NCBI GenBank assembly: GCA_035308905.1
Contig: DATGFS010000004.1
Coordinates: 1 to 64,000 of the forward strand
Direction: 5' to 3'
Length of the DNA: 64,000 nucleotides
Source: a bacterium
GTDB lineage: Bacteria > Sysuimicrobiota > Sysuimicrobiia > Sysuimicrobiales > Segetimicrobiaceae
Position numbers and translations under genes: made by a program
Part shown: in pieces, positions 1 to 64,000 of the stretch
Numbering within the stretch: position 1 is the first letter of the stretch
Layout: each line of letters starts with the position of its first letter
The notes under the pieces: generated by a model
What the model was told of the DNA's origin: nothing
The model's input: the letters and a program-made list of their open reading frames with translations, nothing else
Databases searched by the model: none

Positions 1-2
1 TC

Positions 3-1022
3 GAAGTGGTGGTCCGGCTTCGCGACCTCGGCAAGCGTTATGGGGAGACCGCGGTCCTCTCCGGGGTCTCGCTGGAGGTGCGGCGCGGGGAGAAGATCGG
101 CGTGATCGGTCCAAACGGCGCCGGCAAAACGACGCTGCTCCGGATCGTCGCAGGGGTGGAGCCGCCCAGCGCGGGGCTCGCTGAACTCGGTCCCGGTGTG
201 CGGGTCGGTTACTTCGCGCAGCACGCCGAGGAGACGCTCGATCTCGAGCAGACGGTGCTCGACGCCGTCTTGGGAGACCGCGCCATGTCGCCGGAGCAGG
301 TCCGGCGCGTCCTCGGCCGGTTTCTGTTCTCGGGCGAGACCGTGTACAAGTGCATCGGCGATCTGAGCGGAGGCGAGCAGCGCCGGGTCGCGCTGGCGCG
401 CCTCGTCCTCGACCGGCCTGATCTGCTGTTGCTCGACGAGCCGACAACGCATTTCGATCTGGCCTCGCTCGAAGCGCTGGAGCAGGCGCTCGGCGCGTTC
501 GAAGGCGCGATACTGCTCGCGTCGCACGACCGCTATCTGCTGGACCATGTGGCGCGGCGCCTCCTGATCGTGGACGCGGGCGGCGTGCGCGGTGTGCCGG
601 GTCCGTATCACGCCTACCGCGAGGCGCTCACCGCCGGGACCGCGACGGCGGGGGCGGGTCCCGCGCCGGCCTCGGGCAAGCCGTCGTCGTCGCCCGCCGC
701 ATCGTCGGAGTCACGCCCCGCGGCATCCGGGCAGGACCGGGCGCGCGAAGCGGCCGGAGGTCCCGCGCGAGACAGGGGAGGAGCGCGACGCGGATTCGGC
801 CGCGGCCCTTCCGCGGACGTCGTGGACGTCCACACGATGCTCGAGCAGATCGCGTCGCTCGAAGAGGAACAGAAGCACCTCAGCCGCCTGATGGGCGACC
901 CCGAACTGTATCGGGACGCGGCGCGCGCCCGCGAAACCGTGCGGCGGTACGAGGAGGTCAACACGGAACTCGAATCGCTCTACGCGCGGCTGACCGCCGC
1001 TGAAGAGGGCGCCGGTGGATAA
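3..1022 (+). CDS. ABC-F family ATPase, C-terminal half (gene cut by window edge)
   Basis: The frame is open at the left edge, so the N-terminal ATPase half lies outside the window. The visible part is one complete ABC domain: Walker A GPNGAGKT (about residues 35-42), signature LSGGEQ (about 120-125), Walker B LLLLDEP (about 140-146) and H-loop SHDR (about 173). A low-complexity linker and a C-terminal coiled coil rich in E and R follow, as in Uup/EttA/YdiF-type proteins, which lack membrane segments and act on ribosomes. The subfamily cannot be fixed from this half. It overlaps the start of the next gene by 8 bases, which suggests translational coupling. Confidence 0.88.
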   Translation, partial: EVVVRLRDLGKRYGETAVLSGVSLEVRRGEKIGVIGPNGAGKTTLLRIVAGVEPPSAGLAELGPGVRVGYFAQHAEETLDLEQTVLDAVLGDRAMSPEQVRRVLGRFLFSGETVYKCIGDLSGGEQRRVALARLVLDRPDLLLLDEPTTHFDLASLEALEQALGAFEGAILLASHDRYLLDHVARRLLIVDAGGVRGVPGPYHAYREALTAGTATAGAGPAPASGKPSSSPAASSESRPAASGQDRAREAAGGPARDRGGARRGFGRGPSADVVDVHTMLEQIASLEEEQKHLSRLMGDPELYRDAARARETVRRYEEVNTELESLYARLTAAEEGAGG

Positions 1023-1461
1023 GGCTGCGCCGGCGTCGCCCCCTGAGGGGACTAGCCGGCGGGATGCGCCGGCGTCGCGCGACGCGGGCACCTGCTTTGC
1101 GTGCGGCCAGGCCAACCCGATCGGCCTTCGCCTGCGGTTCGAGGCGGACGGGGAGGGGATCCGCGCCGAGTTCACGCCCGGTCCGCACTATCAGGGATAC
1201 GAGGGCGTGCTCCACGGCGGCATCATCGCCGCGGCGCTCGACGACGCGATGGCCAACTTGTTTCATATGCGCGGGCGCGAGACTGTGACCGCGCGGCTCG
1301 AGGTCCGGTACCGCCGCGAAGCGCCGATCGGACAACGGTTGATCGTGACCGCGCGGACGACGGGCGAGCGGGGCCGCTTCTTCACCGCGGAGGCGACCCT
1401 GGCGCTTCCGGACGGCACGTGTCTCGCCGAGGCGAGCGGGATGCTCGCGCGGGGCGGGTGA
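1015..1461 (+). CDS. PaaI-type hot-dog acyl-CoA thioesterase
   Basis: A 148-residue single hot-dog-fold protein. After a dispensable N-terminus it has CFACGQ (about 27-32), then the HGG motif (67-69) followed by an acidic residue (D76), the arrangement of PaaI/YbgC-like thioesterases that hydrolyse acyl-CoA thioesters. GTG start inside the end of the ABC-F gene. The substrate cannot be read from the sequence. It sits in a compact run with smpB three bases downstream, but no functional link to trans-translation is evident. Confidence 0.8.
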   Translation: MDKAAPASPPEGTSRRDAPASRDAGTCFACGQANPIGLRLRFEADGEGIRAEFTPGPHYQGYEGVLHGGIIAAALDDAMANLFHMRGRETVTARLEVRYRREAPIGQRLIVTARTTGERGRFFTAEATLALPDGTCLAEASGMLARGG

Positions 1462-1464
1462 GGC

Positions 1465-1968
1465 GTGGCGGAGAAGAACGGCGACGGGGATCTCCGCGTC
1501 ATCGCGACGAACCGGCGCGCGCGGCATGAGTACTGGATCGAGGAGACGCACGAGGCCGGGATCGCGCTGACCGGGACGGAAGTGAAATCGCTGCGGGCGG
1601 GACACGTGATCCTCGGCGACGCGTTCGCGCGGGTCGACCGCGGCGAGGCGTGGCTGCTGCACCTTCACATCAGCCCTTACGAGCAGGGCAACATCCAGAA
1701 CCACGATCCGATGCGGACCCGGAAGCTGCTGCTGCACAAGCGGGAGATCATGCGCCTGGGCGCCCGCGTTCAGCAGCGCGGATACACGCTGGTGCCGCTC
1801 CGCCTCTACTTTCGCAACGGCGTGGCCAAGGTCGAGTTGGGGCTCGCGCGCGGGCGCCACACGTACGATAAGCGCGAACGGATCGCCGAGCGCGATGCCG
1901 AGCGCCGCATCGCCCGCTCACTCGGCGCGCGGGATGCCGGGCGTGGGCCGTCCCGCCGCGAACGCTGA
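1465..1968 (+). CDS. smpB: SsrA-binding protein SmpB
   Basis: A 167-residue protein that binds tmRNA and brings it to stalled ribosomes in trans-translation. The N-terminal core has family landmarks: IATNRRARHEYWIEE near residue 15, the GTEVKSLR segment (about 38-45) and HISPYEQGN (about 69-77). The C-terminal tail is basic (YDKRERIAERD and onward), as expected for the part that enters the decoding channel. GTG start. Its partner RNA gene, ssrA, is encoded about 0.8 kb downstream with only the LysE-type exporter between, a familiar smpB-ssrA neighbourhood. Confidence 0.96.
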   Translation: MAEKNGDGDLRVIATNRRARHEYWIEETHEAGIALTGTEVKSLRAGHVILGDAFARVDRGEAWLLHLHISPYEQGNIQNHDPMRTRKLLLHKREIMRLGARVQQRGYTLVPLRLYFRNGVAKVELGLARGRHTYDKRERIAERDAERRIARSLGARDAGRGPSRRER

Positions 1969-2615
1969 TGCCCACGCTGAGCGCGCTGGCGCTATACGTG
2001 CCGGTCGCGCTCGTCATGGCGGTGACGCCGGGGCCGGCGACCCTCTTCGTGCTGAGCCGCGCGTCTTCGTACGGACGCGAGGCCGGGCTGCTCTCCGCCG
2101 CCGGCCTGCTGACCGGGACGATGGGGCTCATCGCGCTGGCGGCCCTCGGTCTGACCGGCATTTTGGAAGGGGCGCCCTTCGCGTTCGACGTGGTCAAGAC
2201 CGCCGGAGCCGCGTACCTCGTCTATCTCGGGCTGCGGACGCTCGTCGCGCCGAAGGACCGCGGCGCTCTGGGCGCGGTTCGCGGGCGCGGGGATGTGCCC
2301 GTCCGCTCGGGGCCGCTGCTTTTCCGGGACGGGATCGTGACGGAATTGTTCAATCCCAAGGCCGCGCTGTTCTATGCCTCGGTCTTGCCGCAGTTTGTGG
2401 ACGCGCGCCGGCAGGACGTGCCGCTGCAGATGTTCGCGCTCGGCGTCATCTTCGTCGTCTTCGGCGCCCTGTCGCTGGGTTCTATCGCCTTCTTCGCCGG
2501 CACCCTGCAGGCCAAGGTCCGCCGCGGGGGAGCCTGGCGGGGCGTGACGCGGTGGGTGTCCGGCGGCGTGCTCGTGGCACTCGGTCTGCGCCTCGCCGTC
2601 AGCCGAGTTAGATAA
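1968..2615 (+). CDS. LysE/RhtB-family amino-acid exporter
   Basis: A 215-residue inner-membrane protein with about six hydrophobic segments. The N-terminus carries the LysE/RhtB signature around VMAVTPGPATLFVLS (about residues 16-30), and FNPKAALFYASVLPQF sits in the middle, both typical of LysE/RhtB transporters that export amino acids or derivatives such as homoserine or lysine. The ATG overlaps the smpB stop by one base (TGATG), so it is probably cotranslated with smpB. Substrate unknown. Confidence 0.88.
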   Translation: MPTLSALALYVPVALVMAVTPGPATLFVLSRASSYGREAGLLSAAGLLTGTMGLIALAALGLTGILEGAPFAFDVVKTAGAAYLVYLGLRTLVAPKDRGALGAVRGRGDVPVRSGPLLFRDGIVTELFNPKAALFYASVLPQFVDARRQDVPLQMFALGVIFVVFGALSLGSIAFFAGTLQAKVRRGGAWRGVTRWVSGGVLVALGLRLAVSRVR

Positions 2616-2687
2616 CGCTGAGCCTGAACCTCGCGCCGGTTCCGCCCGGACTTAGGTTGTTCTGCCTGGGGAGTTAGACGTGCGTGA

Positions 2688-2693
2688 TATAAT
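2688..2693 (+). promoter_or_regulatory. -10 box of the ssrA promoter
   Basis: A perfect TATAAT lies about 54 bases before the mature tmRNA 5' end. No good -35 hexamer is visible at 16-18 bases. Transcription would start near 2700, leaving a 5' leader for RNase P to remove. Inference from sequence only. Confidence 0.5.
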
Positions 2694-2746
2694 AGTGGTG
2701 CCGATCACGGGACGCGCGGGTGTGGGTCCGCGCGCCTACTAGTCTA

Positions 2747-3098
2747 GGGGGCGAACGGTCTCGACTGAGCTCGCAGAAGCAGGGTTGCGCGCCGAGGTGG
2801 TCCGGGTCCTCGTTAAACAACCGGACGGCGCATACACGCCGATACACAGCTCGCACTCGCTGCTTAACTAAGTAGCGACGCTCCCCCCGCAGCGCCGGCG
2901 GGCGGGGAGTGGGCGCCACTCAGCCGGCTGCTCCGGGCCTCCTCGCTCCGGGAGGACCGGCTAAGACCTAGAGAGCTAGCGGGATCGGTATCCGGTCTGC
3001 GGGAGACCGGTTCCGCGAATTCAAAGCGCAGGCTACGCGCGTAGACGCTCTGCCCTCGCGGCTCTAGGACGCGGGTTCGATTCCCGCCGCCTCCACCA
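2747..3098 (+). ncRNA. ssrA: tmRNA (transfer-messenger RNA)
   Basis: A one-piece 352-nt tmRNA. The 5' GGGGGCG (2747-2753) pairs with CGCCTCC (3088-3094), with one G-U pair, to form the 7-bp acceptor stem. A discriminator A and an encoded CCA end the gene at 3098. The T-arm GGGTTCGATTCCC is intact. The tag frame runs from GCC at 2838 to TAA at 2865-2867 and encodes ADTQLALAA, so the full tag would be (A)ADTQLALAA. The resume codon is preceded by ATACAC, keeping the conserved A at -4 as in E. coli (ATAGTC). SmpB is encoded upstream. Confidence 0.96.
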
Positions 3099-3147
3099 TC
3101 TCGAGCCTTCGATTTGGCAACGCTCTTTCGCAACGAAGGCTGGACAC

Positions 3148-3176
3148 TTGACGTCACCGTCGGCTGCGGGTAGAGT
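3148..3176 (+). promoter_or_regulatory. Sigma-70-type promoter for leuS
   Basis: TTGACG (3148-3153), a 17-base spacer and TAGAGT (3171-3176) form a good housekeeping-type promoter. Initiation near 3183 would give leuS an untranslated leader of about 230 bases containing the hairpin at 3327-3358. It overlaps no gene and starts 50 bases after the tmRNA end. Confidence 0.5.
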
Positions 3177-3185
3177 AACGCCAAG

Positions 3186-3296
3186 ATGAAACCTTGCTCC
3201 GAGATCGGGCATTACGAATCGCCGCGAACGGCGCTGCGGCGACTTCGTGTGACTCTTTCTATGCCGCCCGTCCGGACGGAGCGTCCATGCACATAG
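3186..3296 (+). CDS. Possible 36-residue leader peptide of leuS
   Basis: An ATG lies three bases after the predicted transcription start and opens a 36-codon frame ending TAG at 3294-3296, 30 bases before the terminator stem. It contains three Leu codons (CTG, CTT, CTT at codons 17, 20 and 24) among many Arg codons. No Shine-Dalgarno sequence can precede it if transcription starts at 3183, so translation would be leaderless. It could be an attenuation peptide or chance. It has no recognisable family. Confidence 0.25.
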   Translation: MKPCSEIGHYESPRTALRRLRVTLSMPPVRTERPCT

Positions 3297-3326
3297 GCTA
3301 GAGAGCAAGACTCGGTACGCGGTCAT

Positions 3327-3366
3327 ACCGGCTACGGGTGGTGCAGCCCGTAGCCGGTTTGTTTTT
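3327..3366 (+). terminator. Perfect hairpin plus T-run in the leuS leader
   Basis: ACCGGCTACGGG (3327-3338) pairs with CCCGTAGCCGGT (3347-3358) without mismatch. The 8-base loop is TGGTGCAG, and TTTGTTTTTG follows. This is a strong intrinsic terminator placed 48 bases before the leuS start and downstream of the leuS promoter, so it can act as an attenuator as well as stopping ssrA readthrough. The loop contains TGGT, the sequence T-box leaders use to read a tRNA ending in ACCA, but the rest of the T-box consensus is not met. Confidence 0.8.
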
Positions 3367-3413
3367 GTTCCGTACGAGTCACACGAGCCGAAGGCGTGGA
3401 GGCGGTGAGCATC

Positions 3414-5279
3414 ATGGAAGACTACAACCACCGTGCGATCGAACCCAGGTGGCAGCAACGGTGGCTCGAGGCCCGCCTCTACGCGCCCGATGTGCGACGG
3501 GCAACGCGGCCCTTCTACAACCTCATGATGTTCCCGTATCCCTCCGCCGAGGGACTCCATGTCGGGAACGTGTACACGTTCTCCGGCGCCGACGTGTACG
3601 GTCGGTTCAAGCGGATGCAGGGATGGGACGTTTTTCAGCCGATCGGCCTGGACGGGTTCGGGATTCACTCTGAAAACTACGCGATCAAAGTCGGCGAACA
3701 TCCGGCACGCGTCGCCGCACGAACGCGGCGCCGTTTCTACGCGCAACTTCAGGCGACGGGCTGTGGGTTCGCATGGGAGCATCGGCTCGAGACGTACGAT
3801 CCGGCCTACTATCGCTGGACGCAGTGGCTATTTGTCCAACTGTTCAGGCGCGGTCTGGCCTACCGCGCCGCAGCCCCGGTCAATTGGTGTCAGAGCTGCC
3901 GTACGGTGTTAGCCGACGAACAGGTCATCGACGGCATCTGCGAGCGGTGCGGCACCACCGTCGTGGTGCGTCAGCTGGAGCAATGGTTCTTTCGGATTAC
4001 CGCGTATGCAGATCGGCTGCGCGACAATCTCGAGCAGCTGGATTGGTCGGACAAGATCAAGAACGCGCAGCGACAGTGGATCGGCGAGCGCGGCGCCGGG
4101 CTGCACTTACGCGACTGGCTGATCTCGCGGCAACGGTACTGGGGCCCGCCGATTCCGATGGTGTTATGCTCCGTGGACGGCTGGGTCCCGGTGAAGGAAG
4201 CAGACCTTCCGGTTCTGTTGCCCGAAGCGGAGCAGTATCAGCCGTCGGCTGATGGCCGCACCCCCCTGGGCCACGACGAAGCTTTCCTTCAGGCCACATG
4301 CCCGCTGTGCGGCGCACCGGCGCGTCGCTCGGACGAGGTCTCCGATACCTTCCTGGACTCCGCGTGGTACTTCCTGAGATATCCATCCGCCGATGTCCAT
4401 GACCGGCCGTGGGATCCTGAGATCACGCGCCGCTGGCTTCCTGTCGATATGTACATCGCGGGCGCGGAGCACGCCGTGCTGCACCTGCTGTACACACGCT
4501 TCATCACCATGACGCTGTACGACATGGGCCACCTCGAGTTCGAGGAACCCTTCCGGCGGTTGCGCGCCCACGGCCTGCTTCGCAAGGACGGCGCCAAGAT
4601 GAGCAAGTCGCGCGGCAACGTGGTTGCACCGGACGACTACATTCGGACGGCCGGCGCCGACGCGCTGCGAACGTACCTCCTGTTTACCGGCCCGTTCGAT
4701 CAGGGGGGCGACTTTCAGGATAGGGGGCTGCGAGGCATCACGAGGTTTCTCGGCCGCGTATGGCGGCTCACATGGGAGGCGGCCGGCGTAGCGGGCCGGG
4801 CGCGGGACTCGACGCTCGCGGGCGCGCTGTCCGATACTGTTCGCAAAGTCACCGCCGACGCGGATGATCTGCGGTTCAACACCGCGATCGCGGCACTGAT
4901 GAGGTTCGTCAATGTGTGGGACGCGAACCGTGAACGAGCCGCGCGCGACGTGCCGCACGTGTTCCTGAGACTGCTGGCGCCCTTCGCCCCGCACCTGACC
5001 GAAGAGTTATGGGTGGCGGCCTTGCGCGAGTCGCCGAGTATTCATGCATCGTCCTGGCCGCAGAGTGACGCCCAGTGCCGCCAGGGCACGACGGCGATCA
5101 TCGCGATACTCGTCAACGGGAGGGTGCGGGATCACATCGAGGTGCCCTTTGCCGCAACCGAGGAGGACGTGATCGCTCGGGCGCTCCAGCGCCCGGCCGT
5201 GCGCCGGCTGGTTGTCGGGGATCCAGCACGGGCAGTATACGTACCGGGGCGCGTGCTCAACATCGTGGCGCGTGCTTGA
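3414..5279 (+). CDS. leuS: Leucyl-tRNA synthetase lacking the CP1 editing domain
   Basis: A 621-residue class I synthetase that charges tRNA-Leu; bacterial LeuRS is usually about 800-900 residues. Present: the HIGH-type motif HVGN (49-52), a zinc knuckle (C159, C162, C176, C179), SRQRYWG, KMSKS (395-399), the anticodon-binding helices and the C-terminal domain ending in YVPGRVLN. Where the roughly 200-residue CP1 editing domain should lie between WIGR and LRDW, the chain runs WIGERGAG directly into LHLRDWLISRQ (about 222-236), a clean in-frame loss. ATG at 3414 is chosen because GGAGG lies 11 bases upstream; a GTG at 3396 is possible. GC content is visibly lower than in most neighbours. It could be the only LeuRS or a paralogue. 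Confidence 0.95.
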   Translation: MEDYNHRAIEPRWQQRWLEARLYAPDVRRATRPFYNLMMFPYPSAEGLHVGNVYTFSGADVYGRFKRMQGWDVFQPIGLDGFGIHSENYAIKVGEHPARVAARTRRRFYAQLQATGCGFAWEHRLETYDPAYYRWTQWLFVQLFRRGLAYRAAAPVNWCQSCRTVLADEQVIDGICERCGTTVVVRQLEQWFFRITAYADRLRDNLEQLDWSDKIKNAQRQWIGERGAGLHLRDWLISRQRYWGPPIPMVLCSVDGWVPVKEADLPVLLPEAEQYQPSADGRTPLGHDEAFLQATCPLCGAPARRSDEVSDTFLDSAWYFLRYPSADVHDRPWDPEITRRWLPVDMYIAGAEHAVLHLLYTRFITMTLYDMGHLEFEEPFRRLRAHGLLRKDGAKMSKSRGNVVAPDDYIRTAGADALRTYLLFTGPFDQGGDFQDRGLRGITRFLGRVWRLTWEAAGVAGRARDSTLAGALSDTVRKVTADADDLRFNTAIAALMRFVNVWDANRERAARDVPHVFLRLLAPFAPHLTEELWVAALRESPSIHASSWPQSDAQCRQGTTAIIAILVNGRVRDHIEVPFAATEEDVIARALQRPAVRRLVVGDPARAVYVPGRVLNIVARA

Positions 5280-5323
5280 CCTTCGCTTCCCGCAGCACGG
5301 CGTGGAACGGAAGTTCTGCCGTA

Positions 5324-5352
5324 GTTCGAATTCTTTGCGTCCGGGTCCACCA
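5324..5352 (+). repeat. 29-bp direct repeat, left copy
   Basis: Begins GTTCGAATTCTTTGCG and ends GGTCCACCA. The identical 29 bases recur at 7634-7662, bracketing a 2.3-kb AT-richer segment. The ends resemble a tRNA 3' end (TTCGAAT and CCACCA) but no T-stem or acceptor stem forms. The 11-base AGTTCGAATTC at 5323-5333 also has its exact inverted copy at 5360-5370. Probably an attachment-site-like or recombination junction. Confidence 0.75.
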
Positions 5353-5499
5353 TGCAACGAATTCGAACTGCCTTCTGCGGGCGCAGGCATATCCGAGTCC
5401 GCGACTTTTCGCCGCTACGGGTCCGCCAATAGCAAACAAGTGTTCGATATGATACGATTAGCTCGGCGCGGGATTCTACAATAAACCTAAGCGGTTGGG

Positions 5500-5505
5500 T
5501 ATAAT
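5500..5505 (+). promoter_or_regulatory. -10 box giving a leaderless DUF4160 transcript
   Basis: TATAAT sits only eight bases before the GTG at 5514, so transcription would start at or within about two bases of the start codon. No ribosome-binding site is visible, which agrees with a leaderless mRNA. The -35 region is weak. Confidence 0.45.
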
Positions 5506-5513
5506 CGTAAATA

Positions 5514-5768
5514 GTGGTCACAGTTCACGCTCGAGGCGTTGCCTTTCGAGTGTATCCTCAAGACCACGGGCGTCGTCACGTACACGGTCTATATGCGGGG
5601 GTCGCAGTTATAGTAAGTCTAAGAGTAGATGGTACCGTCGCTCTCGCGAATCGTAAGGATCGCGTCCGACCTGGCAACGCGAAACGTAGCGACGTACGAT
5701 GGGTGTTGGAGACCGCGGCAGAGCAGTTCGAAGCCCTTGTTGCTGCGTGGGAGGCTATGCACAAATGA
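5514..5768 (+). CDS. DUF4160 protein (toxin-antitoxin-like pair, first gene)
   Basis: An 84-residue protein matching the DUF4160 pattern: a strand ending in RVYPQDH, then HVHGLYAG (about residues 22-29), a beta-hairpin with LRVDGTVAL, and a C-terminal helix rich in W, E and A. DUF4160 genes are commonly found next to DUF2442 genes, and such pairs are predicted, not proven, toxin-antitoxin modules. The stop overlaps the ATG of the next gene (ATGA), so the two are coupled. A TATAAT lies just upstream. Base composition is visibly less GC-rich than the host, consistent with acquired DNA. Confidence 0.7.
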   Translation: MVTVHARGVAFRVYPQDHGRRHVHGLYAGVAVIVSLRVDGTVALANRKDRVRPGNAKRSDVRWVLETAAEQFEALVAAWEAMHK

Positions 5769-6421
5769 CGCGGCACCGCGTCATCACAACGGATGCAGAA
5801 GTCGACGCCGCCATCGCGGAAGCGCGTGCGCAACAAGATGATCGGGCGCGTGCGGTTGCGGCGTACTATGATGCGTCGAACGATAGGGTCGTTATTCGTC
5901 TCGCTTCAGGTGTTGATGTTGCTATTCCCCGTAGGCACCTGCAAGGTCTTGAGAACGCCACAGACGCCCAGGTCGCCAATATCCAGATTGAAGGGGCAGG
6001 ATCTGGGCTGCATTGGGCGTCCCTGGACGTGGACCATTACGTTCCTGGGCTCCTGGCAGGTGTGTTTGGAACAAGGCGTTGGATGAGCGAACTTGGACGA
6101 AAGGGCGGCTCTGTCAGAAGCGTGGCCAAGACGGCGGCCGCTCGCGCCAACGGCCGCATGGGCGGGCGTCCTCGTCAACACGCCCGTACGGAGACTGGAA
6201 AGGGGGAGCGTGTAATGTCTCGCGGACTGGATGAACGTTATAGAGACAAAGACGGTGAGATCCGACGGAAGCAAGGCAACACCAGAGTGAGCACACTACG
6301 TCAAGTCTACGGGGAGGATTTTGCGCCCGACTTTCGCAGCGACGCGAAGCTAGAAACGGTCCTCGAGGAGACTGGCTGCGAATCGCTTTCTGAATACTTG
6401 AAAACGCGCCCGCACCGGTAA
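5765..6421 (+). CDS. DUF2442-type protein fused to a small basic C-terminal module
   Basis: A 218-residue protein beginning ATG at 5765 and overlapping the DUF4160 stop. Residues about 30-95 fit the small beta-rich DUF2442 fold (DRVVIRLASGVDVAIP, then LHWASLDVDHYVPGLLAG). A stretch rich in A, R and G follows (KGGSVRSVAKTAAARANGRMGGRPRQ is the nature of the region at about 110-138). From residue 151 a different 68-residue module starts at an internal ATG (6215) preceded by AAGGGGGAG at good spacing. It may therefore also be made separately. This module is charged (MSRGLDERYRDKDGEIRRK) and resembles short hypothetical proteins of genomic islands. Function unproven; likely partner of the DUF4160 protein. 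Confidence 0.6.
   Translation: MTRHRVITTDAEVDAAIAEARAQQDDRARAVAAYYDASNDRVVIRLASGVDVAIPRRHLQGLENATDAQVANIQIEGAGSGLHWASLDVDHYVPGLLAGVFGTRRWMSELGRKGGSVRSVAKTAAARANGRMGGRPRQHARTETGKGERVMSRGLDERYRDKDGEIRRKQGNTRVSTLRQVYGEDFAPDFRSDAKLETVLEETGCESLSEYLKTRPHR
6215..6421 (+). CDS. Possible internal start: 68-residue C-terminal module made alone
   Basis: In the same frame as the DUF2442 gene, an ATG at 6215 has a strong Shine-Dalgarno (AAGGGGGAG ending about seven bases upstream). It would give a 68-residue charged protein ending SLSEYLKTRPHR. Either the upstream gene reads through into it as a fusion, or both products are made. I do not recognise a characterised family. Confidence 0.4.
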   Translation: MSRGLDERYRDKDGEIRRKQGNTRVSTLRQVYGEDFAPDFRSDAKLETVLEETGCESLSEYLKTRPHR

Positions 6422-6622
6422 CGATGGAACTGAGGTCATGCGCGGGTTAGTAAGGCGTGATTTGTTGAGGGGAACGAGACTCCGCCAGCCGGAGACGAGC
6501 CGTCTGCGCGATCGGATCGACCACCGCGCAGTAGCCGTGGCTAGGAAGACCCTTGGTTTCATGTTAGGTCCGGCCGCTGCTTTGATCGCTTCGCTCTTCC
6601 GACCCGCGCCATGCCCGCCGAG

Positions 6623-6895
6623 TCACTGGTGCTCGAAGTCCCAACGGGCTGCCTGCATAAGTGCGGTCAGCATATCATCGTAGGATCGTTGCTCGTCGGC
6701 ACGGAATCCGAACTCGCGTAGAAGCGAGTGGACCCGCGCGCCTGCCATCCAAACCTCCTCCAGATTGTGTCCTCTGGCTCGCGCAAGGTTACAGGCGTCG
6801 AGCGCGACAAGTCGGCTGTCATTATCGGGCAGCCCCCGCACGAACGCGGAGAGATTGCGCAGCGTCGCGACGACCCGATCCAAACTCGCCAGCAT
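6623..6895 (-). CDS. Hypothetical 90-residue helical protein
   Basis: ATG at 6895, product 90 residues, predicted all-alpha and acidic (SLDRVVATLRNLSAFVRGL, then DDMLTALMQAARW at the end). No family is recognised. The codons just upstream in this frame (TLSDLTAEDKSDE) also look protein-like and reach back past the end of the small ORF at 6919-7035. The two may be one gene split by a frameshift, or a coupled pair. It lies inside the repeat-bounded segment, convergent with the DUF2442 gene. Confidence 0.5.
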   Translation of the reverse strand: MLASLDRVVATLRNLSAFVRGLPDNDSRLVALDACNLARARGHNLEEVWMAGARVHSLLREFGFRADEQRSYDDMLTALMQAARWDFEHQ

Positions 6896-6918
6896 CTCAT
6901 CGCTCTTATCCTCGGCCG

Positions 6919-7035
6919 TCAGGTCCGAGAGCGTCGGCCGCCTCTCGCGTTACGAGCGTCGTCGCGCTGCGCGGCGACATCTCTAGTCTCGTCTTCGATG
7001 GCCTCGGCCACAAGTTCCGCGATCGTCCGCTTCAC
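6919..7035 (-). CDS. Hypothetical 38-residue protein
   Basis: GTG at 7035 preceded by GAAGGGG at about eight bases. The 38-residue product starts MKRTIAELVAEAIEDETRD and ends in a basic tail (GGRRSRT). The helical, acidic then basic character resembles small antitoxin or regulator N-termini, but no family is assigned. The stop lies 23 bases before the ATG of the next minus-strand gene, with the downstream frame already coding-like at that point. Confidence 0.45.
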   Translation of the reverse strand: MKRTIAELVAEAIEDETRDVAAQRDDARNARGGRRSRT

Positions 7036-7090
7036 GCGCGTCACCCCTTCACCGACTGCCTGTCCTGCGTCTGGCAGTTGGGTCGATATC

Positions 7091-7104
7091 CTAGGAAAAC
7101 CTAG
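7091..7104. promoter_or_regulatory. Inverted repeat CTAGG-AAAA-CCTAG, possible operator
   Basis: A perfect 5-bp inverted repeat with a 4-base A spacer (7091-7104), flanked by a further CGAT/ATCG match (7084-7087 and 7105-7108). It lies 56 bases upstream of the minus-strand GTG at 7035, where an operator for a small autoregulated gene would be expected. Confidence 0.35.
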
Positions 7105-7201
7105 ATCGAATTGCAGCGACTAAGCTGACGGGAGCTTTTTCAGGATAATTCACGATTCCGGCCGCTTGACCTACGGGAGAGAGTGACTGTAATCTTGCGG
7201 C

Positions 7202-7414
7202 ATGAGGTACGGTCGTCAGCTCGAGTTGAAGGCCAGATTGGACAAACTGGTACCGCGTGGTCTCCGGGGTAGCATACAAAACCGCTTCCGCGCACTCGTT
7301 TCGTTCTACGCCAGCCAGCCACGCTACTCGTTCGAAGATGGTCTGACTCTAGCGCTGGCTTCTATTAGAGAGAGCGATCCCAAATTTGTTCCGCTAATCA
7401 AACCTGACAGCTAG
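7202..7414 (+). CDS. Hypothetical 70-residue protein in accessory segment
   Basis: ATG at 7202; 70 residues, basic N-terminal half (RQLELKARLDKLVPRGLRGS) and a C-terminal helix with LTLALASIRES. No family recognised. Codon use is less GC-biased than in flanking chromosomal genes. It ends at 7414 directly against the convergent helix-turn-helix remnant. Its length and composition fit a real small accessory gene, but chance cannot be excluded. Confidence 0.35.
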   Translation: MRYGRQLELKARLDKLVPRGLRGSIQNRFRALVSFYASQPRYSFEDGLTLALASIRESDPKFVPLIKPDS

Positions 7415-7569
7415 AAGTCGCCGTGAGGCAATTCTAGGGCATCGGTTAAATTGCGCGCCTCAAGCCAGGCAACTGCTTTCGCTACAGTCTTCGGGTCCAC
7501 TTCGAGTCGCCTCGAGATTGTTGAGAAGTTCAGGCGCAGCTGAGACAGCCGAAATGCCTTGGGAGCGAT
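7411..7569 (-). pseudogene. Helix-turn-helix gene remnant
   Basis: An open minus-strand frame of 52 codons with no usable start, bounded upstream by an in-frame TAG at 7570-7572. It encodes a convincing helix-turn-helix: NFSTISRRLEVDPKTVAKAV followed by AWLEARNL. This type of motif occurs at the ends of recombinases and in small regulators. Lack of a start and of the rest of the domain suggests a decayed gene, possibly the element's lost recombinase or regulator. It lies just inside the right direct repeat. Confidence 0.4.
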
Positions 7570-7633
7570 CTATTGGTAGAGCGCCCTCGCGTTCGTGTCT
7601 AGCAACACAGAGTTGAGGGATAATTGGGCTGTG

Positions 7634-7662
7634 GTTCGAATTCTTTGCGTCCGGGTCCACCA
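7634..7662 (+). repeat. 29-bp direct repeat, right copy
   Basis: Identical over 29 bases to 5324-5352. It ends 15 bases before the stop codon of the minus-strand FAD oxidoreductase gene, so the segment 5324-7662 lies between two intact chromosomal genes. Outside the repeat the flanks differ (tgcaacg on the left, gttcacc on the right). Confidence 0.75.
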
Positions 7663-7677
7663 GTTCACCTTGCCACG

Positions 7678-9057
7678 TCAGCCCGCCGGTTTGATGTTCT
7701 GGTTCACGCGGAACACGTTGGCCGGGTCGTACAACTTCTTGATCGCGGCGAGGCGCGCATAGTTGCCGCGATAGGTCGCTTTGATCCGGTCCTCGCCCTC
7801 GTCCATCATGAAGTTCACGTACGCTCCTCCGGCGGAATACGGGTGCAGCGCGTCCCAGTAATCCTTGGTCCAGTCGATGATGCGGCCGTTGTTGGCGGGA
7901 TCCGGATCGACGCCCACGATCACCATGGCCCACGTGGCATCGCGATAGCTCCAGGCTGTCTCGTTGGCGCCCACGCGGTGTGCGGCGCCGTCGATGGGGT
8001 AGAGGTGCATCGTGGAATGCATGGTAGGCAAGAGCGCGCCGTGCGTTGTATGCTCGGCGATGGCCGCGTCGCTCAATTCGCGGACAAAGTCCGCGCGCCA
8101 GTACCATTGCAGCCCGGGCGGATACAAGGCATCGAAGATGGTCTGCAGTGCCGGGTGCGGCATCGGCCCCACCAGTTCCAGCGCCGGCGGTTTGAAGCGG
8201 CGCACCGGCGCAAACGTCTGCTCGAAGCGCTCGGCCGGGCCGGTGTAGCACCACACCACACCGCACATCTTTCTCAAGTGTAGGTGCTCCGGGAAGATCG
8301 GCGCCGGTGGCACCGTGAGGAAGGCGAAGAACCCGGTCAGGTCGTCGGGGGCGTTCGGGAGGAACCCGCGGTACCACTGCATGACTTCGGCGGCGTCGTC
8401 GAGGTCCCAGAGCATGGGACCGGCGCACACGGTGTCGATCGGATGGAGCCGGAACAGAAACGACGTCACGACGCCGAAGTTGCCGCCGCCGCCGCGGATC
8501 GCCCAGAACAGGTCGGGCTGCGACTCCGGGCCGGCCGTCACAACGCGGCCGTCCGCCAGCACCACGTCCGCCTCCAGAAGATTGTCGATGGCCAGGCCGC
8601 ACCGCCGCGTCAGATGGCCGAGCCCCCCGCCGAGGGTCAATCCGCCGACGCCCGTCGTCGAGATGACCCCGCTCGGCGTCGCCGCCCCGAAGGCGTGCGT
8701 GGCATGGTCGACGTCCCCCCACGTGCTGCCGCCTCCGACGCGGACAGTGCGGGCCGCCGGGTCGATGCGCGCATAGCGGATCGGCGACAGGTCGATCACC
8801 AGGCCCCCGTCGCACACGCCGAGCCCGCCCGCGTTGTGGCCGCCGCACCGCACCGCAATGAGCAGATCGTGCTCGCGCCCAAACCGCAGTGCGGAGGTCA
8901 CGTCCGCCACGTCCGCGCAGCGGGCGATGAGCGCGGGGCGCCGATCGATCATGGCGTTGTGCACGCGGCGAACCGTGTCATAGGCGGCGTCGCCGGGCAG
9001 GATGAGTTGTCCCCGAAACTCCTGTCGTAGCGTCTCTATGCCAGCCTGCATCGCCAT
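7678..9057 (-). CDS. FAD-linked oxidoreductase (PCMH/BBE type)
   Basis: A 459-residue flavoprotein of the berberine-bridge/VAO superfamily. The N-terminal PCMH FAD domain has VRCGGHNAGG (about 68-77), whose His is the expected 8-alpha covalent FAD site, and GGLTLGGGLGHL (about 138-149). A BBE-type C-terminal segment contains NVFRVNQNI near the end. The second (Cys) FAD linkage of bicovalent BBE enzymes is absent: the position reads GVISTTG. The fold oxidises alcohols, sugars or alkaloid-like substrates; the substrate here is unknown. The cupin gene lies 30 bases upstream on the same strand, probably in one operon. Confidence 0.88.
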   Translation of the reverse strand: MAMQAGIETLRQEFRGQLILPGDAAYDTVRRVHNAMIDRRPALIARCADVADVTSALRFGREHDLLIAVRCGGHNAGGLGVCDGGLVIDLSPIRYARIDPAARTVRVGGGSTWGDVDHATHAFGAATPSGVISTTGVGGLTLGGGLGHLTRRCGLAIDNLLEADVVLADGRVVTAGPESQPDLFWAIRGGGGNFGVVTSFLFRLHPIDTVCAGPMLWDLDDAAEVMQWYRGFLPNAPDDLTGFFAFLTVPPAPIFPEHLHLRKMCGVVWCYTGPAERFEQTFAPVRRFKPPALELVGPMPHPALQTIFDALYPPGLQWYWRADFVRELSDAAIAEHTTHGALLPTMHSTMHLYPIDGAAHRVGANETAWSYRDATWAMVIVGVDPDPANNGRIIDWTKDYWDALHPYSAGGAYVNFMMDEGEDRIKATYRGNYARLAAIKKLYDPANVFRVNQNIKPAG

Positions 9058-9087
9058 GGCGGTCCCCTCCGTCGCCGATTTTGTAGG

Positions 9088-9507
9088 CTATTTGACCAGC
9101 GTGGTCGCTTCGGCGCCGAGCGGGAGCAGGATGCTCACCGCGACGCGGGTCGTGAGGGCGCCGCGGTTGACCACTGCGTGAACGGTGCCGGTCTGCTCGC
9201 GGAAACTCTCTCCGGCTTTGACCACCTGTTCCTGGCCCGCCTGCTGAAGGACGAGCTGACCGGTGAGCACGGTGGCCACCACCGGCCCCCCATGGATGTG
9301 CTTGGGAATGCCGGTGCCCGGTGCAAAGTCCAGCACCAGATTGATCAGGTCGTAGGGCTTGTCCGCGGCCGTGACCGGAAACGCGGCTTGGGACACGGTG
9401 ACGGGGCCCGCGGACGTCGCGTTCCCCGCGGCAAGGGGACCGGCCGCCGCTGCGGCCAGCATGCCGATGGCAAGCACCCAACCGATGTTCCGCCGAGCGG
9501 ATCGCAT
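9088..9507 (-). CDS. Exported cupin-domain protein
   Basis: 139 residues with a signal peptide (hydrophobic core WVLAIGMLAAAAAGPLAAG), then one cupin barrel: PKHIHGGPVVATVLTGQL (about 70-87) carries the first metal-binding motif, and QTGTVHAVVN the second-motif histidine. Such periplasmic cupins are usually of unknown function. It lies just upstream of the FAD oxidoreductase gene and is probably cotranscribed with it. About 170 bases separate it from the end of the large regulator gene. Confidence 0.78.
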   Translation of the reverse strand: MRSARRNIGWVLAIGMLAAAAAGPLAAGNATSAGPVTVSQAAFPVTAADKPYDLINLVLDFAPGTGIPKHIHGGPVVATVLTGQLVLQQAGQEQVVKAGESFREQTGTVHAVVNRGALTTRVAVSILLPLGAEATTLVK

Positions 9508-9678
9508 TTCTCAACACCTCCCGTGTGGTCGCGCTCGAGCGCGCGTGGCGTCGAACCCGTGTTGGGTCCGATCGGGGACACCATACGGGGAGAGGCGTTC
9601 GCGAAGCGTTCGCCGCGGCGTTCGCGGCGAGGATTGCCGCGGGGGGCCGGCGTCAGGAGGCGGGCTCGGGCGCGACGG

Positions 9679-12600
9679 CTAGGGGATAGGCGCGGTCTGC
9701 GAAAGTGCTGCGCGGGCGTCCCGGAGGTCGGGCGTCTCGAACCCCTCGGTGAACCAGCCGAAAACAGGGGCGAGCAGCGCTCGGGCTTCGTCATGCCGCC
9801 CCCCGGCCGCCCACCGGCGGGCGAGGCTCAGGGCTGCGCGCAGCTCGAGCGACTTCGCGGCCTGGGACTGGGCCACGTCCAGCGCCTTGAGAAACAGGGG
9901 CTCCGCCGCCTCCGGGCTCCCAAACTCGCCTTTCAGACGATAGAGCTCCGCGGTCCACCACACATCGCCGTTGTGGGCCGCGGTCGCAAGCGCCGCATCC
10001 ACGACGGCCTCAGCCTGCGCCCGCCGCCCCGCTCGGGCGTGGACCTCGGCGAGCAAGGCGAGGAAGTAGGGCCGGCGCGTCTCGGCATGAATCGCCCGCA
10101 GACGGTCGAGCGCGGCCTCGATCTCGCCGACAAGTGCGCCGGCCGGCTCGGTGCCGGACCGCGCCCAGGCGCGGAGAATATCGCACCACTCCGCATAGTA
10201 GACGAAGCTGTACTTTCGGCAAAGCTCGTGGACCTCTTCGGCGTGCGCGAGGCTTCGCTCCGTTTCCCCGCGCAGCTGGAACAGCACGGCGGCATACGCA
10301 CGCACCAATACCTGGCTATACGGATGGCCGAGATCGTCGGCAATCGCCACCGCCCGAAGGCAGCGCTCCGCGGCGAGATCGGGGTAGCCCAGCAGCCACA
10401 GCGTGTGCGACTCCCACGCCAACAGGAACACGCCCAGGTTGGAACCGAAAGGCGTCGGCCGCGGGTGGGCGAAGTCGTAAAGCGCGATCGCCTGCTCAAA
10501 GTAATCGCGCGCCTGCGCGAGCGCTCCGGCGCTCGCGAGGCCGCCGGCAAGTAGATGCAGGCTGTCGATCAGGAACCGGCCGTCCTTCTGCGCCAGCCGG
10601 TAAAACGTTGTCGCGAGGGTATGCTGCTCGCGAATGTTCCCTCGGACGAATTGCATGCCGCACAATCCCCAGAGACAGCGCATCACGGCTTCGGTGTCAC
10701 CGAGCCGCTCGCCCAACGCGCGGACGCGCTCCAGCGCGGCCTCGATCTCCGGCGTCGCGTATCCGGACACGGCGTTGAGGGGAGCTGTCAGCGCGAGCTG
10801 CAGCGAGAGTTCGCGCCGGTCGCGCTGTGCGCTCTCCGGCAGCCGGTGGAGCAGGGCGAGCGCCTTCCGGAAGTGCTGGATGGCCCCCTCGCTTGCGGAG
10901 AGTCGCGTGTCTTCCCGCGCGGCGCGCTCGTAGAACTGGATCGCCCGGGCTGGCACACCGGCCTGCTCGTATTGTGAGGCAATCTGGGCGCTGGCGGCGT
11001 CGAGCTCGGTAGCATACAGTAGTTCGAGGGCCTGGGCGATCCGCCGATGCAGGAGCCGGCGCTTGGGCAGGGCGACCTCGGCGTACGCGACGTCGCGAAT
11101 CCGGTCGTGGCTGAAGTCGTACGCGTCGGCGGCCTGCTCGCGAAGTATGCGACGCCGCCACAACTCATCGAGCGCGCGGATAAGCTCGGGCTCCTCGAGA
11201 TCGCTGGCTTCGCGGATCACATCCAGGCGAAACTCGCGGCCGATCGCGGCCGCAAGGCCGGCCAGATCTCGGGCCGGAGGGGACAGCTGCGCGAGGCGCG
11301 CGGCGATGACCGCCTGGACCCTGGGCGGCAGCGTGGCCGGCCGCGTCCGGTCGTCCGCGCCGTCGCGAAACGGCAGGCCGGCACGGATGAACTCGACGAG
11401 AAAGAGCGGATGACCCTGGGTGCGGCGGAAGACGTCGGCAAGGGTCGGCGCGTCCAGCCGTCGCTCGGCCGTCTGCTGGGCGAGGGCCGTCGCCTCCGCC
11501 TCGCCCAGAGAGGCCAGCTCGATCTCCTCGCACTGGCCGGACTGGCGCAGCGCCAGCAACACTTCGGACAGCGTCGGATTGTCCGCCTGTTCTTCCGTAC
11601 GCACCGTGCCGAGGAGCAGGAGTGGCGCGGTGGGGTCGAACCGGAGCAGGAAGCGGAGCCACTCGAGGCTGTCCCGATCGCACCACTGCAGGTCGTCGAG
11701 AAACAGCACCAGCGGCGTTGTCGCAAGCGCGCCGCGGGCGAGCGCCTCGAAGAGGCGCCGGCGCTCCCAGCCCTCGGGTGGCGCTCCGGAGGGCGCGAGG
11801 CCGGGGCGGTCCGCCGCCAGTTCGGGCAGCAGTCGCGCGATCTCGGCCCGCCAGACCTCTTCCAGCGCGACAAGCCCGGCCTTGAGCGCCGGTGCGCGCA
11901 GCCACTCCGCGATCGGGCTGTACGCGAGCCGTCCCTCCGCCGCGTACGAGCGGCTGCGGACCGCGGGGATACGCTGGGCTGCGCACCACGAGAGAAACTC
12001 TTCGGCCAGCCGTGTCTTTCCTATCCCCGCCTCCCCGTAGATCACGCAGCAGACGGACTCGCCGGCGGCCGCGCGCCGCCAAGCGCCGAGGAGATGCCGC
12101 CACTCCTTTTCCCGGCCCACGAGTGTCGAGGCCGCCCCCGGTGCAGGACCCGGGGCCCCGGATGTCTCGAGCTCCAAGAGGCGCCGGTAGGCGTCCTGCG
12201 TCGCGGCGTCGGGGTGCACGCCCAGGCCGCGCTGCAGAGTGGTGGCACACACGTGGTAGAGTTGTACGGCCGCGGCTCGGTCGCCGTTCAGCGCGAGGAG
12301 TCGCATCAGCCGGCGGTAGGTCGCCTCGTGCAGCGGGTCGAGCTGCAGAAGTCTGCGGGCGTGCCGCGCCGCATCCGCGTAGGCCCGCCGGGCCTCCAGC
12401 AGCTCGGCAAGATCTTCGAGCGCGCGCACGCACCGCTGCCGCAGCCGCTCCCGTTCCTCGAGTACCCAATCGTCGTAGCTGTCCGGGAGCAGATCGCCCG
12501 GATACAGGGCCACCGCCTCCTCGAGCGCCTCGCGCACCGGCGGCTGACCGTCCGGGTACGCGCGGCCGATGGCCTCCTCGAGCAGGCGCACGTCCACCGC

Positions 12601-12903
12601 ACAGGGGGCGTCCGGCCGCCATCGCAGCATTCTCTCGGAGACATCAAGGCAGGCGTCCGACTCCGGCAGGGCGCGGCGGAGGTGATGGAGCTCGCGGCGC
12701 AGGTTGGTGAGCGCCTGGGCTTCGTCGGAGTCCGGCCAGAAGAGGAACGCGAGCCGTTGGCGCGGCTGCGGCTGATCACGACGCAGGACGAGATACGCCA
12801 GCAAGGCTTGCTGCCGCGCCGTCCGGATCCCGGTCACTTGATGTCCGTCGCGGGTCACGCGGAATCCGCCCAGTAGATCCACGCGAAGACCGGAGCCGGC
12901 CAT
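9679..12903 (-). CDS. SARP/AfsR-like transcriptional activator with AAA/TPR region
   Basis: 1074 residues. An N-terminal winged-helix DNA-binding region (about 5-95) and a BTAD helical repeat domain (about 100-245) are followed by an AAA/STAND ATPase with Walker A GEAGIGKT (290-297) and Walker B LVLFLDDLQW (about 392-401). The C-terminal 450 residues form TPR-like helices. The architecture matches BTAD-containing signal-responsive activators such as AfsR-type regulators. It probably regulates the adjacent cupin/FAD oxidoreductase genes, which lie downstream on the same strand, but no operator is identified. Not a LuxR-type protein: no C-terminal helix-turn-helix is visible. Confidence 0.87.
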   Translation of the reverse strand: MAGSGLRVDLLGGFRVTRDGHQVTGIRTARQQALLAYLVLRRDQPQPRQRLAFLFWPDSDEAQALTNLRRELHHLRRALPESDACLDVSERMLRWRPDAPCAVDVRLLEEAIGRAYPDGQPPVREALEEAVALYPGDLLPDSYDDWVLEERERLRQRCVRALEDLAELLEARRAYADAARHARRLLQLDPLHEATYRRLMRLLALNGDRAAAVQLYHVCATTLQRGLGVHPDAATQDAYRRLLELETSGAPGPAPGAASTLVGREKEWRHLLGAWRRAAAGESVCCVIYGEAGIGKTRLAEEFLSWCAAQRIPAVRSRSYAAEGRLAYSPIAEWLRAPALKAGLVALEEVWRAEIARLLPELAADRPGLAPSGAPPEGWERRRLFEALARGALATTPLVLFLDDLQWCDRDSLEWLRFLLRFDPTAPLLLLGTVRTEEQADNPTLSEVLLALRQSGQCEEIELASLGEAEATALAQQTAERRLDAPTLADVFRRTQGHPLFLVEFIRAGLPFRDGADDRTRPATLPPRVQAVIAARLAQLSPPARDLAGLAAAIGREFRLDVIREASDLEEPELIRALDELWRRRILREQAADAYDFSHDRIRDVAYAEVALPKRRLLHRRIAQALELLYATELDAASAQIASQYEQAGVPARAIQFYERAAREDTRLSASEGAIQHFRKALALLHRLPESAQRDRRELSLQLALTAPLNAVSGYATPEIEAALERVRALGERLGDTEAVMRCLWGLCGMQFVRGNIREQHTLATTFYRLAQKDGRFLIDSLHLLAGGLASAGALAQARDYFEQAIALYDFAHPRPTPFGSNLGVFLLAWESHTLWLLGYPDLAAERCLRAVAIADDLGHPYSQVLVRAYAAVLFQLRGETERSLAHAEEVHELCRKYSFVYYAEWCDILRAWARSGTEPAGALVGEIEAALDRLRAIHAETRRPYFLALLAEVHARAGRRAQAEAVVDAALATAAHNGDVWWTAELYRLKGEFGSPEAAEPLFLKALDVAQSQAAKSLELRAALSLARRWAAGGRHDEARALLAPVFGWFTEGFETPDLRDARAALSQTAPIP

Positions 12904-13065
12904 ACGAACCTCCCCGTGCCCGCACGGCGCGATTCTGCCTTATTCGCGCAATCGCGCCGCATTCCCCGGCCGCGACGGGCCGCTCCTCGTACGACGAGAA
13001 ACCGATCGCTTGAGGCGAGGTTCTGTCGTGTTCGTTATGTGTACCTCAAAGCATGCTTGGGCGGC

Positions 13066-13079
13066 GGTTCGAATTCTTT
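13066..13079 (+). repeat. Partial third copy of the direct repeat
   Basis: GGTTCGAATTCTTT matches the first 14 bases of the 7633-7662 copy exactly, then diverges. It lies in the 296-base gap between the SARP-like gene and the GntR gene, at the left edge of the uxuA cluster. Confidence 0.5.
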
Positions 13080-13165
13080 AGCCCCGCGCTGGGCGCTCAG
13101 GGCTAATCGGCCGAAGATTATGCCGAAGCCAATCTTGGCCATCCTGAGTCATCAGGACGCTTGCA

Positions 13166-13179
13166 ACTTGTATACAAGT
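13166..13179. promoter_or_regulatory. Palindromic operator upstream of the GntR gene
   Basis: ACTTGTATACAAGT is a perfect 14-bp palindrome 20 bases before the first plausible GTG start (13200). The TTGTATACAA core is typical of operators bound by FadR-subfamily GntR repressors, so autoregulation is likely. Its position also argues against translation starting at the upstream TTG (13161). Confidence 0.65.
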
Positions 13180-13199
13180 GTACTACAGTACAGATCAAC

Positions 13200-13925
13200 G
13201 TGGTGGCTGTGTCGGACTTTTCACGCTACGAGACTGCGCGCAGCCGAGGCGCGCGCCTCTATGGGCATCTGTACGCCGATATCCTAAGCGGCCGGCTGCG
13301 GCCGGGGGAGGCGCTGTCGGAAACGCGCCTCGCCGAACAGCACGGCATCAGCCGGACGCCGGTCCGCGAGGTGCTCCAGCGGCTCGTCAAAGAAGGCCTG
13401 CTTCGTGTCGTTCCGCAGATCGGGACATTCGTCGCGCCGATCAACCTCTCATCGGTCAACGGCAGCCAGTTCATTCGCGAGGCTCTTGAGTGCCGCGCCG
13501 TGCGCCTCGCCGCCGAGCGGGCGACGCGGGCGCAGATCGCCGAACTGCGCCGGCAGATCGTCAAGCAAAGGCAGGCGATCAAGTCCGAAGATCACCTAAC
13601 GTTCTTTCAGCTCGACGAAGTGATGCACCGCGCAATTTTGGATATTGCAGGCCAGCCGCTGGTGTGGAGCCTGATCGCTTCGGTGAAAGCGCAACTCGAC
13701 CGCGTGCGACATCTTTCCCTGGAAGATCGTGAATGGCTGACCATGATCTTCCGCCAGCACCGCGAGATCATCGGATGCATCGCACGGCATGATCCGGTCG
13801 GTGCCGATCACGCCATGCAGGATCATCTTCGCACGGTATTCGGCGCGATCTCGCGCATCGCGCAGCGGCACCCGGAGTTCTTTGAACACGAGCCGCCGCT
13901 CGCGCTCAAGCAAGACTTCGCCTGA
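13200..13925 (+). CDS. GntR-family (FadR/FCD) transcriptional regulator
   Basis: About 241 residues. The N-terminal winged helix contains LAEQHGISRTPVREVLQRL and the C-terminal FCD domain contains an LDEVMHRAI helix and QDHLR near the end, whose His and Asp residues usually bind a metal and small acid effector. Start is set at GTG 13200 (alternatives 13203 and 13209), downstream of the palindromic operator. It immediately precedes the mannonate dehydratase gene (14 bases), so it probably regulates hexuronate or aldonate uptake and breakdown. Codon use looks alphaproteobacterial, suggesting transfer. Confidence 0.87.
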   Translation: MVAVSDFSRYETARSRGARLYGHLYADILSGRLRPGEALSETRLAEQHGISRTPVREVLQRLVKEGLLRVVPQIGTFVAPINLSSVNGSQFIREALECRAVRLAAERATRAQIAELRRQIVKQRQAIKSEDHLTFFQLDEVMHRAILDIAGQPLVWSLIASVKAQLDRVRHLSLEDREWLTMIFRQHREIIGCIARHDPVGADHAMQDHLRTVFGAISRIAQRHPEFFEHEPPLALKQDFA

Positions 13926-13938
13926 ACGAGCGATCGCG

Positions 13939-15135
13939 ATGGAACAGACGTGGCGTTGGTTTGGTCCGGAGGATTCGGTCGCGCTCTCGGAGATTCGTCA
14001 AACCGGTGCGGTCGGAATCGTCACGGCGTTGCACCAGATTCCTTACGGCGTCGTCTGGAGCCGTGACGAGATCGCCGAGCGCAAGGATGCGATCGAAGCG
14101 GACAAGGCGGTTGGCTTGCGTTGGAGCGTCGTCGAAAGCCTGCCGGTCGCCGAGGCGATCAAGCAGGGCGAAGGCGACCTGACGGCGATGTTCGACAACT
14201 ACCGGGCTTCGTTGCGCAATCTCGCGGCGCTGGGCGTCAAGACCGTCTGCTACAACTTCATGCCGGTGCTCGACTGGACGCGTACGCAGCTGGCCGCGCC
14301 GTGGCCTGGCGGCGGAACTACTTTGCGTTTCGATGCGCACGAATACGCGGCTTTTGACTGTTTCATCCTTCAGCGTACGGGCGCCGAGGCGGAGCAGTCG
14401 CCGGAGGTTCTCGCCGGCGCCCGCGCCTGGATACGAACCGCGTCGGAAAGCGATAAGGACACGTTGCTCGCCACCATCATGGCGGGGCTCCCGGGTGCCC
14501 ATGAGCGTTACGATGTGCCGGGCCTGCGCCGCATGCTCGATCGCTATGCGGACATCGACCATGAAGGCCTGCGCCAGAATCTCGCTCGGTTCTTGCGTGA
14601 GGTGGTGCCGGCCGCCGAAGAGGCCGGCGTCCGCCTTTGTATTCATCCCGACGATCCGCCGCGCCCAGTGTTCGGCCTGCCGCGCATTGCCTCGACGCGG
14701 GACGATCTTGATTTCATCGTGAAGGCGGTAGACAGCGCGGCAAACGGCATCACGCTGTGTACCGGATCGCTGGGCTCCCGTCCCGGTAACGACCTGCCGG
14801 CAATCGCGCGGCGGTTCGCGCACCGCATCTATTTTGTGCATCTTCGCAATGTCACGAAGGAGCCGGACGGCTCGTTCGTCGAGGCCGATCATCTCGGCGG
14901 TGATGTCGATATTGTCGCGGTTGTGCGGGCCTTGCTGCATGAGCAGGCGCGCCGCAAGAGTGCGGGCGACCCGCAATGGCGCATTCCGATGCGGTCGGAT
15001 CACGGGCACGAACTGCTGGATGACGCAGAGCGCAAGACGCATCCGGGCTATCCGCTGATTGGCCGCATGCGCGGTCTGGCGGAATTGCGCGGCGTCATGA
15101 CCGCAATCGCATCGACGGAGAGGTTGCCGCTATGA
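13939..15135 (+). CDS. uxuA: Mannonate dehydratase
   Basis: 398 residues, matching the usual length of UxuA. It dehydrates D-mannonate to 2-keto-3-deoxygluconate in hexuronate catabolism, in the cytoplasm, with Mn2+. Family landmarks: WRWFGPEDSV near the N-terminus, VCYNFMPVLDWTRT (about 94-107), the metal site region LCIHPDDPP (about 233-241) and YFVHLRN with a late SDHGHELLDD stretch. ATG 13939 is preceded by the regulator stop. It is followed by a substrate-binding protein gene, so the operon links uptake and catabolism. Confidence 0.93.
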   Translation: MEQTWRWFGPEDSVALSEIRQTGAVGIVTALHQIPYGVVWSRDEIAERKDAIEADKAVGLRWSVVESLPVAEAIKQGEGDLTAMFDNYRASLRNLAALGVKTVCYNFMPVLDWTRTQLAAPWPGGGTTLRFDAHEYAAFDCFILQRTGAEAEQSPEVLAGARAWIRTASESDKDTLLATIMAGLPGAHERYDVPGLRRMLDRYADIDHEGLRQNLARFLREVVPAAEEAGVRLCIHPDDPPRPVFGLPRIASTRDDLDFIVKAVDSAANGITLCTGSLGSRPGNDLPAIARRFAHRIYFVHLRNVTKEPDGSFVEADHLGGDVDIVAVVRALLHEQARRKSAGDPQWRIPMRSDHGHELLDDAERKTHPGYPLIGRMRGLAELRGVMTAIASTERLPL

Positions 15136-15211
15136 CGCCGCCGGCGTCCGCTTGCATCGCTCACGACCCTCGGCGTTCGGGGGACGCTCCACAAACGGAG
15201 GGAGAAGCGTC

Positions 15212-16042
15212 ATGAGGAAAGGACTGACGGGAATGCTCGCAATCGCCGCCTTGCTGGCGGCGGCATTATCAGCGACGGCGCAGGACGTGCCCGCGCCCGG
15301 CAGGAGCCCCCGGATCGATGCGATCAAGAAGGCCGGTGTGCTGCGCGTCGGCGTGCTGGCCAACGCGCCGTGGCTGGTCGAGAATACGACGGGCGCCGGC
15401 GCGCATTGGTCCGGCCCCGCGTGGGACCTGGCGAAAGAATATGCCAAACGCCTCGGCGTGAAGCTCGACCCGGTGCTGGTGTCGCACGAAACGAAGATCC
15501 CTGTTCTGGCGTCAAATCAGGTCGACATCTCGATCACGCCGCTGGCCGAAACGCCGGAACGGACCCGGGTGGTTGACTTCATTCTCTACTCCAACACCAG
15601 CGTCTGCATGTTTGGTCGCGCGGACAATCCGAAGTTCACCAAAGCCAAGACGGTGGACGATCTCAATTCGCCGGACATTACCATTGCGTATTTCATCGGT
15701 GGCGCCGAGGAAGCCTGGGTGAAACAGCGTTTCCCGAAAGCGAAATACCTGGGTGTCGCCAATTCGGGGGCGACCGCGCCGCTGGAAGAGATCATGGCGA
15801 AGCGGGCCGATGCCGCGCCGATCAACCGCATTCCCTATGTGCCGATGAGCCGCAAGGTGAAGGGCTTGGCGGTGTTGCCGAAGGAGAACAATTGCCAGAA
15901 CAGCACCGAAAAGGCCCAGCCGGTCGGGGTCGCCATCGATAAGAACCAGCCGGCATTCCTCGCGTGGGCACGCGCGGTGGAGAAGGCGATCCATCCTCAG
16001 CTCGCGGCGTCCGAGCAGAGGGTGATCGACACCATGAAGTAG
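15212..16042 (+). CDS. ABC importer substrate-binding protein (polar amino-acid type)
   Basis: 276 residues with a signal peptide (MLAIAALLAAALSATAQ) and no lipobox cysteine. The SBP_bac_3 fold starts at IKKAGVLRVGVLANAPW and contains NQVDISITPLAETPERTRVVDF, the usual ligand-site segment. This class binds amino acids, opines or related acids. It sits between uxuA and two permease genes of the HisM type. The ATG is chosen because GGAGGGAGAAG lies upstream. The pairing with uxuA suggests that the ligand may be a sugar acid or its amino derivative; that is inference. Confidence 0.9.
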   Translation: MRKGLTGMLAIAALLAAALSATAQDVPAPGRSPRIDAIKKAGVLRVGVLANAPWLVENTTGAGAHWSGPAWDLAKEYAKRLGVKLDPVLVSHETKIPVLASNQVDISITPLAETPERTRVVDFILYSNTSVCMFGRADNPKFTKAKTVDDLNSPDITIAYFIGGAEEAWVKQRFPKAKYLGVANSGATAPLEEIMAKRADAAPINRIPYVPMSRKVKGLAVLPKENNCQNSTEKAQPVGVAIDKNQPAFLAWARAVEKAIHPQLAASEQRVIDTMK

Positions 16043-16157
16043 TGCGGCTTCACTACTCGCACGACAGGCGGCGCGGTCCGGCAATGACGGGCCGCGTCGC
16101 CGGCCTTCGCAGTGAGGTGGGGTTCCCACGGCCATAAACCTCGATTTCACCCCGGTC

Positions 16158-16799
16158 TTGGACAGCGCCGGGTTCCTGCTCGGCGGGTTGGAGCTGACGC
16201 TCGCGCTCTCGCTCCTGACGATGCTGAGCAGCCTGATTCTCGGCGGCGCGATCGGCCTGGCGCGCTGCTACGGGCCGGCGTGGCTGCGCTGGCCTCTGGT
16301 GTTCTACATCGACTCGATGCGTTCGGTGCCGGTATTCGTGGTGCTGGTCTGGACGTATTTCGCGCTGCCGCTGCTCACGGGCGTAATCCTGCCGCCGTTC
16401 TGGGCGGCGCTCGCCGCGTTGACGGCGCACGTCGCCGCCTACGTGGCCGAGATCGTCCGCGCCGGCGTCACGTCCATCCGCCCCGGCCAGTCGCGCGCCG
16501 CTTTCGCGCTCGGCATGTCGCGGTCGCAGGCGGTTCGCACCATCATCCTGCCGCAGGCGGTGGTGCGCATGCTGCCGGCGTTCGGCTCGATCCTGTCGAT
16601 CACCATCAAGGATACGGCAATCGCCGCCGTGATCGCCGTGCCTGAGTATATGAACAAGTCGCAGACCGTCGCCGGGCAAAGCTTTCACCCGATCGAGGTT
16701 TTTCTGGTGGCGATGGCAGTCTATTTCATCATCCTGTTTCCCGTCACCCGCGTCGTCGACATGATCTACGCGCGGGTCGCGTATCTTGGCCGGTCATGA
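16158..16799 (+). CDS. ABC importer permease, HisM/GlnP type (first)
   Basis: About 213 residues from TTG 16158, with five membrane segments and the ABC coupling segment with SRAAFALGMSRSQAVRTIILPQA. The family N-terminus (INLDFTPVLDSAGF) is encoded further upstream in frame, but there the first residue is an ATA codon (16134) and no ATG, GTG or TTG precedes it back to the stop at 16113. Either ATA (or the ACG at 16128) is used, or the start was damaged. AGGTGGGG at 16115-16122 is a plausible ribosome-binding site for such a start. Overlaps the next gene by ATGA. Confidence 0.85.
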   Translation: MDSAGFLLGGLELTLALSLLTMLSSLILGGAIGLARCYGPAWLRWPLVFYIDSMRSVPVFVVLVWTYFALPLLTGVILPPFWAALAALTAHVAAYVAEIVRAGVTSIRPGQSRAAFALGMSRSQAVRTIILPQAVVRMLPAFGSILSITIKDTAIAAVIAVPEYMNKSQTVAGQSFHPIEVFLVAMAVYFIILFPVTRVVDMIYARVAYLGRS

Positions 16800-17455
16800 A
16801 TTTCGATTGGTCCGTCGTGTGGCACAACGCCGGCGCTTTGGTGGAAGGCACCAAGCTCACCGTTTTGCTCGCGGTGACAACGATGGCGATCGCCATTCCC
16901 GGCGGCATCCTGCTCGCGGTGATGCGGCTGTCTCGCGTGCGCGTTCTGGCGGTCGCCAGTGCGAGTTTCACGGAGCTGTTCCGCAATCTGCCGCTGATCC
17001 TCGTGATCTACACGGCCTATTACGTGATGCCGGTCGCGACCGGCCTCAGCCTATCGCCGGTTGTCACCGGCATCATCGCGCTGAGCCTGAACGTTGCTGC
17101 CTATAATGGCGAGACGTTCCGCGCCGGCATCGCCTCGATTCGCATGGGCCAGAGCGAAGCGGCCTATGCTCTCGGCATGACACGCTGGCAGACGATGCGC
17201 GATGTCGTGTTGCCGCAGGCGGTGCGCCGGGTGCTCCCGGTCCTGGCGAGCACCTGGGTATCGCTGTTCAAGGACACGTCTCTGGTATCCGTCATTTCCG
17301 TGGCTGAGCTCGCCTACACTTCGATGCGCGTACGCTCGCAGACGTTCCGCGTGCTCGAAATGCTGACGGCGATGGCGGCGATATATTGGATGCTGGGTTA
17401 TCCGCAGGCCAAGCTCGTCGACTGGATCAACCGCCGCTACTCGGTCAAGGAATGA
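16796..17455 (+). CDS. ABC importer permease, HisQ/GlnP type (second)
   Basis: 219 residues, five predicted membrane segments, with the coupling-helix motif SEAAYALGMTRWQTMRDVVLP (about 120-140). Together with the previous permease it forms the membrane heterodimer of the importer. The ATG overlaps the previous stop (ATGA) and its own stop overlaps the ATG of the ATPase gene, so the three are translationally coupled. Sequence style resembles Rhizobiales homologues. Confidence 0.9.
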   Translation: MNFDWSVVWHNAGALVEGTKLTVLLAVTTMAIAIPGGILLAVMRLSRVRVLAVASASFTELFRNLPLILVIYTAYYVMPVATGLSLSPVVTGIIALSLNVAAYNGETFRAGIASIRMGQSEAAYALGMTRWQTMRDVVLPQAVRRVLPVLASTWVSLFKDTSLVSVISVAELAYTSMRVRSQTFRVLEMLTAMAAIYWMLGYPQAKLVDWINRRYSVKE

Positions 17456-18246
17456 GTGCTGGCATGGATACCGCCGACCCCACGACGTTGCGGAAAGGAA
17501 GCAGCCAGGCGCCGGTCTTGGTTTATCGCAACGTCGTCAAGCGGTTCGCCGGCTTCGTGGCGTTGGCGGGCGTATCGGCAGAGGTGCGCAAGGGCGAGGT
17601 GGTGTGCTTGATCGGGCCGTCTGGCTCCGGCAAATCGACGCTGCTTCGCTGCACCAACGGGCTCGAACTGATCGACGACGGCGAGATCATGTTCGACGGC
17701 GAACTCCTGCCGCGCGACTGGGAAGGCATGCGGCGCGTGCGGCAGCGCATGGGTATGGTGTTCCAGAATTTCGAGCTGTTCCCCCACAAGACCGCGCTGG
17801 GCAACGTGACCATCGGGCCGACGACCGTGTTGGGGCTGTCGCGGGAGGCCGCCGAGAAGCGCGCGCGCGCTTTGCTCGAAAAAGTCGGGCTCGCGGATAA
17901 GGCCGCAAGCTATCCTTCTCAGCTATCGGGCGGAGAGCAGCAGCGCGTTGCCATCGCCAGGGCCCTGGACATGGAGCCGGAGGTAATGCTGTTCGATGAG
18001 CCGACCTCGGCGCTCGACCCCGAGACGATCGGCGAGGTGCTCAACGTGATGACTCAGCTTGCCCGGGAGGGCATGACCATGATCGTGGTAACGCACGAGA
18101 TGACGTTCGCGCGTCTGGTCGGCGATTGGATCGTCGTCATGGACCGCGGGGCCATCATCGAGCAGGGACCGCCGAAGCAGATTTTCGAGGCGCCCACGGT
18201 CGAGCGCACGCGCGACTTCCTCAGCCATCTCGGCTGGTCGGGCTGA
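17452..18246 (+). CDS. ABC importer ATPase, GlnQ type
   Basis: 264 residues. Walker A GPSGSGKST (55-63), Q-loop in VFQNFELFPHKT, signature LSGGEQQR, Walker B VMLFDEPTSALDP and H-loop VVTHEMTFA. This is the energising subunit of the polar amino-acid-type importer whose binding protein and permeases lie directly upstream. ATG 17452 overlaps the previous stop and is preferred to an upstream start at 17386, which would lie inside the permease gene. Last gene of the uxuA-ABC operon. Confidence 0.93.
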   Translation: MSAGMDTADPTTLRKGSSQAPVLVYRNVVKRFAGFVALAGVSAEVRKGEVVCLIGPSGSGKSTLLRCTNGLELIDDGEIMFDGELLPRDWEGMRRVRQRMGMVFQNFELFPHKTALGNVTIGPTTVLGLSREAAEKRARALLEKVGLADKAASYPSQLSGGEQQRVAIARALDMEPEVMLFDEPTSALDPETIGEVLNVMTQLAREGMTMIVVTHEMTFARLVGDWIVVMDRGAIIEQGPPKQIFEAPTVERTRDFLSHLGWSG

Positions 18247-18275
18247 GGCGTCAGCGAAGAGAACCCATCCTCCGC

Positions 18276-18692
18276 CTATCTCCTGGCGCGCTCCAAAATC
18301 ACAACGGGGATTTCGCGCTTGGTCTTTCGCTCGTACTCGGCGAAGTTTGGGTAGCCCTGTTTCTGCGCACTCCAGATCCGCGACCGCTCCTCGCCTCGCG
18401 CGACTCTCGCCGTAACGTCGAACGTCTCGTTGCCAAGTTCAACCGTCGCGCGCGGGTTCGCCATAAGGTTGTGGTACCAATCGGGATTCGTCGGCGCGCC
18501 GCCCTTGCTGGCGAACACGGCGACCTGTTGGTGTCCGAGATTCAGATACATCAGCGGGTTCGTGCGTGGCTTGCCCGACTTGGCGCCGACAGAATGAAGG
18601 ATGAGCAGCGGTGCGCCCGCAAACGGTCCGCCGACTTTGCCGCCGTTGCCGCGAAACTCCTCAATGATCGCTTTGTTCCAGTCCTGGGCCAT
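18276..18692 (-). CDS. Ddn-like deazaflavin (F420)-dependent nitroreductase family protein
   Basis: 138 residues with the split-barrel fold of the Ddn/F420-dependent quinone reductase family: LILHSVGAKSGKPRTNPLMYL (about 30-50), the characteristic GxKSGxxR segment for cofactor phosphate, then SKGGAPTNPDWYHNLMANP (about 62-80). These enzymes use F420H2, or sometimes flavins, to reduce quinones and nitro compounds. No F420 biosynthesis genes are in the window, so cofactor use is inferred from the family. Convergent with the ABC operon. Confidence 0.88.
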   Translation of the reverse strand: MAQDWNKAIIEEFRGNGGKVGGPFAGAPLLILHSVGAKSGKPRTNPLMYLNLGHQQVAVFASKGGAPTNPDWYHNLMANPRATVELGNETFDVTARVARGEERSRIWSAQKQGYPNFAEYERKTKREIPVVILERARR

Positions 18693-18816
18693 GGCGGCCT
18701 CCCGAAAAAGGCGTACCCCCCACCGAGCACTCCGGTTCCCTGTCCTGCGAAACGCCCACGGTCGTCAAGACGCTTCCCTCCGCCGGGCTCATCAAATGGC
18801 CGAAGCCTATCCTCGG

Positions 18817-19770
18817 TCAACCCGTCACTTCGACCTCGACCACCTGCAGGGTAAAGGGCTGCACTCTCACGATGACCGATTTCTCCGCGAGGTCCGGCGG
18901 CCGAGCAACGAGGCTCCCGCCGGCGATGAATCGTGCGTGCTCAGCCAAGGCAAACGACCGGCCGTCGCTGAGGACCAAAGTTCGGTCGGTCGCCGACGCG
19001 ACGCGTCCCCTTTCTTCGCGCACCAGCACCTCTCCGTGCCGGATCGTCCCGCGAGGGCGCGGTCCCCCGCCGACTTCCACGACGAGGCTCACCGCGTCGC
19101 CGGAGAAGACTTGCCGGAGCTGGATCGGCTCGATGCGGTTTGTGTTGAGATCGCGACGAAAGAACGCGGTGTCGGGAGCGACGGTGAACGTCCGGGTCTG
19201 GTTTCCATACCAGGTGATGACGATATCCGGCGAACGGGCGGCGAGGTCCACTCGCACTACGGTTCCCTCTGCGGGCCCTGTCTTGGGCGGCACCGGCACC
19301 GCCGCCGGCGGCGAGGACGGCGGGGCCGGTCCGGGCGTGATCGACACGATGTGAAGCTCAGGATCCCATGCGACCGCCGCCCTTAACGCTTCGCCGACGA
19401 ACCGCAGGGGCACGTAGACGCGGCCTGCGACGATGATTGGTGCCGCGTCCAAGGTGACGGGCGAATCATTGATGAACGCCTGGCGGCTGCCGGCCATGAG
19501 CCTGACCTGCGTGCCCCCGCCTGCCGGTACGTTGCGAGAGACGATGACGGCATGTGTTGACGGATCTTCCCAGGCCAGCGTGGCTCCGAGTTGTTCAAAT
19601 AGTCCTCGCACGGGCACAAACACGCGGCCGTCGACGATCAGAGGGGGACGCTCGAGTGTGACCTCGTGTCCGCCAATCACCACACGAAGCCCCGAATCCG
19701 CAGGAGCCGGGAGCGCCGCGCTCAAGACAATCGCCAGCGCGGGGAGCGAAGCCACAAGGCTTCTACTCAC
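18817..19770 (-). CDS. Secreted stalk-domain protein (copper amine oxidase N-terminal-like)
   Basis: 317 residues from GTG 19770, chosen because a signal peptide follows directly (SLVASLPALAIVLSAALPA). Two repeats of the copper-amine-oxidase N-terminal-like stalk follow: PLIVDGRVFVPVRGLFEQLG (about 38-57) and PIIVAGRVYVPLRFVGEALR (about 100-120). A proline-rich linker precedes a C-terminal beta domain of unknown function. Such proteins are cell-surface or secreted in Gram-positive-like lineages. The enzyme domain of amine oxidase is absent. Its start is separated from the next upstream gene by about 50 bases. Confidence 0.75.
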   Translation of the reverse strand: MSRSLVASLPALAIVLSAALPAPADSGLRVVIGGHEVTLERPPLIVDGRVFVPVRGLFEQLGATLAWEDPSTHAVIVSRNVPAGGGTQVRLMAGSRQAFINDSPVTLDAAPIIVAGRVYVPLRFVGEALRAAVAWDPELHIVSITPGPAPPSSPPAAVPVPPKTGPAEGTVVRVDLAARSPDIVITWYGNQTRTFTVAPDTAFFRRDLNTNRIEPIQLRQVFSGDAVSLVVEVGGGPRPRGTIRHGEVLVREERGRVASATDRTLVLSDGRSFALAEHARFIAGGSLVARPPDLAEKSVIVRVQPFTLQVVEVEVTG

Positions 19771-19820
19771 GTGGTTCGTACCCGCGCCTCCCGGCCCCAC
19801 GCGTCTGCCCGGGGCGTCAG

Positions 19821-20765
19821 CTATGGCGTCGTCACCTGCCATTTATAGTTCGGCGTCAGCACCTGAAGGTTGTACCTCGAGTTGTTCGTAAAGCACCACC
19901 CGGTCGACCACGCATACGAGTTCGACGAGTTGGCGTACGTCCAGGTTCCCCCCATCAGCGCCTGAATTTGGTCCGCGACGATCGGTGGGAGGGAGGGGCA
20001 AGCATTCGCCTGCTGCATATCGTTTTCGTGGACCGACCAGCCGCCGGAAGTGTCCGGCAGCTGAGTTGTGCTGACCTCGTACGCGAGATCCCACTGGCTG
20101 GTGTTGAAGTTGTAGATCATCGCATCATAGGTGACGGATGTCGCGCCGTCCGGGACGGCGGTCTGCACGAGCTCGACCCAAAAGACGTTGGCGCCGTTAT
20201 AGTACGTCAGATAATTGCTCATGAACGTCGAATCCATCGGAATGGACGTGCCGATACCCTGGGCCATGCAGTGGTCCCAGACCCAGACCGCGCGCGCGGT
20301 TTGGGTGTCGCCGGGATACCGTGTGTAGGCCGTGGTCCATTCCAGGCACGAGTTGGCGTTCATGCCGGTCGGCGCGTAAAGAAAGGCCGGCGTCTGCACC
20401 GGCCCGAGTTCGAGGTCCGGGGAGGCCGCGTGCGCCGCGTAATATCCCACCGCCGTGCCCAGCGCCGTGTCCATGCCGAGATCGGTACCAGCGTCGCCGT
20501 CGCCAAGCGCCGGCCGAGGCGGTGTGCCCCGCTTGGGAAACCGGCGTTTCGGTGGACTTGCGAAGTGCGGCCGCTTCATCAGCAATCGATGCGCGGTCTT
20601 TCGATATTGCGCCTGATTTGTGACCGGCCTGGGTGGACTGGTAATGGTTCGCGCCGCGCGAGGCGCCCCCGCCACTTCGGAAATCGGGCCTACCGCTCCA
20701 AGCATCGTCAGACTCAGGGTGAGACTCAGGAGAACCCTAATCGGCCATCTCATCAACGCAATCAC
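19821..20765 (-). CDS. Secreted protein of unknown function
   Basis: 314 residues, signal peptide (VLLSLTLSLTMLGAVGPI), then a basic, proline-rich stretch to about residue 85 and a C-terminal domain of about 220 residues rich in Y, W, N, S and T, with paired cysteines (NSCLEW, WDHCMAQG, ANACPS, WCFTNN). The composition suggests an extracellular beta-sandwich, possibly a carbohydrate-binding or protease-like domain, but I do not recognise a family. It lies upstream of the stalk-domain gene on the same strand and could be cotranscribed with it. Confidence 0.7.
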   Translation of the reverse strand: MIALMRWPIRVLLSLTLSLTMLGAVGPISEVAGAPRAARTITSPPRPVTNQAQYRKTAHRLLMKRPHFASPPKRRFPKRGTPPRPALGDGDAGTDLGMDTALGTAVGYYAAHAASPDLELGPVQTPAFLYAPTGMNANSCLEWTTAYTRYPGDTQTARAVWVWDHCMAQGIGTSIPMDSTFMSNYLTYYNGANVFWVELVQTAVPDGATSVTYDAMIYNFNTSQWDLAYEVSTTQLPDTSGGWSVHENDMQQANACPSLPPIVADQIQALMGGTWTYANSSNSYAWSTGWCFTNNSRYNLQVLTPNYKWQVTTP

Positions 20766-20890
20766 CGTCCCATTTGCCCCCTTAATTATGGTTTTGCCCA
20801 GCGTCCGTGGGGTCCACAGCCCCCGTTCTGGGCGGGCCGCCGACGCCCGGCGGCGAGTGCCATGTCCATGGGAGGAGCCCAGGCGCCAAA

Positions 20891-21397
20891 ATGGTCAAGC
20901 TTGTGCCTTCGCCGACAGCGCGGTCAAATCCGTACGGCATGGTGATCAGCTCGAAGGGCATTCCCTATTTTGCGGAGTTCGGCTCGAACAAGATCGCCAG
21001 CATCGATCCGAAGACCCTGGAAATTCACGAGTACGCGCTGCCGCATGAAGACAGCCGGCCGCGGCGCGTGGCGATCACTACGGACAACGTGATCTATTAC
21101 ACCGATTACTCGCGTGGATATCTGGGCCCGTTCGATACGAAGACGGGCGCGATAACGGAATGGCCATCGCCGGGCGGGCCAAAGTCGCAACCCTACGGAA
21201 TCACGATCGTGAACGGAGTCGTATGGTACAGTGAATCGAACACGAAGCCGAACACGATCGTTCGGTTCGATCCTGGGACGGAGAAATTCCAAACGTGGGC
21301 CATTCCCTCCGGGGGAGGAGTGGTGCGGAACATGGTACATGCGTTGTGGATTGCGTGCAGCGGCATGAACCGCATCGGGCGAGTGGAAATCAAATAG
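20891..21397 (+). pseudogene. Truncated virginiamycin-B-lyase/SMP-30-like beta-propeller
   Basis: 168 residues from ATG 20891, repeating the propeller pattern NPYGMVISSKGIPYFAEFGSN, PRRVAITTDNVIYYTDYSRG and QPYGITIVNGVVWYSESN. Vgb-type lyases are about 290-300 residues with six or more blades, and the C-terminal end here is normal (NRIGRVEIK). The first blades are missing: the frame upstream (back to 20807) is low-complexity and not propeller-like. Probably a 5'-truncated remnant; a short functional propeller is less likely. Confidence 0.6.
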
Positions 21398-21548
21398 ATC
21401 CCGCTCGCCGCGCCAAACTTGCCGTTGAACTTCAAATGAAGTTACGTTGACACGCGAGGATGGCGTGTGTACAGTAGCGGCACACGCAGGTACGAGTCGG
21501 TCCAGAGTTGCTCGACACATCATGATAGAGCGGCGGATACGCGCCGCC

Positions 21549-21632
21549 GTTGGTCGGTCGACAAAGGCAAACCCGCGGTAACTCGGGGGCGCAAAGCCAC
21601 GGGACCCTTCGTAGGGTCAGCCGGGCCGCCAA
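21549..21632 (+). promoter_or_regulatory. Cyclic di-GMP-I (GEMM-I) riboswitch aptamer
   Basis: Shows the GEMM-I landmarks in order: AAGGCAAACC (21564-21573), a short hairpin, GGCGCAAAGCCACGGG (21588-21603), a stem with a TTCG-type loop (GACCCTTCGTAGGGTC, 21603-21618) and AGCCGGGCCGCC (21619-21630). The 3' side of P1 can instead pair with GGTTTGCGG (21651-21659), a plausible switch, and an intrinsic terminator follows. It controls an HD-GYP phosphodiesterase and a GGDEF cyclase, so the cell would use c-di-GMP to set the level of its own turnover enzymes. Confidence 0.8.
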
Positions 21633-21678
21633 AACCGGCAGCAGTGGAACGGTTTGCGGGGGCAGCCGGGTTGCCGAA

Positions 21679-21714
21679 GCCGGACGACCATCGTCGTTCG
21701 GCCTTATTATTTCC
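21679..21714 (+). terminator. Intrinsic terminator of the GEMM-I expression platform
   Basis: GCCGGACGAC (21679-21688) pairs with GTCGTTCGGC (21693-21702), one wobble, 4-base loop, followed by CTTATTATTT. It lies about 50 bases after the aptamer and 160 before the HD-GYP gene, in the place expected for transcription control. Confidence 0.65.
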
Positions 21715-21786
21715 GGGTTGAAAGATACCGGACTCGTCCAAGTAGAGACACGCACGGCGATCAATCCGCACCGGGGGGGAGCGGGC

Positions 21787-21873
21787 ATGGCTTCGGCGCC
21801 CATCACGGGGGCCCCAAACGGTGTTGCGCGGCGTGGGGCATCGTTGGCGCGCCTCACGGCGGCCCGCGCATGA
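21787..21873 (+). CDS. Possible 28-residue leader ORF coupled to the HD-GYP gene
   Basis: ATG 21787 with GGGGGGAGC at about five bases upstream, stop TGA at 21871-21873, one base before the GTG of the HD-GYP gene. The 28-residue product (MASAPITGAPNGVARRGASL...) has no family. Strong ribosome binding here could load ribosomes onto the weakly preceded GTG. It could be chance. Confidence 0.3.
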   Translation: MASAPITGAPNGVARRGASLARLTAARA

Positions 21874-21874
21874 C

Positions 21875-23056
21875 GTGACGCGATACAGCGTGATCGACCG
21901 GGACTACGCGCCCACGACGTCGTTCCCTTGGCGCCTGCTTGGGCTGCCGGGCCGGATCGGTCCCGACCCGGCCGGTCCGCGCGAGCCCCGCTGGATCAGC
22001 ATTATTCGCATCCTCTTCCTCGTCACGCTGATCCCGGCCTCATGGCTCGGCATCATCCACGTGGAGGAGCCGGCGGTCGCCGTCATCATCGTGCTGTTGG
22101 GCGGCTACGTGATCGTACTTACGCTGGGGCTGCGGTGGCTGCCGCCGGTTCAGCGAGCCGACCTCGCCGTCGTCCTGGATATCCTGGTGGTCACCATCAT
22201 CGTGGTCATCTCCGGCGGACTCGGCAGTCCGTTCTTGTATCTGTATTACTTGGCCATCGTCGAAGCCGCGGCCCAACTCACGCTGCGCGATGCGCTGGCG
22301 GCCGCGGTGGTCACCGCGGGCACGATGCTGCTGTTGTGGGTTCAGGCTGGGCACGCGCAAGTGTTGAGCGCCCCCGGCTTTCGCCTGGGGGCGCTCATCG
22401 CGGGCGGGTTCTTTCTCGCGCTTCTCTTTGGGACCCACATTCAAGAGTTGCGCAGCGCGACGGCGCTCGCCCTCGCGTACGAGTACGCGATCGAAGGGTG
22501 GGCCCGCGCCCTCGACCTCCGCGACAGGGAGACGGTGGGCCACAGCCGGCGTGTCACGGAGACGACGCTGCGGCTGGCCCGGGCGCTCTGCGTGCCCCGG
22601 AAGGACCTCGCCTATATCCGCGCGGGGGCGCTGCTGCACGACATCGGCAAGATGGCCGTGCCGGACCGCATCCTCCAGAAGCCGGGCTCCCTCACACCGG
22701 ACGAGTGGGAGGTCATGCACCATCATCCGGTGTGCGCCAACGAGTTTCTCTCCGCGGTGCCGTATCTGCAGCCGGCGACGGACATTCCGTACTGCCACCA
22801 CGAGAAGTGGGACGGCAGCGGTTATCCGCGGGGGCTCAAGGGCGACCAGATCCCGCTGGCCGCGCGCATCTTCGCGGTCGCCGACGTGTGGGACGCGCTT
22901 CGCTCCGATCGGCCGTACCGGCCGGCGTGGACGGAGGGGGCAAGCCGCGCGTACATCCAGGAGCAGGCCGGTACGCACTTTGACCCTCAAGTCGTGGAGA
23001 TCTTCCTGACGATCGAACCCTGCGCCCCACGCCGTCCGGCGGGAGGTCCGTCGTGA
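21875..23056 (+). CDS. Membrane HD-GYP domain c-di-GMP phosphodiesterase
   Basis: 393 residues. About five to six membrane segments (residues 40-190) are followed by an HD-GYP domain with HDIGK (255-259), HHE (308-310) and GYP (316-318) intact, so hydrolysis of c-di-GMP is expected. GTG 21875 directly follows the short leader ORF. The stop overlaps the GTG of the GGDEF gene (GTGA), so antagonistic enzymes are coupled. Expression is predicted to respond to c-di-GMP through the upstream GEMM-I element. The sensory input of the membrane region is unknown. Confidence 0.92.
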   Translation: MTRYSVIDRDYAPTTSFPWRLLGLPGRIGPDPAGPREPRWISIIRILFLVTLIPASWLGIIHVEEPAVAVIIVLLGGYVIVLTLGLRWLPPVQRADLAVVLDILVVTIIVVISGGLGSPFLYLYYLAIVEAAAQLTLRDALAAAVVTAGTMLLLWVQAGHAQVLSAPGFRLGALIAGGFFLALLFGTHIQELRSATALALAYEYAIEGWARALDLRDRETVGHSRRVTETTLRLARALCVPRKDLAYIRAGALLHDIGKMAVPDRILQKPGSLTPDEWEVMHHHPVCANEFLSAVPYLQPATDIPYCHHEKWDGSGYPRGLKGDQIPLAARIFAVADVWDALRSDRPYRPAWTEGASRAYIQEQAGTHFDPQVVEIFLTIEPCAPRRPAGGPS

Positions 23057-24108
23057 TACGCTACAGCGTTCTCCGCCGCGCAAAACGCGGAATGCCGGAA
23101 GGAGGCGACGTGCCTCGTCTATCCGCCTCCGGCGGCCCGGACAAGACCGTCGCCTTCCTCGCTAATTTCGCCAGGAAGTTCACCGCGATCCTCAGCCTCG
23201 AGGCCTTGCTCCAATACGCGCTCCGGGCCCTGCGTGACGACGTCGGATTCGAGGCCTGCTCCGTCGCCCTGATCGACGACAACGGTGAGGGCGCGTTTGT
23301 CATTCGGGCCGCCTCGGGGCTGTGCGCACGCAGCCGCGGGCTCGCGATCCCTCGCGGGAAGGGTGTTCACGGCGCGGTGGCCCGCGCCCGCCAACCTCTG
23401 CTCGTGTCCGACATGGCCGCCGATGCGCGGGTGTACTGGCGGGACATGGGGGCGGGTTCCGGCATCTATGCGCCGCTCATGGCCCGCGGCCGTGTGACCG
23501 GCATCCTGAGCGCGGTGCGCCGCCAACCGGCGGCCTTCGATGAAACGGACCTGGACGTGCTCGTCGCCGTGGCGGGCTATCTGGCGGCGGCGCTGGAAGC
23601 GGCCCAGCTTCACGAGCGGCTTCGGGAGCAGGCGACGACGGACGGTCTGACGGGGCTCGCGAACCACCGGGCCCTCCGTCGGGCCCTGGAACGGGAACTG
23701 GCACGGTCTCGCCGGTCCGGGCAGCCGGTATCGGTCGTGTTCGTCGAAATCGACGGGTTCAAGAAAATCAACGACGAATTCGGGCATCTCCACGGCGATC
23801 AGATACTGCGGGCGGTCGCCACGGTGCTGCGGGGTTCATGCCGGGAGACGGACTTGGCCGGCCGCTTCGGCGGAGACGAGTTCGTGCTCTTGCTTTCACA
23901 AACCGAAGCGGAGCACGCGGTGCGGGTCGCGGAGCGGGTGCGGCGGCGTCTGGCCGAAATCGAGATTCAGCGTCCACGCGTGACGGCGAGTTTCGGCATC
24001 GCGACGTGTCTCAACCACGGAGTCTCCGCCGACGCCCTGTTGGAGGCTGCCGATCGCGCCATGTACCAGGCCAAGCGGGCCGGGGGCGACCGCGTACGCG
24101 TCACGTGA
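23053..24108 (+). CDS. GAF-GGDEF diguanylate cyclase
   Basis: 351 residues. A GAF sensor domain (about 40-185) is followed by a GGDEF domain with intact active site GGDEF (273-277) and an inhibitory I-site RETD (264-267) five residues before it. It makes c-di-GMP from two GTP and should be product-inhibited. Soluble. GTG start overlaps the stop of the HD-GYP gene, which points to a balanced pair under a single c-di-GMP riboswitch. Confidence 0.93.
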   Translation: MIRYSVLRRAKRGMPEGGDVPRLSASGGPDKTVAFLANFARKFTAILSLEALLQYALRALRDDVGFEACSVALIDDNGEGAFVIRAASGLCARSRGLAIPRGKGVHGAVARARQPLLVSDMAADARVYWRDMGAGSGIYAPLMARGRVTGILSAVRRQPAAFDETDLDVLVAVAGYLAAALEAAQLHERLREQATTDGLTGLANHRALRRALERELARSRRSGQPVSVVFVEIDGFKKINDEFGHLHGDQILRAVATVLRGSCRETDLAGRFGGDEFVLLLSQTEAEHAVRVAERVRRRLAEIEIQRPRVTASFGIATCLNHGVSADALLEAADRAMYQAKRAGGDRVRVT

Positions 24109-24150
24109 GACGGACACGATGTGGAACCGCGGCGCGTCCGGTTGTTCAGG

Positions 24151-24219
24151 CTAGCGCAGAATCAGGTGCCCCGTCACCGCGAGAATAAGGCCGGCCATCA
24201 GCAGAAAGACAAGGAACAT
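24151..24219 (-). CDS. 22-residue single-pass membrane peptide
   Basis: ATG at 24219 with a perfect AAGGAGGG (24227-24234) seven bases upstream. The product is MFLVFLLMAGLILAVTGHLILR, a single hydrophobic helix. The strength of the ribosome-binding site supports a real gene, although it is far below normal annotation length. It resembles in style small membrane subunits such as KdpF but no partner complex is nearby. Function unknown. It lies in the gap between the GGDEF and DUF2066 genes. Confidence 0.6.
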   Translation of the reverse strand: MFLVFLLMAGLILAVTGHLILR

Positions 24220-24324
24220 CGCGTCACCCTCCTTGATTGGATAGTCTCCTGATTTTTCGAAGCTACCGCCCGGAATTCCTCGAACAAAGACGGCCGCCGT
24301 CCGCCGGTTCGCGCGGCCTGACGG

Positions 24325-25122
24325 CTAGTCCGGCCTGCCGTGGCCGGAGGCGACGCGGAGCACGCCCCGGCAGATATCGCGAAACGCCTCGTCGAAGCTG
24401 ACGCCCTTGATGCCCCATGCGTAGCCGGCGCCCCGCCGGCGCCACCGCCAGGTCCCGACCCAGCCCGGGAGCGACTCGTTGAACTCGAGCGTGCCTGTGA
24501 CCAGCGCTTCGTCCGCGGCCCCCGTCGTCTGAGGGGCCGGGAAGCGGCCGGGGCGGAGGCCCCACGCCGAGAACTGGGCTTGGGTCGGGAAGCGCACGCG
24601 CAGATCGAAGTCGCGGGCCATGTCGGCGAACGAGGCGCGCTGCGCGGCCCCGTCCGGACCGTCGGCGCTCAGCAGGTAGGACGCGGTGCCGATGCGCACC
24701 GCGAGCACCGGGACCACCACCGGGCGCGGTCCGCGCCAGGGCTGCTGCCCGAGATCCGCGACCATGTGGTCGACCCGCGCGGGGATGAACTTGACCGTGA
24801 GGTTGTAGGGACGATCGCGGGTGCCCTGCTCGTCGTGTACCGGTCTCCCGGCCATCCGATCCACGTAGGAATACGAGGCGACCAGCGCGTCCGCGCGCGC
24901 GGCCAACGCCGAGACGCGCGGGTCGTCATGCAGCCGGGGCTCGCCCGTGACGTTCACGAGCACCTTGCGCAGCGCCTGCGCGAAGCCGATCGGCCGGCTG
25001 CGCGCGTCGGTGCCCGTGACGATGACCGTCGCCTGATAGAGATCGTCCGCCGGCTGTGCGCCGCCGGGTGATCCGGTCGCGGCGGCGGCCGCGATTAGGA
25101 CCGCGATCAGGGTCGCTCTCAT
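24325..25122 (-). CDS. DUF2066 family exported protein
   Basis: 265 residues from ATG 25122, chosen because a signal peptide starts there (ATLIAVLIAAAAATG); an ATG at 25167 would add 15 polar residues. DUF2066 features: FAQALRKVLVNVTGEPRL (about 47-64), and VDRMAGRP then YNLTVKFIPARVDHMVADLG (about 105-125). The family is widespread in proteobacteria with unknown function. Just upstream is the NIPSNAP gene on the same strand. No operon partner suggests a role. Confidence 0.78.
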   Translation of the reverse strand: MRATLIAVLIAAAAATGSPGGAQPADDLYQATVIVTGTDARSRPIGFAQALRKVLVNVTGEPRLHDDPRVSALAARADALVASYSYVDRMAGRPVHDEQGTRDRPYNLTVKFIPARVDHMVADLGQQPWRGPRPVVVPVLAVRIGTASYLLSADGPDGAAQRASFADMARDFDLRVRFPTQAQFSAWGLRPGRFPAPQTTGAADEALVTGTLEFNESLPGWVGTWRWRRRGAGYAWGIKGVSFDEAFRDICRGVLRVASGHGRPD

Positions 25123-25184
25123 CGCCTCGAGATGCCTCTGACCACCGTTTTTTTTGCCTCTAACCACCGTTTCGTAATCGGAGG

Positions 25185-25502
25185 TTACGGGACCTTTAGG
25201 GAGACGAGCCGCAGGAACGTCCGCTCCTCGGCGGCGATAAACCGCTGCTCTTCGGCGAAGCGGAAATTCGCGGCGGCATCCGGATCCGTCCGCAGCCGCG
25301 CGCGATAGGCTTCGTACGCCGCGAGGCTCTCAAAGGAGATCAGGCCGTACGCGACGTCGTTTGTGCCTTCGTGCGGCAGCCAGTACCCGACGACCTCGCC
25401 GCCGCACGTGGGGATGATCGTCAGCCAGCGACGTGCATACGTCTCGAACGCCTCCCGCTTGAACGGATCGAGCCGGTACCGGATGAACACCGTGATCGTC
25501 AT
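25185..25502 (-). CDS. NIPSNAP family protein
   Basis: 105 residues with the ferredoxin-like alpha-beta NIPSNAP fold: [18 protein letters not shown] at the N-terminus, [21 protein letters not shown] in the middle and [10 protein letters not shown] at the end. Members form dimeric alpha-beta barrels of uncertain biochemical function. It lies 60 bases upstream of the DUF2066 gene on the same strand. Confidence 0.82.
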
Positions 25503-25570
25503 ATTGCGCCTCCCGTGAGGGGGTGTCGAGGCGAATTCTACAGGCGAGACGTTACGTGGTATCGTGAAAT

Positions 25571-26263
25571 GTGATGGCCGACGACTCCGAGCGTCTCGAG
25601 TTTCCCGCCGCCGGCGGGGCGGTGTCCGCGTTGTGGACGCCCGCGGCGCGGGCGATCGCCGTGGCGGCCATCGCGCACGGGGCGGGAGCCGGTATGACCC
25701 ATCCGTTTATGATGGGCGCCGCGGCCGGCCTTGCCGGCGGCGGCGTCTCCGTCCTGCGATTCAACTTTCTCTACATGGAGGCTCGCCGGCGCGTGCCGGA
25801 CCGGACGCCTGTATTGCTCGACGCGTGGCGCGCGGCGACCCGGGAACTCGCGCGCCGCGGCGCCGGGCTTCCGATAGTCATGGGCGGGAAGTCCATGGGC
25901 GGCCGCATGGCGTCCATGCTGGCCGCGGAGGAGGGTACGGAGTTCCCGGGGGCGGCGCTGGTGTTCTTCGGATACCCGCTGCACCCGGCGGGGGCGACCG
26001 ACCGGCTTCGGGATGCGCACCTCGCGGAGATCCGAGTGCCGATGCTGTTCATCCAGGGTACGCGGGACGCGCTCGCGCACGCCGACCTGATCGAGGGTGT
26101 GGTCCGGCGCCTCGAACCGCTGGCCCGGCTGCATGTGGTGCCGGACGGGGACCACTCGTTTCACGTGCGGGGGACAAAGCGTCCGGACCGCGACATCGGA
26201 TACGACCTGGGTCGGCTCGCCGCGAGCTACGTCGGTGAGATCGCCCGGAGCCGGCGGGTATGA
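25571..26263 (+). CDS. Alpha/beta hydrolase (TEX30/KANL3-like)
   Basis: 230 residues. AHGAGAGM (about 35-42) provides the oxyanion region, GKSMGGRMA (about 105-113) holds the nucleophile Ser, GTRD near 162 the acid, and GDHSFH (about 200) the His of the triad. This arrangement fits the alpha/beta-hydrolase family 11-like proteins rather than carboxylesterases with GxSxG; here the elbow is G-K-S-M-G. Substrate unknown. The DNA ligase gene starts seven bases after its stop, so they are probably cotranscribed. Confidence 0.82.
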
Positions 26264-26270
26264 TCGGGCT

Positions 26271-27374
26271 GTGAGCGCCTCCCCGGCCGCGTCATTCCCG
26301 ATCGCGCCGCCGATCGATCCGATGCTGGCCGCGCCGGCCGAGGCGCTGCCGTCCGGCGACGGCTGGCTGTACGAGCCGAAGTGGGACGGCTTCCGCGCGT
26401 TGGTTTTTCGCAGCGCCACCGACGTCTTCATCCAGAGCCGCGACCTGCGGCGGCTCGACCGGTATTTCCCTGAACTGCACGACGCGCTGCTCGCGCAGCT
26501 GCCTGCCGGATGCGTGCTCGACGGCGAGATCGTGATCGTGACGGAGCAGGGGCTCGACTTCGCGGCGCTGCAGCTCCGGCTCCACCCGGCGGCTTCGCGC
26601 GCGGCGATGCTGGCGAAAGCGACGCCGGCCGCCTTTGTGGCATTTGACGCGCTCGCGGCGGCCGGCCGGGACATTCGAACCCTCCCGCAGGTCGAGCGCC
26701 GCGCGGCGTTGGAGCGTCTGCTGGGCGGCGCGACGCGGCCGATCTATCTGACGCCCATCACGCGGGATCGTGAAACCGCGCTCATCTGGCTTCGCGAGTT
26801 CGAGGGGGCGGGCCTCGACGGCGTCATCGCGAAGCCGGCCGCGGGAACGTACCAGCCGGGCAAACGGGCGATGATCAAGGTCAAGCACGTGCGGACCGCC
26901 GACTGCGTCGTCGCGGGGTTCCGCTGGCACAAGAGCGGCCGGGACGCGGTCGGATCGTTCCTGCTCGGCCTCTACGACGACCGGGGGACGCTGCACCACG
27001 TGGGCGTGGCGTCGGCGTTCCCGATGGCGGTGCGCCGGCAGCTGGCCCAAGAGCTCACGCCGCTGCGGCGGGACGCGCTCGCCGACCATCCGTGGCGCGA
27101 GTGGGCGAGTGCCGATGCCGCCGGGCTCGTCCGCATGCCGGGCGGTCAGAGCCGCTGGAGCGCCGGCAAAGACCTGTCCTGGGAGCCGCTGCGGATCGAG
27201 CGCGTGTGCGAGGTGAAGTACGATCACCTGCAGGGCCGCCGGTTTCGCCACGCGGCGCTGTTCCTGCGGTGGCGGCCGGACAGACGGCCGGCCGACTGCC
27301 GGTACGATCAGCTGGAGACCACGACGCCGTTCGAGCTGGCGCGGGTGTTCGGAGAGAGCCGCCGTCAGGCGTGA
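26271..27374 (+). CDS. ATP-dependent DNA ligase (LigC type)
   Basis: 367 residues from GTG 26271. The adenylation motif EPKWDGFR puts the catalytic Lys at residue 37, LDGEIVIV and the later EGAGLDGVIAKP supply motifs III-IV, and the C-terminal OB domain has VKYDHLQGRRFRH. Length and domain content match LigC (adenylation plus OB only). It seals nicks in repair, possibly with the primase-polymerase encoded convergently at 27365-28669. The two coding regions overlap by 10 bases at their 3' ends. No Ku gene is in the window. Confidence 0.9.
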   Translation: MSASPAASFPIAPPIDPMLAAPAEALPSGDGWLYEPKWDGFRALVFRSATDVFIQSRDLRRLDRYFPELHDALLAQLPAGCVLDGEIVIVTEQGLDFAALQLRLHPAASRAAMLAKATPAAFVAFDALAAAGRDIRTLPQVERRAALERLLGGATRPIYLTPITRDRETALIWLREFEGAGLDGVIAKPAAGTYQPGKRAMIKVKHVRTADCVVAGFRWHKSGRDAVGSFLLGLYDDRGTLHHVGVASAFPMAVRRQLAQELTPLRRDALADHPWREWASADAAGLVRMPGGQSRWSAGKDLSWEPLRIERVCEVKYDHLQGRRFRHAALFLRWRPDRRPADCRYDQLETTTPFELARVFGESRRQA

Positions 27375-28669
27375 CGCCGCGCCGGCCGGGCCGGCACCTC
27401 GTTCGGATCGGGGACGTCCGGCTCGGGGCGCAGTTCCACCGGTACGCGGCGCAGGTTGACTCGAATGCGCGTCCACGTGCTGGACCGGCCGCGCATCGCG
27501 TCGACCAGGATGTCGTCCGCGCCGAGGTAGCCGGCGGCACCGGCATGGCGCGCCCGCCAACGCTCCAGGCCCGCGAGCGCGTCCTCTTTGCGCTGCGCTC
27601 TCGCGATTTCGATCAGAGGGTACACGGGGGTGCGCGTCGCCGACGTCACAGCTGACGGCGGCGATGTCCGCCGGCGGGACGGCTGCGCCCGCGGCGGCTC
27701 CCCGGCCTGTTTGCGGTAGTGCGGCGGCCACGGCGCATCCCCGAGGCCTTCGCGCGCGTGCCGCACGGAGAGCTCGAGCAGCTCGACGAGCGAGCAGGGC
27801 GAGGCATCGATCGCGGCGTGCCGGTCGCCCACCTCCCCGAAGCGCCGCGGCATCGTCGCGAGCGTGAAGTCGCGGGGATCGCAGTCCCCGACCTCGTCCC
27901 AGGACAGCGGCGCCGAGACCCGCGCGTCCTCGGTCGGCCGCACAGAGTACGCCGCGGCCACCGTGCGGTCCTTGGCGTTCTGGTTGTAGTCGACGAAGAC
28001 GCCGTGCCGTTCTTCCTTCCACCACTTGCTCGTCGCGAGCGCCGGCGCGCGGCGCTCCACCTCGCGGGCGAGGGCCAGGGCCGCCCGTCGGACTTCGTCG
28101 AACGTCCAGCGCGGCTCGAGCCGGACGAGCACGTGCATGCCGCGCCCGCCCGACGTCTTCGGCCAGCCGGTCATCGCGAAGTCATGGAGCGCGGCGCGGA
28201 CGACCTGCGCCGTCTCGCGGACCTGCGCCCACTCGACGCCCGGGCCGGGGTCGAGATCGATGCGGAGCTCGTCGGGATGGTCGAGGTCCTCCGCGCGCAC
28301 CGGATGCGGATGCAGCTCGAGGCAGGCGAGGTTCGCCATCCAGACGAGGGCCGCCGCGTCGCGCGGCACCACTTCGTCGGCGCTGCGACCCGAGGGGAAG
28401 CGAAGGGAGACCACCTCGATCCACTCCGGCCGGGTCCGCGGGGCGCGCTTCTGGAAGAAGAAATCGCCGCCGATGCCGTTCGGATACCGCACCAGCATGT
28501 TCGGGCGGCCGCCCGCGCCGCGGAGCGCGCCGTCGGATACGGCGAGGTAATAGCGGACGAGATCCAACTTGGTATAGCCTTGGCGGGGAAACAAGATCTT
28601 GCGCGGGTTGGACACCGCCACGCCGCGGCGGCCGGCGACGATCGTCTCTCGCTCGACGGGGGCGCCCAT
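27365..28669 (-). CDS. LigD-type primase-polymerase (Pol domain)
   Basis: 434 residues of the archaeo-eukaryotic primase fold used in bacterial end joining: LDLVRYYLAVSDGAL and VRYPNG in the N-terminal part, the metal-binding LRIDLDPGPG (about 135-144), and SGGRGMHVLVRLEPRW then DYNQNAKDRTVAAAYS (about 230-246) with the second catalytic acid. The C-terminal 100 residues are a linker and basic tail without ligase or nuclease domains. It fills or extends DNA ends. Convergent with the ligC-like gene, a typical split NHEJ/base-excision repair set. Confidence 0.9.
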   Translation of the reverse strand: MGAPVERETIVAGRRGVAVSNPRKILFPRQGYTKLDLVRYYLAVSDGALRGAGGRPNMLVRYPNGIGGDFFFQKRAPRTRPEWIEVVSLRFPSGRSADEVVPRDAAALVWMANLACLELHPHPVRAEDLDHPDELRIDLDPGPGVEWAQVRETAQVVRAALHDFAMTGWPKTSGGRGMHVLVRLEPRWTFDEVRRAALALAREVERRAPALATSKWWKEERHGVFVDYNQNAKDRTVAAAYSVRPTEDARVSAPLSWDEVGDCDPRDFTLATMPRRFGEVGDRHAAIDASPCSLVELLELSVRHAREGLGDAPWPPHYRKQAGEPPRAQPSRRRTSPPSAVTSATRTPVYPLIEIARAQRKEDALAGLERWRARHAGAAGYLGADDILVDAMRGRSSTWTRIRVNLRRVPVELRPEPDVPDPNEVPARPARRHA

Positions 28670-28740
28670 AGCCCGCTATCACCTTACCACGGCGATTCGC
28701 GCGGGTAACCTGACGGGGCGCGTCCCGGCCGGGACCGGGG

Positions 28741-30573
28741 CTACGCCTGGCGGGGAGCCGCGGCGGAGACTTCGTCCCTCTTGGGCCGCCGGTTTGCCTG
28801 CAGCACTTTCTTTCGCAGGCGCAGCGCCGCGGGCGTGATCTCGACGTATTCGTCGTCCGCGATGAACTCGAGCGCCTGTTCCAGGTTGAGCGCCCGGGGC
28901 GGCACGAGGCGGACTGCGATGTCGGATGTGGACGACCGGATGTTGGTCATCTTCTTTTCCCGCACCGCGTTGACGTCGAGGTCGTTGTCGCGCGCGTGCT
29001 CGCCGATGATCATGCCCTCGTAGACGGCCGTGCCCGGTCCGACAAACAGCTCGCCGCGCTCCTGCAGATTGTAGAGCGCGTACGCGGTGGTGACCCCGGG
29101 CCGGTCGGCGACCAATGCGCCGGTCGGACGGCGGGGGATATCGCCCGTCCACTCGATGTAGCCGTCGAAGAGCGAGTTCATGACGATCGTGCCCCGGGTC
29201 TCCGTCAGCAGTTCGTTGCGGAGCCCGATCAGGCCGCGGCTCGGCAGCCGGAATTCCAGCCGCACCCGTCCGGAGCCGTGATTGCGCATGTTGACCATCA
29301 CCGCCTTGCGCGGGCCCAGCTTCTCCACGACCACACCGACAAACTGCTCCGGCACGTCGAGGAAGAGGCGCTCCACCGGCTCCATCAGCCGGCCGCCGCT
29401 CAGCTTCGTCACGATCTCGGGCCGGCCGGCCATGAGCTCGTAACCCTCGCGGCGCATCGTCTCGATCAGAATCGCGAGCTGCAGCTCGCCCCGGCCCATC
29501 ACCGCGAACGTGTCGGGCGTCCCGCCGTCGGCGACCCGCATCGCAACGTTCGTGAGCAACTCCTTCTCCAGACGCTCGCGCAGGTTGCGCGACGTCACGT
29601 ACGCGCCCTCGCGCCCCGCGAACGGAGACGTGTTAACGCAGAACTGAATGGCGATGGTGGGCTCGTCGATGGCGACCCGCGGCAGGGGGGCGGGCGCGTC
29701 GGGGTCGGTGATGGTGTCGCCGATCGCGATGCCCGCGACCCCCGCGACGGCGATGATGTCGCCGAGATCGGTGGCCTCGATGTCGGTGCGGTGCAGCCCA
29801 CTGAACGAAAACAGCCTGGTGATGCGGGTCCGCGACACGGTGCCGTCCACTTTCGCGATGCCGGCGTCCGCGCCGGTCCGCAGTGTGCCGTTGAACACGC
29901 GGGCGATCGCGATCCGGCCGAGGTAATCGCTGTAGTCGAGGTTGGCGACGAGAATCTGCAGCGGGCCGTCGGCGTCGCCCCCGGGCGCGGGCACCGTCGA
30001 CACGATCGTGTCGAAGAGCGGGCGCAGGTCCTCGCCCGGCTCCGCGGCGACCGGCGACGCGGTCCCGGCTCTGGCGTTGGCGTACAGGACCGGAAAGTCG
30101 AGCTGGGCTTCGCTGGCGTCCAGATCGATGAACAGGTCGTAGATCTCGTTCAGCACCTGCGGCGGGCGGGCGTCGGGCCGGTCCATTTTATTGATGACGA
30201 CGATCGGCGGCAACCCGGCCTCGAGAGCCTTGCTGAGCACGTATCGCGTCTGCGGCAGGGGCCCTTCGCTCGCATCGACGAGCAGCATGACGCCGTCGAC
30301 CATTTTGAGCGCGCGCTCGACCTCGCCGCCGAAATCGCTGTGACCCGGCGTGTCCACGATGTTGATCTTGACGCCGTGGTAGAAGACCGCCGTGTTCTTG
30401 GCGAGGATGGTGATGCCGCGCTCGCGTTCGAGCTCGTTGGAGTCGAGGACGCGGTCGACCACCGCCTCGTTGGCGCGAAACGTGCCGCTCTGGCGCAACA
30501 TCGCATCGACCAGCGTCGTTTTGCCGTGGTCGACGTGCGCAATGATCGCGATATTCCGGATGGCCTGTGTCAC
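28741..30573 (-). CDS. typA: Translational GTPase TypA/BipA
   Basis: 610 residues, the usual length. GTP-binding motifs: G1 HVDHGKTT (13-20), RGITI (52-56), DTPG (74-77), NKMD (about 129-132). The later EF-G-like domains and the TypA-specific C-terminus contain [16 protein letters not shown]. It is a ribosome-bound GTPase involved in assembly and stress adaptation. GTG 30573 with GGAG six bases upstream is preferred over ATG 30615, since [18 protein letters not shown] matches the family start. Confidence 0.95.
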
Positions 30574-30739
30574 CGTGCGCTCCAATCTGCTCTCAATTAC
30601 CTGAGTATAAGCCATCGCACCCGCCGGACGCGGTGTCGGACGTCCGTTCGCCCCGGGCGGAAACGAATTGCGCACGAATTGTGAAAATTGGCCGAATCCG
30701 GGGGAAAAGTAATGCGTTCGGGGGGCAACGGGGAGAACT

Positions 30740-31504
30740 GTGGCTCGCTTCTTCTTCGGCAACGCGGTCTGGGGGTGTCTGCGTCTGCGTGACATTCCGG
30801 ACCGAGGCCCATGGCATCCGGCCCGGATCGCGTATTGGGACGAAACCTACCTCGACGGTATCTCGCGCCTCGCGCTGATCGGCCAAAAGGTGCGTTCGGC
30901 GGCGGAGCTGGACGACGCCCTCAGCGCGTCCCGTCGCGCGCCGGGCATCCGGATGCTGTGGATTCACGAGGACCTGCTCGATGAGGTCCAACGCCGATGG
31001 GGAGACGCGCAACAGGCGGTGGCCGTGCCGCGGGGGGCGCACGCGCCTGCCGTGACGGCGGCGGCCGCTGCCGCATCGGCCGCCGCGGCGGCCCTCCTCG
31101 TCGTTGGTCTCCTGAGTATGGGGCGGACTCCACAGACTCCTACACCTCTGCCGCTGCCGAACCGGCAGACGGCGCGGGTGATCGCGGCGGTGCCGGGCGT
31201 CACCGCCCGGAGGATCGTCGGGCGCGCCGTCGCGTCGTACGCGTCGGCGATCGCAGCGCTCCGGCCGGCCCATCGCCCGCGGTCCGGCGCGGTCTACGCG
31301 GTCAGCGTCGGGACGTTCGCGAGCTCCATGACCGCCGAACGGATGAAGCATCTGGTCATGAGCAAAGGGTACATCGTGGTCGTTGTGCCTCACGGCGCGG
31401 TCTCCCAGGTGATGACCCCGCCATATCGGACACGCGCACAGGCCGAATGCGTCATGCGCGGACTCGAGGGGACCGGTCTGCCGGCGCATCTCGCGGCGTT
31501 GTAA
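30740..31504 (+). CDS. SPOR-like membrane protein of unknown function
   Basis: 254 residues from GTG 30740. A short N-terminal domain (about 1-90; [18 protein letters not shown], then [11 protein letters not shown]) is followed by one alanine-rich membrane helix (about 98-125), a proline-rich spacer and a C-terminal SPOR-like fold ([17 protein letters not shown], then [16 protein letters not shown]). SPOR domains bind denuded peptidoglycan strands at division sites. The N-terminal domain is not recognised. Divergent from typA across about 165 bases. Confidence 0.6.
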
Positions 31505-31551
31505 CGGCGCGATCCGGCGCGAAGGATTCGCGGCGCCGCTGTGTCCCCGCG

Positions 31552-32799
31552 CTAGTTTCCCGCGGCCTCCGGCACGGCGGCCGGGCGTTTCACGTCCGGG
31601 ACGAAGAGCACAGCCACGTTCGCCACGAGCACCGTCGCGGCGATCACGTAGAAGATCGACAAGAGGCCGTACCGGTCCCCGAGATAGCCGCCGATGAGAG
31701 GCATCGCCGTCGGCAGCAGCGCCTGCGTGGTGAAGAGAATGCCGACGGTCGTGCCCTCGTATTCTCTCGGCACAACGCCGAGCGCCCACCGGAAGATGGC
31801 CGGCCGCATCGAGTACGTGAAGAAGCCCAGGACCGCGAGGGCGGCGACAAAGGCGGCGCCCAGGTTGAGCGCGGCGAATCCGACCAGGACGACGCTCGTG
31901 CTGAACATGCCCACCGTCGCGACCCGCTTCGGCCCGATGCGGTCCGAAAGCGTGCCGGCGATCGGGGTGGCAATCATGCCCGACCCCTGCACCACGGCCA
32001 GGTAGATGCCGATCAGGGCCGGCGACAGATGCTGCGCGTTCAGGAGGTACAGCGGCAGAAACGTGCTGAGACCGATCTGCGTCATCGCGCGGACGCCCGA
32101 GATCATTGCCAGCGCGAGCAGCCGGCCGTTCCGGGCGAGCAGCGCGAGTCCGGCCAGGTAGTCTTTGACCGTCGGCCCGCGCTCCGCGCGGCCGCCGTAC
32201 CGGCGGTGCGCGTGGGCCATGACGCGCGTGATCAGCAGCGTGAGCAGCAGGCCGGCCGCCACGATGATCAGCATCACCTGCCGCCAGTTGAGCGCGGCGA
32301 GCAGAAACCCTGCTGCGAGCGGGGTCAACGTGTCGCCGAGGTTGGCGCCGAGCTCATGAAGGGCAAGCCCGTATCCCCGCCGGTCCGGGTACATCTCGGA
32401 CAGCGCGGTGATGGCCGCGGGATGCCAGAGGAAGCTGCCGAGGCCGACGACGCCGACCGCGAGGAGGATGACGGCGTAGCTCGACGTGAGCCCGACGACC
32501 AGGTACGGCAGGGAGGCCCACGCGAGGGACACGCTCATGAAGAGGCTTCGCCTGCCGAGCGTGTCGACCACCGCGCCGGCGGGCAGGTTCACCAGCGTGC
32601 TCATCAGCTGGCGCAGCGACACGATCAGGCCGACCTGCGCGTACGAGAGGCCGAGGTCTTTGGCGAGGAACGGCAGCAGGAGGTAGAACGCCGCGGAATA
32701 GGCGTGCGTCATGCCGTGGCCGGCGCCGATCGCCCACATCCCGGCATTGGACCGGTCGGGTTTCGGAAGGGACCACGCCGGTCTGCGGACGCGGTTCAC
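31552..32799 (-). CDS. MFS transporter
   Basis: 415 residues from GTG 32799, twelve predicted membrane helices. The loop 2-3 motif reads GAVVDTLGRRSLFM (about 77-90) and loop 8-9 has GTLSDRIGPKRV, both standard major-facilitator signatures. The style (LPFLAKDLGLSYAQVG, then LHELGANLGDTLTPL) is close to fosmidomycin-resistance-type exporters, but substrate cannot be assigned. It lies 50 bases downstream of the LuxR-type regulator gene on the same strand. Confidence 0.88.
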   Translation of the reverse strand: MNRVRRPAWSLPKPDRSNAGMWAIGAGHGMTHAYSAAFYLLLPFLAKDLGLSYAQVGLIVSLRQLMSTLVNLPAGAVVDTLGRRSLFMSVSLAWASLPYLVVGLTSSYAVILLAVGVVGLGSFLWHPAAITALSEMYPDRRGYGLALHELGANLGDTLTPLAAGFLLAALNWRQVMLIIVAAGLLLTLLITRVMAHAHRRYGGRAERGPTVKDYLAGLALLARNGRLLALAMISGVRAMTQIGLSTFLPLYLLNAQHLSPALIGIYLAVVQGSGMIATPIAGTLSDRIGPKRVATVGMFSTSVVLVGFAALNLGAAFVAALAVLGFFTYSMRPAIFRWALGVVPREYEGTTVGILFTTQALLPTAMPLIGGYLGDRYGLLSIFYVIAATVLVANVAVLFVPDVKRPAAVPEAAGN

Positions 32800-32852
32800 A
32801 GCAGAAAGTCTTTGGTGTCCTGCCGGGGAGGACCTCCGCGGGGCGAACGGTT

Positions 32853-33641
32853 CTAGACTAAGCCCCTCCGGACCGCGAACGCGGCGGCGTGGGCGCGATT
32901 GCGGAGACTGAGCCGTCCGTAGAGCGCCCGCAGGCAGTTCTTCACCCGGGACTCGGAGAGGCCGAGCTTCACCGCGATCTCCTTGTCGCCCAGGCCCAGC
33001 GCGACCTCCACGAGGATGTTCGTCTCGCGCGGCGTGAGCCGGTGAGGCCGGCGCGGGGCGCCGCCCGCGGCGGCGGCCTCGTCCTGCGCGAGGCCTTCGA
33101 CCATCTGTCTCGCGAGAACCGGGTTGATCATGGTGGCGCCGGACTGCACGGCCCGGATGGCGTTCGACAGATTGACCGGCGAAATGTCTTTGAGGACGTA
33201 GCCGACGGCACCGGCGGCCGCGGCCTCGCGGAAGATCTCCTGGTCGGTCTGCGCCGTGAGCACGAGCACCTGCGTCGCGGGACACCGCGTCTTGATGGCG
33301 CGAATCGCGCCGATCCCGTCGGCGGCGGGCGCGGCGATGTCCATCAGCACGACGTCCGGCTTCGAGGCCGCCACCTCGTCGACCGCCGAGGCTGCGCTGC
33401 CGGCCTCGCCGACGATCTCGAGGTCGCCTTGCGACCCGAGCAGCACCCGCAGGCCGTGCCGGAGCAGGGCGTGGGGGTCGATGAGAAACACCCGGATCGC
33501 GTCGGCCGATCGCGACGACGCCGTCTCGCGGGGGCCGCCGGACGGTCCGTCGGGGGTGCCAGGCGGCGCGAACGGGTCCGGTCGCGGAATTGCCCTGAGT
33601 CGCGGTTTGAGCGGATGCAGCCCGAACTTTGCCGGATCCAT
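32853..33641 (-). CDS. NarL/LuxR-family response regulator (atypical receiver)
   Basis: 262 residues from ATG 33641. A low-complexity N-terminal 55 residues precede a receiver domain with phosphoacceptor D in VVLMDIAAP, T in LVLTA and K in YVLKD; the usual Asp-Asp pair at the start is changed to LIDPH, so Mg2+ binding may be altered. The C-terminal LuxR helix-turn-helix has LTPRETNILVEVALGLGDKEI. No kinase gene is adjacent: an orphan regulator upstream of the MFS transporter gene, which it may control. Confidence 0.85.
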   Translation of the reverse strand: MDPAKFGLHPLKPRLRAIPRPDPFAPPGTPDGPSGGPRETASSRSADAIRVFLIDPHALLRHGLRVLLGSQGDLEIVGEAGSAASAVDEVAASKPDVVLMDIAAPAADGIGAIRAIKTRCPATQVLVLTAQTDQEIFREAAAAGAVGYVLKDISPVNLSNAIRAVQSGATMINPVLARQMVEGLAQDEAAAAGGAPRRPHRLTPRETNILVEVALGLGDKEIAVKLGLSESRVKNCLRALYGRLSLRNRAHAAAFAVRRGLV

Positions 33642-33866
33642 CAGATGTTGTGTGCCCACGCGCGATGATCCGCAGACGCCGACTCGAAACGATTGCCGCG
33701 GGTACTCAAACGAGCCGGCGCGCGGACGCAAAATCCTCGCCGGCGGGCCCGGACGAACGCAGGCCGGCGCTGCGCAGATTTCCAATTAGCCGGGCGTGAT
33801 CACCACATCGCGCGCGGCGCCGAACGGAGTCGGGGGCCGGCGCGCACATCGGAGGCAACGGAGACG

Positions 33867-34151
33867 ATGACCGTGAAATCGCAGAGCGATCGCGCAGTGC
33901 GGGAGTTTCAGGCGGCGTACGCGGCGCTCCGCCGCATCGGCGGGGAGGACGCGCGCCTCTCGGTGCCGTACGCGCCGGTGCTGCCGCGGCGGGACCTCAG
34001 GAAGGCGCACGGATCCGACGTCTGGCTGTCCCGGTGCGCGGCGCCGGCGGCGTCCATCCAGTTCGCGCGCCTGCGGGCGGCCTGGGAGATGCTGCCGGAC
34101 GGCGCCCGGTCCAAGGCCCACCTCATTCTCGCGGTCGAGCGGGCCGGATAA
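33867..34151 (+). CDS. Hypothetical 94-residue protein
   Basis: ATG 33867 with GGAGGCAACGGAG upstream. The product is basic and helical (VREFQAAYAALRRIGGEDARL, then FARLRAAWEMLPDGARSKAHLILA). No membrane segment and no recognised family. It precedes the BKACE gene by 21 bases on the same strand and may be cotranscribed. Confidence 0.5.
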   Translation: MTVKSQSDRAVREFQAAYAALRRIGGEDARLSVPYAPVLPRRDLRKAHGSDVWLSRCAAPAASIQFARLRAAWEMLPDGARSKAHLILAVERAG

Positions 34152-34172
34152 AGCGGGAGGTCGCGTACGGGT

Positions 34173-34937
34173 GTGCGGACGGCCGGACGCCGGATTTTGG
34201 TGAAGGCGTGTCTCAACGGCGGCCGCCGCCGGGCCGAGCACGCCGCGGTACCCCTGACCGCGGAAGAACTGGCGCAGGACGCCGCCGCCGCGGCAGCCGC
34301 GGGCGCCGCGGCGCTCCACATCCATCCGCGGGGGACGGACGGGGCCGAGACGCTCGATGCCGCGGACTGCGGAGCGGCGATTTCGGCCATCCGCGCCGCG
34401 TGTCCGGGGCTCCCGGTGGGCGTCAGCACCGGCGCGTGGATGGCGCCGGACCCGCGCGTGCGCGCCGGGTTGATCGAAGCCTGGATCGTGCTCCCCGACT
34501 ACGCGTCGGTCAACTTCTCGGAGATCGGCACGGCGCATGTGTGCGAGGTGTTGATGCGCCGCGGCATCGGTATCGAGGCGGGTCTGTGGTCCGTGGACGA
34601 TGTTCGGTCATTTGTCGCCAGCCAACTTGCCGCGTGGTGCCTGCGCGTCCTGGTCGAGGCGCTGCCGCGGGATCCGGAGCAGGCGGTCGCCGCCGCGGCG
34701 GCGATCGACGCGGCGCTGGACGACGCGGGGATCTGGCTCCCGCGTCTTCATCACGGAGACGGCGTCGCGACCTGGGCCGTGTTGGACGCGGCCTTGGATC
34801 TCGGGCGCGACATCCGCGTCGGTCTCGAGGACACGCTGCTGCTTGCGGACGGCGCCCCCGCTCGAGACAACGCGGACTTGGTGGCCGCGGCCGTACGGAT
34901 GGTGCGCCGGCGAGGCGATCAGCCGGCCGCGGTGTGA
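34173..34937 (+). CDS. BKACE family beta-keto acid cleavage enzyme (DUF849)
   Basis: 254 residues from GTG 34173. VKACLNGGRRR (about 10-20) is the family N-terminus, ALHIHPRG (about 47-54) holds the zinc-binding His pair, VSTGAWM and SVNFSEIG follow, and LEDTLLLADG with DNADLV closes the barrel. BKACE enzymes are TIM barrels that condense a beta-keto acid with acetyl-CoA to give acetoacetate and a CoA thioester, as in lysine fermentation. The specific keto acid is unknown. An acetoacetyl-CoA synthetase is encoded about 9 kb away. Confidence 0.85.
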   Translation: MRTAGRRILVKACLNGGRRRAEHAAVPLTAEELAQDAAAAAAAGAAALHIHPRGTDGAETLDAADCGAAISAIRAACPGLPVGVSTGAWMAPDPRVRAGLIEAWIVLPDYASVNFSEIGTAHVCEVLMRRGIGIEAGLWSVDDVRSFVASQLAAWCLRVLVEALPRDPEQAVAAAAAIDAALDDAGIWLPRLHHGDGVATWAVLDAALDLGRDIRVGLEDTLLLADGAPARDNADLVAAAVRMVRRRGDQPAAV

Positions 34938-35152
34938 GTGCGGAGATTCCCCCGCAGAATGCCGCACGGCCGCGGCATACCACGTGAAGGTCGGCGGAAG
35001 ATTTGCCGGCAATAGCCGCACCCACGCCGAATTCTCGCAGGTCTAAGCTCTCTCCGCAGCGGGCAGAACCCCGGGGTGAGGGCTCCTCATTGTCGATAAT
35101 CCGGCTCCGCAGCCTATGCCGTCGGGCTCGATGTAGCGAGCCCGCCACCGGC
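34938..35152 (+). other. Intergenic leader of the HD-GYP/kinase gene
   Basis: About 215 bases without a convincing gene. It contains a perfect GGGCTCG/CGAGCCC hairpin near 35127-35146, just before the GTG at 35153, and several GC-rich inverted repeats. No known riboswitch consensus fits: I looked for c-di-GMP-I, c-di-GMP-II, c-di-AMP, TPP, SAM and glycine aptamers. It may be a structured leader of unknown type. Confidence 0.35.
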
Positions 35153-37333
35153 GTGAGACAGGCACCGAAGGGGTTCTTTACCGGAGCCTCGGTAGCGAGC
35201 CGTTCCTTCGAGGCCGCCGTCTTTGTCGCGGCGTTCGCCGCCGCGGCGTGGTGCTGCCTGCTGCCGGCCGCGGCGCCGCCCGGGGGGACGACGCCGACGG
35301 TTGCGCTCGACGGGCCGGCGGGCACCGTCGCGGCACTGCTCGCGGCCGCGGCCGCGGTTGGACTCGGCGGCATGTACCAGTTTCCGCTCGGCTCGAAGAT
35401 CTTCTTGGTGCTCGGTACCGGCGCGTCGTTCGCGATCCTCTTGAGCTTTCCGGTCCACCTCGCGCTGATCCCGACGACAATGGGCGCGGTCATCGCGCAG
35501 TTCGCGAACCGGCGCCGGCGGCGGCTCAGCCTCCCCACGATCGTCTTCAACGTGACGCAGTACCTGTTGACCTGGAGCCTGGTTATCATGCTCTTCCACC
35601 GGCTCTGGGCCGACCTGGCGTGGCTTCCGGCTCAGGCGCGGCTGTCGATCGCGGCGGCCGGCGCCGGACTCGCCTACCTGCTGATCAACACCTGGCTGGT
35701 CGCGACGTGGTCGGCGCTGCGCAAGCGGACCGGTGCGTGGGACCTGTGGCTCCGGGCCCTGAAGGAAGGCGGCGCGGGATACGCCGGGACACTGCTGTTG
35801 GGCGCCGCCGCCGCGCGGCTCGCCGTGATCCATCCGTTCTGGGTCGTGCCGCTGCTCATTTCCGTGCTCGCGATGTACTGGGGCCAGGCGCGGGTGGCGG
35901 GGATGCGGCGGCGGCAGATCGCGGCCACGCTGTCGTCGCTCGTCGAGTCGGACGAGAGCCTGTCGCCGTTCATGCACGAGCATTCGGAGCGGGTCGCCTG
36001 GTGGGCGGAGCGGCTGGCGCGGCAATTGGGGCTCCCGCCGTCCGAGATAGAGCTGGTGGGGGTGGCGGCCAAGCTGCACGATCTCGGAATGATGCTGCTC
36101 CGGCGCGATCTCGAGGCGACGCCCGCCGTGTTGTCCGACGCGCAAAAAGCGCTGATGAAGCGGCATTCCGCGATCGGCGCCGACGTACTGGCGAGGCTTC
36201 CCGGCATGGGCCGTGTCGCGCAGTACGTCCGATCGCATCACGAGGCCTACGATGGCAGTGGGTACCCGGACGGCCTGCGGGGCGAGCGGATTCCTCTCGG
36301 CGCGCGCATCATTCGGGTGGCCGGCTCATACGATGCCCTCTGTTCCGCGCGTCCGCATCGCGCGGGGTATCCCGCCGAGGGCGCGCTGGCCCGCATCACG
36401 GCGCGCGCCGGCGGGGATTACGATCCGCAGATCGTCCAGGCGCTCGAGCATATCGTCACCACGACGGACGCGGTTCCATCGTTCGCCAAGATCTTCGGCG
36501 CCACGGCGCCGCACCCGCGACTCGCGTTCGCGACGGCGGCCCCGGCCGGCAATGCGGCCTGGGAGGCGTGGCAGTCGCGGCTTCCGGCGGTGCACGGCAG
36601 CGCGGGAGCGGCGCCCGATACGTCCGATGTCCGGCCCGGCGGGCCGGCCGCGTCCGCGGCGCTCCGGGGGAACGGGACCCCCGCGGTCTCGGATGCCGCG
36701 CCGTACCTGGTGGCGATACAGGAGACCGAACGGCGGCGCATCGGGCGTGAGCTCCACGACGAAATCGGTCAAGCGCTGACAGGGCTCAAGCTGACCCTCG
36801 AGGCGCTGCCGCCGCGGCGCGACGGCCGCGCGGACGGGAGCCTCCAAAACGCCCGCGACGTGGTCGCGGATCTGATGACGCGCGTCCACGACATCTCGCT
36901 GCGACTGCGTCCCGCCGTGTTGGACGACCTTGGCCTTCTCCCCGCGCTGCTGTGGCACGTGGAGCGATACCAGGCCCAGACCGGCGTACGGGTCGCCTTT
37001 ACCCACGCAGATCTGGACCGCCGGTTCAGTACCGGCATTGAGACGGCGGCCTACCGCATCGCACAGGAAGCTTTGACCAACGTGGCGCGGCACGCCGGCG
37101 TCTCGGACGTGCGTCTGCGCGTCTGGGCGGCGGACCACACGTTGTCGATGGAGATTGAAGACCGCGGCCGCGGGTTCGACCCGGCCGGGGTCGAGTCGAA
37201 CGGTCTTGTCGGCATGCGGGAACGGGCGTCCCTCGTCGGCGGGCGCCTGGTCCTGGAAACCGGCCCTGGGACGGGGACACGGATCACGGCCACGCTGCCG
37301 ATCGCGATCGTCGGGATGCCGCGACAGGCGTGA
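35153..37333 (+). CDS. Hybrid membrane HD-GYP / NarL-type histidine kinase
   Basis: 726 residues from GTG 35153. Six to seven membrane helices (about 18-245) are followed by an HD-GYP-like domain: HDLGM (309-313) replaces the usual HDIGK, while HHE (362-364), GSGYPDGL (368-375) and IPLGARII are kept. After a spacer comes a HisKA_3 helix with H535 in RRRIGRELHDEIGQ and a HATPase domain (TNVARHAG, DRGRGFDP, GMRERA). A c-di-GMP-related module is thus joined to a phosphorelay kinase. The stop overlaps the next gene's start region, whose NarL regulator is the obvious partner. The K-to-M change may reduce phosphodiesterase activity. Confidence 0.9.
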   Translation: MRQAPKGFFTGASVASRSFEAAVFVAAFAAAAWCCLLPAAAPPGGTTPTVALDGPAGTVAALLAAAAAVGLGGMYQFPLGSKIFLVLGTGASFAILLSFPVHLALIPTTMGAVIAQFANRRRRRLSLPTIVFNVTQYLLTWSLVIMLFHRLWADLAWLPAQARLSIAAAGAGLAYLLINTWLVATWSALRKRTGAWDLWLRALKEGGAGYAGTLLLGAAAARLAVIHPFWVVPLLISVLAMYWGQARVAGMRRRQIAATLSSLVESDESLSPFMHEHSERVAWWAERLARQLGLPPSEIELVGVAAKLHDLGMMLLRRDLEATPAVLSDAQKALMKRHSAIGADVLARLPGMGRVAQYVRSHHEAYDGSGYPDGLRGERIPLGARIIRVAGSYDALCSARPHRAGYPAEGALARITARAGGDYDPQIVQALEHIVTTTDAVPSFAKIFGATAPHPRLAFATAAPAGNAAWEAWQSRLPAVHGSAGAAPDTSDVRPGGPAASAALRGNGTPAVSDAAPYLVAIQETERRRIGRELHDEIGQALTGLKLTLEALPPRRDGRADGSLQNARDVVADLMTRVHDISLRLRPAVLDDLGLLPALLWHVERYQAQTGVRVAFTHADLDRRFSTGIETAAYRIAQEALTNVARHAGVSDVRLRVWAADHTLSMEIEDRGRGFDPAGVESNGLVGMRERASLVGGRLVLETGPGTGTRITATLPIAIVGMPRQA

Positions 37334-37335
37334 CG

Positions 37336-37992
37336 ATGCCTGTCACGATCGTCCTGGCGGACGACCATCCCGTGGTCCGGCAGGGCCTGCGGGCGGTCCT
37401 CGAGGCCGAGCCGCTGTTCTCAATCCTCGGCGAAGCGGGGGACGGGCTCGACGCCGTAGATCTCGTCGCCGCGCTCAAGCCCCGCGTGCTCGTCGTGGAT
37501 CTCATGATGCCCGGGCTCACCGGGCTCGAGGTCACCCGGCGCGTGCGCAAGGAATCCCCGGGTACGCAAGTCGTCGTCCTGTCCATGCACGCGAGTGAGC
37601 CATACGTGCTGGAGGCGCTGCGCAACGGCGCGGGCGCGTACGTCCTCAAGAACTCCGAATCGGAGCATCTCGTGCGGGCGGTGCGGGAGGCGGCCGCCGG
37701 CCGGCGCTACCTGAGTCCGACGCTGTCGGAGCGTGCCATCGCCGCGTACGGGGGCGGCGCTTCGGCGGGCGCCGGTCCCACCGACGTCTACGACACCCTG
37801 ACGGACCGGGAGCGCGAGGTGCTGCACCTCGCCGCGGAGGGCCGCAGTCACCGGGAGATCGCGCAGCGGCTCGGCATCAGCCCGCGTACCGCGGAGGTCC
37901 ACCGCGCCAATCTCATGCGCAAGCTCGACCTGCACAGTCAGACCGACCTCGTCCGCTACGCCATCCGCCGCGGCATCGTCGCGGAAGAGTAG
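37336..37992 (+). CDS. NarL-family response regulator
   Basis: 218 residues from ATG 37336; a GTG at 37330 overlapping the kinase stop is the alternative. Receiver: LADDHPVVRQG (about 7-17) with the acidic pair, phosphoacceptor D in VVDLMMPG (about 55-62), K in YVLKN. C-terminal LuxR helix-turn-helix: LTDREREVLHLAAEGRSHREI and GISPRTAEVHRANLMRKL. Likely phosphorylated by the hybrid HD-GYP/kinase encoded immediately upstream; target genes unknown. Confidence 0.92.
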   Translation: MPVTIVLADDHPVVRQGLRAVLEAEPLFSILGEAGDGLDAVDLVAALKPRVLVVDLMMPGLTGLEVTRRVRKESPGTQVVVLSMHASEPYVLEALRNGAGAYVLKNSESEHLVRAVREAAAGRRYLSPTLSERAIAAYGGGASAGAGPTDVYDTLTDREREVLHLAAEGRSHREIAQRLGISPRTAEVHRANLMRKLDLHSQTDLVRYAIRRGIVAEE

Positions 37993-37996
37993 ACGC

Positions 37997-38167
37997 TTAT
38001 CGCGCGATGCGCGCGAGCATCCAGATCGCGAGTCCGATGGAGGAGGCGCCGAGCACGCGTGTGAGCGCCGCCGACACGCCCGAGTCCGGCACGACGAAGT
38101 CCGCGACCAGCCCGACGAGAAAGGCCGCCCCCACGACCAGTTGTGAAAATCCACTTGGTGATCGCAT
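37997..38167 (-). CDS. Small 56-residue membrane protein
   Basis: ATG 38167; two hydrophobic segments (FSQLVVGAAFLVGLVADFVV and VLGASSIGLAIWMLARI) with a short polar turn between. No family recognised. It ends five bases from the convergent response-regulator gene and is divergent from the PASTA kinase gene. The hydrophobic pattern on a codon-biased frame supports a real small membrane gene. Confidence 0.55.
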   Translation of the reverse strand: MRSPSGFSQLVVGAAFLVGLVADFVVPDSGVSAALTRVLGASSIGLAIWMLARIAR

Positions 38168-38322
38168 GACGGCTTCATTTTGCCCAGGAATCGCCCGCGT
38201 GTGACCGCGGCCGGCCGCCCCCGAGCGGCTGGACGCCGCTCCCCGAACGGGGGAAAACGCATGCGATGAAGGTGTGCGCCGGGGCACCACGACCCGGCGT
38301 AGGGAGAGCAACGGCATCACGT

Positions 38323-40311
38323 ATGGCGATTCGCAAGAGCGACGCGGAATCCGGCGACCCCGCGCCGGGCGGGACGGAGCGGTCCGGCGGTGAGCCGCAG
38401 CTGCTCGCCGGCCGCTTCGAATTGCGCGAAGTGCTCGGCAGCGGCGGGATGGCGACCGTGTACCGGGCGTGGGACCGGCAGCGCGACCGCGCCTGCGCGG
38501 TCAAAGTGCTCGCGGAGAACCTCGCCCGCGACGAAGAGTTCCGGGAGCGGTTCCGCCAGGAAGCGGAGGCGGCGAGCGCCCTGGTCCATTCGCGGATCGT
38601 GCGGGTGTACGCTCACGACGGCGCGGAGTCGACGCCGTACATCGCCATGGAGTTCGTCGAGGGCGGCACGCTCCGCGATCTGATGCGGCGGCGGGAGCGG
38701 CTCTCTGAAGCGACCGCGCTGCGGATCGCGGCCGAGATCGCCGACGCGCTCGCCTATGCGCACGCGCGGCGCGTCATCCACCGCGACGTCAAACCCCACA
38801 ACATTCTGCTGACGCCGGACGAGCACGTGAAGGTCGCCGACTTCGGCATCGCGCGGACGCTCGACGCGACGTCGCACACGCGGACCGGCACCGTGCTCGG
38901 CTCGATGCAGTATATTTCGCCCGAACAGGCCGCGGGAGAGCAGGCGGGTCCGGCGTCCGATCAGTACTCTCTCGGCGTCGTGCTGTACGAGGCGCTCGCG
39001 GGACGGCTTCCGTTCGACGAGGCCGAGGCGCCCGTCGCGATGGCGCTCAAACACATCCACGAGCCGCCGTTCGATCTGCAGTGGATTCGGCCCGACCTGT
39101 CGGAGGCGACGGTCGCGGTCGTCCGCCGGCTGCTCGCGAAATCGCCCGACGGACGGTACCCGAGCGCGGGCGAGCTCGCGGCGAGCCTGCGCCGCATCTA
39201 TGCACGGCTCGGCCGGGACGAGGCTGCGACAAAGGTACTGCCGATCCGTCCGGGCGGCCGGCACGGAGCGGCCCCGGGTGCGGCGGCGTCGAACGGGCTC
39301 GCCGCGGCGCTCGCGCGGGGCGCCACGGTCCGTCTCGCGCCGGTCGGACGTTCCTCGGCCGGGCTGCGAGACACGGCGCGGACGCCGGTTCTGTCGGCGC
39401 GATACCGGCGCCGAACCGCCGCGCCGCAGGCCGCGGTCGTGCTGGTCGGACTCGTTGGTCTTTGGCTGATCGCCGCGGTCGCCTACCAAGGCTACCAGTT
39501 CGTCGCACACCGGCCTCCCGCCGGCCCGCGGGCGCCGTCCTTCGTGGGACAGACGCTCGCGGCGGCGCAACAGGTCGCCGCGTCGGATCATTTCACCCTG
39601 GCCGTCGAGAGCCGCCAGGACCCGACCGCGAGCGCCGGGACGATCGTGGCGCAAGATCCGCCCGCCGGCGGTGCGGTCGCCGGCGGAGCCGCCATTCACG
39701 TTGTGGTGAGCCAGGGGTCGGGCGTGGTGCCGGACCTACGCGGCGCATCGCCCGCGGACGCCCAGCGGCGGCTTGCCGCGGCCGGCCTGCGGGCCGGCAA
39801 CACGAGCTACGCTCACAGTGACAAAGTCCCGGCCGGCATGGTCGCCTCGCAGTCCGCGAACCCCGGGGCGCACCTGGCGCCGAAGACGCCAATCGATCTG
39901 GTGGTGAGTCAGGGACCAGGCCAGGCCTCGACGCCGTCGTCACCCGACGGCGCCCAGCCCGGCGCGCCGCAGAGCACGCCCGGCGTGCAGCCGGCGTCGT
40001 ACTCGGGAACGGCGGTCGTACCGAACGTCACCGGCGTGTCGCTCGCGCAGGCGCAGTTGCAGCTGCGGGCGGCGGGTCTGCAGGCCGGTCAAGTCAGTTA
40101 CACGTATGACGACCGGGTGCCGGCCGGCACCGTCATCCGTCAGCAGCTGGCGGCCGGCGGTCAGGCCTCCGGCGGCGACGCGGTCGATCTGGTCGTGAGC
40201 CAGGGACCGCCGCCGCAACCGCCGGCGCAGAGCGCCCCCCCGGCGCAGCCGGCTCCGCCGGATCAGACGGCTCCGCCCGCCCAGAACCCGCCGGCGCAGA
40301 CGCCGCCGTAG
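38323..40311 (+). CDS. PASTA-domain Ser/Thr protein kinase (PknB-like)
   Basis: 662 residues. The kinase domain (about 30-300) has GSGGMATVYRAW, catalytic K61 in AVKV, HRDVKPHN (H153, D155) and DFGIAR. A linker, one membrane helix (about 370-392) and three PASTA repeats (about 402-625; SVSQG-type ends VVVSQG) follow, then a tail rich in P, A and Q. PASTA kinases sense muropeptides or lipid II outside the cell and phosphorylate cell-wall and division proteins inside. ATG 38323 is the start that fits the family; upstream in-frame residues are low complexity. Confidence 0.93.
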   Translation: MAIRKSDAESGDPAPGGTERSGGEPQLLAGRFELREVLGSGGMATVYRAWDRQRDRACAVKVLAENLARDEEFRERFRQEAEAASALVHSRIVRVYAHDGAESTPYIAMEFVEGGTLRDLMRRRERLSEATALRIAAEIADALAYAHARRVIHRDVKPHNILLTPDEHVKVADFGIARTLDATSHTRTGTVLGSMQYISPEQAAGEQAGPASDQYSLGVVLYEALAGRLPFDEAEAPVAMALKHIHEPPFDLQWIRPDLSEATVAVVRRLLAKSPDGRYPSAGELAASLRRIYARLGRDEAATKVLPIRPGGRHGAAPGAAASNGLAAALARGATVRLAPVGRSSAGLRDTARTPVLSARYRRRTAAPQAAVVLVGLVGLWLIAAVAYQGYQFVAHRPPAGPRAPSFVGQTLAAAQQVAASDHFTLAVESRQDPTASAGTIVAQDPPAGGAVAGGAAIHVVVSQGSGVVPDLRGASPADAQRRLAAAGLRAGNTSYAHSDKVPAGMVASQSANPGAHLAPKTPIDLVVSQGPGQASTPSSPDGAQPGAPQSTPGVQPASYSGTAVVPNVTGVSLAQAQLQLRAAGLQAGQVSYTYDDRVPAGTVIRQQLAAGGQASGGDAVDLVVSQGPPPQPPAQSAPPAQPAPPDQTAPPAQNPPAQTPP

Positions 40312-40341
40312 TGCGGCGGTCCATCCAAGGAGGACACCAGG

Positions 40342-40725
40342 GTGAAACGGCTGCCCGTCAATCTGTACCGTCATAATAACCGCGTCGTCGTGACCGCGCC
40401 GTCTCCGGGCCTCGAGCCGGCCAACATGCTGATCGAAGTCCGGGGCCGCCAGCTTTCCATGGAGCAAGAGGCGCGCGGGCCCGGCCAGAAGCGCGTCGAG
40501 CACGTGCGCCGGGAATGGAGCACCGGGCCGGCCCGTCGGAGCGTGGTGCTGCCCGCGCCGGTCGACGCCCGCCGGGCGAACGCGACGTACGACAACGGGG
40601 TGCTCACCGTGATTCTGCCGGTGGCGCCGAAGGCGACGTCCGGCGTCATCGAGATGCCCAAGGTGGGCACGGCCAAAGGCCGGGCGATCCGGCACGTCGG
40701 CCGCGAGCTGCGGGCCGCATCGTAG
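40342..40725 (+). CDS. Hsp20/alpha-crystallin-like small heat-shock protein
   Basis: 127 residues from GTG 40342, mostly the alpha-crystallin beta-sandwich: VNLYRHNNRVVVTAPSPGLEP near the N-terminus, LIEVRGRQLSMEQEA, then the typical VDARRANATYDNGVLTVILP (about 75-94). It lacks the long N-terminal arm and the C-terminal IxI motif. ATP-independent chaperone by family. It follows the kinase gene by 30 bases and could be cotranscribed. Confidence 0.82.
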   Translation: MKRLPVNLYRHNNRVVVTAPSPGLEPANMLIEVRGRQLSMEQEARGPGQKRVEHVRREWSTGPARRSVVLPAPVDARRANATYDNGVLTVILPVAPKATSGVIEMPKVGTAKGRAIRHVGRELRAAS

Positions 40726-40815
40726 TCTCACGCCCCCCAGGTCCTGAGCCGCTCGGATCCCGGCGCATACGCGAGCCGAGGGGCGCATCCGCATCCCGGC
40801 GAATAGCGACTGCGA

Positions 40816-41928
40816 ATGCGTGCGCTTGTGATCGGAGCCGGCGTGATCGGCGCCTCGGCGGCCTGCCGTCTGGCCCGGGGCGGCGCCGCCGTCACGCTTC
40901 TCGACCGCGGCCGGATCGGCGGCGGGACCTCCGCCGCGAGTTTCGCCTGGACCAATTCCAACCAGAAGACGCCGCGCGCCTACCACGAGTTGAACGTCGA
41001 AGGGATGCGCGCCCACGCCGCGCTTCGAGCCGACTTCGGCGCCTGCCCGTGGTGGCACGGCGGCGGGAATGTGCACATGGCGGCGGGCGATGCGGAACGC
41101 GCGGCGCTCCGGGAGCGCATCGACCGGTTGCGCGCCTGGGACTACGCGGCCGAGGAGATCACGCCGGCCCGCGTGCGCGCGCTCGAACCGGACATTCCGG
41201 ACGCGGCGCTCCGCGACACGACGATCGGGTTCTTTCCGGAGGAAGGGTGGGTCGAGACGACCGTCTACGTCCATGCCATGGCACAGGCGGCGGCGGCGGC
41301 GGGGGCGCGCGTTATGGCGGAGACCGGCGTGCGTGAAATCCGGCGGGCGGGGGACCGCGTCACCGGCGTGCGCACGGAGTCCGGCGAAGTGCACGAGGCC
41401 GATGTCGTCGTCAACTGCGCGGGACGATGGGCCGGAGGGCTCGGGGCGTCGGCGGGCCTCGGCATCCCGATGGCGCCGAATCGCAGCGTGCTCGCGATCA
41501 CGCCGCCGGCGCTGACCCGGCTCGGGCGCGTCGTGCACGCGCCGGCGTGCCAGTTCCGCCCCGACGGCGGCGGGCGTGTCATGGTGCAGGCGGACGACGT
41601 CGACGACGCGGTGACCGCGTCCGGTGTCTCCGAGGCGCCGCCCGATCTCGCGGCCGCGCTGGTGCGGCGCGCGGCGGCGTTACTGCCGGGCCTCGACGGG
41701 GCCGGCGTCGAGTCGAGCCGCCTCGGCATCCGGGCGATGCCGGCGGACGGCCGAACGGTGATCGGTCCGCAGGGCGGGGTGGCGGGCTATTACGCGATCG
41801 TCACGCACAGCGGCGTGACCCTCGCGCCGTACCTCGCCGCCGCCGCGGCCGGGGAAATTCTCGCGGGCCGCCTCGACCCGCGCTTGTCCGCCTTTCGTCC
41901 CGACCGGTTCGGTTCGTCGAACCGGTAG
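40816..41928 (+). CDS. FAD-dependent oxidoreductase (DAO family)
   Basis: 370 residues. Rossmann dinucleotide motif VIGAGVIGASAACRLARGG (about 5-23), then RIGGGTSAASFAWTNSNQKT. The C-terminal GIRAMPADGRTVIGP (about 309-323) and GYYAIVTHSGVTLAPYLA close the FAD site. D-amino-acid-oxidase-type enzymes oxidise amines and amino or imino acids. No specificity residues can be read with confidence. Monocistronic in appearance. Confidence 0.88.
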   Translation: MRALVIGAGVIGASAACRLARGGAAVTLLDRGRIGGGTSAASFAWTNSNQKTPRAYHELNVEGMRAHAALRADFGACPWWHGGGNVHMAAGDAERAALRERIDRLRAWDYAAEEITPARVRALEPDIPDAALRDTTIGFFPEEGWVETTVYVHAMAQAAAAAGARVMAETGVREIRRAGDRVTGVRTESGEVHEADVVVNCAGRWAGGLGASAGLGIPMAPNRSVLAITPPALTRLGRVVHAPACQFRPDGGGRVMVQADDVDDAVTASGVSEAPPDLAAALVRRAAALLPGLDGAGVESSRLGIRAMPADGRTVIGPQGGVAGYYAIVTHSGVTLAPYLAAAAAGEILAGRLDPRLSAFRPDRFGSSNR

Positions 41929-41945
41929 CGCCGCCGCGAGCGTTC

Positions 41946-42323
41946 TTAGAGCACCGTGACGCGAAGGTGGGTGACAACCGCCCTGGCGCCTCGCTGGCAT
42001 GAAACGGTGACGGGGTAGGGGCCCGGCTTGGCGATGCCGGGCACCCGGACGTTGAATGTCACCACGCCGGACGGATCGGCCGCCCGAGTCGGCAGCGACG
42101 CGATGGTCCGTCCGGGATCAGTCTGGGCTTGGACGGACGCGCCGCACTGCGCGTACGGCGCCGTCTGGACAACGAGATGCCCTTCCGTCCCGCGCGCAAC
42201 GGGCGTCGTGACCGACACCACCTTCACCGCCATCGGGGCTGGAGCGGCCGCGGCCGCGCAGGCGATCGCGAAAGCGCCGGCGAGACCAATGGACCGGATA
42301 ATCGTGGGATGTGAGAGTCGCAT
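41946..42323 (-). CDS. Secreted protein of unknown function
   Basis: 125 residues with a signal peptide (IGLAGAFAIACAAAAAPAP) and a single beta-rich domain (VKVVSVTTPVARGTEGHLVVQ, VVTFNVRVPGIAKPGPYPVTVSC) that looks like an immunoglobulin-type fold with two cysteines. No enzyme motif. Stop 18 bases from the convergent oxidoreductase gene. Confidence 0.55.
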   Translation of the reverse strand: MRLSHPTIIRSIGLAGAFAIACAAAAAPAPMAVKVVSVTTPVARGTEGHLVVQTAPYAQCGASVQAQTDPGRTIASLPTRAADPSGVVTFNVRVPGIAKPGPYPVTVSCQRGARAVVTHLRVTVL

Positions 42324-42373
42324 AGTACCACGATTTTTCCCGGCCGGGCGGGATGCCTAAACGCGGGAACGCC

Positions 42374-42607
42374 CTATGACTTGGACAGCTTCCCCCAGGC
42401 GCTGTAGCCCTGCATCAACAGAATCCAGCTCTTGTCACGCAGATCCATCGGGAGCAGCTCATGGATCGCGTGCAACTCGTCCAGCTTGGCTTCCATCGCG
42501 CTCTGGACTTGCTTCTTGCTTTCGGCGTCCATATACGCTTGATCGAGAATGCGCAGCTGGCGGTGAATCCGCAGCAGCGACGGGATAACGTTCATCGACA
42601 CGCTCAT
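42374..42607 (-). CDS. Hypothetical 77-residue helical protein
   Basis: ATG 42607. Strongly helical, no membrane segment: LLRIHRQLRILDQAYMDAES, then AMEAKLDELHAIHELLPMDL. Conserved-looking amphipathic helices suggest a small coiled-coil adaptor, but no family is recognised. It lies 20 bases downstream of the STAS gene on the same strand and is probably cotranscribed with it, so it might act with that regulator. Confidence 0.5.
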   Translation of the reverse strand: MSVSMNVIPSLLRIHRQLRILDQAYMDAESKKQVQSAMEAKLDELHAIHELLPMDLRDKSWILLMQGYSAWGKLSKS

Positions 42608-42628
42608 TGCCGTATGCCTCCCTGTGGG

Positions 42629-43036
42629 CTAGCCAGATCCGTTCGGGCGATCGCCGCCGCCGCGGCCCCACGGTGCGTCGGAACCCGACTCGGCGATCGC
42701 GTCATCAACGGTGTCGTGCACGGGAATCACGGTATCGAACCGCAGGCGCCGGAAGAGCGCGCGAAGCGGGGCGTCGGACGACATGACGAGCCGGAGCTGG
42801 CGCCGTCGCGCGCGGAGATCCTCCGCCAGGTCATATAAGAGACGGATCGCGGCGCTGTTGAGGTAGGTGACGCCGGTGACATCGACGGCAAGCAGCGTTT
42901 GGGACGTGAACTCCGTCGCGGCCGCCCGCAGCTCCCGCTCGACTTGGGGCAGACTGACCAGATCGAGATCGCCCTCTACGCGGGCCACCGTGGCGCGCGG
43001 TGGCTGGTGCACCGTGACCTTCGCCTGCGCTCTCAT
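42629..43036 (-). CDS. STAS-domain anti-sigma factor antagonist-like protein
   Basis: 135 residues from ATG 43036. STAS fold: ATVARVEGDLDLVSLPQVERELR (about 15-37), LLAVDVTGVTYLNSAAIRLLY (about 48-68) containing the phosphorylatable Ser position, and a C-terminal helix LFRRLRFDTVIPVHDTVDDAI. The extended Gly/Arg/Asn-rich end is unusual. By family it controls an anti-sigma kinase by partner switching, but no RsbW-like kinase is nearby. Confidence 0.82.
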   Translation of the reverse strand: MRAQAKVTVHQPPRATVARVEGDLDLVSLPQVERELRAAATEFTSQTLLAVDVTGVTYLNSAAIRLLYDLAEDLRARRRQLRLVMSSDAPLRALFRRLRFDTVIPVHDTVDDAIAESGSDAPWGRGGGDRPNGSG

Positions 43037-43187
43037 AGTTGTCCCGGTTTTGGATATACCCGTGCTCCTTACACGCATAAACGCCGCGCGGATGTTCCAT
43101 AAGAGGCTAACGCGCCGGTGACGGGAAGGAATCCCGGCCGCCGAGAGCCGAAAGCCGGTGCGCGGCGTACCCTCGGGAAGGTCGGTC

Positions 43188-43874
43188 ATGGCCCGATCGA
43201 TCGTGTTTCTGGGTTTGACGGCCGTTTTGCTCGCCGCCGCGCCTCCGGCGCCCGCCGCGGGGGCGGCGGCGTTGAGCGTTACCGTAGACAGCTTCCAGAC
43301 GGGCCGCGTGATCCCGCCGATCTACGGCTTTTGCGTCGCGGCGGCGGCGGGCCGCACCGCACCCGGCCCGAACGTCAGTCCGCAGATCTCATGGTCCCAC
43401 GGCCCGGCCGGGACGGCGTCGTACGCGATCCTCGCGGTCGACCCGGACGTGCCGGCGGCGTTCACCGATGCCGACAAAGAGGGCCGGGTGATTCCCGCGG
43501 GCGTCAAGCGGCGTCCGTTTTATCATTGGGTGCTCGTCGATATCCCGCCGTCGAGGACGGCGCTCGCGGAAGGCGAGGACTCGAACGGCTCCGCGGCCAA
43601 GCCCGCGGGGCCGACGGGCCACGGCGCGCGGGGGCTCAACGACTTCGGCGACGGACGCGCGGGCTACGATGGACCCTGCCCGCCGTGGAACGACGCGATC
43701 GCGCACCACTATCACTTTCAGGTGTACGCGCTCGACATCGCGCATCCGCCGCTTGCGGCCGGCTTCACCGGGTCCGATGTCCGGAACGCGATCGGGGGCC
43801 ACGTGCTGGCCCAAGGCGAGGTCGTGGGCCTCTACGCGCTCAATCCGGCCGTCGCGCGAACGCTGCCCCGCTAG
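43188..43874 (+). CDS. Secreted PEBP/YbhB-like protein
   Basis: 228 residues from ATG 43188, signal peptide (IVFLGLTAVLLAAAPPAPAA). The PEBP fold has FCVAAAAGRTAPGPNVSPQISW (about 46-67), AILAVDPDVPAAF (about 79-91), FYHWVLVDIP and HYHFQVYALD, with the ligand-site Asp, Pro and His residues. Bacterial Raf-kinase-inhibitor-like proteins bind phosphate-containing ligands; the function is unclear. Divergent from the STAS gene. Confidence 0.8.
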   Translation: MARSIVFLGLTAVLLAAAPPAPAAGAAALSVTVDSFQTGRVIPPIYGFCVAAAAGRTAPGPNVSPQISWSHGPAGTASYAILAVDPDVPAAFTDADKEGRVIPAGVKRRPFYHWVLVDIPPSRTALAEGEDSNGSAAKPAGPTGHGARGLNDFGDGRAGYDGPCPPWNDAIAHHYHFQVYALDIAHPPLAAGFTGSDVRNAIGGHVLAQGEVVGLYALNPAVARTLPR

Positions 43875-43883
43875 CCGGCCGGG

Positions 43884-45926
43884 CTACGCGCCGGACGCGG
43901 GCGGCGTTCGCTCTTCGGCGAGGCGGACAAACGCGTCGAAGGCCGACGGGTTGGCGAGCGCGTCCCGGCTGGCGGCGCGATCGGGCGGTGCGCCCGCCAG
44001 GATGCGCTTGACCGGAACTTCGAGCTTCTTGCCGTTCAGCGTCCGGGGCACCTCCGCGACCTGATGGATCTCGTCGGGCACGTGGCGGGGCGAAAGCTGG
44101 GCCCGCAGGCGGTCCCGGATCGCCGCCCGCAGCCGATCGTCGAGGGCCGCGCCGTCTTTGACGACCACGAAGAGCAGCAGCCGGCCCTCGCGGCCGAGCT
44201 CGCCGGTGTCGATGACGAGGCTGTCGAGCACTTCGGGCAGCTCCTCCACGACCCGATAGAACTCGCTTGTGCCCATCCGCACGCCTGCCCGATTCAGGGT
44301 GGAGTCCGACCGGCCGTAGATCACGCAGCTGCCGCGCGGCATGATCTTGATCCAGTCACCGTGGCGCCACACGCCCGCGAAGCGCTCGAAATAGCTTTCG
44401 TGGTAGCGCGCGCCGCCGGGATCGTTCCAGAAGCCGACCGGCATCGACGGCATCGGTTCGGTGATGACGAGCTCGCCGACCTCGTCGATCACGGGCCGGC
44501 CGTGCTCGTCCCACGCCTCCACCTTCGCGCCGAGGCCGCGGCACTGAATCTCGCCGGCGCGCACCGGGAGGAGCGGGCAGGACAGCACGAAGGCCGTCGC
44601 CACATCCGTTCCGCCGCTGGCCGAGCCGAGCAGCAGCGACGGGCTCACGTGTTCGTACACCCAGGCGAAGCCTTCCGGAGTGAGCGGCGCGCCGGTTGAC
44701 CCCACGCCGCGGAGGCGGGACAGGTCGAACGTTTTCCCCGGCTCGAGCCCGGCCTTCATGCAGGACAGCAGAAACGGTGCGCTCGTCCCGAAATACGTCA
44801 TGCCGGCGTCCGCTGCGAGCCGCCATAGCGCGCCGAGATCCGGGTAGGCCGGGCTGCCGTCGTACAGGATCGCCGTCGCGCCGACCAGCAGACTCGCGAC
44901 GACGACGTTCCACATCATCCATCCGGTCGTCGAGAACCAGAAGAAGCGGTCGTCCGGCCGCACGTCCGCGTGGAGCGCGAGCCACTTCAGCTGCTCGAGC
45001 AGCACGCCCCCGTGCCCGTGCATGATGCCCTTCGGCAGCCCGGTCGTCCCCGAGGAGTAGAGGATCCACAGCGGATGGTCGAAGGGCACCGGCTCGGGGG
45101 TGAAGTCGCCCGCCGCCCGGGTCATCACGTCGGCCCACGGCCGCGCGCCGTGCAGTCCGGTGAGATCCGCCCGCTCGTTGAGATACGGGACGACGACCAC
45201 GGCCTCCAGCGTAGGGAGCGCCGCGGCGATCTCGCGCACCGCGTCCATGCGATCGTAGCCGCGGCCGTTGTACCGGTAGCCGTCGACGGCGAGCAGCACG
45301 CGCGGCTCGATCTGCCGGAAGCGGTCGACGACGCTGCGAGTGCCGAACTCCGGCGGGCAGCTCGACCAGATCGCCCCGAGCCCGGCCGACGCCAGCAGCG
45401 CCACCGCGGCCTCGGGCCCGTTGGGCAGGTACGCCGCGACGCGGTCGCCGCGCCGCACGCCGAGCCGCCGCAGGCCCGCCGCGGCCGCGGCCACGTCGCG
45501 CCCGAGGTCGTCACGGGTCAGCGTGCGCGGCGGCCGCGTTTCGGAGTAGGCGAGCACGGCCGGCGCGCCGCCGCGGTGCCGGAGGGCCCGCTCGGCAAAG
45601 TTGAGCGTGGCGCCGGGAAACCACCGCGCGCCTTCGGCGCCGCGCCCCCGCTCGAGGATCGCGCCCGGCACCCGCGCGCCCCGCACCTCGAAGAAGTCCC
45701 AGATCGACTCCCAAAATGCCGCGATGTCCCGGACGCTCCACTGCCAGAGGGCGTCGTAGGAATCGAAGACGAGGCCGCGCGTCTCGCGCAGCCACGCGAG
45801 GTACCGCGTGATTTCGGCGCGCGCGCGAACCTCCGCCGTCGGTTCCCACAGCACGGTGCCTTCGGCGACGGGCGCGGCGTTGATGACGTGGCGGCCGGCC
45901 GGGTGCCGGCCGGCAGGGCGGCGCAT
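43884..45926 (-). CDS. Acetoacetyl-CoA synthetase
   Basis: 680 residues, ANL-superfamily ligase. The acetoacetate-CoA ligase N-terminus DSYDALWQWSVRDIAAFWESIWDFFEV (spread over 50-80), phosphate loop YSSGTTGLPKGIMH (about 284-298), and the C-terminal YGRSDSTLNRAGVRMGTSEFY region (about 555-575) with a late acylation-loop Lys in LNGKKLEVPVKR. It activates acetoacetate to acetoacetyl-CoA in the cytosol. It may feed on acetoacetate made by BKACE-type cleavage, but the genes are far apart. Confidence 0.9.
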   Translation of the reverse strand: MRRPAGRHPAGRHVINAAPVAEGTVLWEPTAEVRARAEITRYLAWLRETRGLVFDSYDALWQWSVRDIAAFWESIWDFFEVRGARVPGAILERGRGAEGARWFPGATLNFAERALRHRGGAPAVLAYSETRPPRTLTRDDLGRDVAAAAAGLRRLGVRRGDRVAAYLPNGPEAAVALLASAGLGAIWSSCPPEFGTRSVVDRFRQIEPRVLLAVDGYRYNGRGYDRMDAVREIAAALPTLEAVVVVPYLNERADLTGLHGARPWADVMTRAAGDFTPEPVPFDHPLWILYSSGTTGLPKGIMHGHGGVLLEQLKWLALHADVRPDDRFFWFSTTGWMMWNVVVASLLVGATAILYDGSPAYPDLGALWRLAADAGMTYFGTSAPFLLSCMKAGLEPGKTFDLSRLRGVGSTGAPLTPEGFAWVYEHVSPSLLLGSASGGTDVATAFVLSCPLLPVRAGEIQCRGLGAKVEAWDEHGRPVIDEVGELVITEPMPSMPVGFWNDPGGARYHESYFERFAGVWRHGDWIKIMPRGSCVIYGRSDSTLNRAGVRMGTSEFYRVVEELPEVLDSLVIDTGELGREGRLLLFVVVKDGAALDDRLRAAIRDRLRAQLSPRHVPDEIHQVAEVPRTLNGKKLEVPVKRILAGAPPDRAASRDALANPSAFDAFVRLAEERTPPASGA

Positions 45927-45944
45927 CGTGTGGAGCGGGTTCGA

Positions 45945-46616
45945 CTAGGCTTCGATCAGCCCCTTGCGGATCGCGTAGCGGACGAGCTGCGTGCGGTCGT
46001 GGAGCTCCAGTTTCTCGAGGATGTGGGCGCGGTGCGTTTGGACCGTCTTGACGCTGATAAACAGCTGCTTGCCGATCTCCTGGTTGGTGGCGCCGTGGGC
46101 GATCAGCGTAAGGATTTCCTTCTCGCGGGCGGTGAGGCCGTCGTACGTCTCCCGGTTCTCGCCGCTCTCGACACGCGTGAGGTAGTCCTCGGCGACCGCG
46201 GTGGCCGTCTGCGAGTAGAGGAACGCCTCCCCGCGCGCCGCGGATCGGATCGCTTCGATCAGGTCGGGCGCCGCGTCGTGCTTGAGCACGCAGCCGGACG
46301 ATCCCGCCTTGATCAATTGGAACACGTAGCTGTCGTCGGCGTGCATGGTCAGCGCGATCGTATGCGTCTCGGGCAGCGCGGCGCGAATCTGGCGCGTCGC
46401 CTCGATGCCGTCGAGCCGCGGCATGCTGATGTCAAGCACCGCGACTGTGGGGCGCAGCTGCTTGGCCAGGGCGACCGCCTCGGCGCCGTCCGACGCTTCG
46501 CCGATGACCTCGATGTCGGGCTCGCCGGCGAGGATGCGCTTGACGCCCTCCCGGACGATCGCGTGGTCGTCCGCGAGCAGCACTCTGATCTTGCCGCCCC
46601 CCGCCTCGCCGTTCAT
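45945..46616 (-). CDS. NarL-family response regulator
   Basis: 223 residues from ATG 46616. Receiver with LADDHAIVREG (about 14-24), D in VLDISMPRLDG (about 60-70), K in CVLKHD. LuxR-type helix-turn-helix: LTAREKEILTLIAHGATNQEI and LFISVKTVQTHRAHILEKL near the end. The gene lies 13 bases after the stop of the GAF histidine kinase gene, so they form a two-component pair. Confidence 0.92.
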   Translation of the reverse strand: MNGEAGGGKIRVLLADDHAIVREGVKRILAGEPDIEVIGEASDGAEAVALAKQLRPTVAVLDISMPRLDGIEATRQIRAALPETHTIALTMHADDSYVFQLIKAGSSGCVLKHDAAPDLIEAIRSAARGEAFLYSQTATAVAEDYLTRVESGENRETYDGLTAREKEILTLIAHGATNQEIGKQLFISVKTVQTHRAHILEKLELHDRTQLVRYAIRKGLIEA

Positions 46617-46629
46617 CACGCCCGGTCCG

Positions 46630-48456
46630 TCACGCGGTCTGTCCGCGGCTGGCCACAACCGCGGGAAACTCGGCCACGACCTCGGTCCCGCCCTCGGGCC
46701 GCGAGGCGATCCGCACCGTCCCGCCGAGAGCGGCGGCGCGCTCCACCATGCCGCCGAGGCCCACGCCGACACGGCCGCGCCGCTCCGGGGGCGCGGCCCC
46801 GGCCGTGAGCCCCCGCCCGTTGTCCCGAATCCGCATCAGCAGGCGGTCGCCGGTGCGGGACAGGTCCACGTCCACCCGGGAGGCGCCGGCGTGCTTGACG
46901 GCGTTCCACAGCGCCTCCTGGGCGATTCGGAACACCGTTGTCTCGAGCGTCGGGTCGAGGCGCCCGCTGCCGAGCCGTTCGCTTAGGGTGACCTCGAGCC
47001 CGCGGGAGGCGATCTGGCTCTGCGTATACCACCGCAGCGCCGGCACAAGGCCGAGATCGTCGAGAACCGCGGGCCGAAGGTCGTAGATCAGCCCCCGGAC
47101 CGCTTCCACCGTCCGCGCCGCGAGACGGCGGAGGCGCGCGAGCGTTTCCTGGGTCACCGGCGTGCCGCGGGCGTTCTCGAGCCGCGCCGCCTCGAGCTCC
47201 AGCATCAGACCGGCGAGGGACTGGCCGGCCTCGTCGTGCAGTTCTCGCGCGATGCGCTTGCGCTCGTCCTCCTGCGCGCTGAGGAGCCGGCGGATCAGGT
47301 CGGTGCGGTCGAATTCCTTGTCGCGCAGCTCGTCGAGCAGCTGCGCTTTGTCCATCGCGAGGCTGACCTGCGCGCCGATCGCGGATATCAACGACAGCTC
47401 CCGCCGCGTCGACAGCCGGCCGGACGGTAGGACGAGGTTGAGCACGCCGGCGGTACGAGCGCTGCGGAGGGGCACGCTCGCGTGGCGCAGTGTCGTGCCC
47501 GTACTGGTGAAACGGTCGCAGTCCACCACGCTGCCCTGCGCGGGCAGCCGTCCGGCGCGGAGGAGCTCGAGGCACCGGCACGAGCCCGTTGCCGCTCCCT
47601 GGCCGTTGCGGGCGAGGGGACCCGAGAGCCCGAAGGCGGCCGCGGTCTCGTACCGGCCGCCGCGCTCGAGGAACACCCAGCCCGAATGCGACTGCACCAT
47701 CACACCGGTGGCCCGCAGTACGTCGGTCAGCATGTCGCTCACGTGGCCGGCCTGGTGCAGCGCCGCGCTGATGCCGCTCATCACTTCGAGCGAACGCTGC
47801 CGTTCGAGCGACCGCAGCTGCACGCCCGTGCCGAAGGTCGCCGCGCAGACCGCGCCGATCAGCTCCGAGATGCCGGCGTCGGCGGTCGTGCGTGGAAGGA
47901 ACGACCAGCCGGCGAAGTTGATGCCGATCGCGACGAGCGCGATGAAGATCAGCCGGATAGCGGTGTCGCCGGCCGTCCCCTCCGCATGGTAGTAGCCGCG
48001 GCCCGCGAGGACGAACGCGAACGCCGCAGCGAGCCCCGCGACGGCGCGCGCCGCGCCCGCATGTCCGGGGCCCAGCGCGATGAACAGAGCGGCGGCCGTC
48101 AACAGGCCGCCGTAGCCGATGGCGCCGAGCAGCACGGTGTCCCGGGCGTTGGGGTCGCGCGCGACCGACCCGGTGAGAAAGCAGCCGGCCGCGGCGAGGA
48201 TCAGAATACTCGGAACGAGGGCGAACGGCGCCGGCACGGCCCTCGATACGAGCGCCAGTTCGGTCGCCGACCGCGCCGCCAGCGCGGCGGTGCCGGCAGT
48301 CCACCAGATCACGTACGATAGGCGGGTCTCCACGTACTTGCCGAGGAGCAGCAGCACGATGGCGACATGGATTCCCACGGCAAAATCCAGCATGAGGACC
48401 GGCATGCCCAGTCCGCCACCCCCGTCAGGTCCCAGGGACCCTTCTAACCGCTTCAT
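46630..48456 (-). CDS. Membrane GAF-domain NarL-type histidine kinase
   Basis: 608 residues from ATG 48456. About six to seven hydrophobic segments (residues 15-215), a GAF domain (about 235-385, with SGWVFLERGGRYETAAAFGL), then the HisKA_3 dimerisation helix with His in RKRIARELHDEAGQ and a HATPase domain (ALWNAVKHAG, RDNGRGL, GLGGMVERA). It partners with the regulator encoded just downstream. Upstream is a 52-base nested inverted repeat (48527-48578) in its leader. Confidence 0.88.
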   Translation of the reverse strand: MKRLEGSLGPDGGGGLGMPVLMLDFAVGIHVAIVLLLLGKYVETRLSYVIWWTAGTAALAARSATELALVSRAVPAPFALVPSILILAAAGCFLTGSVARDPNARDTVLLGAIGYGGLLTAAALFIALGPGHAGAARAVAGLAAAFAFVLAGRGYYHAEGTAGDTAIRLIFIALVAIGINFAGWSFLPRTTADAGISELIGAVCAATFGTGVQLRSLERQRSLEVMSGISAALHQAGHVSDMLTDVLRATGVMVQSHSGWVFLERGGRYETAAAFGLSGPLARNGQGAATGSCRCLELLRAGRLPAQGSVVDCDRFTSTGTTLRHASVPLRSARTAGVLNLVLPSGRLSTRRELSLISAIGAQVSLAMDKAQLLDELRDKEFDRTDLIRRLLSAQEDERKRIARELHDEAGQSLAGLMLELEAARLENARGTPVTQETLARLRRLAARTVEAVRGLIYDLRPAVLDDLGLVPALRWYTQSQIASRGLEVTLSERLGSGRLDPTLETTVFRIAQEALWNAVKHAGASRVDVDLSRTGDRLLMRIRDNGRGLTAGAAPPERRGRVGVGLGGMVERAAALGGTVRIASRPEGGTEVVAEFPAVVASRGQTA

Positions 48457-48526
48457 TCCCCGCCGCAGCCCGGAATAATCTCCGGCCGGAGCGGAGGGGA
48501 CCCTCGCGCCCCCCGGCTCGCCCGGC

Positions 48527-48578
48527 GGGCCCTTTGGCCGCATCGGGTCCAGACCCGATTTCGGCCCCAATAGGGCCC
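48527..48578 (-). promoter_or_regulatory. Nested inverted repeat in the kinase leader
   Basis: A 52-base element starting and ending with GGGCCC, with GGCC next inside, and a perfect 8-bp centre (ATCGGGTC/GACCCGAT, 2-base loop). Two similar blocks, GCCCGGAATAATCTCCGG (48468-48485) and GCCCGATTATCTCCGG (48581-48596), flank it. This could be a structured RNA leader or a pair of regulator sites for the kinase gene at 48456. Confidence 0.4.
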
Positions 48579-48645
48579 TCGCCCGATTATCTCCGGAGCC
48601 CGCTGCTGGTAGAGTCGCGGTGAGATGTTGAGGAGCACGGACCGA

Positions 48646-48783
48646 GTGATGCTGACGATCATCTACGGAGTACCGTTCGCCTTGCTGTCGGTAGGGTTTA
48701 TGGGGTTCCTTCGACTCGCTGCTACCCGCCGGCATAACCTCCACCACTTGTCGAGACGGAGACTGTCAGGCCGGGCCTCGTAA
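48646..48783 (+). CDS. Small 45-residue membrane protein
   Basis: GTG 48646 with AGGAG ten bases upstream (ATG 48625 and 48649 are alternatives). The product has one hydrophobic helix (IIYGVPFALLSVGFMGFLRL) and a very basic tail (RRHNLHHLSRRRLSGR). No family recognised. Stop TAA at 48781-48783, 28 bases before a perfect hairpin, which fits a short monocistronic transcript. Confidence 0.45.
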   Translation: MMLTIIYGVPFALLSVGFMGFLRLAATRRHNLHHLSRRRLSGRAS

Positions 48784-48810
48784 CGGGGGGAAACGAGGCT
48801 CGGTCCGTTT

Positions 48811-48841
48811 GCCGGCCGGCGCTCACAGAGCGCCGGCCGGC
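48811..48841 (+). terminator. Perfect 14-bp GC hairpin
   Basis: GCCGGCCGGCGCTC (48811-48824) pairs fully with GAGCGCCGGCCGGC (48828-48841), loop ACA. The following TGCGTTTATG is only weakly T-rich, so it may terminate inefficiently or be an RNA-stabilising hairpin. It separates the small membrane ORF from the enoyl-CoA hydratase gene. Confidence 0.55.
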
Positions 48842-48916
48842 TGCGTTTATGGGCACGACACACAGAAGGAATGCCCCGTCGTCCGCCCAACGTTGTTCCG
48901 AGAGGAGGTGATGAGC

Positions 48917-49762
48917 ATGGATTCGCCGGTCGAGCATGGGCACGCCACCCCGCGGCACGCTACCCCGCCCCGCGAAGACGGTAGAACGGCGGAGAAGCCG
49001 CTCCTGCTCTACGAGGTCAGAGACGGGGTGGCCGTGCTCACCCTCAATCATCCCGAGCGGCGCAACGCGCTCTCGCGCGCGATGCTCCAGGACCTGAAGC
49101 GGTCCCTCGACCGGGCGGCGGCCGACGACCAGGTCCGCGCCGTCGTCATCCGCGCGGTCGGGCCGGTCTTCAGTTCCGGCCACGACCTTCGCGAGCTCGT
49201 CGGACAGCCGGAGGCGGACGTCTCCGCGCTCTTCGACGTCTGTACCGACGTGATGGAGACCGTGCGGATGCTTCCGAAGCCGGTGATCGCGCAGGTGCAC
49301 GCGCTCGCCACCGCGGCCGGGTGCCAGCTGGTCGCGACGTGCGATCTCGTGGTGGCGTCGGAGAACGCCACGTTCGCCACCCCCGGAGTCAAGAACGGTC
49401 TCTTCTGCACGACCCCCGGGGTGGCGGTCGCGCGCGCGGTCGGGCCGCGCAAAGCAATGGAAATGCTGCTCACCGGCACGCCGATCAGCGCCGAGGAGGC
49501 CCGGCGGGCCGATCTGGTCAACCGGATCGTTCCCGCAGACCGGCTCGAGGAAGAGACGATGGCCCTCGCCCGGCAGGTGATCGCGGCGAGCGCCTATACG
49601 CTCGCCATCGGCAAGCGGGGCTTCTATCAGCAGATCGCCAAGGACCGGCCGGAGGCCTACGCGGTCGCCCAAAAGGTGATGGTCGAGAACGCGCTGGCGC
49701 CGGACGCGCAAGAGGGGATGCGGGCGTTTCTCGAAAAGCGCCCGCCGCGGTGGCGCCATTAG
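48917..49762 (+). CDS. Enoyl-CoA hydratase/isomerase family protein
   Basis: 281 residues from ATG 48917, chosen because AGGAGG (48903-48908) is eight bases upstream; an ATG at 48911 is too close. A crotonase fold: VAVLTLNHPERRNALSRAML (about 35-54), oxyanion loop VFSSGHDLREL (about 80-90), and ATAAGCQLVATCDLVVASENA (about 118-138). The usual catalytic Glu positions are not obvious, and the style is close to ECHDC3-like proteins, so classical hydratase activity is uncertain. Confidence 0.85.
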   Translation: MDSPVEHGHATPRHATPPREDGRTAEKPLLLYEVRDGVAVLTLNHPERRNALSRAMLQDLKRSLDRAAADDQVRAVVIRAVGPVFSSGHDLRELVGQPEADVSALFDVCTDVMETVRMLPKPVIAQVHALATAAGCQLVATCDLVVASENATFATPGVKNGLFCTTPGVAVARAVGPRKAMEMLLTGTPISAEEARRADLVNRIVPADRLEEETMALARQVIAASAYTLAIGKRGFYQQIAKDRPEAYAVAQKVMVENALAPDAQEGMRAFLEKRPPRWRH

Positions 49763-49766
49763 CGCT

Positions 49767-50315
49767 GTGACGCGACGGGCCGCCGCGCTGGCGGCGGGGA
49801 TCGCAATCGGCACGATCGTGGGCATCTGCCTGCCGGGCGATCTTCCGTCGGCAGCCATGAAATTAGAGCCGGCCGGCTTCTCGCTTCGGGCCGCCCAGGC
49901 GGCCGTTCGCGCGCCGGACTTCCGCCTGCCGCTGCTCGGCGGGGGCACCACCGGTCTCGGCGCATATAAAGGAAAGCCGGTGATCCTGCTGTTTTGGGCG
50001 CCGTGGTGCCCGACCTGCAACGGCGAGGCCCCGGGATGGGAACGGGCGTACGGCGAGGCCAAGGCCAAGGGCGTGGCGATGCTCGGTATCGGGCTGCTTG
50101 ACGGCCGGGAGGCCTGTCGGGGGTTCGTCGCGCGCTATCATCTCACGTTTCCGAACGCCTACGATGCGGACGGACGCGTGGCGAAGGCCTACGGGTTCAC
50201 GTATCAGCCGTACTGGGCCCTGATTTCGCGAGCGGGCGTGCTGGTTCGTCATGAATACGGCCCGGCGAGCCAGGCCGAACTGCGCACCACGATTGACACG
50301 CTGGCGGAGCGGTAG
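49767..50315 (+). CDS. TlpA-like thiol-disulfide oxidoreductase
   Basis: 182 residues. N-terminal membrane anchor or signal (AAALAAGIAIGTIVGICL), then a thioredoxin fold with active site APWCPTCNGEAPGWE (about 78-92; Cys at 81 and 84), and a cis-Pro region YQPYWALIS. It probably acts outside the membrane to keep cysteines reduced, for example in cytochrome c maturation. The CcdA gene that can supply its electrons follows after nine bases. Confidence 0.87.
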   Translation: MTRRAAALAAGIAIGTIVGICLPGDLPSAAMKLEPAGFSLRAAQAAVRAPDFRLPLLGGGTTGLGAYKGKPVILLFWAPWCPTCNGEAPGWERAYGEAKAKGVAMLGIGLLDGREACRGFVARYHLTFPNAYDADGRVAKAYGFTYQPYWALISRAGVLVRHEYGPASQAELRTTIDTLAER

Positions 50316-50324
50316 CGGCGGCCG

Positions 50325-51050
50325 ATGCATCTCTCTTTGCTGATCGCTTTTCTCGCGGGGGTACTCGGGTTCTTCTCTCCGTGCATCGTGCCGCTCATTC
50401 CCGGCTATCTGTCCTTTGTGTCCGGCGTGTCGCTGCTCGAGGTCGGAGCGGCGGAGCGGCGCCGGCACGTCTGGCGCGTCGTTGGGACGACGCTCCTGTT
50501 CGTGCTCGGATTCTCCCTCGTGTTCACCGGACTCGGGGCGTCGGCGTCTCTGGCCGGCGGCTTCATCCTCGGCAATCGGGAGCTTCTCGGCCGCCTCGGC
50601 GGTGCCGTCGTCATCGTGTTCGGCCTCATCATGCTGGGCGTGATTCGCGTGCCGGGGCTGTCCCGCGAGCGGCGCTTTGCCGTTGCGGAGCGGCCGGCGG
50701 GACTCGCCGGGATCGTGCTCGTCGGCATGGCGTTCGGCTTCGCCTGGACGCCCTGCGTCGGACCGGTGCTCGGGGCCATCCTCACGCTGGCCGCAACCAC
50801 CGCCCGTGCCGCCGACGGCGCGCTGCTGCTTTTCGCGTATTCCCTCGGTTTGGGGCTGCCGTTTCTCGTCACCGCCGCGCTGCTCACGAGCGCGTTCGGC
50901 GCACTGCGCGCGATCGGGCGCTACGCGCACGCGATCGAAGTCACCGGCGGGGCGTTCCTCGTCGTGATGGGCGCGGCGCTGCTGTTCGATTGGATCTACC
51001 GCCTCAACGCGTGGATCCTTCAAGTGTTTCCGGTCCGGCCCGCGCTCTAA
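50325..51050 (+). CDS. ccdA: CcdA-type thiol-disulfide electron carrier
   Basis: 241 residues with six membrane helices. The two conserved cysteines sit in FFSPCIVPLIPGYLSF (about 16-31) and FAWTPCVGPVLGAIL (about 135-149), the CcdA/DsbD-core pattern. It passes electrons from cytoplasmic thioredoxin across the membrane to the TlpA-like protein encoded directly upstream. Both genes probably share a transcript. Confidence 0.92.
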   Translation: MHLSLLIAFLAGVLGFFSPCIVPLIPGYLSFVSGVSLLEVGAAERRRHVWRVVGTTLLFVLGFSLVFTGLGASASLAGGFILGNRELLGRLGGAVVIVFGLIMLGVIRVPGLSRERRFAVAERPAGLAGIVLVGMAFGFAWTPCVGPVLGAILTLAATTARAADGALLLFAYSLGLGLPFLVTAALLTSAFGALRAIGRYAHAIEVTGGAFLVVMGAALLFDWIYRLNAWILQVFPVRPAL

Positions 51051-51131
51051 GCCCCCCGCAGCAAAGGACTCACCGCCCGTCGCTTCGTAGCCATAGCGTG
51101 TGGGCGACCCGGTCGGAACAAGGGGGCCGCA

Positions 51132-53531
51132 GTGACCGATGATCGCTCGGCAGGCGCGTCCGCGCCGGCCGACGTGCGACCGGCAACCATGAAGTTTGAG
51201 CCCGCGGCCACGTCGTGGATCGGGAAGAGCGTGCGGGCGCGCGAGACGCTGCGGCCGATTCGCGGCCTCGCCCACTACGTCGACGACCTCGTGCTGCCGG
51301 GCGCGGCCCACCTCGCCGTTGTTCGAAGTCCCGTCGCCCACGCGCGCATCCGCCACATCTCGACGGAGGCGGCGCGCCGGGCGCCGGGCGTGCTGGCGGT
51401 CGTCACCGGGGCCGACCTGGCCGGCCGCACCGAGGGCTTCCCGGTCAACGTCCAGGAGGGCGCGAAGGTAACGGCCGTGCCGCTCCGCGCGCTCGCGACC
51501 GGCACCGTCCGATACGCCGGCGAGCCGGTGGTCGCGATCGCCGCGGAGACGCTGGCGGCCGCGCTCGACGCCGCGGCCCTCGTGGAGGTGGCGTACGAGG
51601 ACCTGCCGGCGGTCACCGACCTGCGCGCGGCGCTCGGCGGACCCGTCGCGGTGCACGACGCGGCGCCGGACAACGCGCTCCTCCGCTGGCGCCGCACGCA
51701 CGGCGACGTCGACGCGGCGATGGCGTCCGCGGCCCACGTCGTGCGGGCGCGGTTTCAGATTCCGCGTATGGCCGGCGCGCCGATGGAGCCGCGGGGCGGA
51801 GCCGCGGCCTATGACCCCGGCACGGACGTCCTCACGGTGTGGTGCTCCACGCAGGATCCGCACCGGCCGCTCGCCCAGTTGAGCAGGGTGCTCAAGCGGC
51901 CGGAAGACCGCCTCCGGATCATCGTGCCCGACGTCGGAGGCGGCTTCGGGGTGAAGGGGAGTCCCGCGCCCGAGGTCGCCGTCGCGGCGCTCCTGGCGAT
52001 GGATCTCCGCCGCCCGGTCAAGTGGATGGAGACGCGCCGCGAGAACTTTCTCTCGAACTACCAGGCGCGCGGCATCGACGCCGACGCGGAACTGGCGCTC
52101 GATGCGGACGGCCGGTTCCTCGCCCTGCGCGCGCGCGTGCTCGCCGATCTCGGCGCCTACATGTACCCGGCGACGACGACCGTGCCGCTGACCGCGGCGA
52201 TTTTGATGGTGAACACCTACACGACGCCCGCCGCGGACGTCGAACTGATCGGCGTCGCGACGACCAAGCCGCCCACCGGGCCGTACCGCGGCGCGGGACG
52301 GCCGGAAGCGGTGTACATCATGGAGCGCCTCGTCGATCTGGCGGCGCGCGAGACGGGCGTCGATCCTATCGAGATCCGGCGGCGCAACTTCATCGCCCCC
52401 GACCGGTTTCCGTACCGCACGCCCCTCGGCTGGGTGTACGACTCCGGCCAGTACGAGTTGTGCCTGGACCGCGGACTCGAGGCGATCGGATACGCGCGCT
52501 GGCGGCGGGAGCAGGCGCGCGCGCGCGCCGAGGGACGGCTCCTCGGCATCGGCGTCGCCGCCTACGTCGAGCGCGCCGGCACCGGCCTGTGGGAAGCCGC
52601 GGCGCTGACCGTCGCGCCCGACGGCCGCGTCGTCGTGCGCATCGGGTCGACGCCGCAGGGGCAGGGCCACGAGACGACGTTTGCGCAGATCGCGGCCGAC
52701 GCCCTCGGCGTGCCGCCCGAGGCGATCACGGTCGAGCACGGCGATTCCGCCGTGGTCCCCCGCGGGATGGGCACGTTCGGCAGCCGGTCCATCACGGTCG
52801 GCGGCTCCGCGCTGTGGGTCGCGGCGCAGAAGGTCCAGGACAAAGCCACCAGGATCGCGGCCCACCTGCTCGAGGCCGCGCCGACCGATCTCGTCCGCGA
52901 CGGAGACCGCTACGCCGTTCGCGGCGCGGCCTCCCGCGGCGTCTCCTTCGCCGAGGTGGCGGCGGCGGCGTACCAGCCGGGCCGCCTGCCGCGCGACATG
53001 GAGTTGGGGCTCGATGCCTCGGCGACGTTCTCGCTTCCGAGCCCGGTGTTCCCGTCCGGCGCCTACGTCGCGGTGGTTGAAGTCGAACCCGAAACGGGCG
53101 CTGTTCGCATCCTGGCGCTCGTTGCCGTCGACGACGGCGGCCGGATCGTCAATCCGTTCCTTGCCGAGGCGCAGGTCATCGGCGCCGTCGCGCAGGGGAT
53201 CGGCGAGGCGCTGCTGGAGGAGTCGGTCTTCGACGAGACGGGCCAGCCGCTCACGACGACCTTCGGGGAATATGCGATGCCGCGGGCGGCAAACACGCCG
53301 GCGGTGCACGGTGTGTTCGTCGAGACCCTGTCGCCGTTCAATCCGCTCGGCGCCAAAGGCGTCGGCGAGGCGGGGGCGATCGCCGCGCCTCCGGCGGTGG
53401 CGAACGCGGTGATGGATGCCCTGGCGCCGCTCGGCATCCGCCACCTCGACCTGCCGCTGCGGCCCGAACGGATCTGGCGGGCGATTCGGGACGCGAAGAG
53501 CCCCGCAGGCGAGAGTTTCCATGAACGCTGA
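51132..53531 (+). CDS. Molybdenum hydroxylase large subunit (xanthine dehydrogenase/CoxL family)
   Basis: 799 residues, carrying both molybdopterin-binding domains. GFGVKGSPAPEV (about 274-285) is a cofactor loop; PTGPYRGAGRPEA (about 380-392) is the form-II type loop, not the AYXCSFR of true CO dehydrogenase; KGVGEAGAIAAPPAV near residue 743 supplies the catalytic Glu. It hydroxylates N-heterocycles or aldehydes with water as oxygen donor. The FAD and 2Fe-2S subunits usually next door are absent from the window, so partners must lie elsewhere. Confidence 0.9.
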   Translation: MTDDRSAGASAPADVRPATMKFEPAATSWIGKSVRARETLRPIRGLAHYVDDLVLPGAAHLAVVRSPVAHARIRHISTEAARRAPGVLAVVTGADLAGRTEGFPVNVQEGAKVTAVPLRALATGTVRYAGEPVVAIAAETLAAALDAAALVEVAYEDLPAVTDLRAALGGPVAVHDAAPDNALLRWRRTHGDVDAAMASAAHVVRARFQIPRMAGAPMEPRGGAAAYDPGTDVLTVWCSTQDPHRPLAQLSRVLKRPEDRLRIIVPDVGGGFGVKGSPAPEVAVAALLAMDLRRPVKWMETRRENFLSNYQARGIDADAELALDADGRFLALRARVLADLGAYMYPATTTVPLTAAILMVNTYTTPAADVELIGVATTKPPTGPYRGAGRPEAVYIMERLVDLAARETGVDPIEIRRRNFIAPDRFPYRTPLGWVYDSGQYELCLDRGLEAIGYARWRREQARARAEGRLLGIGVAAYVERAGTGLWEAAALTVAPDGRVVVRIGSTPQGQGHETTFAQIAADALGVPPEAITVEHGDSAVVPRGMGTFGSRSITVGGSALWVAAQKVQDKATRIAAHLLEAAPTDLVRDGDRYAVRGAASRGVSFAEVAAAAYQPGRLPRDMELGLDASATFSLPSPVFPSGAYVAVVEVEPETGAVRILALVAVDDGGRIVNPFLAEAQVIGAVAQGIGEALLEESVFDETGQPLTTTFGEYAMPRAANTPAVHGVFVETLSPFNPLGAKGVGEAGAIAAPPAVANAVMDALAPLGIRHLDLPLRPERIWRAIRDAKSPAGESFHER

Positions 53532-53546
53532 GCGGGGGAGAGAACG

Positions 53547-53930
53547 ATGCTCGACCACATTATTCTAACCGTCAGCGATATCAAACGTTCGCTGGCCTTC
53601 TATGAGGCGGCCTTGAGGCCGCTTCATATCAAATTCTTCATGCCGTACAAGGGCGAAGACGGTCATCCCGATCTGTGGGGATTTGGTGACGGCAAGAAGG
53701 CGATCTTCTGGATAAAGCAAGGGAAGCCTGATCCAACAGCCATTCACTGGGGTTTCGCGGCCGAAAATAGAAAAAAGGTCGATGAATTCTACGAGGCCGC
53801 CATGTCCGCTGGCGCCAGGGACAACATTTCTCCCCGCGCACGCCTGGAATACTATCCGGGATACTATGCCGCCGATGTATTCGACCCCGACGGGTATTCG
53901 TTCGAGGTCGTACATAAGAGCGAGCGCTGA
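53547..53930 (+). CDS. VOC (glyoxalase-like) family protein
   Basis: 127 residues, single VOC unit: MLDHIILTVSDIKRSLAFYE at the N-terminus (metal-ligand His 4) and YYAADVFDPDGYSFEVVHK at the end (ligand Glu in the FEVV strand). The family includes glyoxalase I, fosfomycin-resistance proteins and ring-cleaving dioxygenases. Its codon use is visibly more AT-rich than its neighbours, suggesting recent arrival. It lies 15 bases after the molybdenum hydroxylase gene. Confidence 0.88.
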   Translation: MLDHIILTVSDIKRSLAFYEAALRPLHIKFFMPYKGEDGHPDLWGFGDGKKAIFWIKQGKPDPTAIHWGFAAENRKKVDEFYEAAMSAGARDNISPRARLEYYPGYYAADVFDPDGYSFEVVHKSER

Positions 53931-53966
53931 AGCCGTGGCCGCCGGGCGACCAATTGGGGGTGGGGG

Positions 53967-55001
53967 ATGAAACGGCATCTGGCACTCATCACCGCGTTGG
54001 TGGTTGCGATGCTCGGCGCCGCCGCCGTCCCGCCCGGGACCGCGGCCCCCCAGTTCCCGCCGCCGGGTCCGCGCGACAAGGTCATCTTCGGACAGCCGAC
54101 GGCTCCCCCGAACGTGGTGCACTCACCCGTGGAATTGGCGAAGGCGTTCGGGTTCATGGACAAGTTCAACGTGGACCTGTCCGTGCTCGACTTCGACGGC
54201 TCCACGCGGGCGCTGACCGCCGCGATCGCAGGCGGCGTCAACGTCGGGCTGATCGACTGTCAGGTCGCCAACGGGAACGGCGTCCAGATCGCGGCATTTT
54301 ACGCCCCGGCGCCGCGGACCGACTTCGTCCTGGTCGCGCGCGACACCATTAAGACGCTCCAAGACCTCAAGGGACGCAAGATGGGGCTCTCGGGCGCCCC
54401 GGGCGGGATCATCGACCGGATGAACCGCGCCATCCTGGCGACGGCGGGCCTGCGGGCCGAAGACGTGAACTTCGTGCCGACGACGACGGCCGGCCGCGTG
54501 GCGGCGCTGGTTACAGGACAGAACGACACGGCGCTGTTCCACCTGGAGCAGGCGAGCAAGGTCCTGCGGACCCAACGAGGGTTCCACGTGCTGTACGACT
54601 TGTACAAGGCACTGCCGGACTATGAGTACAATGTCTACTGCGGGCTCCGGCCCTGGGTGCAGGCGCACCGCGGGGCCGTGGTCGACATGACGGCGGCGAC
54701 CATCCTCGCGGTGCGGTACGCGTACACGCATCGCGTCGAGGCGATCAAGGCGATCACGGACATCACACACGAGGATCCCGAGGACGTCGCCTACGCTTAC
54801 GGCAAGATCGTCACCGGCTGCATCTGGGCCCGCAACCTCGGCCTCGATCTCAAACGGCTCGACTGGACGACGCAGTTCGAGCATCAGGGCGGCAACCTCC
54901 GGAACGTCTACGATGCCCGCCAGATCGTGGATATGGGCATCGCCAACGAAGCGCTCGCCAAGGCCGGCGGCGCGATCCCCGTTCCCGAGGGCTGCGAGTA
55001 G
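53967..55001 (+). CDS. NitT/TauT-type ABC substrate-binding protein
   Basis: 344 residues with a signal peptide (HLALITALVVAMLGAAAVPPG), no lipobox. NMT1/SsuA-like fold: LAKAFGFMDKFNVDLSVLDFDG (about 53-74), AGGVNVGLIDCQVANG, and LKGRKMGLSGAPGGIIDRMNRA (about 133-154). This class binds nitrate, sulfonates, thiamine precursors or small N-compounds. It heads the importer encoded at 56092-57686, with an intervening hydrolase gene, so the ligand may be hydrolysed by that enzyme. Confidence 0.88.
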   Translation: MKRHLALITALVVAMLGAAAVPPGTAAPQFPPPGPRDKVIFGQPTAPPNVVHSPVELAKAFGFMDKFNVDLSVLDFDGSTRALTAAIAGGVNVGLIDCQVANGNGVQIAAFYAPAPRTDFVLVARDTIKTLQDLKGRKMGLSGAPGGIIDRMNRAILATAGLRAEDVNFVPTTTAGRVAALVTGQNDTALFHLEQASKVLRTQRGFHVLYDLYKALPDYEYNVYCGLRPWVQAHRGAVVDMTAATILAVRYAYTHRVEAIKAITDITHEDPEDVAYAYGKIVTGCIWARNLGLDLKRLDWTTQFEHQGGNLRNVYDARQIVDMGIANEALAKAGGAIPVPEGCE

Positions 55002-55033
55002 GCCTCGGGCTGCCGCCATCGCAGGCCGCGGTC

Positions 55034-56095
55034 ATGCCTGACGAGACGATCCGGTACGTGGGCCGGACCTGGGAGCCGCGGCTCGTCGCGAACGGCGTCG
55101 ATCCGAGCGACTACCGCCGCGTCGTCGGCGGGCTCGAGACGTGGGATCAGTGGTACGGTGCGTGGATGGCGCTCGGCCGGACCCATGAGGGCCTCGCGCG
55201 CGACGCCGAATCCGCCGGACTGGCTGTGACCGCCGGGGAGGCGTACTACCGCGCGGCGCTCGCCTACCACTTCGCCGTATTCAGCTGGACGGACCATCTC
55301 GACGAATACACCCGCGGGCACGAGCGCTGCGTCGGCTGCTACGCCCGCGCGCTCCCCTCGCTCGATCCGCCGGGCGAGCGGGTCGAGTTTCCGCTGGAGG
55401 CGGTCCGGATCCCCGCCTACCTCCGGCGGCCTGCCGGAGCCGGCCCCGCACGTCCGCCCGTCGTATTGTTCCTGTCCGGTCTCGACTCGGTGAAGGAAGA
55501 GCATGCCACCTTCGAGCGGTTCTTCCTGCGCCGGGGGCTCGCCACGCTGACCCTGGACGGGCCGGGTCAGGGCGAGACGTGGTACCGGATGAAGATGCGG
55601 GTCGACTGGGAGGTCACGGCGGCGGCGGCGATCGACCATCTGCTCGCACGGGACGACGTCGACGGCACGCGGGTCGGCGTGTGCGGGGTTAGCCTCGGCG
55701 GGTATCTGGCGCCGCGCTGCGCCGCGTTCGAGCCGCGCCTGCGGGCCGTCGCCTCGTGCGGGGGGCTGCACAGCCTCGAGGAGGGGCGTCTGCACCGCGG
55801 GCTGCATCTCGCGCGGTGGCTGCACATCTGGGGCGCGCGCGACCCGTCCGACCTCGCGGCGCGCAGCCGGGGCGCGACGCTCGCGGACTGCGCCGGCCGT
55901 ATCACGGCGCCGCTGCTCGTCGTGCACGGGGCGCAGGACAACCTCATCCCGCCGGACGACGCCTACCGCACGTACGAGCGGGCGGCCGGGCCGAAGCGCT
56001 GGGTGCTGTATCCTGACGGCAACCACGTCTGCAACAACATCGCCTATAAATACCGGCCGCTCGTCGCCGACTTCATGGCGGAGCACCTGCGGTGA
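55034..56095 (+). CDS. Alpha/beta hydrolase of the dihydroxypseudooxynicotine-hydrolase type
   Basis: 353 residues. A helical N-terminal region (about 1-125) precedes the alpha/beta-hydrolase core. GPGQGETW (about 176-183), nucleophile Ser in GVCGVSLGGYLAP (about 216-228), Asp in VVHGAQDNLIPP (about 296-307) and His in GNHVCNN (about 330-336). This N-terminal-helical architecture matches 2,6-dihydroxypseudooxynicotine hydrolase, a C-C bond hydrolase, and related FrsA-like proteins. It sits inside the ABC transporter operon; its stop overlaps the GTG of the ATPase gene. Confidence 0.78.
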   Translation: MPDETIRYVGRTWEPRLVANGVDPSDYRRVVGGLETWDQWYGAWMALGRTHEGLARDAESAGLAVTAGEAYYRAALAYHFAVFSWTDHLDEYTRGHERCVGCYARALPSLDPPGERVEFPLEAVRIPAYLRRPAGAGPARPPVVLFLSGLDSVKEEHATFERFFLRRGLATLTLDGPGQGETWYRMKMRVDWEVTAAAAIDHLLARDDVDGTRVGVCGVSLGGYLAPRCAAFEPRLRAVASCGGLHSLEEGRLHRGLHLARWLHIWGARDPSDLAARSRGATLADCAGRITAPLLVVHGAQDNLIPPDDAYRTYERAAGPKRWVLYPDGNHVCNNIAYKYRPLVADFMAEHLR

Positions 56096-56853
56096 AGACC
56101 AAGATCCAGATCGACAACGCGTGCCGCATGTTCGCCGGCGGGACCGTCAGCGCGTTCGAAGGGCTGTCGTTCGACGTCTACGACAACGAGATCTTGTGCA
56201 TCGTCGGCCCGAGCGGCTGCGGCAAGACGACGCTGCTGCGATGCATCGACGGCCTGGTGCCGCTCTCCGCGGGGCGGATTCTGCTCGACGGGTCGGCGGT
56301 GACGGCGCCGCCGTCCCGGATGGCGATGGTGTTTCAGCACTTCGGCCTGTTCCCGTGGAAGACGGTGGAGGCCAACGTGGCGTACGGTTTGCGCCTCGGG
56401 GGCGTCTCCCGCTCGGAGGCGGCGGCCCGGGTGCGGCGCGTGCTCACGCTCGTCGGCCTGCAGACGTTCGCGGGATATTATCCGTACCAGCTCTCGGGCG
56501 GCATGCAGCAGCGCGTCGGGCTGGCCCGGGCGCTCGCGATCGACCCGGAGGTCCTGCTCATGGACGAGCCGTTCGCGGCGCTGGACGCCCAGACGCGCGA
56601 AATCCTGCAGGAAGAGATGCTCCGCATCCTCGAGCAGGAACGAAAAACGATCGTCTTCGTGACCCACAGCATCGACGAGGCGCTGGTCCTGGGGGACCGC
56701 GTGATCGTGCTCACCGCGCGGCCGGCGCGGGTGCGCGAGGTGCTCACCGTGCCGTACGCCCGGCCGCGGTCGGTCGCGGCGGTACGGGCCGATCCGGCGT
56801 TCGGGGCGCTGCGGTCCCAGGTCTGGAACCTGCTGCGGCAGGAGATCCAATGA
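56092..56853 (+). CDS. NitT/TauT-type ABC importer ATPase
   Basis: 253 residues from GTG 56092. Walker A GPSGCGKTT (about 39-47), Q-loop FQHFGLFPWKT, signature LSGGMQQRV, Walker B VLLMDEPFAALDA, H-loop VTHSID. Close to SsuB/TauB-type ATPases. The start overlaps the hydrolase stop (GTGA) and the stop overlaps the permease ATG (ATGA), so the three genes are translationally coupled. Confidence 0.92.
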   Translation: MKTKIQIDNACRMFAGGTVSAFEGLSFDVYDNEILCIVGPSGCGKTTLLRCIDGLVPLSAGRILLDGSAVTAPPSRMAMVFQHFGLFPWKTVEANVAYGLRLGGVSRSEAAARVRRVLTLVGLQTFAGYYPYQLSGGMQQRVGLARALAIDPEVLLMDEPFAALDAQTREILQEEMLRILEQERKTIVFVTHSIDEALVLGDRVIVLTARPARVREVLTVPYARPRSVAAVRADPAFGALRSQVWNLLRQEIQ

Positions 56854-57686
56854 GCGGCGAAGCGGCGCTGGCCGTATCGGCGCAGCAGCGGGCGGTGCAG
56901 GCGGCGGCCTCGCGCCTGCGGCGGCGCCGGCGGCTTCACGACGCGCTCGTCCGCGTCGCCTCGGTCTGTACCGTCCTGGCGATCTGGGAAGCGGGCGCCC
57001 GCGCGATCAGTCCGCTGTTGTTCGCGCCGCCGTCCCGGATCGTCGTCGCCGGTGCGGCGATGATCGCGTCCGGCGAACTGTGGCCGTATCTGAGCCTGAG
57101 TTTCCGCGTGGCCGCGATCGGCATGCTGCTCGGTACGATCGTCGGCGTCGCGGCCGGGGTCTTGATCGCGCGCGTGCGGCTGCTCGATCTGTCGCTGGAG
57201 CCGTTCGTGATCGCGCTGTACTCGACGCCGATGGTGGCGTTGATCCCGCTCGTCGTCATCTGGGCCGGGTTCGGGGACTCCGGCAAGATCGTCGTGATCT
57301 TTCTGTTCGCGGTGTTTCCGGTGCTCCTGAACACATATCAGGGCGTCCGCGGGGTCGACGCGCGGCTGCTCGAGGTCGCACGCTCGTTCCGCACGTCGGA
57401 ACGCGCGTTGTGGGGCGACGTGATCCTGCCGTCCGCGCTGCCGTTCATCGTGGCCGGGGTGCGCCTCGCGCTCGGCCGCGCGCTCATCGGCATGGTGATC
57501 GCCGACCTCTACACGTCGGTCTCCGGCATCGGCTATCTGATCGTGCGCTACGCGCAAAACCTGCAGATCGACCGGCTGCTGGTCCCGGTCGTGATCCTGT
57601 CCATCACCGGCGTGACGCTCGTGCAGGCGCTGCGCTGGGTGGAGATGCGGATCGCGCCGTGGCAGTTTGCCGGGCGCGACGACTGA
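56850..57686 (+). CDS. NitT/TauT-type ABC importer permease
   Basis: 278 residues from ATG 56850, six membrane helices after a basic N-terminus (SRLRRRRRLHDAL). The coupling segment reads VDARLLEVARSFRTSERALWGDVILPSALP (central part about 172-200). SsuC/TauC family. With the ATPase and binding protein it completes the importer. The larger in-frame extension upstream lies inside the ATPase gene and is not used. Confidence 0.9.
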   Translation: MSGEAALAVSAQQRAVQAAASRLRRRRRLHDALVRVASVCTVLAIWEAGARAISPLLFAPPSRIVVAGAAMIASGELWPYLSLSFRVAAIGMLLGTIVGVAAGVLIARVRLLDLSLEPFVIALYSTPMVALIPLVVIWAGFGDSGKIVVIFLFAVFPVLLNTYQGVRGVDARLLEVARSFRTSERALWGDVILPSALPFIVAGVRLALGRALIGMVIADLYTSVSGIGYLIVRYAQNLQIDRLLVPVVILSITGVTLVQALRWVEMRIAPWQFAGRDD

Positions 57687-57701
57687 AGGAGGTCGCATCC
57701 G

Positions 57702-58982
57702 GTGTCGTCCGACGACTTCGAGGCGGTGCGCGGCGCGCTCGACAGCGGCGCGCATTTCGGCCGGCTCTCCGGCACGCCGTACTACGCGGACGCGGTGTAC
57801 GATCGCTTCTCGGACGACGAGCAGCGGCGCCGGCTCGCCGCGGTCCGCGCGAAGATGGCCCGCCTCGGCCTGGACGGCCTGGTCGCCTGCGGCGGGCCGA
57901 ACCACTGGAGCTACGGGGCCGGGGTGTTCTGGCTCACCAACCACCGCGAGTGGCACGCGCTGTCGGTGTACCTGTACGTGCCGCGGGACGGAGAGCCGGC
58001 GCTCGTGTACGGGATGGGCGGCACGCACATCGAGGCGACGCGCCGCGCCGTCGCGGTGCGGGACGTGCGCCCGGCGTCCGCCGGGCAGTTCGGCGAGGTG
58101 CTGGCGGCCGTTGCCCGCGAGCGCGGGCACGCCGGCGGCCGGATCGGGATCGCGGTGATCGATCCGCGGTACGGCGACTACCTGCCCCTTAACCAGTACC
58201 GGCGGCTCGCCGCGGAGCTCCCGGACTCCCGGCTCGAGCTCGTCGGCGACTTCTTCCATGAGCTGCTCGTGATCAAGAGCCCCGAAGAGCGCGCGCGCGT
58301 GCGCCGCGCGGGCGCGCTGTGCGTCGCGGCGCTGCGCGCCGTCCGCGACGCCGCCCGGCCCGGCGTCGCCGAGTACGAGCTCAAAGCCGCCGCCGCGTCG
58401 GCGATTCTCGCCGGCGGCGGCGAGCTCGATTTTCTGATCATCGGCAGCACGCCGATGGACGAGCCGCGCATGGTGTTCGGGAACCCGCGGCCGTCGGGAC
58501 GCCGGCTCCGCGCCGGCGATCTCATTCTCAACGAGCTCGCGGCCGGCTACGAAGGGTACACGGCCCAGATCGGCATTCCGATCTGCGTCGGCCGGCCCCC
58601 GGAGCGGGTGCGCCGGATGTGGGATGAGATCGTGCGGCCGGGCTTCGACCTGCTGGCCGCGGAGCTCCGGCCGGGGAATACGTTCGAGGCGATGCAGCGG
58701 CGGACGAGCGTCTTCCGCGAACGGGGCTATCAGTCCCGTCCGATCGTGATGCACGGCATCGATCTGACGAGCCATCATCCCGACGTCCGCGTCGACGGCG
58801 TGCACGCGGACCCCGCGGACCGCGTGATGCGTCCGGGCATGGAGCTGATGCTCGAGCCGAACCCGATCACGGCCGACGGCCTGCTGGGACTGTTCTACGG
58901 ACACACGTTTCTCCTGAACGATTCCGGCCGGGAACTCGTCACGGACGGCCTCCCGGACGACCTGCTGGTGGTCGAGGGCTAA
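57702..58982 (+). CDS. Creatinase/Xaa-Pro-peptidase-like (M24) protein without the metal site
   Basis: 426 residues, creatinase N-terminal domain (about 30-180) and a pita-bread C-terminal domain (about 195-420). The metal-ligand stretch that in aminopeptidases reads as two Asp around a GYHSD-type turn is here ILNELAAGYEGYTAQIGIPI: both Asp positions are lost. Downstream His and Glu positions are partly kept (MHGIDLTSHHPDV, MLEPNPI). Creatinase itself is metal-free with this fold, so a C-N hydrolase role is more likely than peptidase activity. GTG start 15 bases after the permease gene; last gene of the operon. Confidence 0.82.
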   Translation: MSSDDFEAVRGALDSGAHFGRLSGTPYYADAVYDRFSDDEQRRRLAAVRAKMARLGLDGLVACGGPNHWSYGAGVFWLTNHREWHALSVYLYVPRDGEPALVYGMGGTHIEATRRAVAVRDVRPASAGQFGEVLAAVARERGHAGGRIGIAVIDPRYGDYLPLNQYRRLAAELPDSRLELVGDFFHELLVIKSPEERARVRRAGALCVAALRAVRDAARPGVAEYELKAAAASAILAGGGELDFLIIGSTPMDEPRMVFGNPRPSGRRLRAGDLILNELAAGYEGYTAQIGIPICVGRPPERVRRMWDEIVRPGFDLLAAELRPGNTFEAMQRRTSVFRERGYQSRPIVMHGIDLTSHHPDVRVDGVHADPADRVMRPGMELMLEPNPITADGLLGLFYGHTFLLNDSGRELVTDGLPDDLLVVEG

Positions 58983-59046
58983 GTTACCTAGTCGAACGAG
59001 TTTTTCGTTTTCGCTCCCGCGCGGGGTCAACGAGGGAAGAGTAAAA

Positions 59047-59070
59047 GGGGGGGCACTTCCGTGCCGCCCC
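59047..59070 (+). other. Intergenic hairpin before the PAS kinase gene
   Basis: GGGG-GGCAC (59047-59056) pairs with GTGCC-CCCC (59061-59070), loop TTCC, one mismatch in the stem. No T-run follows. It lies in the 139-base gap between the M24-like gene and the kinase gene and could be a weak terminator or leader structure. Confidence 0.35.
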
Positions 59071-59121
59071 GTCATGTCATTGTAAGTTTGCCGGAAGTTC
59101 TCCCACGTCGCAGCGGACGTA

Positions 59122-60303
59122 GTGCCCTTGGCGAATCCTGTGACCGGTCAGCAGAAGGGCTTCACGCTCTCCCACTTGGCGGCCGTGGTCGAGTCGACCG
59201 ACGACGCCATCTACAGCATGACGCTCGACGGCGTCATCCTGACGTGGAACCGGGCCGCCGAGCAGATGTACGGGTATTCCGCGGCCGAGGCGTCCGGCGC
59301 GTCGGCGATGCTGCTCGTGCCTCAAGACAGCCTCGACGAAGCGTCCGAGATCCTCGCGCGCCTGCGGCGCGGCGAGCACGTCACGCACTACGAGACGGTC
59401 CGGCTGCGCAAAGACGGCCGGCGCCTCGACGTGTCACTGACGATCTCGCCGATTACGGACGCGTCCGGACGGGTCATCGCGGTCTCGGCGATCGCCCGCG
59501 ACATTACGCGGCGCATCGAAGCCGAGGCGGCGCTGCAGCGCCTCAACGCGGACCTCGAAGAGCGGGTCGCGCAGCGCACGCGCGAGCTCCAGGCGATGAA
59601 CGAGGAACTCGAGGCGTTTTCATACACCGTCGCCCACGACCTGCGCGCTCCGCTGATCACCATCGCGGGGTTCGCCGAGATTCTCCTCGAGGACTGCGCG
59701 GGCGGACTCGAAGCGGATTCACAGCGCCGCCTGCGGCTCATCACGGACAACACGCGCCGGATGGGGCGTCTGATCGACGATCTGCTCGCGTTTGCCCGCC
59801 TGGGCCGCCGGCCCCTGACCGAATCCGTCGTGCAGCCCGCGGAGATCGCCCGGCGGGCGTGGGACGAGCTCGACGGCGTCCGGGGCGGCCGGCGCGTCGA
59901 GCTGATGATCGGAGACCTGCCGCCGTGCCGGGCGGACGGCGCGCTGCTGCAGCAGGTGTTCGTCAACCTGCTCGGCAACGCGCTGAAATTCACACGGGGC
60001 CGGGACCGTCCGCTGATCGAGGTCGGCCGGCGGGCCGACGCCGAGCGCCCCCACGAATACGCGTACTTCGTCCGGGACAACGGTCCCGGCTTCGATCCGC
60101 AGTACGCGCACAAGTTGTTCAAGATCTTTCAGCGCCTGCATTCGATCGACGAATTCGAGGGCACCGGCATCGGGCTGGCCACCGTGCACCGCATCGTGCT
60201 GCGCCACGGCGGCCGCGTGTGGGCGGAGGGCGACGTCGCGAAGGGAGCGACTTTCTTCTTCACGTTGAGCCGGCCCGACCCGCGCGGGCCGGAGGACGGC
60301 TGA
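59122..60303 (+). CDS. PAS-domain histidine kinase
   Basis: 393 residues from GTG 59122, soluble. A PAS domain (about 20-130: DDAIYSMTLDGVILTWNRAAEQM), a short coiled coil (about 135-165) and a HisKA domain with H172 in YTVAHDLRAP, then HATPase with VNLLGNALKFTR, VRDNGPGFDP and GTGIGLATVHRIV. This core resembles the kinase part of bacteriophytochromes and LOV/PAS kinases. The REC-GAF-HD-GYP gene starts nine bases downstream, its likely phosphorylation target. Confidence 0.9.
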   Translation: MPLANPVTGQQKGFTLSHLAAVVESTDDAIYSMTLDGVILTWNRAAEQMYGYSAAEASGASAMLLVPQDSLDEASEILARLRRGEHVTHYETVRLRKDGRRLDVSLTISPITDASGRVIAVSAIARDITRRIEAEAALQRLNADLEERVAQRTRELQAMNEELEAFSYTVAHDLRAPLITIAGFAEILLEDCAGGLEADSQRRLRLITDNTRRMGRLIDDLLAFARLGRRPLTESVVQPAEIARRAWDELDGVRGGRRVELMIGDLPPCRADGALLQQVFVNLLGNALKFTRGRDRPLIEVGRRADAERPHEYAYFVRDNGPGFDPQYAHKLFKIFQRLHSIDEFEGTGIGLATVHRIVLRHGGRVWAEGDVAKGATFFFTLSRPDPRGPEDG

Positions 60304-60312
60304 CCCGGACGC

Positions 60313-61851
60313 ATGGACGAGACCCGCGGGCCCCGCTCCGCGCCCCGCGCCGCGCCGCGGCCGCTGCGCGTGCTCATCGTCGAGGACGAGCCGCCGCACG
60401 CCGAGCTGGAGATCGAGGCGCTGCGGCGCGCCGGGTTCGCGCCGTCGTGGATCCTGGTCGGCAGTGAAGCGGCGTATCTCGCCGCGCTGTCCCCCGCGCT
60501 CGACCTCATTCTGGTCGACAACAGCCTGCCGCAGTTTAGCGCGCTCAGGGCCGCCGAGCTTCTGCGGCAGCGCGGTTTCGACGTCCCCCTGATCGTGGTG
60601 TCCGGCACGATCGGCGAAGAAGCGGCGGTCGCGCTGATGAAGCAGGGTGTCGCGGACTACCTTCTGAAAGACCGCCTGGGCCGGCTCGGCACCGCGGTCG
60701 ACCGGACGCTCGAAGCCCGGCGCCTGCGCCGGGAGAAGGACCGGGCGGACAACGAGCAGCGCGAGCGCATCGAGCGCTTGGAGGCCGTTCGCGACATCGA
60801 CCGGGCGATCAGCAGCAGCTTTGACCTGCACACGATCTTCAACGTGGTGCTCGAGAAGGTGACGGCGCGCCTCGGGGTGGACGCGGCGGCGATCCTCCTC
60901 GCGGGTCCCGCCGCGCCGATGCTGTCGCACGCCGCGTCGCGGGGATTTCGGATCGAGCCGGGACGGCCGGCCGAGCGGCGATTCGGAGAAGGCCACGCCG
61001 GCCGCGCGGCCCTGGACCGCCGGCCCGTATACATCCCGGACCTTGCCGCCTCGCCCGGAGAGTTCGCCGGCACGCAGGTGCTGGCGGAGGGGTTTGCCGC
61101 GTATCACGCGGTGCCGCTGGTGGCGAAGGGCCGCGTCGTGGGGGTGCTGGAGCTCTTCCACCGCCGCGTCCGGGTCGACGATCAGGAATGGCTGTCGTTT
61201 CTCGAAGCGCTGGCCGCCCAGGCGGCGATCGCCATCGACATCACGGCGATGTTCGCGAACCTCGAGCGCACCAACATGGACCTGGCGCGGGCCTACGATA
61301 CCACCCTTGAGGGTTGGTCCCGCGCGCTCGATCTGCGCGACCGGGAGACGGAGGGCCACAGCGAGCGCGTCACGCGGCTGACCCTCCGGATGGCGCGCGC
61401 GATGAACCTGCCGGACGCCGAGTTGGTGCACGTCCGGCGGGGCGCCCTGCTGCACGACATCGGCAAGATGGGCATCCCGGACCACATTCTGTTAAAGTCC
61501 GGCCCGCTGAGTCCCGAGGAACGCGACCTCATGCGCCGCCACCCCGTGTTCGCCCACGACCTGCTTGCGCCGATCGCATATTTGCAGCCGGCGCTCGACA
61601 TTCCGTATTGTCACCACGAGCGATGGGACGGGACCGGATACCCGCGGGGGCTCAAAGGCACCCAGATCCCGCTGGTGGCGCGGATCTTCGCGCTCGCCGA
61701 CGTCTGGGACGCGATTCGATCGGACCGGCCGTACCGGGCGGCGGTGAGCCGCGATGAGGCCCTCGCCTATATCCGAAGCCAGTCCGGCAAGCATTTCGAC
61801 CCTGAGATCACGGCGCTGTTCCTTCGGTTGGTGGACGAGCAGCCCGATTGA
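60313..61851 (+). CDS. REC-GAF-HD-GYP response regulator (c-di-GMP phosphodiesterase)
   Basis: 512 residues. Receiver (about 18-135) with acidic pair in VEDEP and phosphoacceptor D69 in LILVDNSLPQ, K in YLLKD. A GAF domain (about 170-315) follows, then HD-GYP with HDIGKMGIPD (381-390), HHE and GTGYPRGL, all catalytic residues kept. Phosphorylation by the adjacent PAS kinase should switch c-di-GMP hydrolysis. Its HD-GYP part is very similar in sequence to that of the protein at 21875-23056. Confidence 0.93.
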   Translation: MDETRGPRSAPRAAPRPLRVLIVEDEPPHAELEIEALRRAGFAPSWILVGSEAAYLAALSPALDLILVDNSLPQFSALRAAELLRQRGFDVPLIVVSGTIGEEAAVALMKQGVADYLLKDRLGRLGTAVDRTLEARRLRREKDRADNEQRERIERLEAVRDIDRAISSSFDLHTIFNVVLEKVTARLGVDAAAILLAGPAAPMLSHAASRGFRIEPGRPAERRFGEGHAGRAALDRRPVYIPDLAASPGEFAGTQVLAEGFAAYHAVPLVAKGRVVGVLELFHRRVRVDDQEWLSFLEALAAQAAIAIDITAMFANLERTNMDLARAYDTTLEGWSRALDLRDRETEGHSERVTRLTLRMARAMNLPDAELVHVRRGALLHDIGKMGIPDHILLKSGPLSPEERDLMRRHPVFAHDLLAPIAYLQPALDIPYCHHERWDGTGYPRGLKGTQIPLVARIFALADVWDAIRSDRPYRAAVSRDEALAYIRSQSGKHFDPEITALFLRLVDEQPD

Positions 61852-61869
61852 GCCGGGGAGCCGGCCGTG

Positions 61870-62610
61870 TCACGGAGCGGCGCGCGGCACCCGCCGTCTC
61901 CGCAGCAGTATCACGGCGGCGGCGGCGGCCGCGAGCACGACCGCGGCGCCGGCGCCGTACGGCAGCCACGAGCTTGACCCGCCGCCCGCCTGACGCGCCG
62001 CGGCGAATACGCCCAGCCGATCCGAGGCCGCGAAGATCTGCAGGGCCGCCTGCACGCGCTTCGTGTCGAGCGCCGTCCAGGCGCCGTCGCTCCAGCGGAG
62101 CAGGACCGTGGCGTGGCGCGGATAGCGCAGTACCGGGGTGACGGAGCGGCGCAGGGTGATCGGGCCGTCGTTCTGGTAGGTTGCTTCGACGCGATACCCG
62201 TTGCCGTCGAACACGAGGCCCGCCGGCGGCGGCGCGACGGCGGCGGGATCCACCGGGGCGATGCGCACGACGGCCGTCGTGACGCCGGCCTTTGGGGCTA
62301 CCGCGTCGTGCGGGAAGATCACCCCGGCCTGCGCATCGTCCGTCAAGACCGACGCCGAGCCGGAGCCTGTGGGGTTCAACCCAATCTGTCCGGCGCCGCC
62401 CGTCGGCGGCTGATTGTCACGCGCGACCTCGGGCGGCGGATGCACCCACCGGTACGGAGCGGGCGGCGCCTCGCCTTCGTACAAGAGGCGCGCCGGGACG
62501 GCGCGCCAGACGGCGGGGGCAACGGCGAGGTAGAGCAGCACGGCCGCCAGCCCCCACGCCGCGGCCGCGGTGCGCCGCATCCCGCGAATGGGGCGCTCCG
62601 GCGTCACCAT
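61870..62610 (-). CDS. Membrane protein of unknown function
   Basis: 246 residues from ATG 62610. An N-terminal membrane helix (AWGLAAVLLYLAVAPAVW), a periplasmic region of about 190 residues with a beta-rich domain (GLVFDGNGYRVEATYQND, then VLLRWSDGAWTALDTKRVQ), a second helix near the C-terminus (YGAGAAVVLAAAAAAVILL) and a basic end (RRRRVPR). No family recognised. The ATG overlaps the end of the CPBP gene, so it is translationally coupled to it. Confidence 0.65.
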   Translation of the reverse strand: MVTPERPIRGMRRTAAAAWGLAAVLLYLAVAPAVWRAVPARLLYEGEAPPAPYRWVHPPPEVARDNQPPTGGAGQIGLNPTGSGSASVLTDDAQAGVIFPHDAVAPKAGVTTAVVRIAPVDPAAVAPPPAGLVFDGNGYRVEATYQNDGPITLRRSVTPVLRYPRHATVLLRWSDGAWTALDTKRVQAALQIFAASDRLGVFAAARQAGGGSSSWLPYGAGAAVVLAAAAAAVILLRRRRVPRAAP

Positions 62611-63131
62611 GCCGCCTGCAGCACGTTGGCCGCGGCGTGCGTGACCGCGGACGCCGTCCAGCCTCCCGACGCCCACCGCTGCCAGCCGAAGACCAGGCCG
62701 GCGGCGAGATCGACCGGCAGCGCCGCGATCCCGTAGGCAGGCACGTGGACCGCGGCAAAGACCGCGGCCGATCCGGCCACGGCGAATGCCGCGCCGTAGA
62801 TCGAGAGGGCGCCGTAGAGCAGGCGGCGGAACAAGAGTTCCTCGGCGATGCCGGCCACGGCGGTCGCGGCGACGGCGAGCGGCGCCATCTTCGGCGCCAA
62901 CGGGTGCTGCAGGATGCGCGCGACGGCAAAGGCGGCCACGCCGACGGCGGTGACCGCGGGCCACGCGAGGCGGCCGTTCGGGCCGTCGCGGGCCGATCGG
63001 GGCAGTGGCGTCACCGCGCCGATCACGCCGGTGGCCAGCGTGATGGCGACCGACGCGACGGTGGCCGGCGGACGCAGCGCGAGCGCGGTACTGCCGAGCA
63101 GCCCGGCGATGAGAGGTAAGAGAACGTCCAA
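62604..63131 (-). CDS. CPBP family intramembrane glutamic protease
   Basis: About 175 residues from TTG 63131 (no ATG or GTG is available in frame near the family start; the upstream extension is low complexity). CPBP/Abi motifs: AEELLFRRLL (first, Glu-Glu-x-x-x-Arg), FAAVHVPAYG (second His) and VTHAAANVL (third His). Several membrane helices. CPBP proteases act in protein processing, as in bacteriocin self-immunity. The neighbouring membrane protein gene overlaps its end. Confidence 0.8.
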   Translation of the reverse strand: MDVLLPLIAGLLGSTALALRPPATVASVAITLATGVIGAVTPLPRSARDGPNGRLAWPAVTAVGVAAFAVARILQHPLAPKMAPLAVAATAVAGIAEELLFRRLLYGALSIYGAAFAVAGSAAVFAAVHVPAYGIAALPVDLAAGLVFGWQRWASGGWTASAVTHAAANVLQAAW

Positions 63132-63246
63132 CGGGTAAGGACATACAACGCCGTGACGCCGGACTCCGCTTGTCCGGCGTCGATCCACATCGGATGCCGG
63201 CGGCGCGTCGGCCGGCACCAGTGCACGCTCGTGCGGGGAGGCGTCG

Positions 63247-64000
63247 GTGGCACACCTCGGATTCGTCGGCCTGGGGGCCATGGGCGGCCGCATCGCCAAG
63301 CGGCTGCTCGATGCCGGCCACCGCGTGACGGGCTACAACCGCACCGCGGCCAAGGCGCAGTGGCTCGCCGACGCGGGACTGCGGCTCGCGCCGTCGCCCC
63401 GCGCGGTCGCCGAGGCCGCGGAGGTGACGTTCTCGATGGTCACCGACACCGCGGCGCTGCGCGCCGTGACCGATGGACCCGATGGCATCCTCGCCGGACT
63501 TGGACCGGCCAAGATCTACGTCGACATGAGCACGGTCAGCCCGGAGGTCAGCCGTGAGCTGGCCGCGCGCGTGCGCGAGCGCGGGGCGGCGATGCTCGAC
63601 GCGCCGGTGTCCGGCAGTCTCGTCACGCTCCAGGAGGGCCGGCTTTCGATCATGGTCGGCGGCGAGCCGGAGGTGGTGGAGCGGATCCGGCCGATGCTCC
63701 TCGCGATCGGCCCCGTCGTGACGCGCGTCGGCGGGAACGGCCAGGCGGCGCTCATGAAGGTCGCCACGAACCTCAACCTCGGGGCGCAGATGCTGGCATT
63801 CTGCGAGGCCGTGCTGCTCGCGGAGAAGGGCGGCATCGACCGCGCCACCGCCGTGCACGTGCTCCTCAACAGCGCGATCGCCTCGCCGATGCTCAAATAC
63901 CGCGGCCCGTTCGTGCTCGAGATGCCGGACGAGGCGTGGTTCGACTGCACGATGATGCAGAAGGACCTGCGGCTCGCGGGGGAGGCGGGCCGCGCGCTCG
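63247..64000 (+). CDS. 3-hydroxyisobutyrate dehydrogenase family oxidoreductase (cut by window edge)
   Basis: GTG 63247 preceded by GGGGAGG at five bases; the frame stays open to the end of the window, so the C-terminus is missing. About 251 residues are visible: Rossmann motif LGFVGLGAMGGRIAKRLLDAG (spread over 4-24), YVDMSTVSPEV (about 97-107), the substrate-binding DAPVSGSLVTLQEG (about 121-134), and the catalytic Lys in MKVATNLN (about 172). Members oxidise beta-hydroxyacids or reduce the semialdehydes with NAD(P). Exact substrate unknown. Confidence 0.9.
   Translation, partial: MAHLGFVGLGAMGGRIAKRLLDAGHRVTGYNRTAAKAQWLADAGLRLAPSPRAVAEAAEVTFSMVTDTAALRAVTDGPDGILAGLGPAKIYVDMSTVSPEVSRELAARVRERGAAMLDAPVSGSLVTLQEGRLSIMVGGEPEVVERIRPMLLAIGPVVTRVGGNGQAALMKVATNLNLGAQMLAFCEAVLLAEKGGIDRATAVHVLLNSAIASPMLKYRGPFVLEMPDEAWFDCTMMQKDLRLAGEAGRAL

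Follow-up and report, generated by a model that had tools for sequence, protein, structure and literature searches.

Decayed integrative elements downstream of ssrA point to a serine-integrase family that appears to insert at tmRNA and alanine-tRNA gene ends

Results

A low-GC segment between two identical repeats

The window analysed here (a 64-kb stretch of one contig from a 4.0-Mb assembly) contains two exact plus-strand copies of a 29-bp sequence, GTTCGAATTCTTTGCGTCCGGGTCCACCA, at 5324-5352 and 7634-7662, as the initial annotation had reported. They are the only copies in the whole assembly when up to three mismatches are allowed, and the number of exact pairs this long expected by chance is about 1e-7 for a 64-kb sequence and about 7e-4 for one of 4 Mb. 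Similarity between the two copies runs on leftwards, giving 71 bp at 76% identity (5' copy against 7592-7662), and the left 29-mer forms one half of an imperfect palindrome of 47 bp (5323-5369). Descriptions of the interior made from the initial reading also held: its GC is lower (0.579 in 5323-7662 against 0.689 for the window, i.e., 57.9% versus 68.9%, and approximately 0.70 in 1-2746 and 7663-12900), all its ORFs are small, and it lies between the end of leuS (5279) and the end of a minus-strand FAD (berberine-type) oxidase gene (7678). Furthermore, ssrA is located 2.2 kb upstream of the left 29-mer in the identical orientation (Table 1). The core TCCACCAT is common to the ssrA 3' end and 5346-5353, and TCCACCA is shared with 7656-7662. 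ARAGORN called the tmRNA at 2747-3098 and no tRNA across the 29-mers or the segment.

Table 1 Features around the repeat-bounded segment of the window
Feature	Position	Strand	Evidence or remark
ssrA (tmRNA)	2747..3098	+	ARAGORN, Rfam RF00023; 3' end is the putative original attB
B half-site and core in ssrA 3' end, GGTTCGATTCCCGCCGCC-TCCACCAT	3074..3099	+	sequence
Second leucyl-tRNA synthetase without CP1 editing domain	3396..5279	+	TIGR00396 match
Stub of HTH coding piece of upstream element, RIRT-TAELPFHAVLRE...	5285..5323	-	translation in family HTH frame; 71-bp 76% repeat
P-O-P' attP-like imperfect palindrome, AGTTCGAATTCTTTGC-GTCCGGGTCCACCAT-GCAACGAATTCGAACT	5323..5369	.	inverted repeat; left 29-mer is P half plus core
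Putative remnant of last codons of integrase C-terminal tail, DMPAPAEGSSNSL	5355..5393	-	resembles family tail LLDPLPEGE..GGSNSLRWW
DUF4160 protein, putative toxin (DhiT-like)	5514..5768	+	Pfam PF13711, E=8.7e-4, below gathering score
DUF2442 protein, putative antitoxin (DhiA-like)	5765..6421	+	Pfam PF10387, E=1e-12
90-aa ORF, no family match	6623..6895	-	
70-aa ORF, no family match	7202..7414	+	
Probable displaced integrase C-terminal HTH coding piece, pseudogene	7411..7633	-	in-frame TAG at 7570-7572
attR: P half plus core (29-mer 7634-7662), then flanking DNA (B')	7634..7669	.	

A normal full-length LeuRS is encoded elsewhere in the genome (G000:C59), and leuS without the editing domain is absent from other family members; the second leuS is probably the cargo of a first, inner island. 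No T-box was found upstream of it in an Rfam search at the gathering score. The DUF4160 and DUF2442 genes are adjacent and overlap by 4 nt with the toxin gene first, and the module is 74-77% identical at the nucleotide level in two relatives, G024 and G025. This domain pair corresponds to dhiTA, a tested toxin-antitoxin system in Dickeya (PMC8198452), which the window pair resembles in domains, toxin-first order and overlapping genes; it differs in that the putative window toxin matches below the Pfam gathering score.

The 29-mer as an attachment half-site

Comparison of loci from different genomes defined an attP of about 48 bp, GGTTCGAATTCTTTGCG-ATGGTGGACCCGGA-CGCAAAGAATTCGAACC in the integrase sense. 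It also placed attB, with the core ATGGTGGA, in the 3' end of either ssrA or a gene for tRNA-Ala. The T-loop of the target (ATTCGAACC; AATCGAACC in ssrA) recurs in attP, where its distance from the core is 5 bp greater. This shift was the best register in all seven B halves, being tied with other registers in one of them. A 5-bp displacement of the zinc-ribbon motif between attP and attB is the rule for serine integrases (Rutherford et al. 2013, PMC3783163), and the site has the short palindromic attP, with its motif further out than in attB, that marks large serine integrases. In the 29-mer we recognise an attachment half-site, made up of the P half and the crossover core, that belongs to a family of large serine integrases; the zinc-ribbon domain of these enzymes would read the T-loop motif. 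Half-sites identical in kind occur in more than ten other genomes, and P-O-P' palindromes of the attP type were also seen at loci L121 and L119. The left copy in the window is a nearly complete palindrome of this type, the structure to be expected where two tandem elements meet downstream of ssrA.

The initial annotation had remarked that the repeat ends look like a tRNA 3' end although no tRNA folds; the resemblance is a real mimicry of the tRNA/tmRNA target, because attP imitates the T-loop. Identity of the 29-mer as a tRNA or tRNA fragment is ruled out by the missing fold and five extra bases. Likewise, a dispersed repeat, including one scattered without cargo, is ruled out by the presence of two copies only in the assembly. 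On reading the sequence, the GTTRRRY pattern of an integron attC is absent, and an insertion sequence does not fit, the 29-bp copies being direct with no transposase ORF evident.

Related islands at ssrA and tRNA-Ala genes

Two Acidobacteriota MAGs contain the exact 28-mer, and in both the same HTH precedes it. Two order-mates of the window's genome carry the same site downstream of ssrA with orientation kept, at 1.85 kb (G007) and 4.5 kb (G009), and the attR structure recurs in both of them, in L004 and L005, and in others. An ars operon and a PIN-toxin gene lie between ssrA and the site in G009. Relative to its congener G011, homologous DNA resumes approximately 30 bp past the G009 site and the ssrA-to-flank distance is 4.5 kb in one genome and 10 kb in the other, i.e., variable DNA separates ssrA from a conserved flank, as in ssrA or tDNA islands. 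In relatives, the partner half forms the junction between an integrase gene and the 3' end of either ssrA or tRNA-Ala: attL with integrase sequence lies directly at the ssrA 3' end in five genomes (G043, G011, G464, G502 and G460) and at tRNA-Ala in four (CGC, TGC, GGC and GGC in G024, G025, G026 and G477, respectively). Single islands in G379 and G043 hold both ends, with the order catalytic, Recombinase and zinc-ribbon domains, MerR-like ORF, HTH and attR in G379.

While the islands of these relatives are bounded by a tRNA/tmRNA 3' end, no P' half follows ssrA in the window, G007 or G009, and therefore the inner attL was lost there or the innermost cargo arrived otherwise. Within the window's own family, comparison was possible on the ssrA side only; B' beyond 7662 matched no ssrA flank in that family. 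The genomes searched are mostly MAGs, in which assembly breaks at tRNA/tmRNA ends are common. No relative had the segment without the repeats, an outcome the initial annotation had named as contrary to its reading; G024 and G025 hold just the toxin-antitoxin module, elsewhere. Among viral contigs, the 28-mer, HTH peptide and attL pattern had no relatives and one distant recombinase relative was present. Plasmids yielded nothing for the HTH or integrase-tail queries, and recombinase relatives in phages and plasmids were only distant (<35% identity among the matches listed).

An integrase gene that appears to be split by integration

All integrases found joined to the site are serine recombinases (PF00239, PF07508 and PF13408). 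An integrase with Resolvase, Recombinase and zinc-ribbon domains lies beside the att site in L118, with near-complete ORFs in L179 and L177; the window copy itself has no such integrase. In aligned loci, the integrase frame crosses the P' half and core, and the identical frame continues via the P half into a conserved HTH. On the circular form, the catalytic part and the HTH would thus constitute one gene, split by integration: since attP lies within the reading frame, integration would carry the C-terminal HTH piece to the opposite end of the island. The helix-turn-helix remnant noted earlier at the right end does belong to the element, and is most likely the displaced integrase C-terminus, now with a stop codon; the piece matched in a genome search (E=1.2e-13) with one TAG inside the match, in agreement with the alignment. 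The putative integrase tail beside the left site covers about 13 codons and, being short, is suggestive only. No intact integrase-attP-HTH gene was found, and the continuous P-O-P' genes (window, L119 and L121) are all degenerate.

Comparison with known systems

The closest known systems are the ssrA-specific islands of Dehalococcoides and phage Mx8. The former use DsiB, a serine recombinase related to CcrB. The 3' end of its gene overlaps attL, and the stop codon lies beyond the island; the islands occur in tandem and many have no integrase (McMurdie et al. 2011, PMC3146451). Compared by the published description of DsiB, they share with the present elements the ssrA target, the attL-overlapping integrase, the tandem arrangement and integrase-less islands. 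However, they insert in the T-loop (nt 333/334) with a 20-bp ssrA direct repeat (PMC3146451), features not seen here. The shared core of the present family, TCCACCAT, measures about 8 bp and sits at the CCA end, and tRNA-Ala genes are used in addition to ssrA. No dsiA/parB/mom module was noticed in the regions that were read. McMurdie et al. suggested that the gene is perhaps complete only on the circle, or beside an island carrying the missing 3' fragment (PMC3146451); here that fragment corresponds to the conserved HTH coding piece at attR. In Mx8, attP lies within the integrase coding sequence (Myxococcus phages Mx8 and Mx9, PMC6070905), as here, and therefore integration changes the C-terminus. 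Islander groups Mx8 among tyrosine integrases extending across attP (PMC4383910), whereas the present enzyme is a serine integrase that would lose a whole HTH domain.

The large serine integrases of phages (A118/LI, Bxb1 and phiC31) agree with the present family in the order of their domains, in a palindromic attP some 48-50 bp long and in the 5-bp motif shift (PMC3783163), but differ in target (here a tRNA/tmRNA 3' end) and in that attP here lies inside the integrase gene. According to Islander (2015), targeting of tDNA was known for tyrosine integrases only (PMC4383910). The best NCBIfam match of the L118 integrase is SCC/CcrB (NF047343, E=3.7e-32), and its 111.7 bits against a cut-off of 900 mean that it is not a CcrB member; SCC/CcrB elements also have another target and no HTH split.

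Discussion

We interpret the segment, with a probability of about 0.82, as the decayed remains of an integrative element that belongs to a family of large serine integrases and forms part of a tandem array downstream of ssrA; the window copy is a relic. A classical tyrosine-integrase island, with the 29-mers as attL and attR carrying a displaced tRNA 3' fragment, seems very improbable. In the window's family, the region downstream of ssrA does commonly hold tandem islands and duplicates of the ssrA 3' end, with exact copies of 27-30 bp in G023, G026 and G029 and a 94% copy of 32 bp in G032. Nevertheless, with five additional bases between T-loop and core, the 29-mer does not correspond to the 3' part of a tRNA and so does not restore a tDNA, neither copy is directly preceded by a tRNA or tmRNA, and the site is a palindrome showing the 5-bp shift. 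All integrases found joined to it are of the serine type, not the tyrosine type. The least credible reading takes the pair as a chance repeat, or as the scar of a recombination event, enclosing unrelated accessory genes. Although the copy is decayed and without integrase, as such a scar might be, the chance expectation in the window is given above, and the same sequence turns up at ssrA or tRNA genes and, in a second phylum, beside the same neighbour.

Mobilisation of the 2.3-kb segment in trans, raised in the initial annotation, is also highly doubtful. The P half and core are intact at both boundary sites, but an integrase with the family C-terminal tail was not found in the window's genome, whose one other full-length serine recombinase (C5:9035-10579) does not have this tail, and serine integrases are not expected to recombine pairs other than attP x attB (PMC3783163), the pair here being P-O-P' and P-O-B'. 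The possibility that the HTH fragment represents a small gene of its own at the attR end, e.g., for a directionality factor or repressor, is less far-fetched, though unlikely. The stand-alone piece is under purifying selection in integrated islands (dN/dS of about 0.12 and 0.22 in two pairs), a result that also counts in favour of the serine-integrase reading, and in some homologues an ATG, GTG or TTG codon stands close to where the domain begins. Yet, when read by eye, the candidate start codon is unconserved, being present in 6 of 13 homologues. The frame of the HTH is continuous with the att-encoded WWTR[ST]QRIRT in the homologues compared, and therefore with the integrase SNSLRWW, and in L119 one frame spans the integrase tail, attP and HTH.

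The following history would account for the serine-integrase array. In the integrated state, attL would hold the catalytic part, its last codons being antisense tRNA/tmRNA sequence, and attR would hold the HTH. Two such elements may have inserted in tandem downstream of ssrA, the first now holding the editing-domain-less leuS and the second the dhiTA-like pair. Deletion of both integrases would have left P-O-P' at 5323-5369 and P-O-B' at 7634-7662, and the 29-bp identity would reflect two equivalent right ends (P plus core) of the tandem elements. The earlier proposal of an integrated or excised element whose integrase is elsewhere or lost therefore stands in that the element is integrated, has recombination sites at its edges and has no integrase left; the 29-mers are not the attL/attR pair of a single insertion.

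The elements appear to represent a previously little-described family, which, as far as the compared sequences indicate, appears to insert at tmRNA and alanine-tRNA gene ends while trimming the tail of its own integrase gene. We rate as an even chance the broader proposal that this family, found in this phylum and Acidobacteriota, would use the T-loop as its zinc-ribbon motif for entry into alanine tRNA and tmRNA genes, and that the in-gene attP would make shedding of the C-terminal HTH a built-in integration switch, with tandem insertion restoring the full gene. That loss of the HTH upon integration alters integrase activity or expression is speculative.

Serine integrases are prized tools for genome engineering, and the family offers numerous naturally occurring attP/attB pairs, located where tRNAs and tmRNAs have their conserved ends. 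Reading of the T-loop as a zinc-ribbon motif would give a simple structural reason for tRNA/tmRNA targeting. The 2011 idea of integrases complete only on the circle gains sequence evidence from these loci, since the missing piece turns up at the opposite end of the island. For the organism itself, the window suggests a route by which a LeuRS without its editing domain and a toxin-antitoxin pair may have arrived.

Repeat pair as an island boundary

The 29-bp direct repeat reported in the initial annotation (GTTCGAATTCTTTGCGTCCGGGTCCACCA) was recovered as an identical pair, and a search of the whole assembly allowing ≤3 mismatches found no copies beyond it. The intervening segment is indeed poorer in GC (57.9% vs 68.9% for the window). 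Two features had been overlooked, namely an imperfect palindrome containing the left copy, and an ssrA (tmRNA) gene upstream of both copies in the same orientation. Our evidence is comparative, from genomes that are mostly MAGs. When about 85,000 species genomes were searched for the exact 28-mer, two Acidobacteriota MAGs matched (loci L004 and L005), both of which carry, on the inner side of the site, the same minus-strand helix-turn-helix (HTH) coding piece as the window. Among 43 genomes of the window's phylum, two more (G007 and G009) matched at ≤3 mismatches, with the site 1.85 kb and 4.5 kb downstream of ssrA, respectively, in the same orientation. G009 and its congener G011 become homologous again about 30 bp past the G009 site, in DNA lying 10.0 kb from ssrA in G011 vs 4.5 kb in G009; the 29-mer-type site is therefore an island boundary. 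The tandem repeats after attR in L004 give the impression that the displaced target was amplified.

Features of the window and of compared loci
Feature	Location	Strand	Detail
ssrA	2747-3098		
Terminator-like hairpin with T-run	3326-3366	+	Immediately 5' of second leuS
Second leuS	3396-5279	+	627 aa, without CP1 editing domain
Imperfect palindrome	5323-5369		47 bp
Left 29-mer	5324-5352		P-O-P'
HTH coding piece	7411-7633	-	
In-frame TAG in HTH	7570-7572		
Right 29-mer	7634-7662		P-O plus flank
c-di-GMP-I-GGC riboswitch aptamer	21557-21634	+	Rfam RF03167, 63.7 bits
G007, between ssrA and site	L070 419-930 (toxin pair)		ParE-like toxin gene, weak ParD-like partner; also hydrolase-like ORF
G009, between ssrA and site	L071 1073-4355		ArsR regulator, permease, SBF-family (ACR3-like) transporter, PIN-domain toxin gene
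Tandem repeats after attR	L004:2868-3110		About 98 bp, each with ssrA 3'-end tail (GATTCCCGCCGCCTCCACC)

Partner end and attachment-site geometry

Searching with the palindrome arm alone located the partner arm, which adjoins ssrA or tRNA 3' ends (...TCCACCAT-CGCAAAGAATTCGAACC). These attL junctions adjoin ssrA in G043, G011, G464, G502, and G460, and tRNA-Ala in G024 (CGC; a member of the window's genus), G025 (TGC), G026 (GGC), and G477 (GGC), the anticodons for G025 and G026 being read by eye from sequence. Read toward the tRNA, the partner-arm sequence encodes the C-terminal end of a serine recombinase, and the frame continues into the antisense of the tRNA/tmRNA, yielding peptides such as SNSLRWWRRRESNPRP. 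Both island ends are present in G043 and in G379 (4.1-Mb contig), the latter in the order ssrA-like 3' end, attL, recombinase (Resolvase, Recombinase, and zinc-ribbon domains), MerR-like ORF, HTH, and attR, which is interrupted by masked bases.

Assembled from its pieces, attP reads GGTTCGAATTCTTTGCG-ATGGTGGACCCGGA-CGCAAAGAATTCGAACC (about 48 bp, arms inverted). Such P-O-P' sites, two arms around a crossover core, are present in L121 and L119 and, minus one base, in the window's left copy; by comparison, attB is the tRNA/tmRNA 3' end. The core TGGTGGA lies 9 nt from the T-loop motif in the target vs 14 nt in attP, and a 5-bp shift was the best register in seven of seven targets (tied in one). 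In serine integrases, the zinc-ribbon motif of attB is 5 bp closer to the centre than that of attP (PMC3783163). The T-loop motif is presumably what the zinc ribbon recognizes here. The described likeness of the repeat to a tRNA 3' end that does not fold holds on both counts, as the 29-mer carries the T-loop motif and has 5 extra bases that preclude folding.

A gene probably split by integration

The integrase frame passes through P' and the core as GSNSLRWW, and the homologues compared continue in the same frame on the P side as WWTR[ST]QRIRT, followed by the HTH. This HTH is separated from the integrase in integrated islands, despite purifying selection (dN 0.16 and dS 1.33 in one pair, dN 0.27 and dS 1.20 in another). 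On the simplest reading, the circular form would carry integrase, attP, and HTH as a single gene that integration splits. The main rival, in which the HTH is a separate small gene, sits poorly with a start codon that, by eye, is not conserved. The single gene is inferred rather than observed, because no intact fused integrase-attP-HTH gene was found among the loci recovered.

The window as a probable tandem relic

The left copy is flanked by a short HTH coding stub toward leuS and, on its inner side, by about 13 codons resembling an integrase tail; the right copy is preceded by an HTH pseudogene, the remnant noticed initially. The pattern suggests two tandem elements, ssrA-[leuS...HTH stub]-P-O-P'-[toxin-antitoxin...HTH]-P-O-B', with the 29-mers as their equivalent right ends. 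The P' half is gone from the inner attL at ssrA (likewise in G007 and G009), so leuS is a likely rather than a demonstrated member of the first element. An integrase had been supposed to be elsewhere or lost; none with the family tail was found in the window's genome. The window copy is a relic of the family.

The second leucyl-tRNA synthetase cleanly lacks about 180 aa relative to the genome's normal enzyme (contig C59), and no counterpart was found in other genomes of its bacterial family. Similar CP1-less forms occur in G015 and G016, directly adjoining normal leuS in the latter. The hairpin is possibly an attenuator; no T-box above the Rfam threshold precedes the gene. The DUF4160/DUF2442 pair, a putative toxin-antitoxin, fits the layout of the dhiTA toxin-antitoxin system. 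Another such module is present in L010 (G024, contig C135), where about 1.1 kb separates it from a gene resembling the window's FAD oxidase; the arrangement differs and the 29-mer is absent. The islands bounded by 29-mer-type sites in the window, G007, and G009 all contain toxin-antitoxin-like genes, joined in G009 by arsenic-resistance genes.

Relation to known systems

In Islander, tyrosine integrases were the sole kind known to target tDNA (PMC4383910). A serine recombinase at ssrA (DsiB) is on record from Dehalococcoides islands, where its gene overlaps attL; a 3' fragment of that gene was proposed to be restored perhaps on the circle or via a neighbouring island (PMC3146451); Mx8 has attP within its integrase gene (PMC6070905). 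The present family appears to combine these traits, with attP inside the integrase gene predicted for its circular form, and adds a different crossover position, tRNA-Ala among the targets, the shifted T-loop register, and a 3' coding piece that could be identified.

The terminal 27-32 bp of ssrA recur as extra copies downstream of the gene in G023 (L073, 3.0 kb), G026 (L076, 2.6 kb), G029 (L103, 9.3 kb), and G032 (L102, 14 kb), followed in the last two by the integrase family's P' half. These sequences mark ssrA as a hotspot for serial islands in the window's bacterial family.
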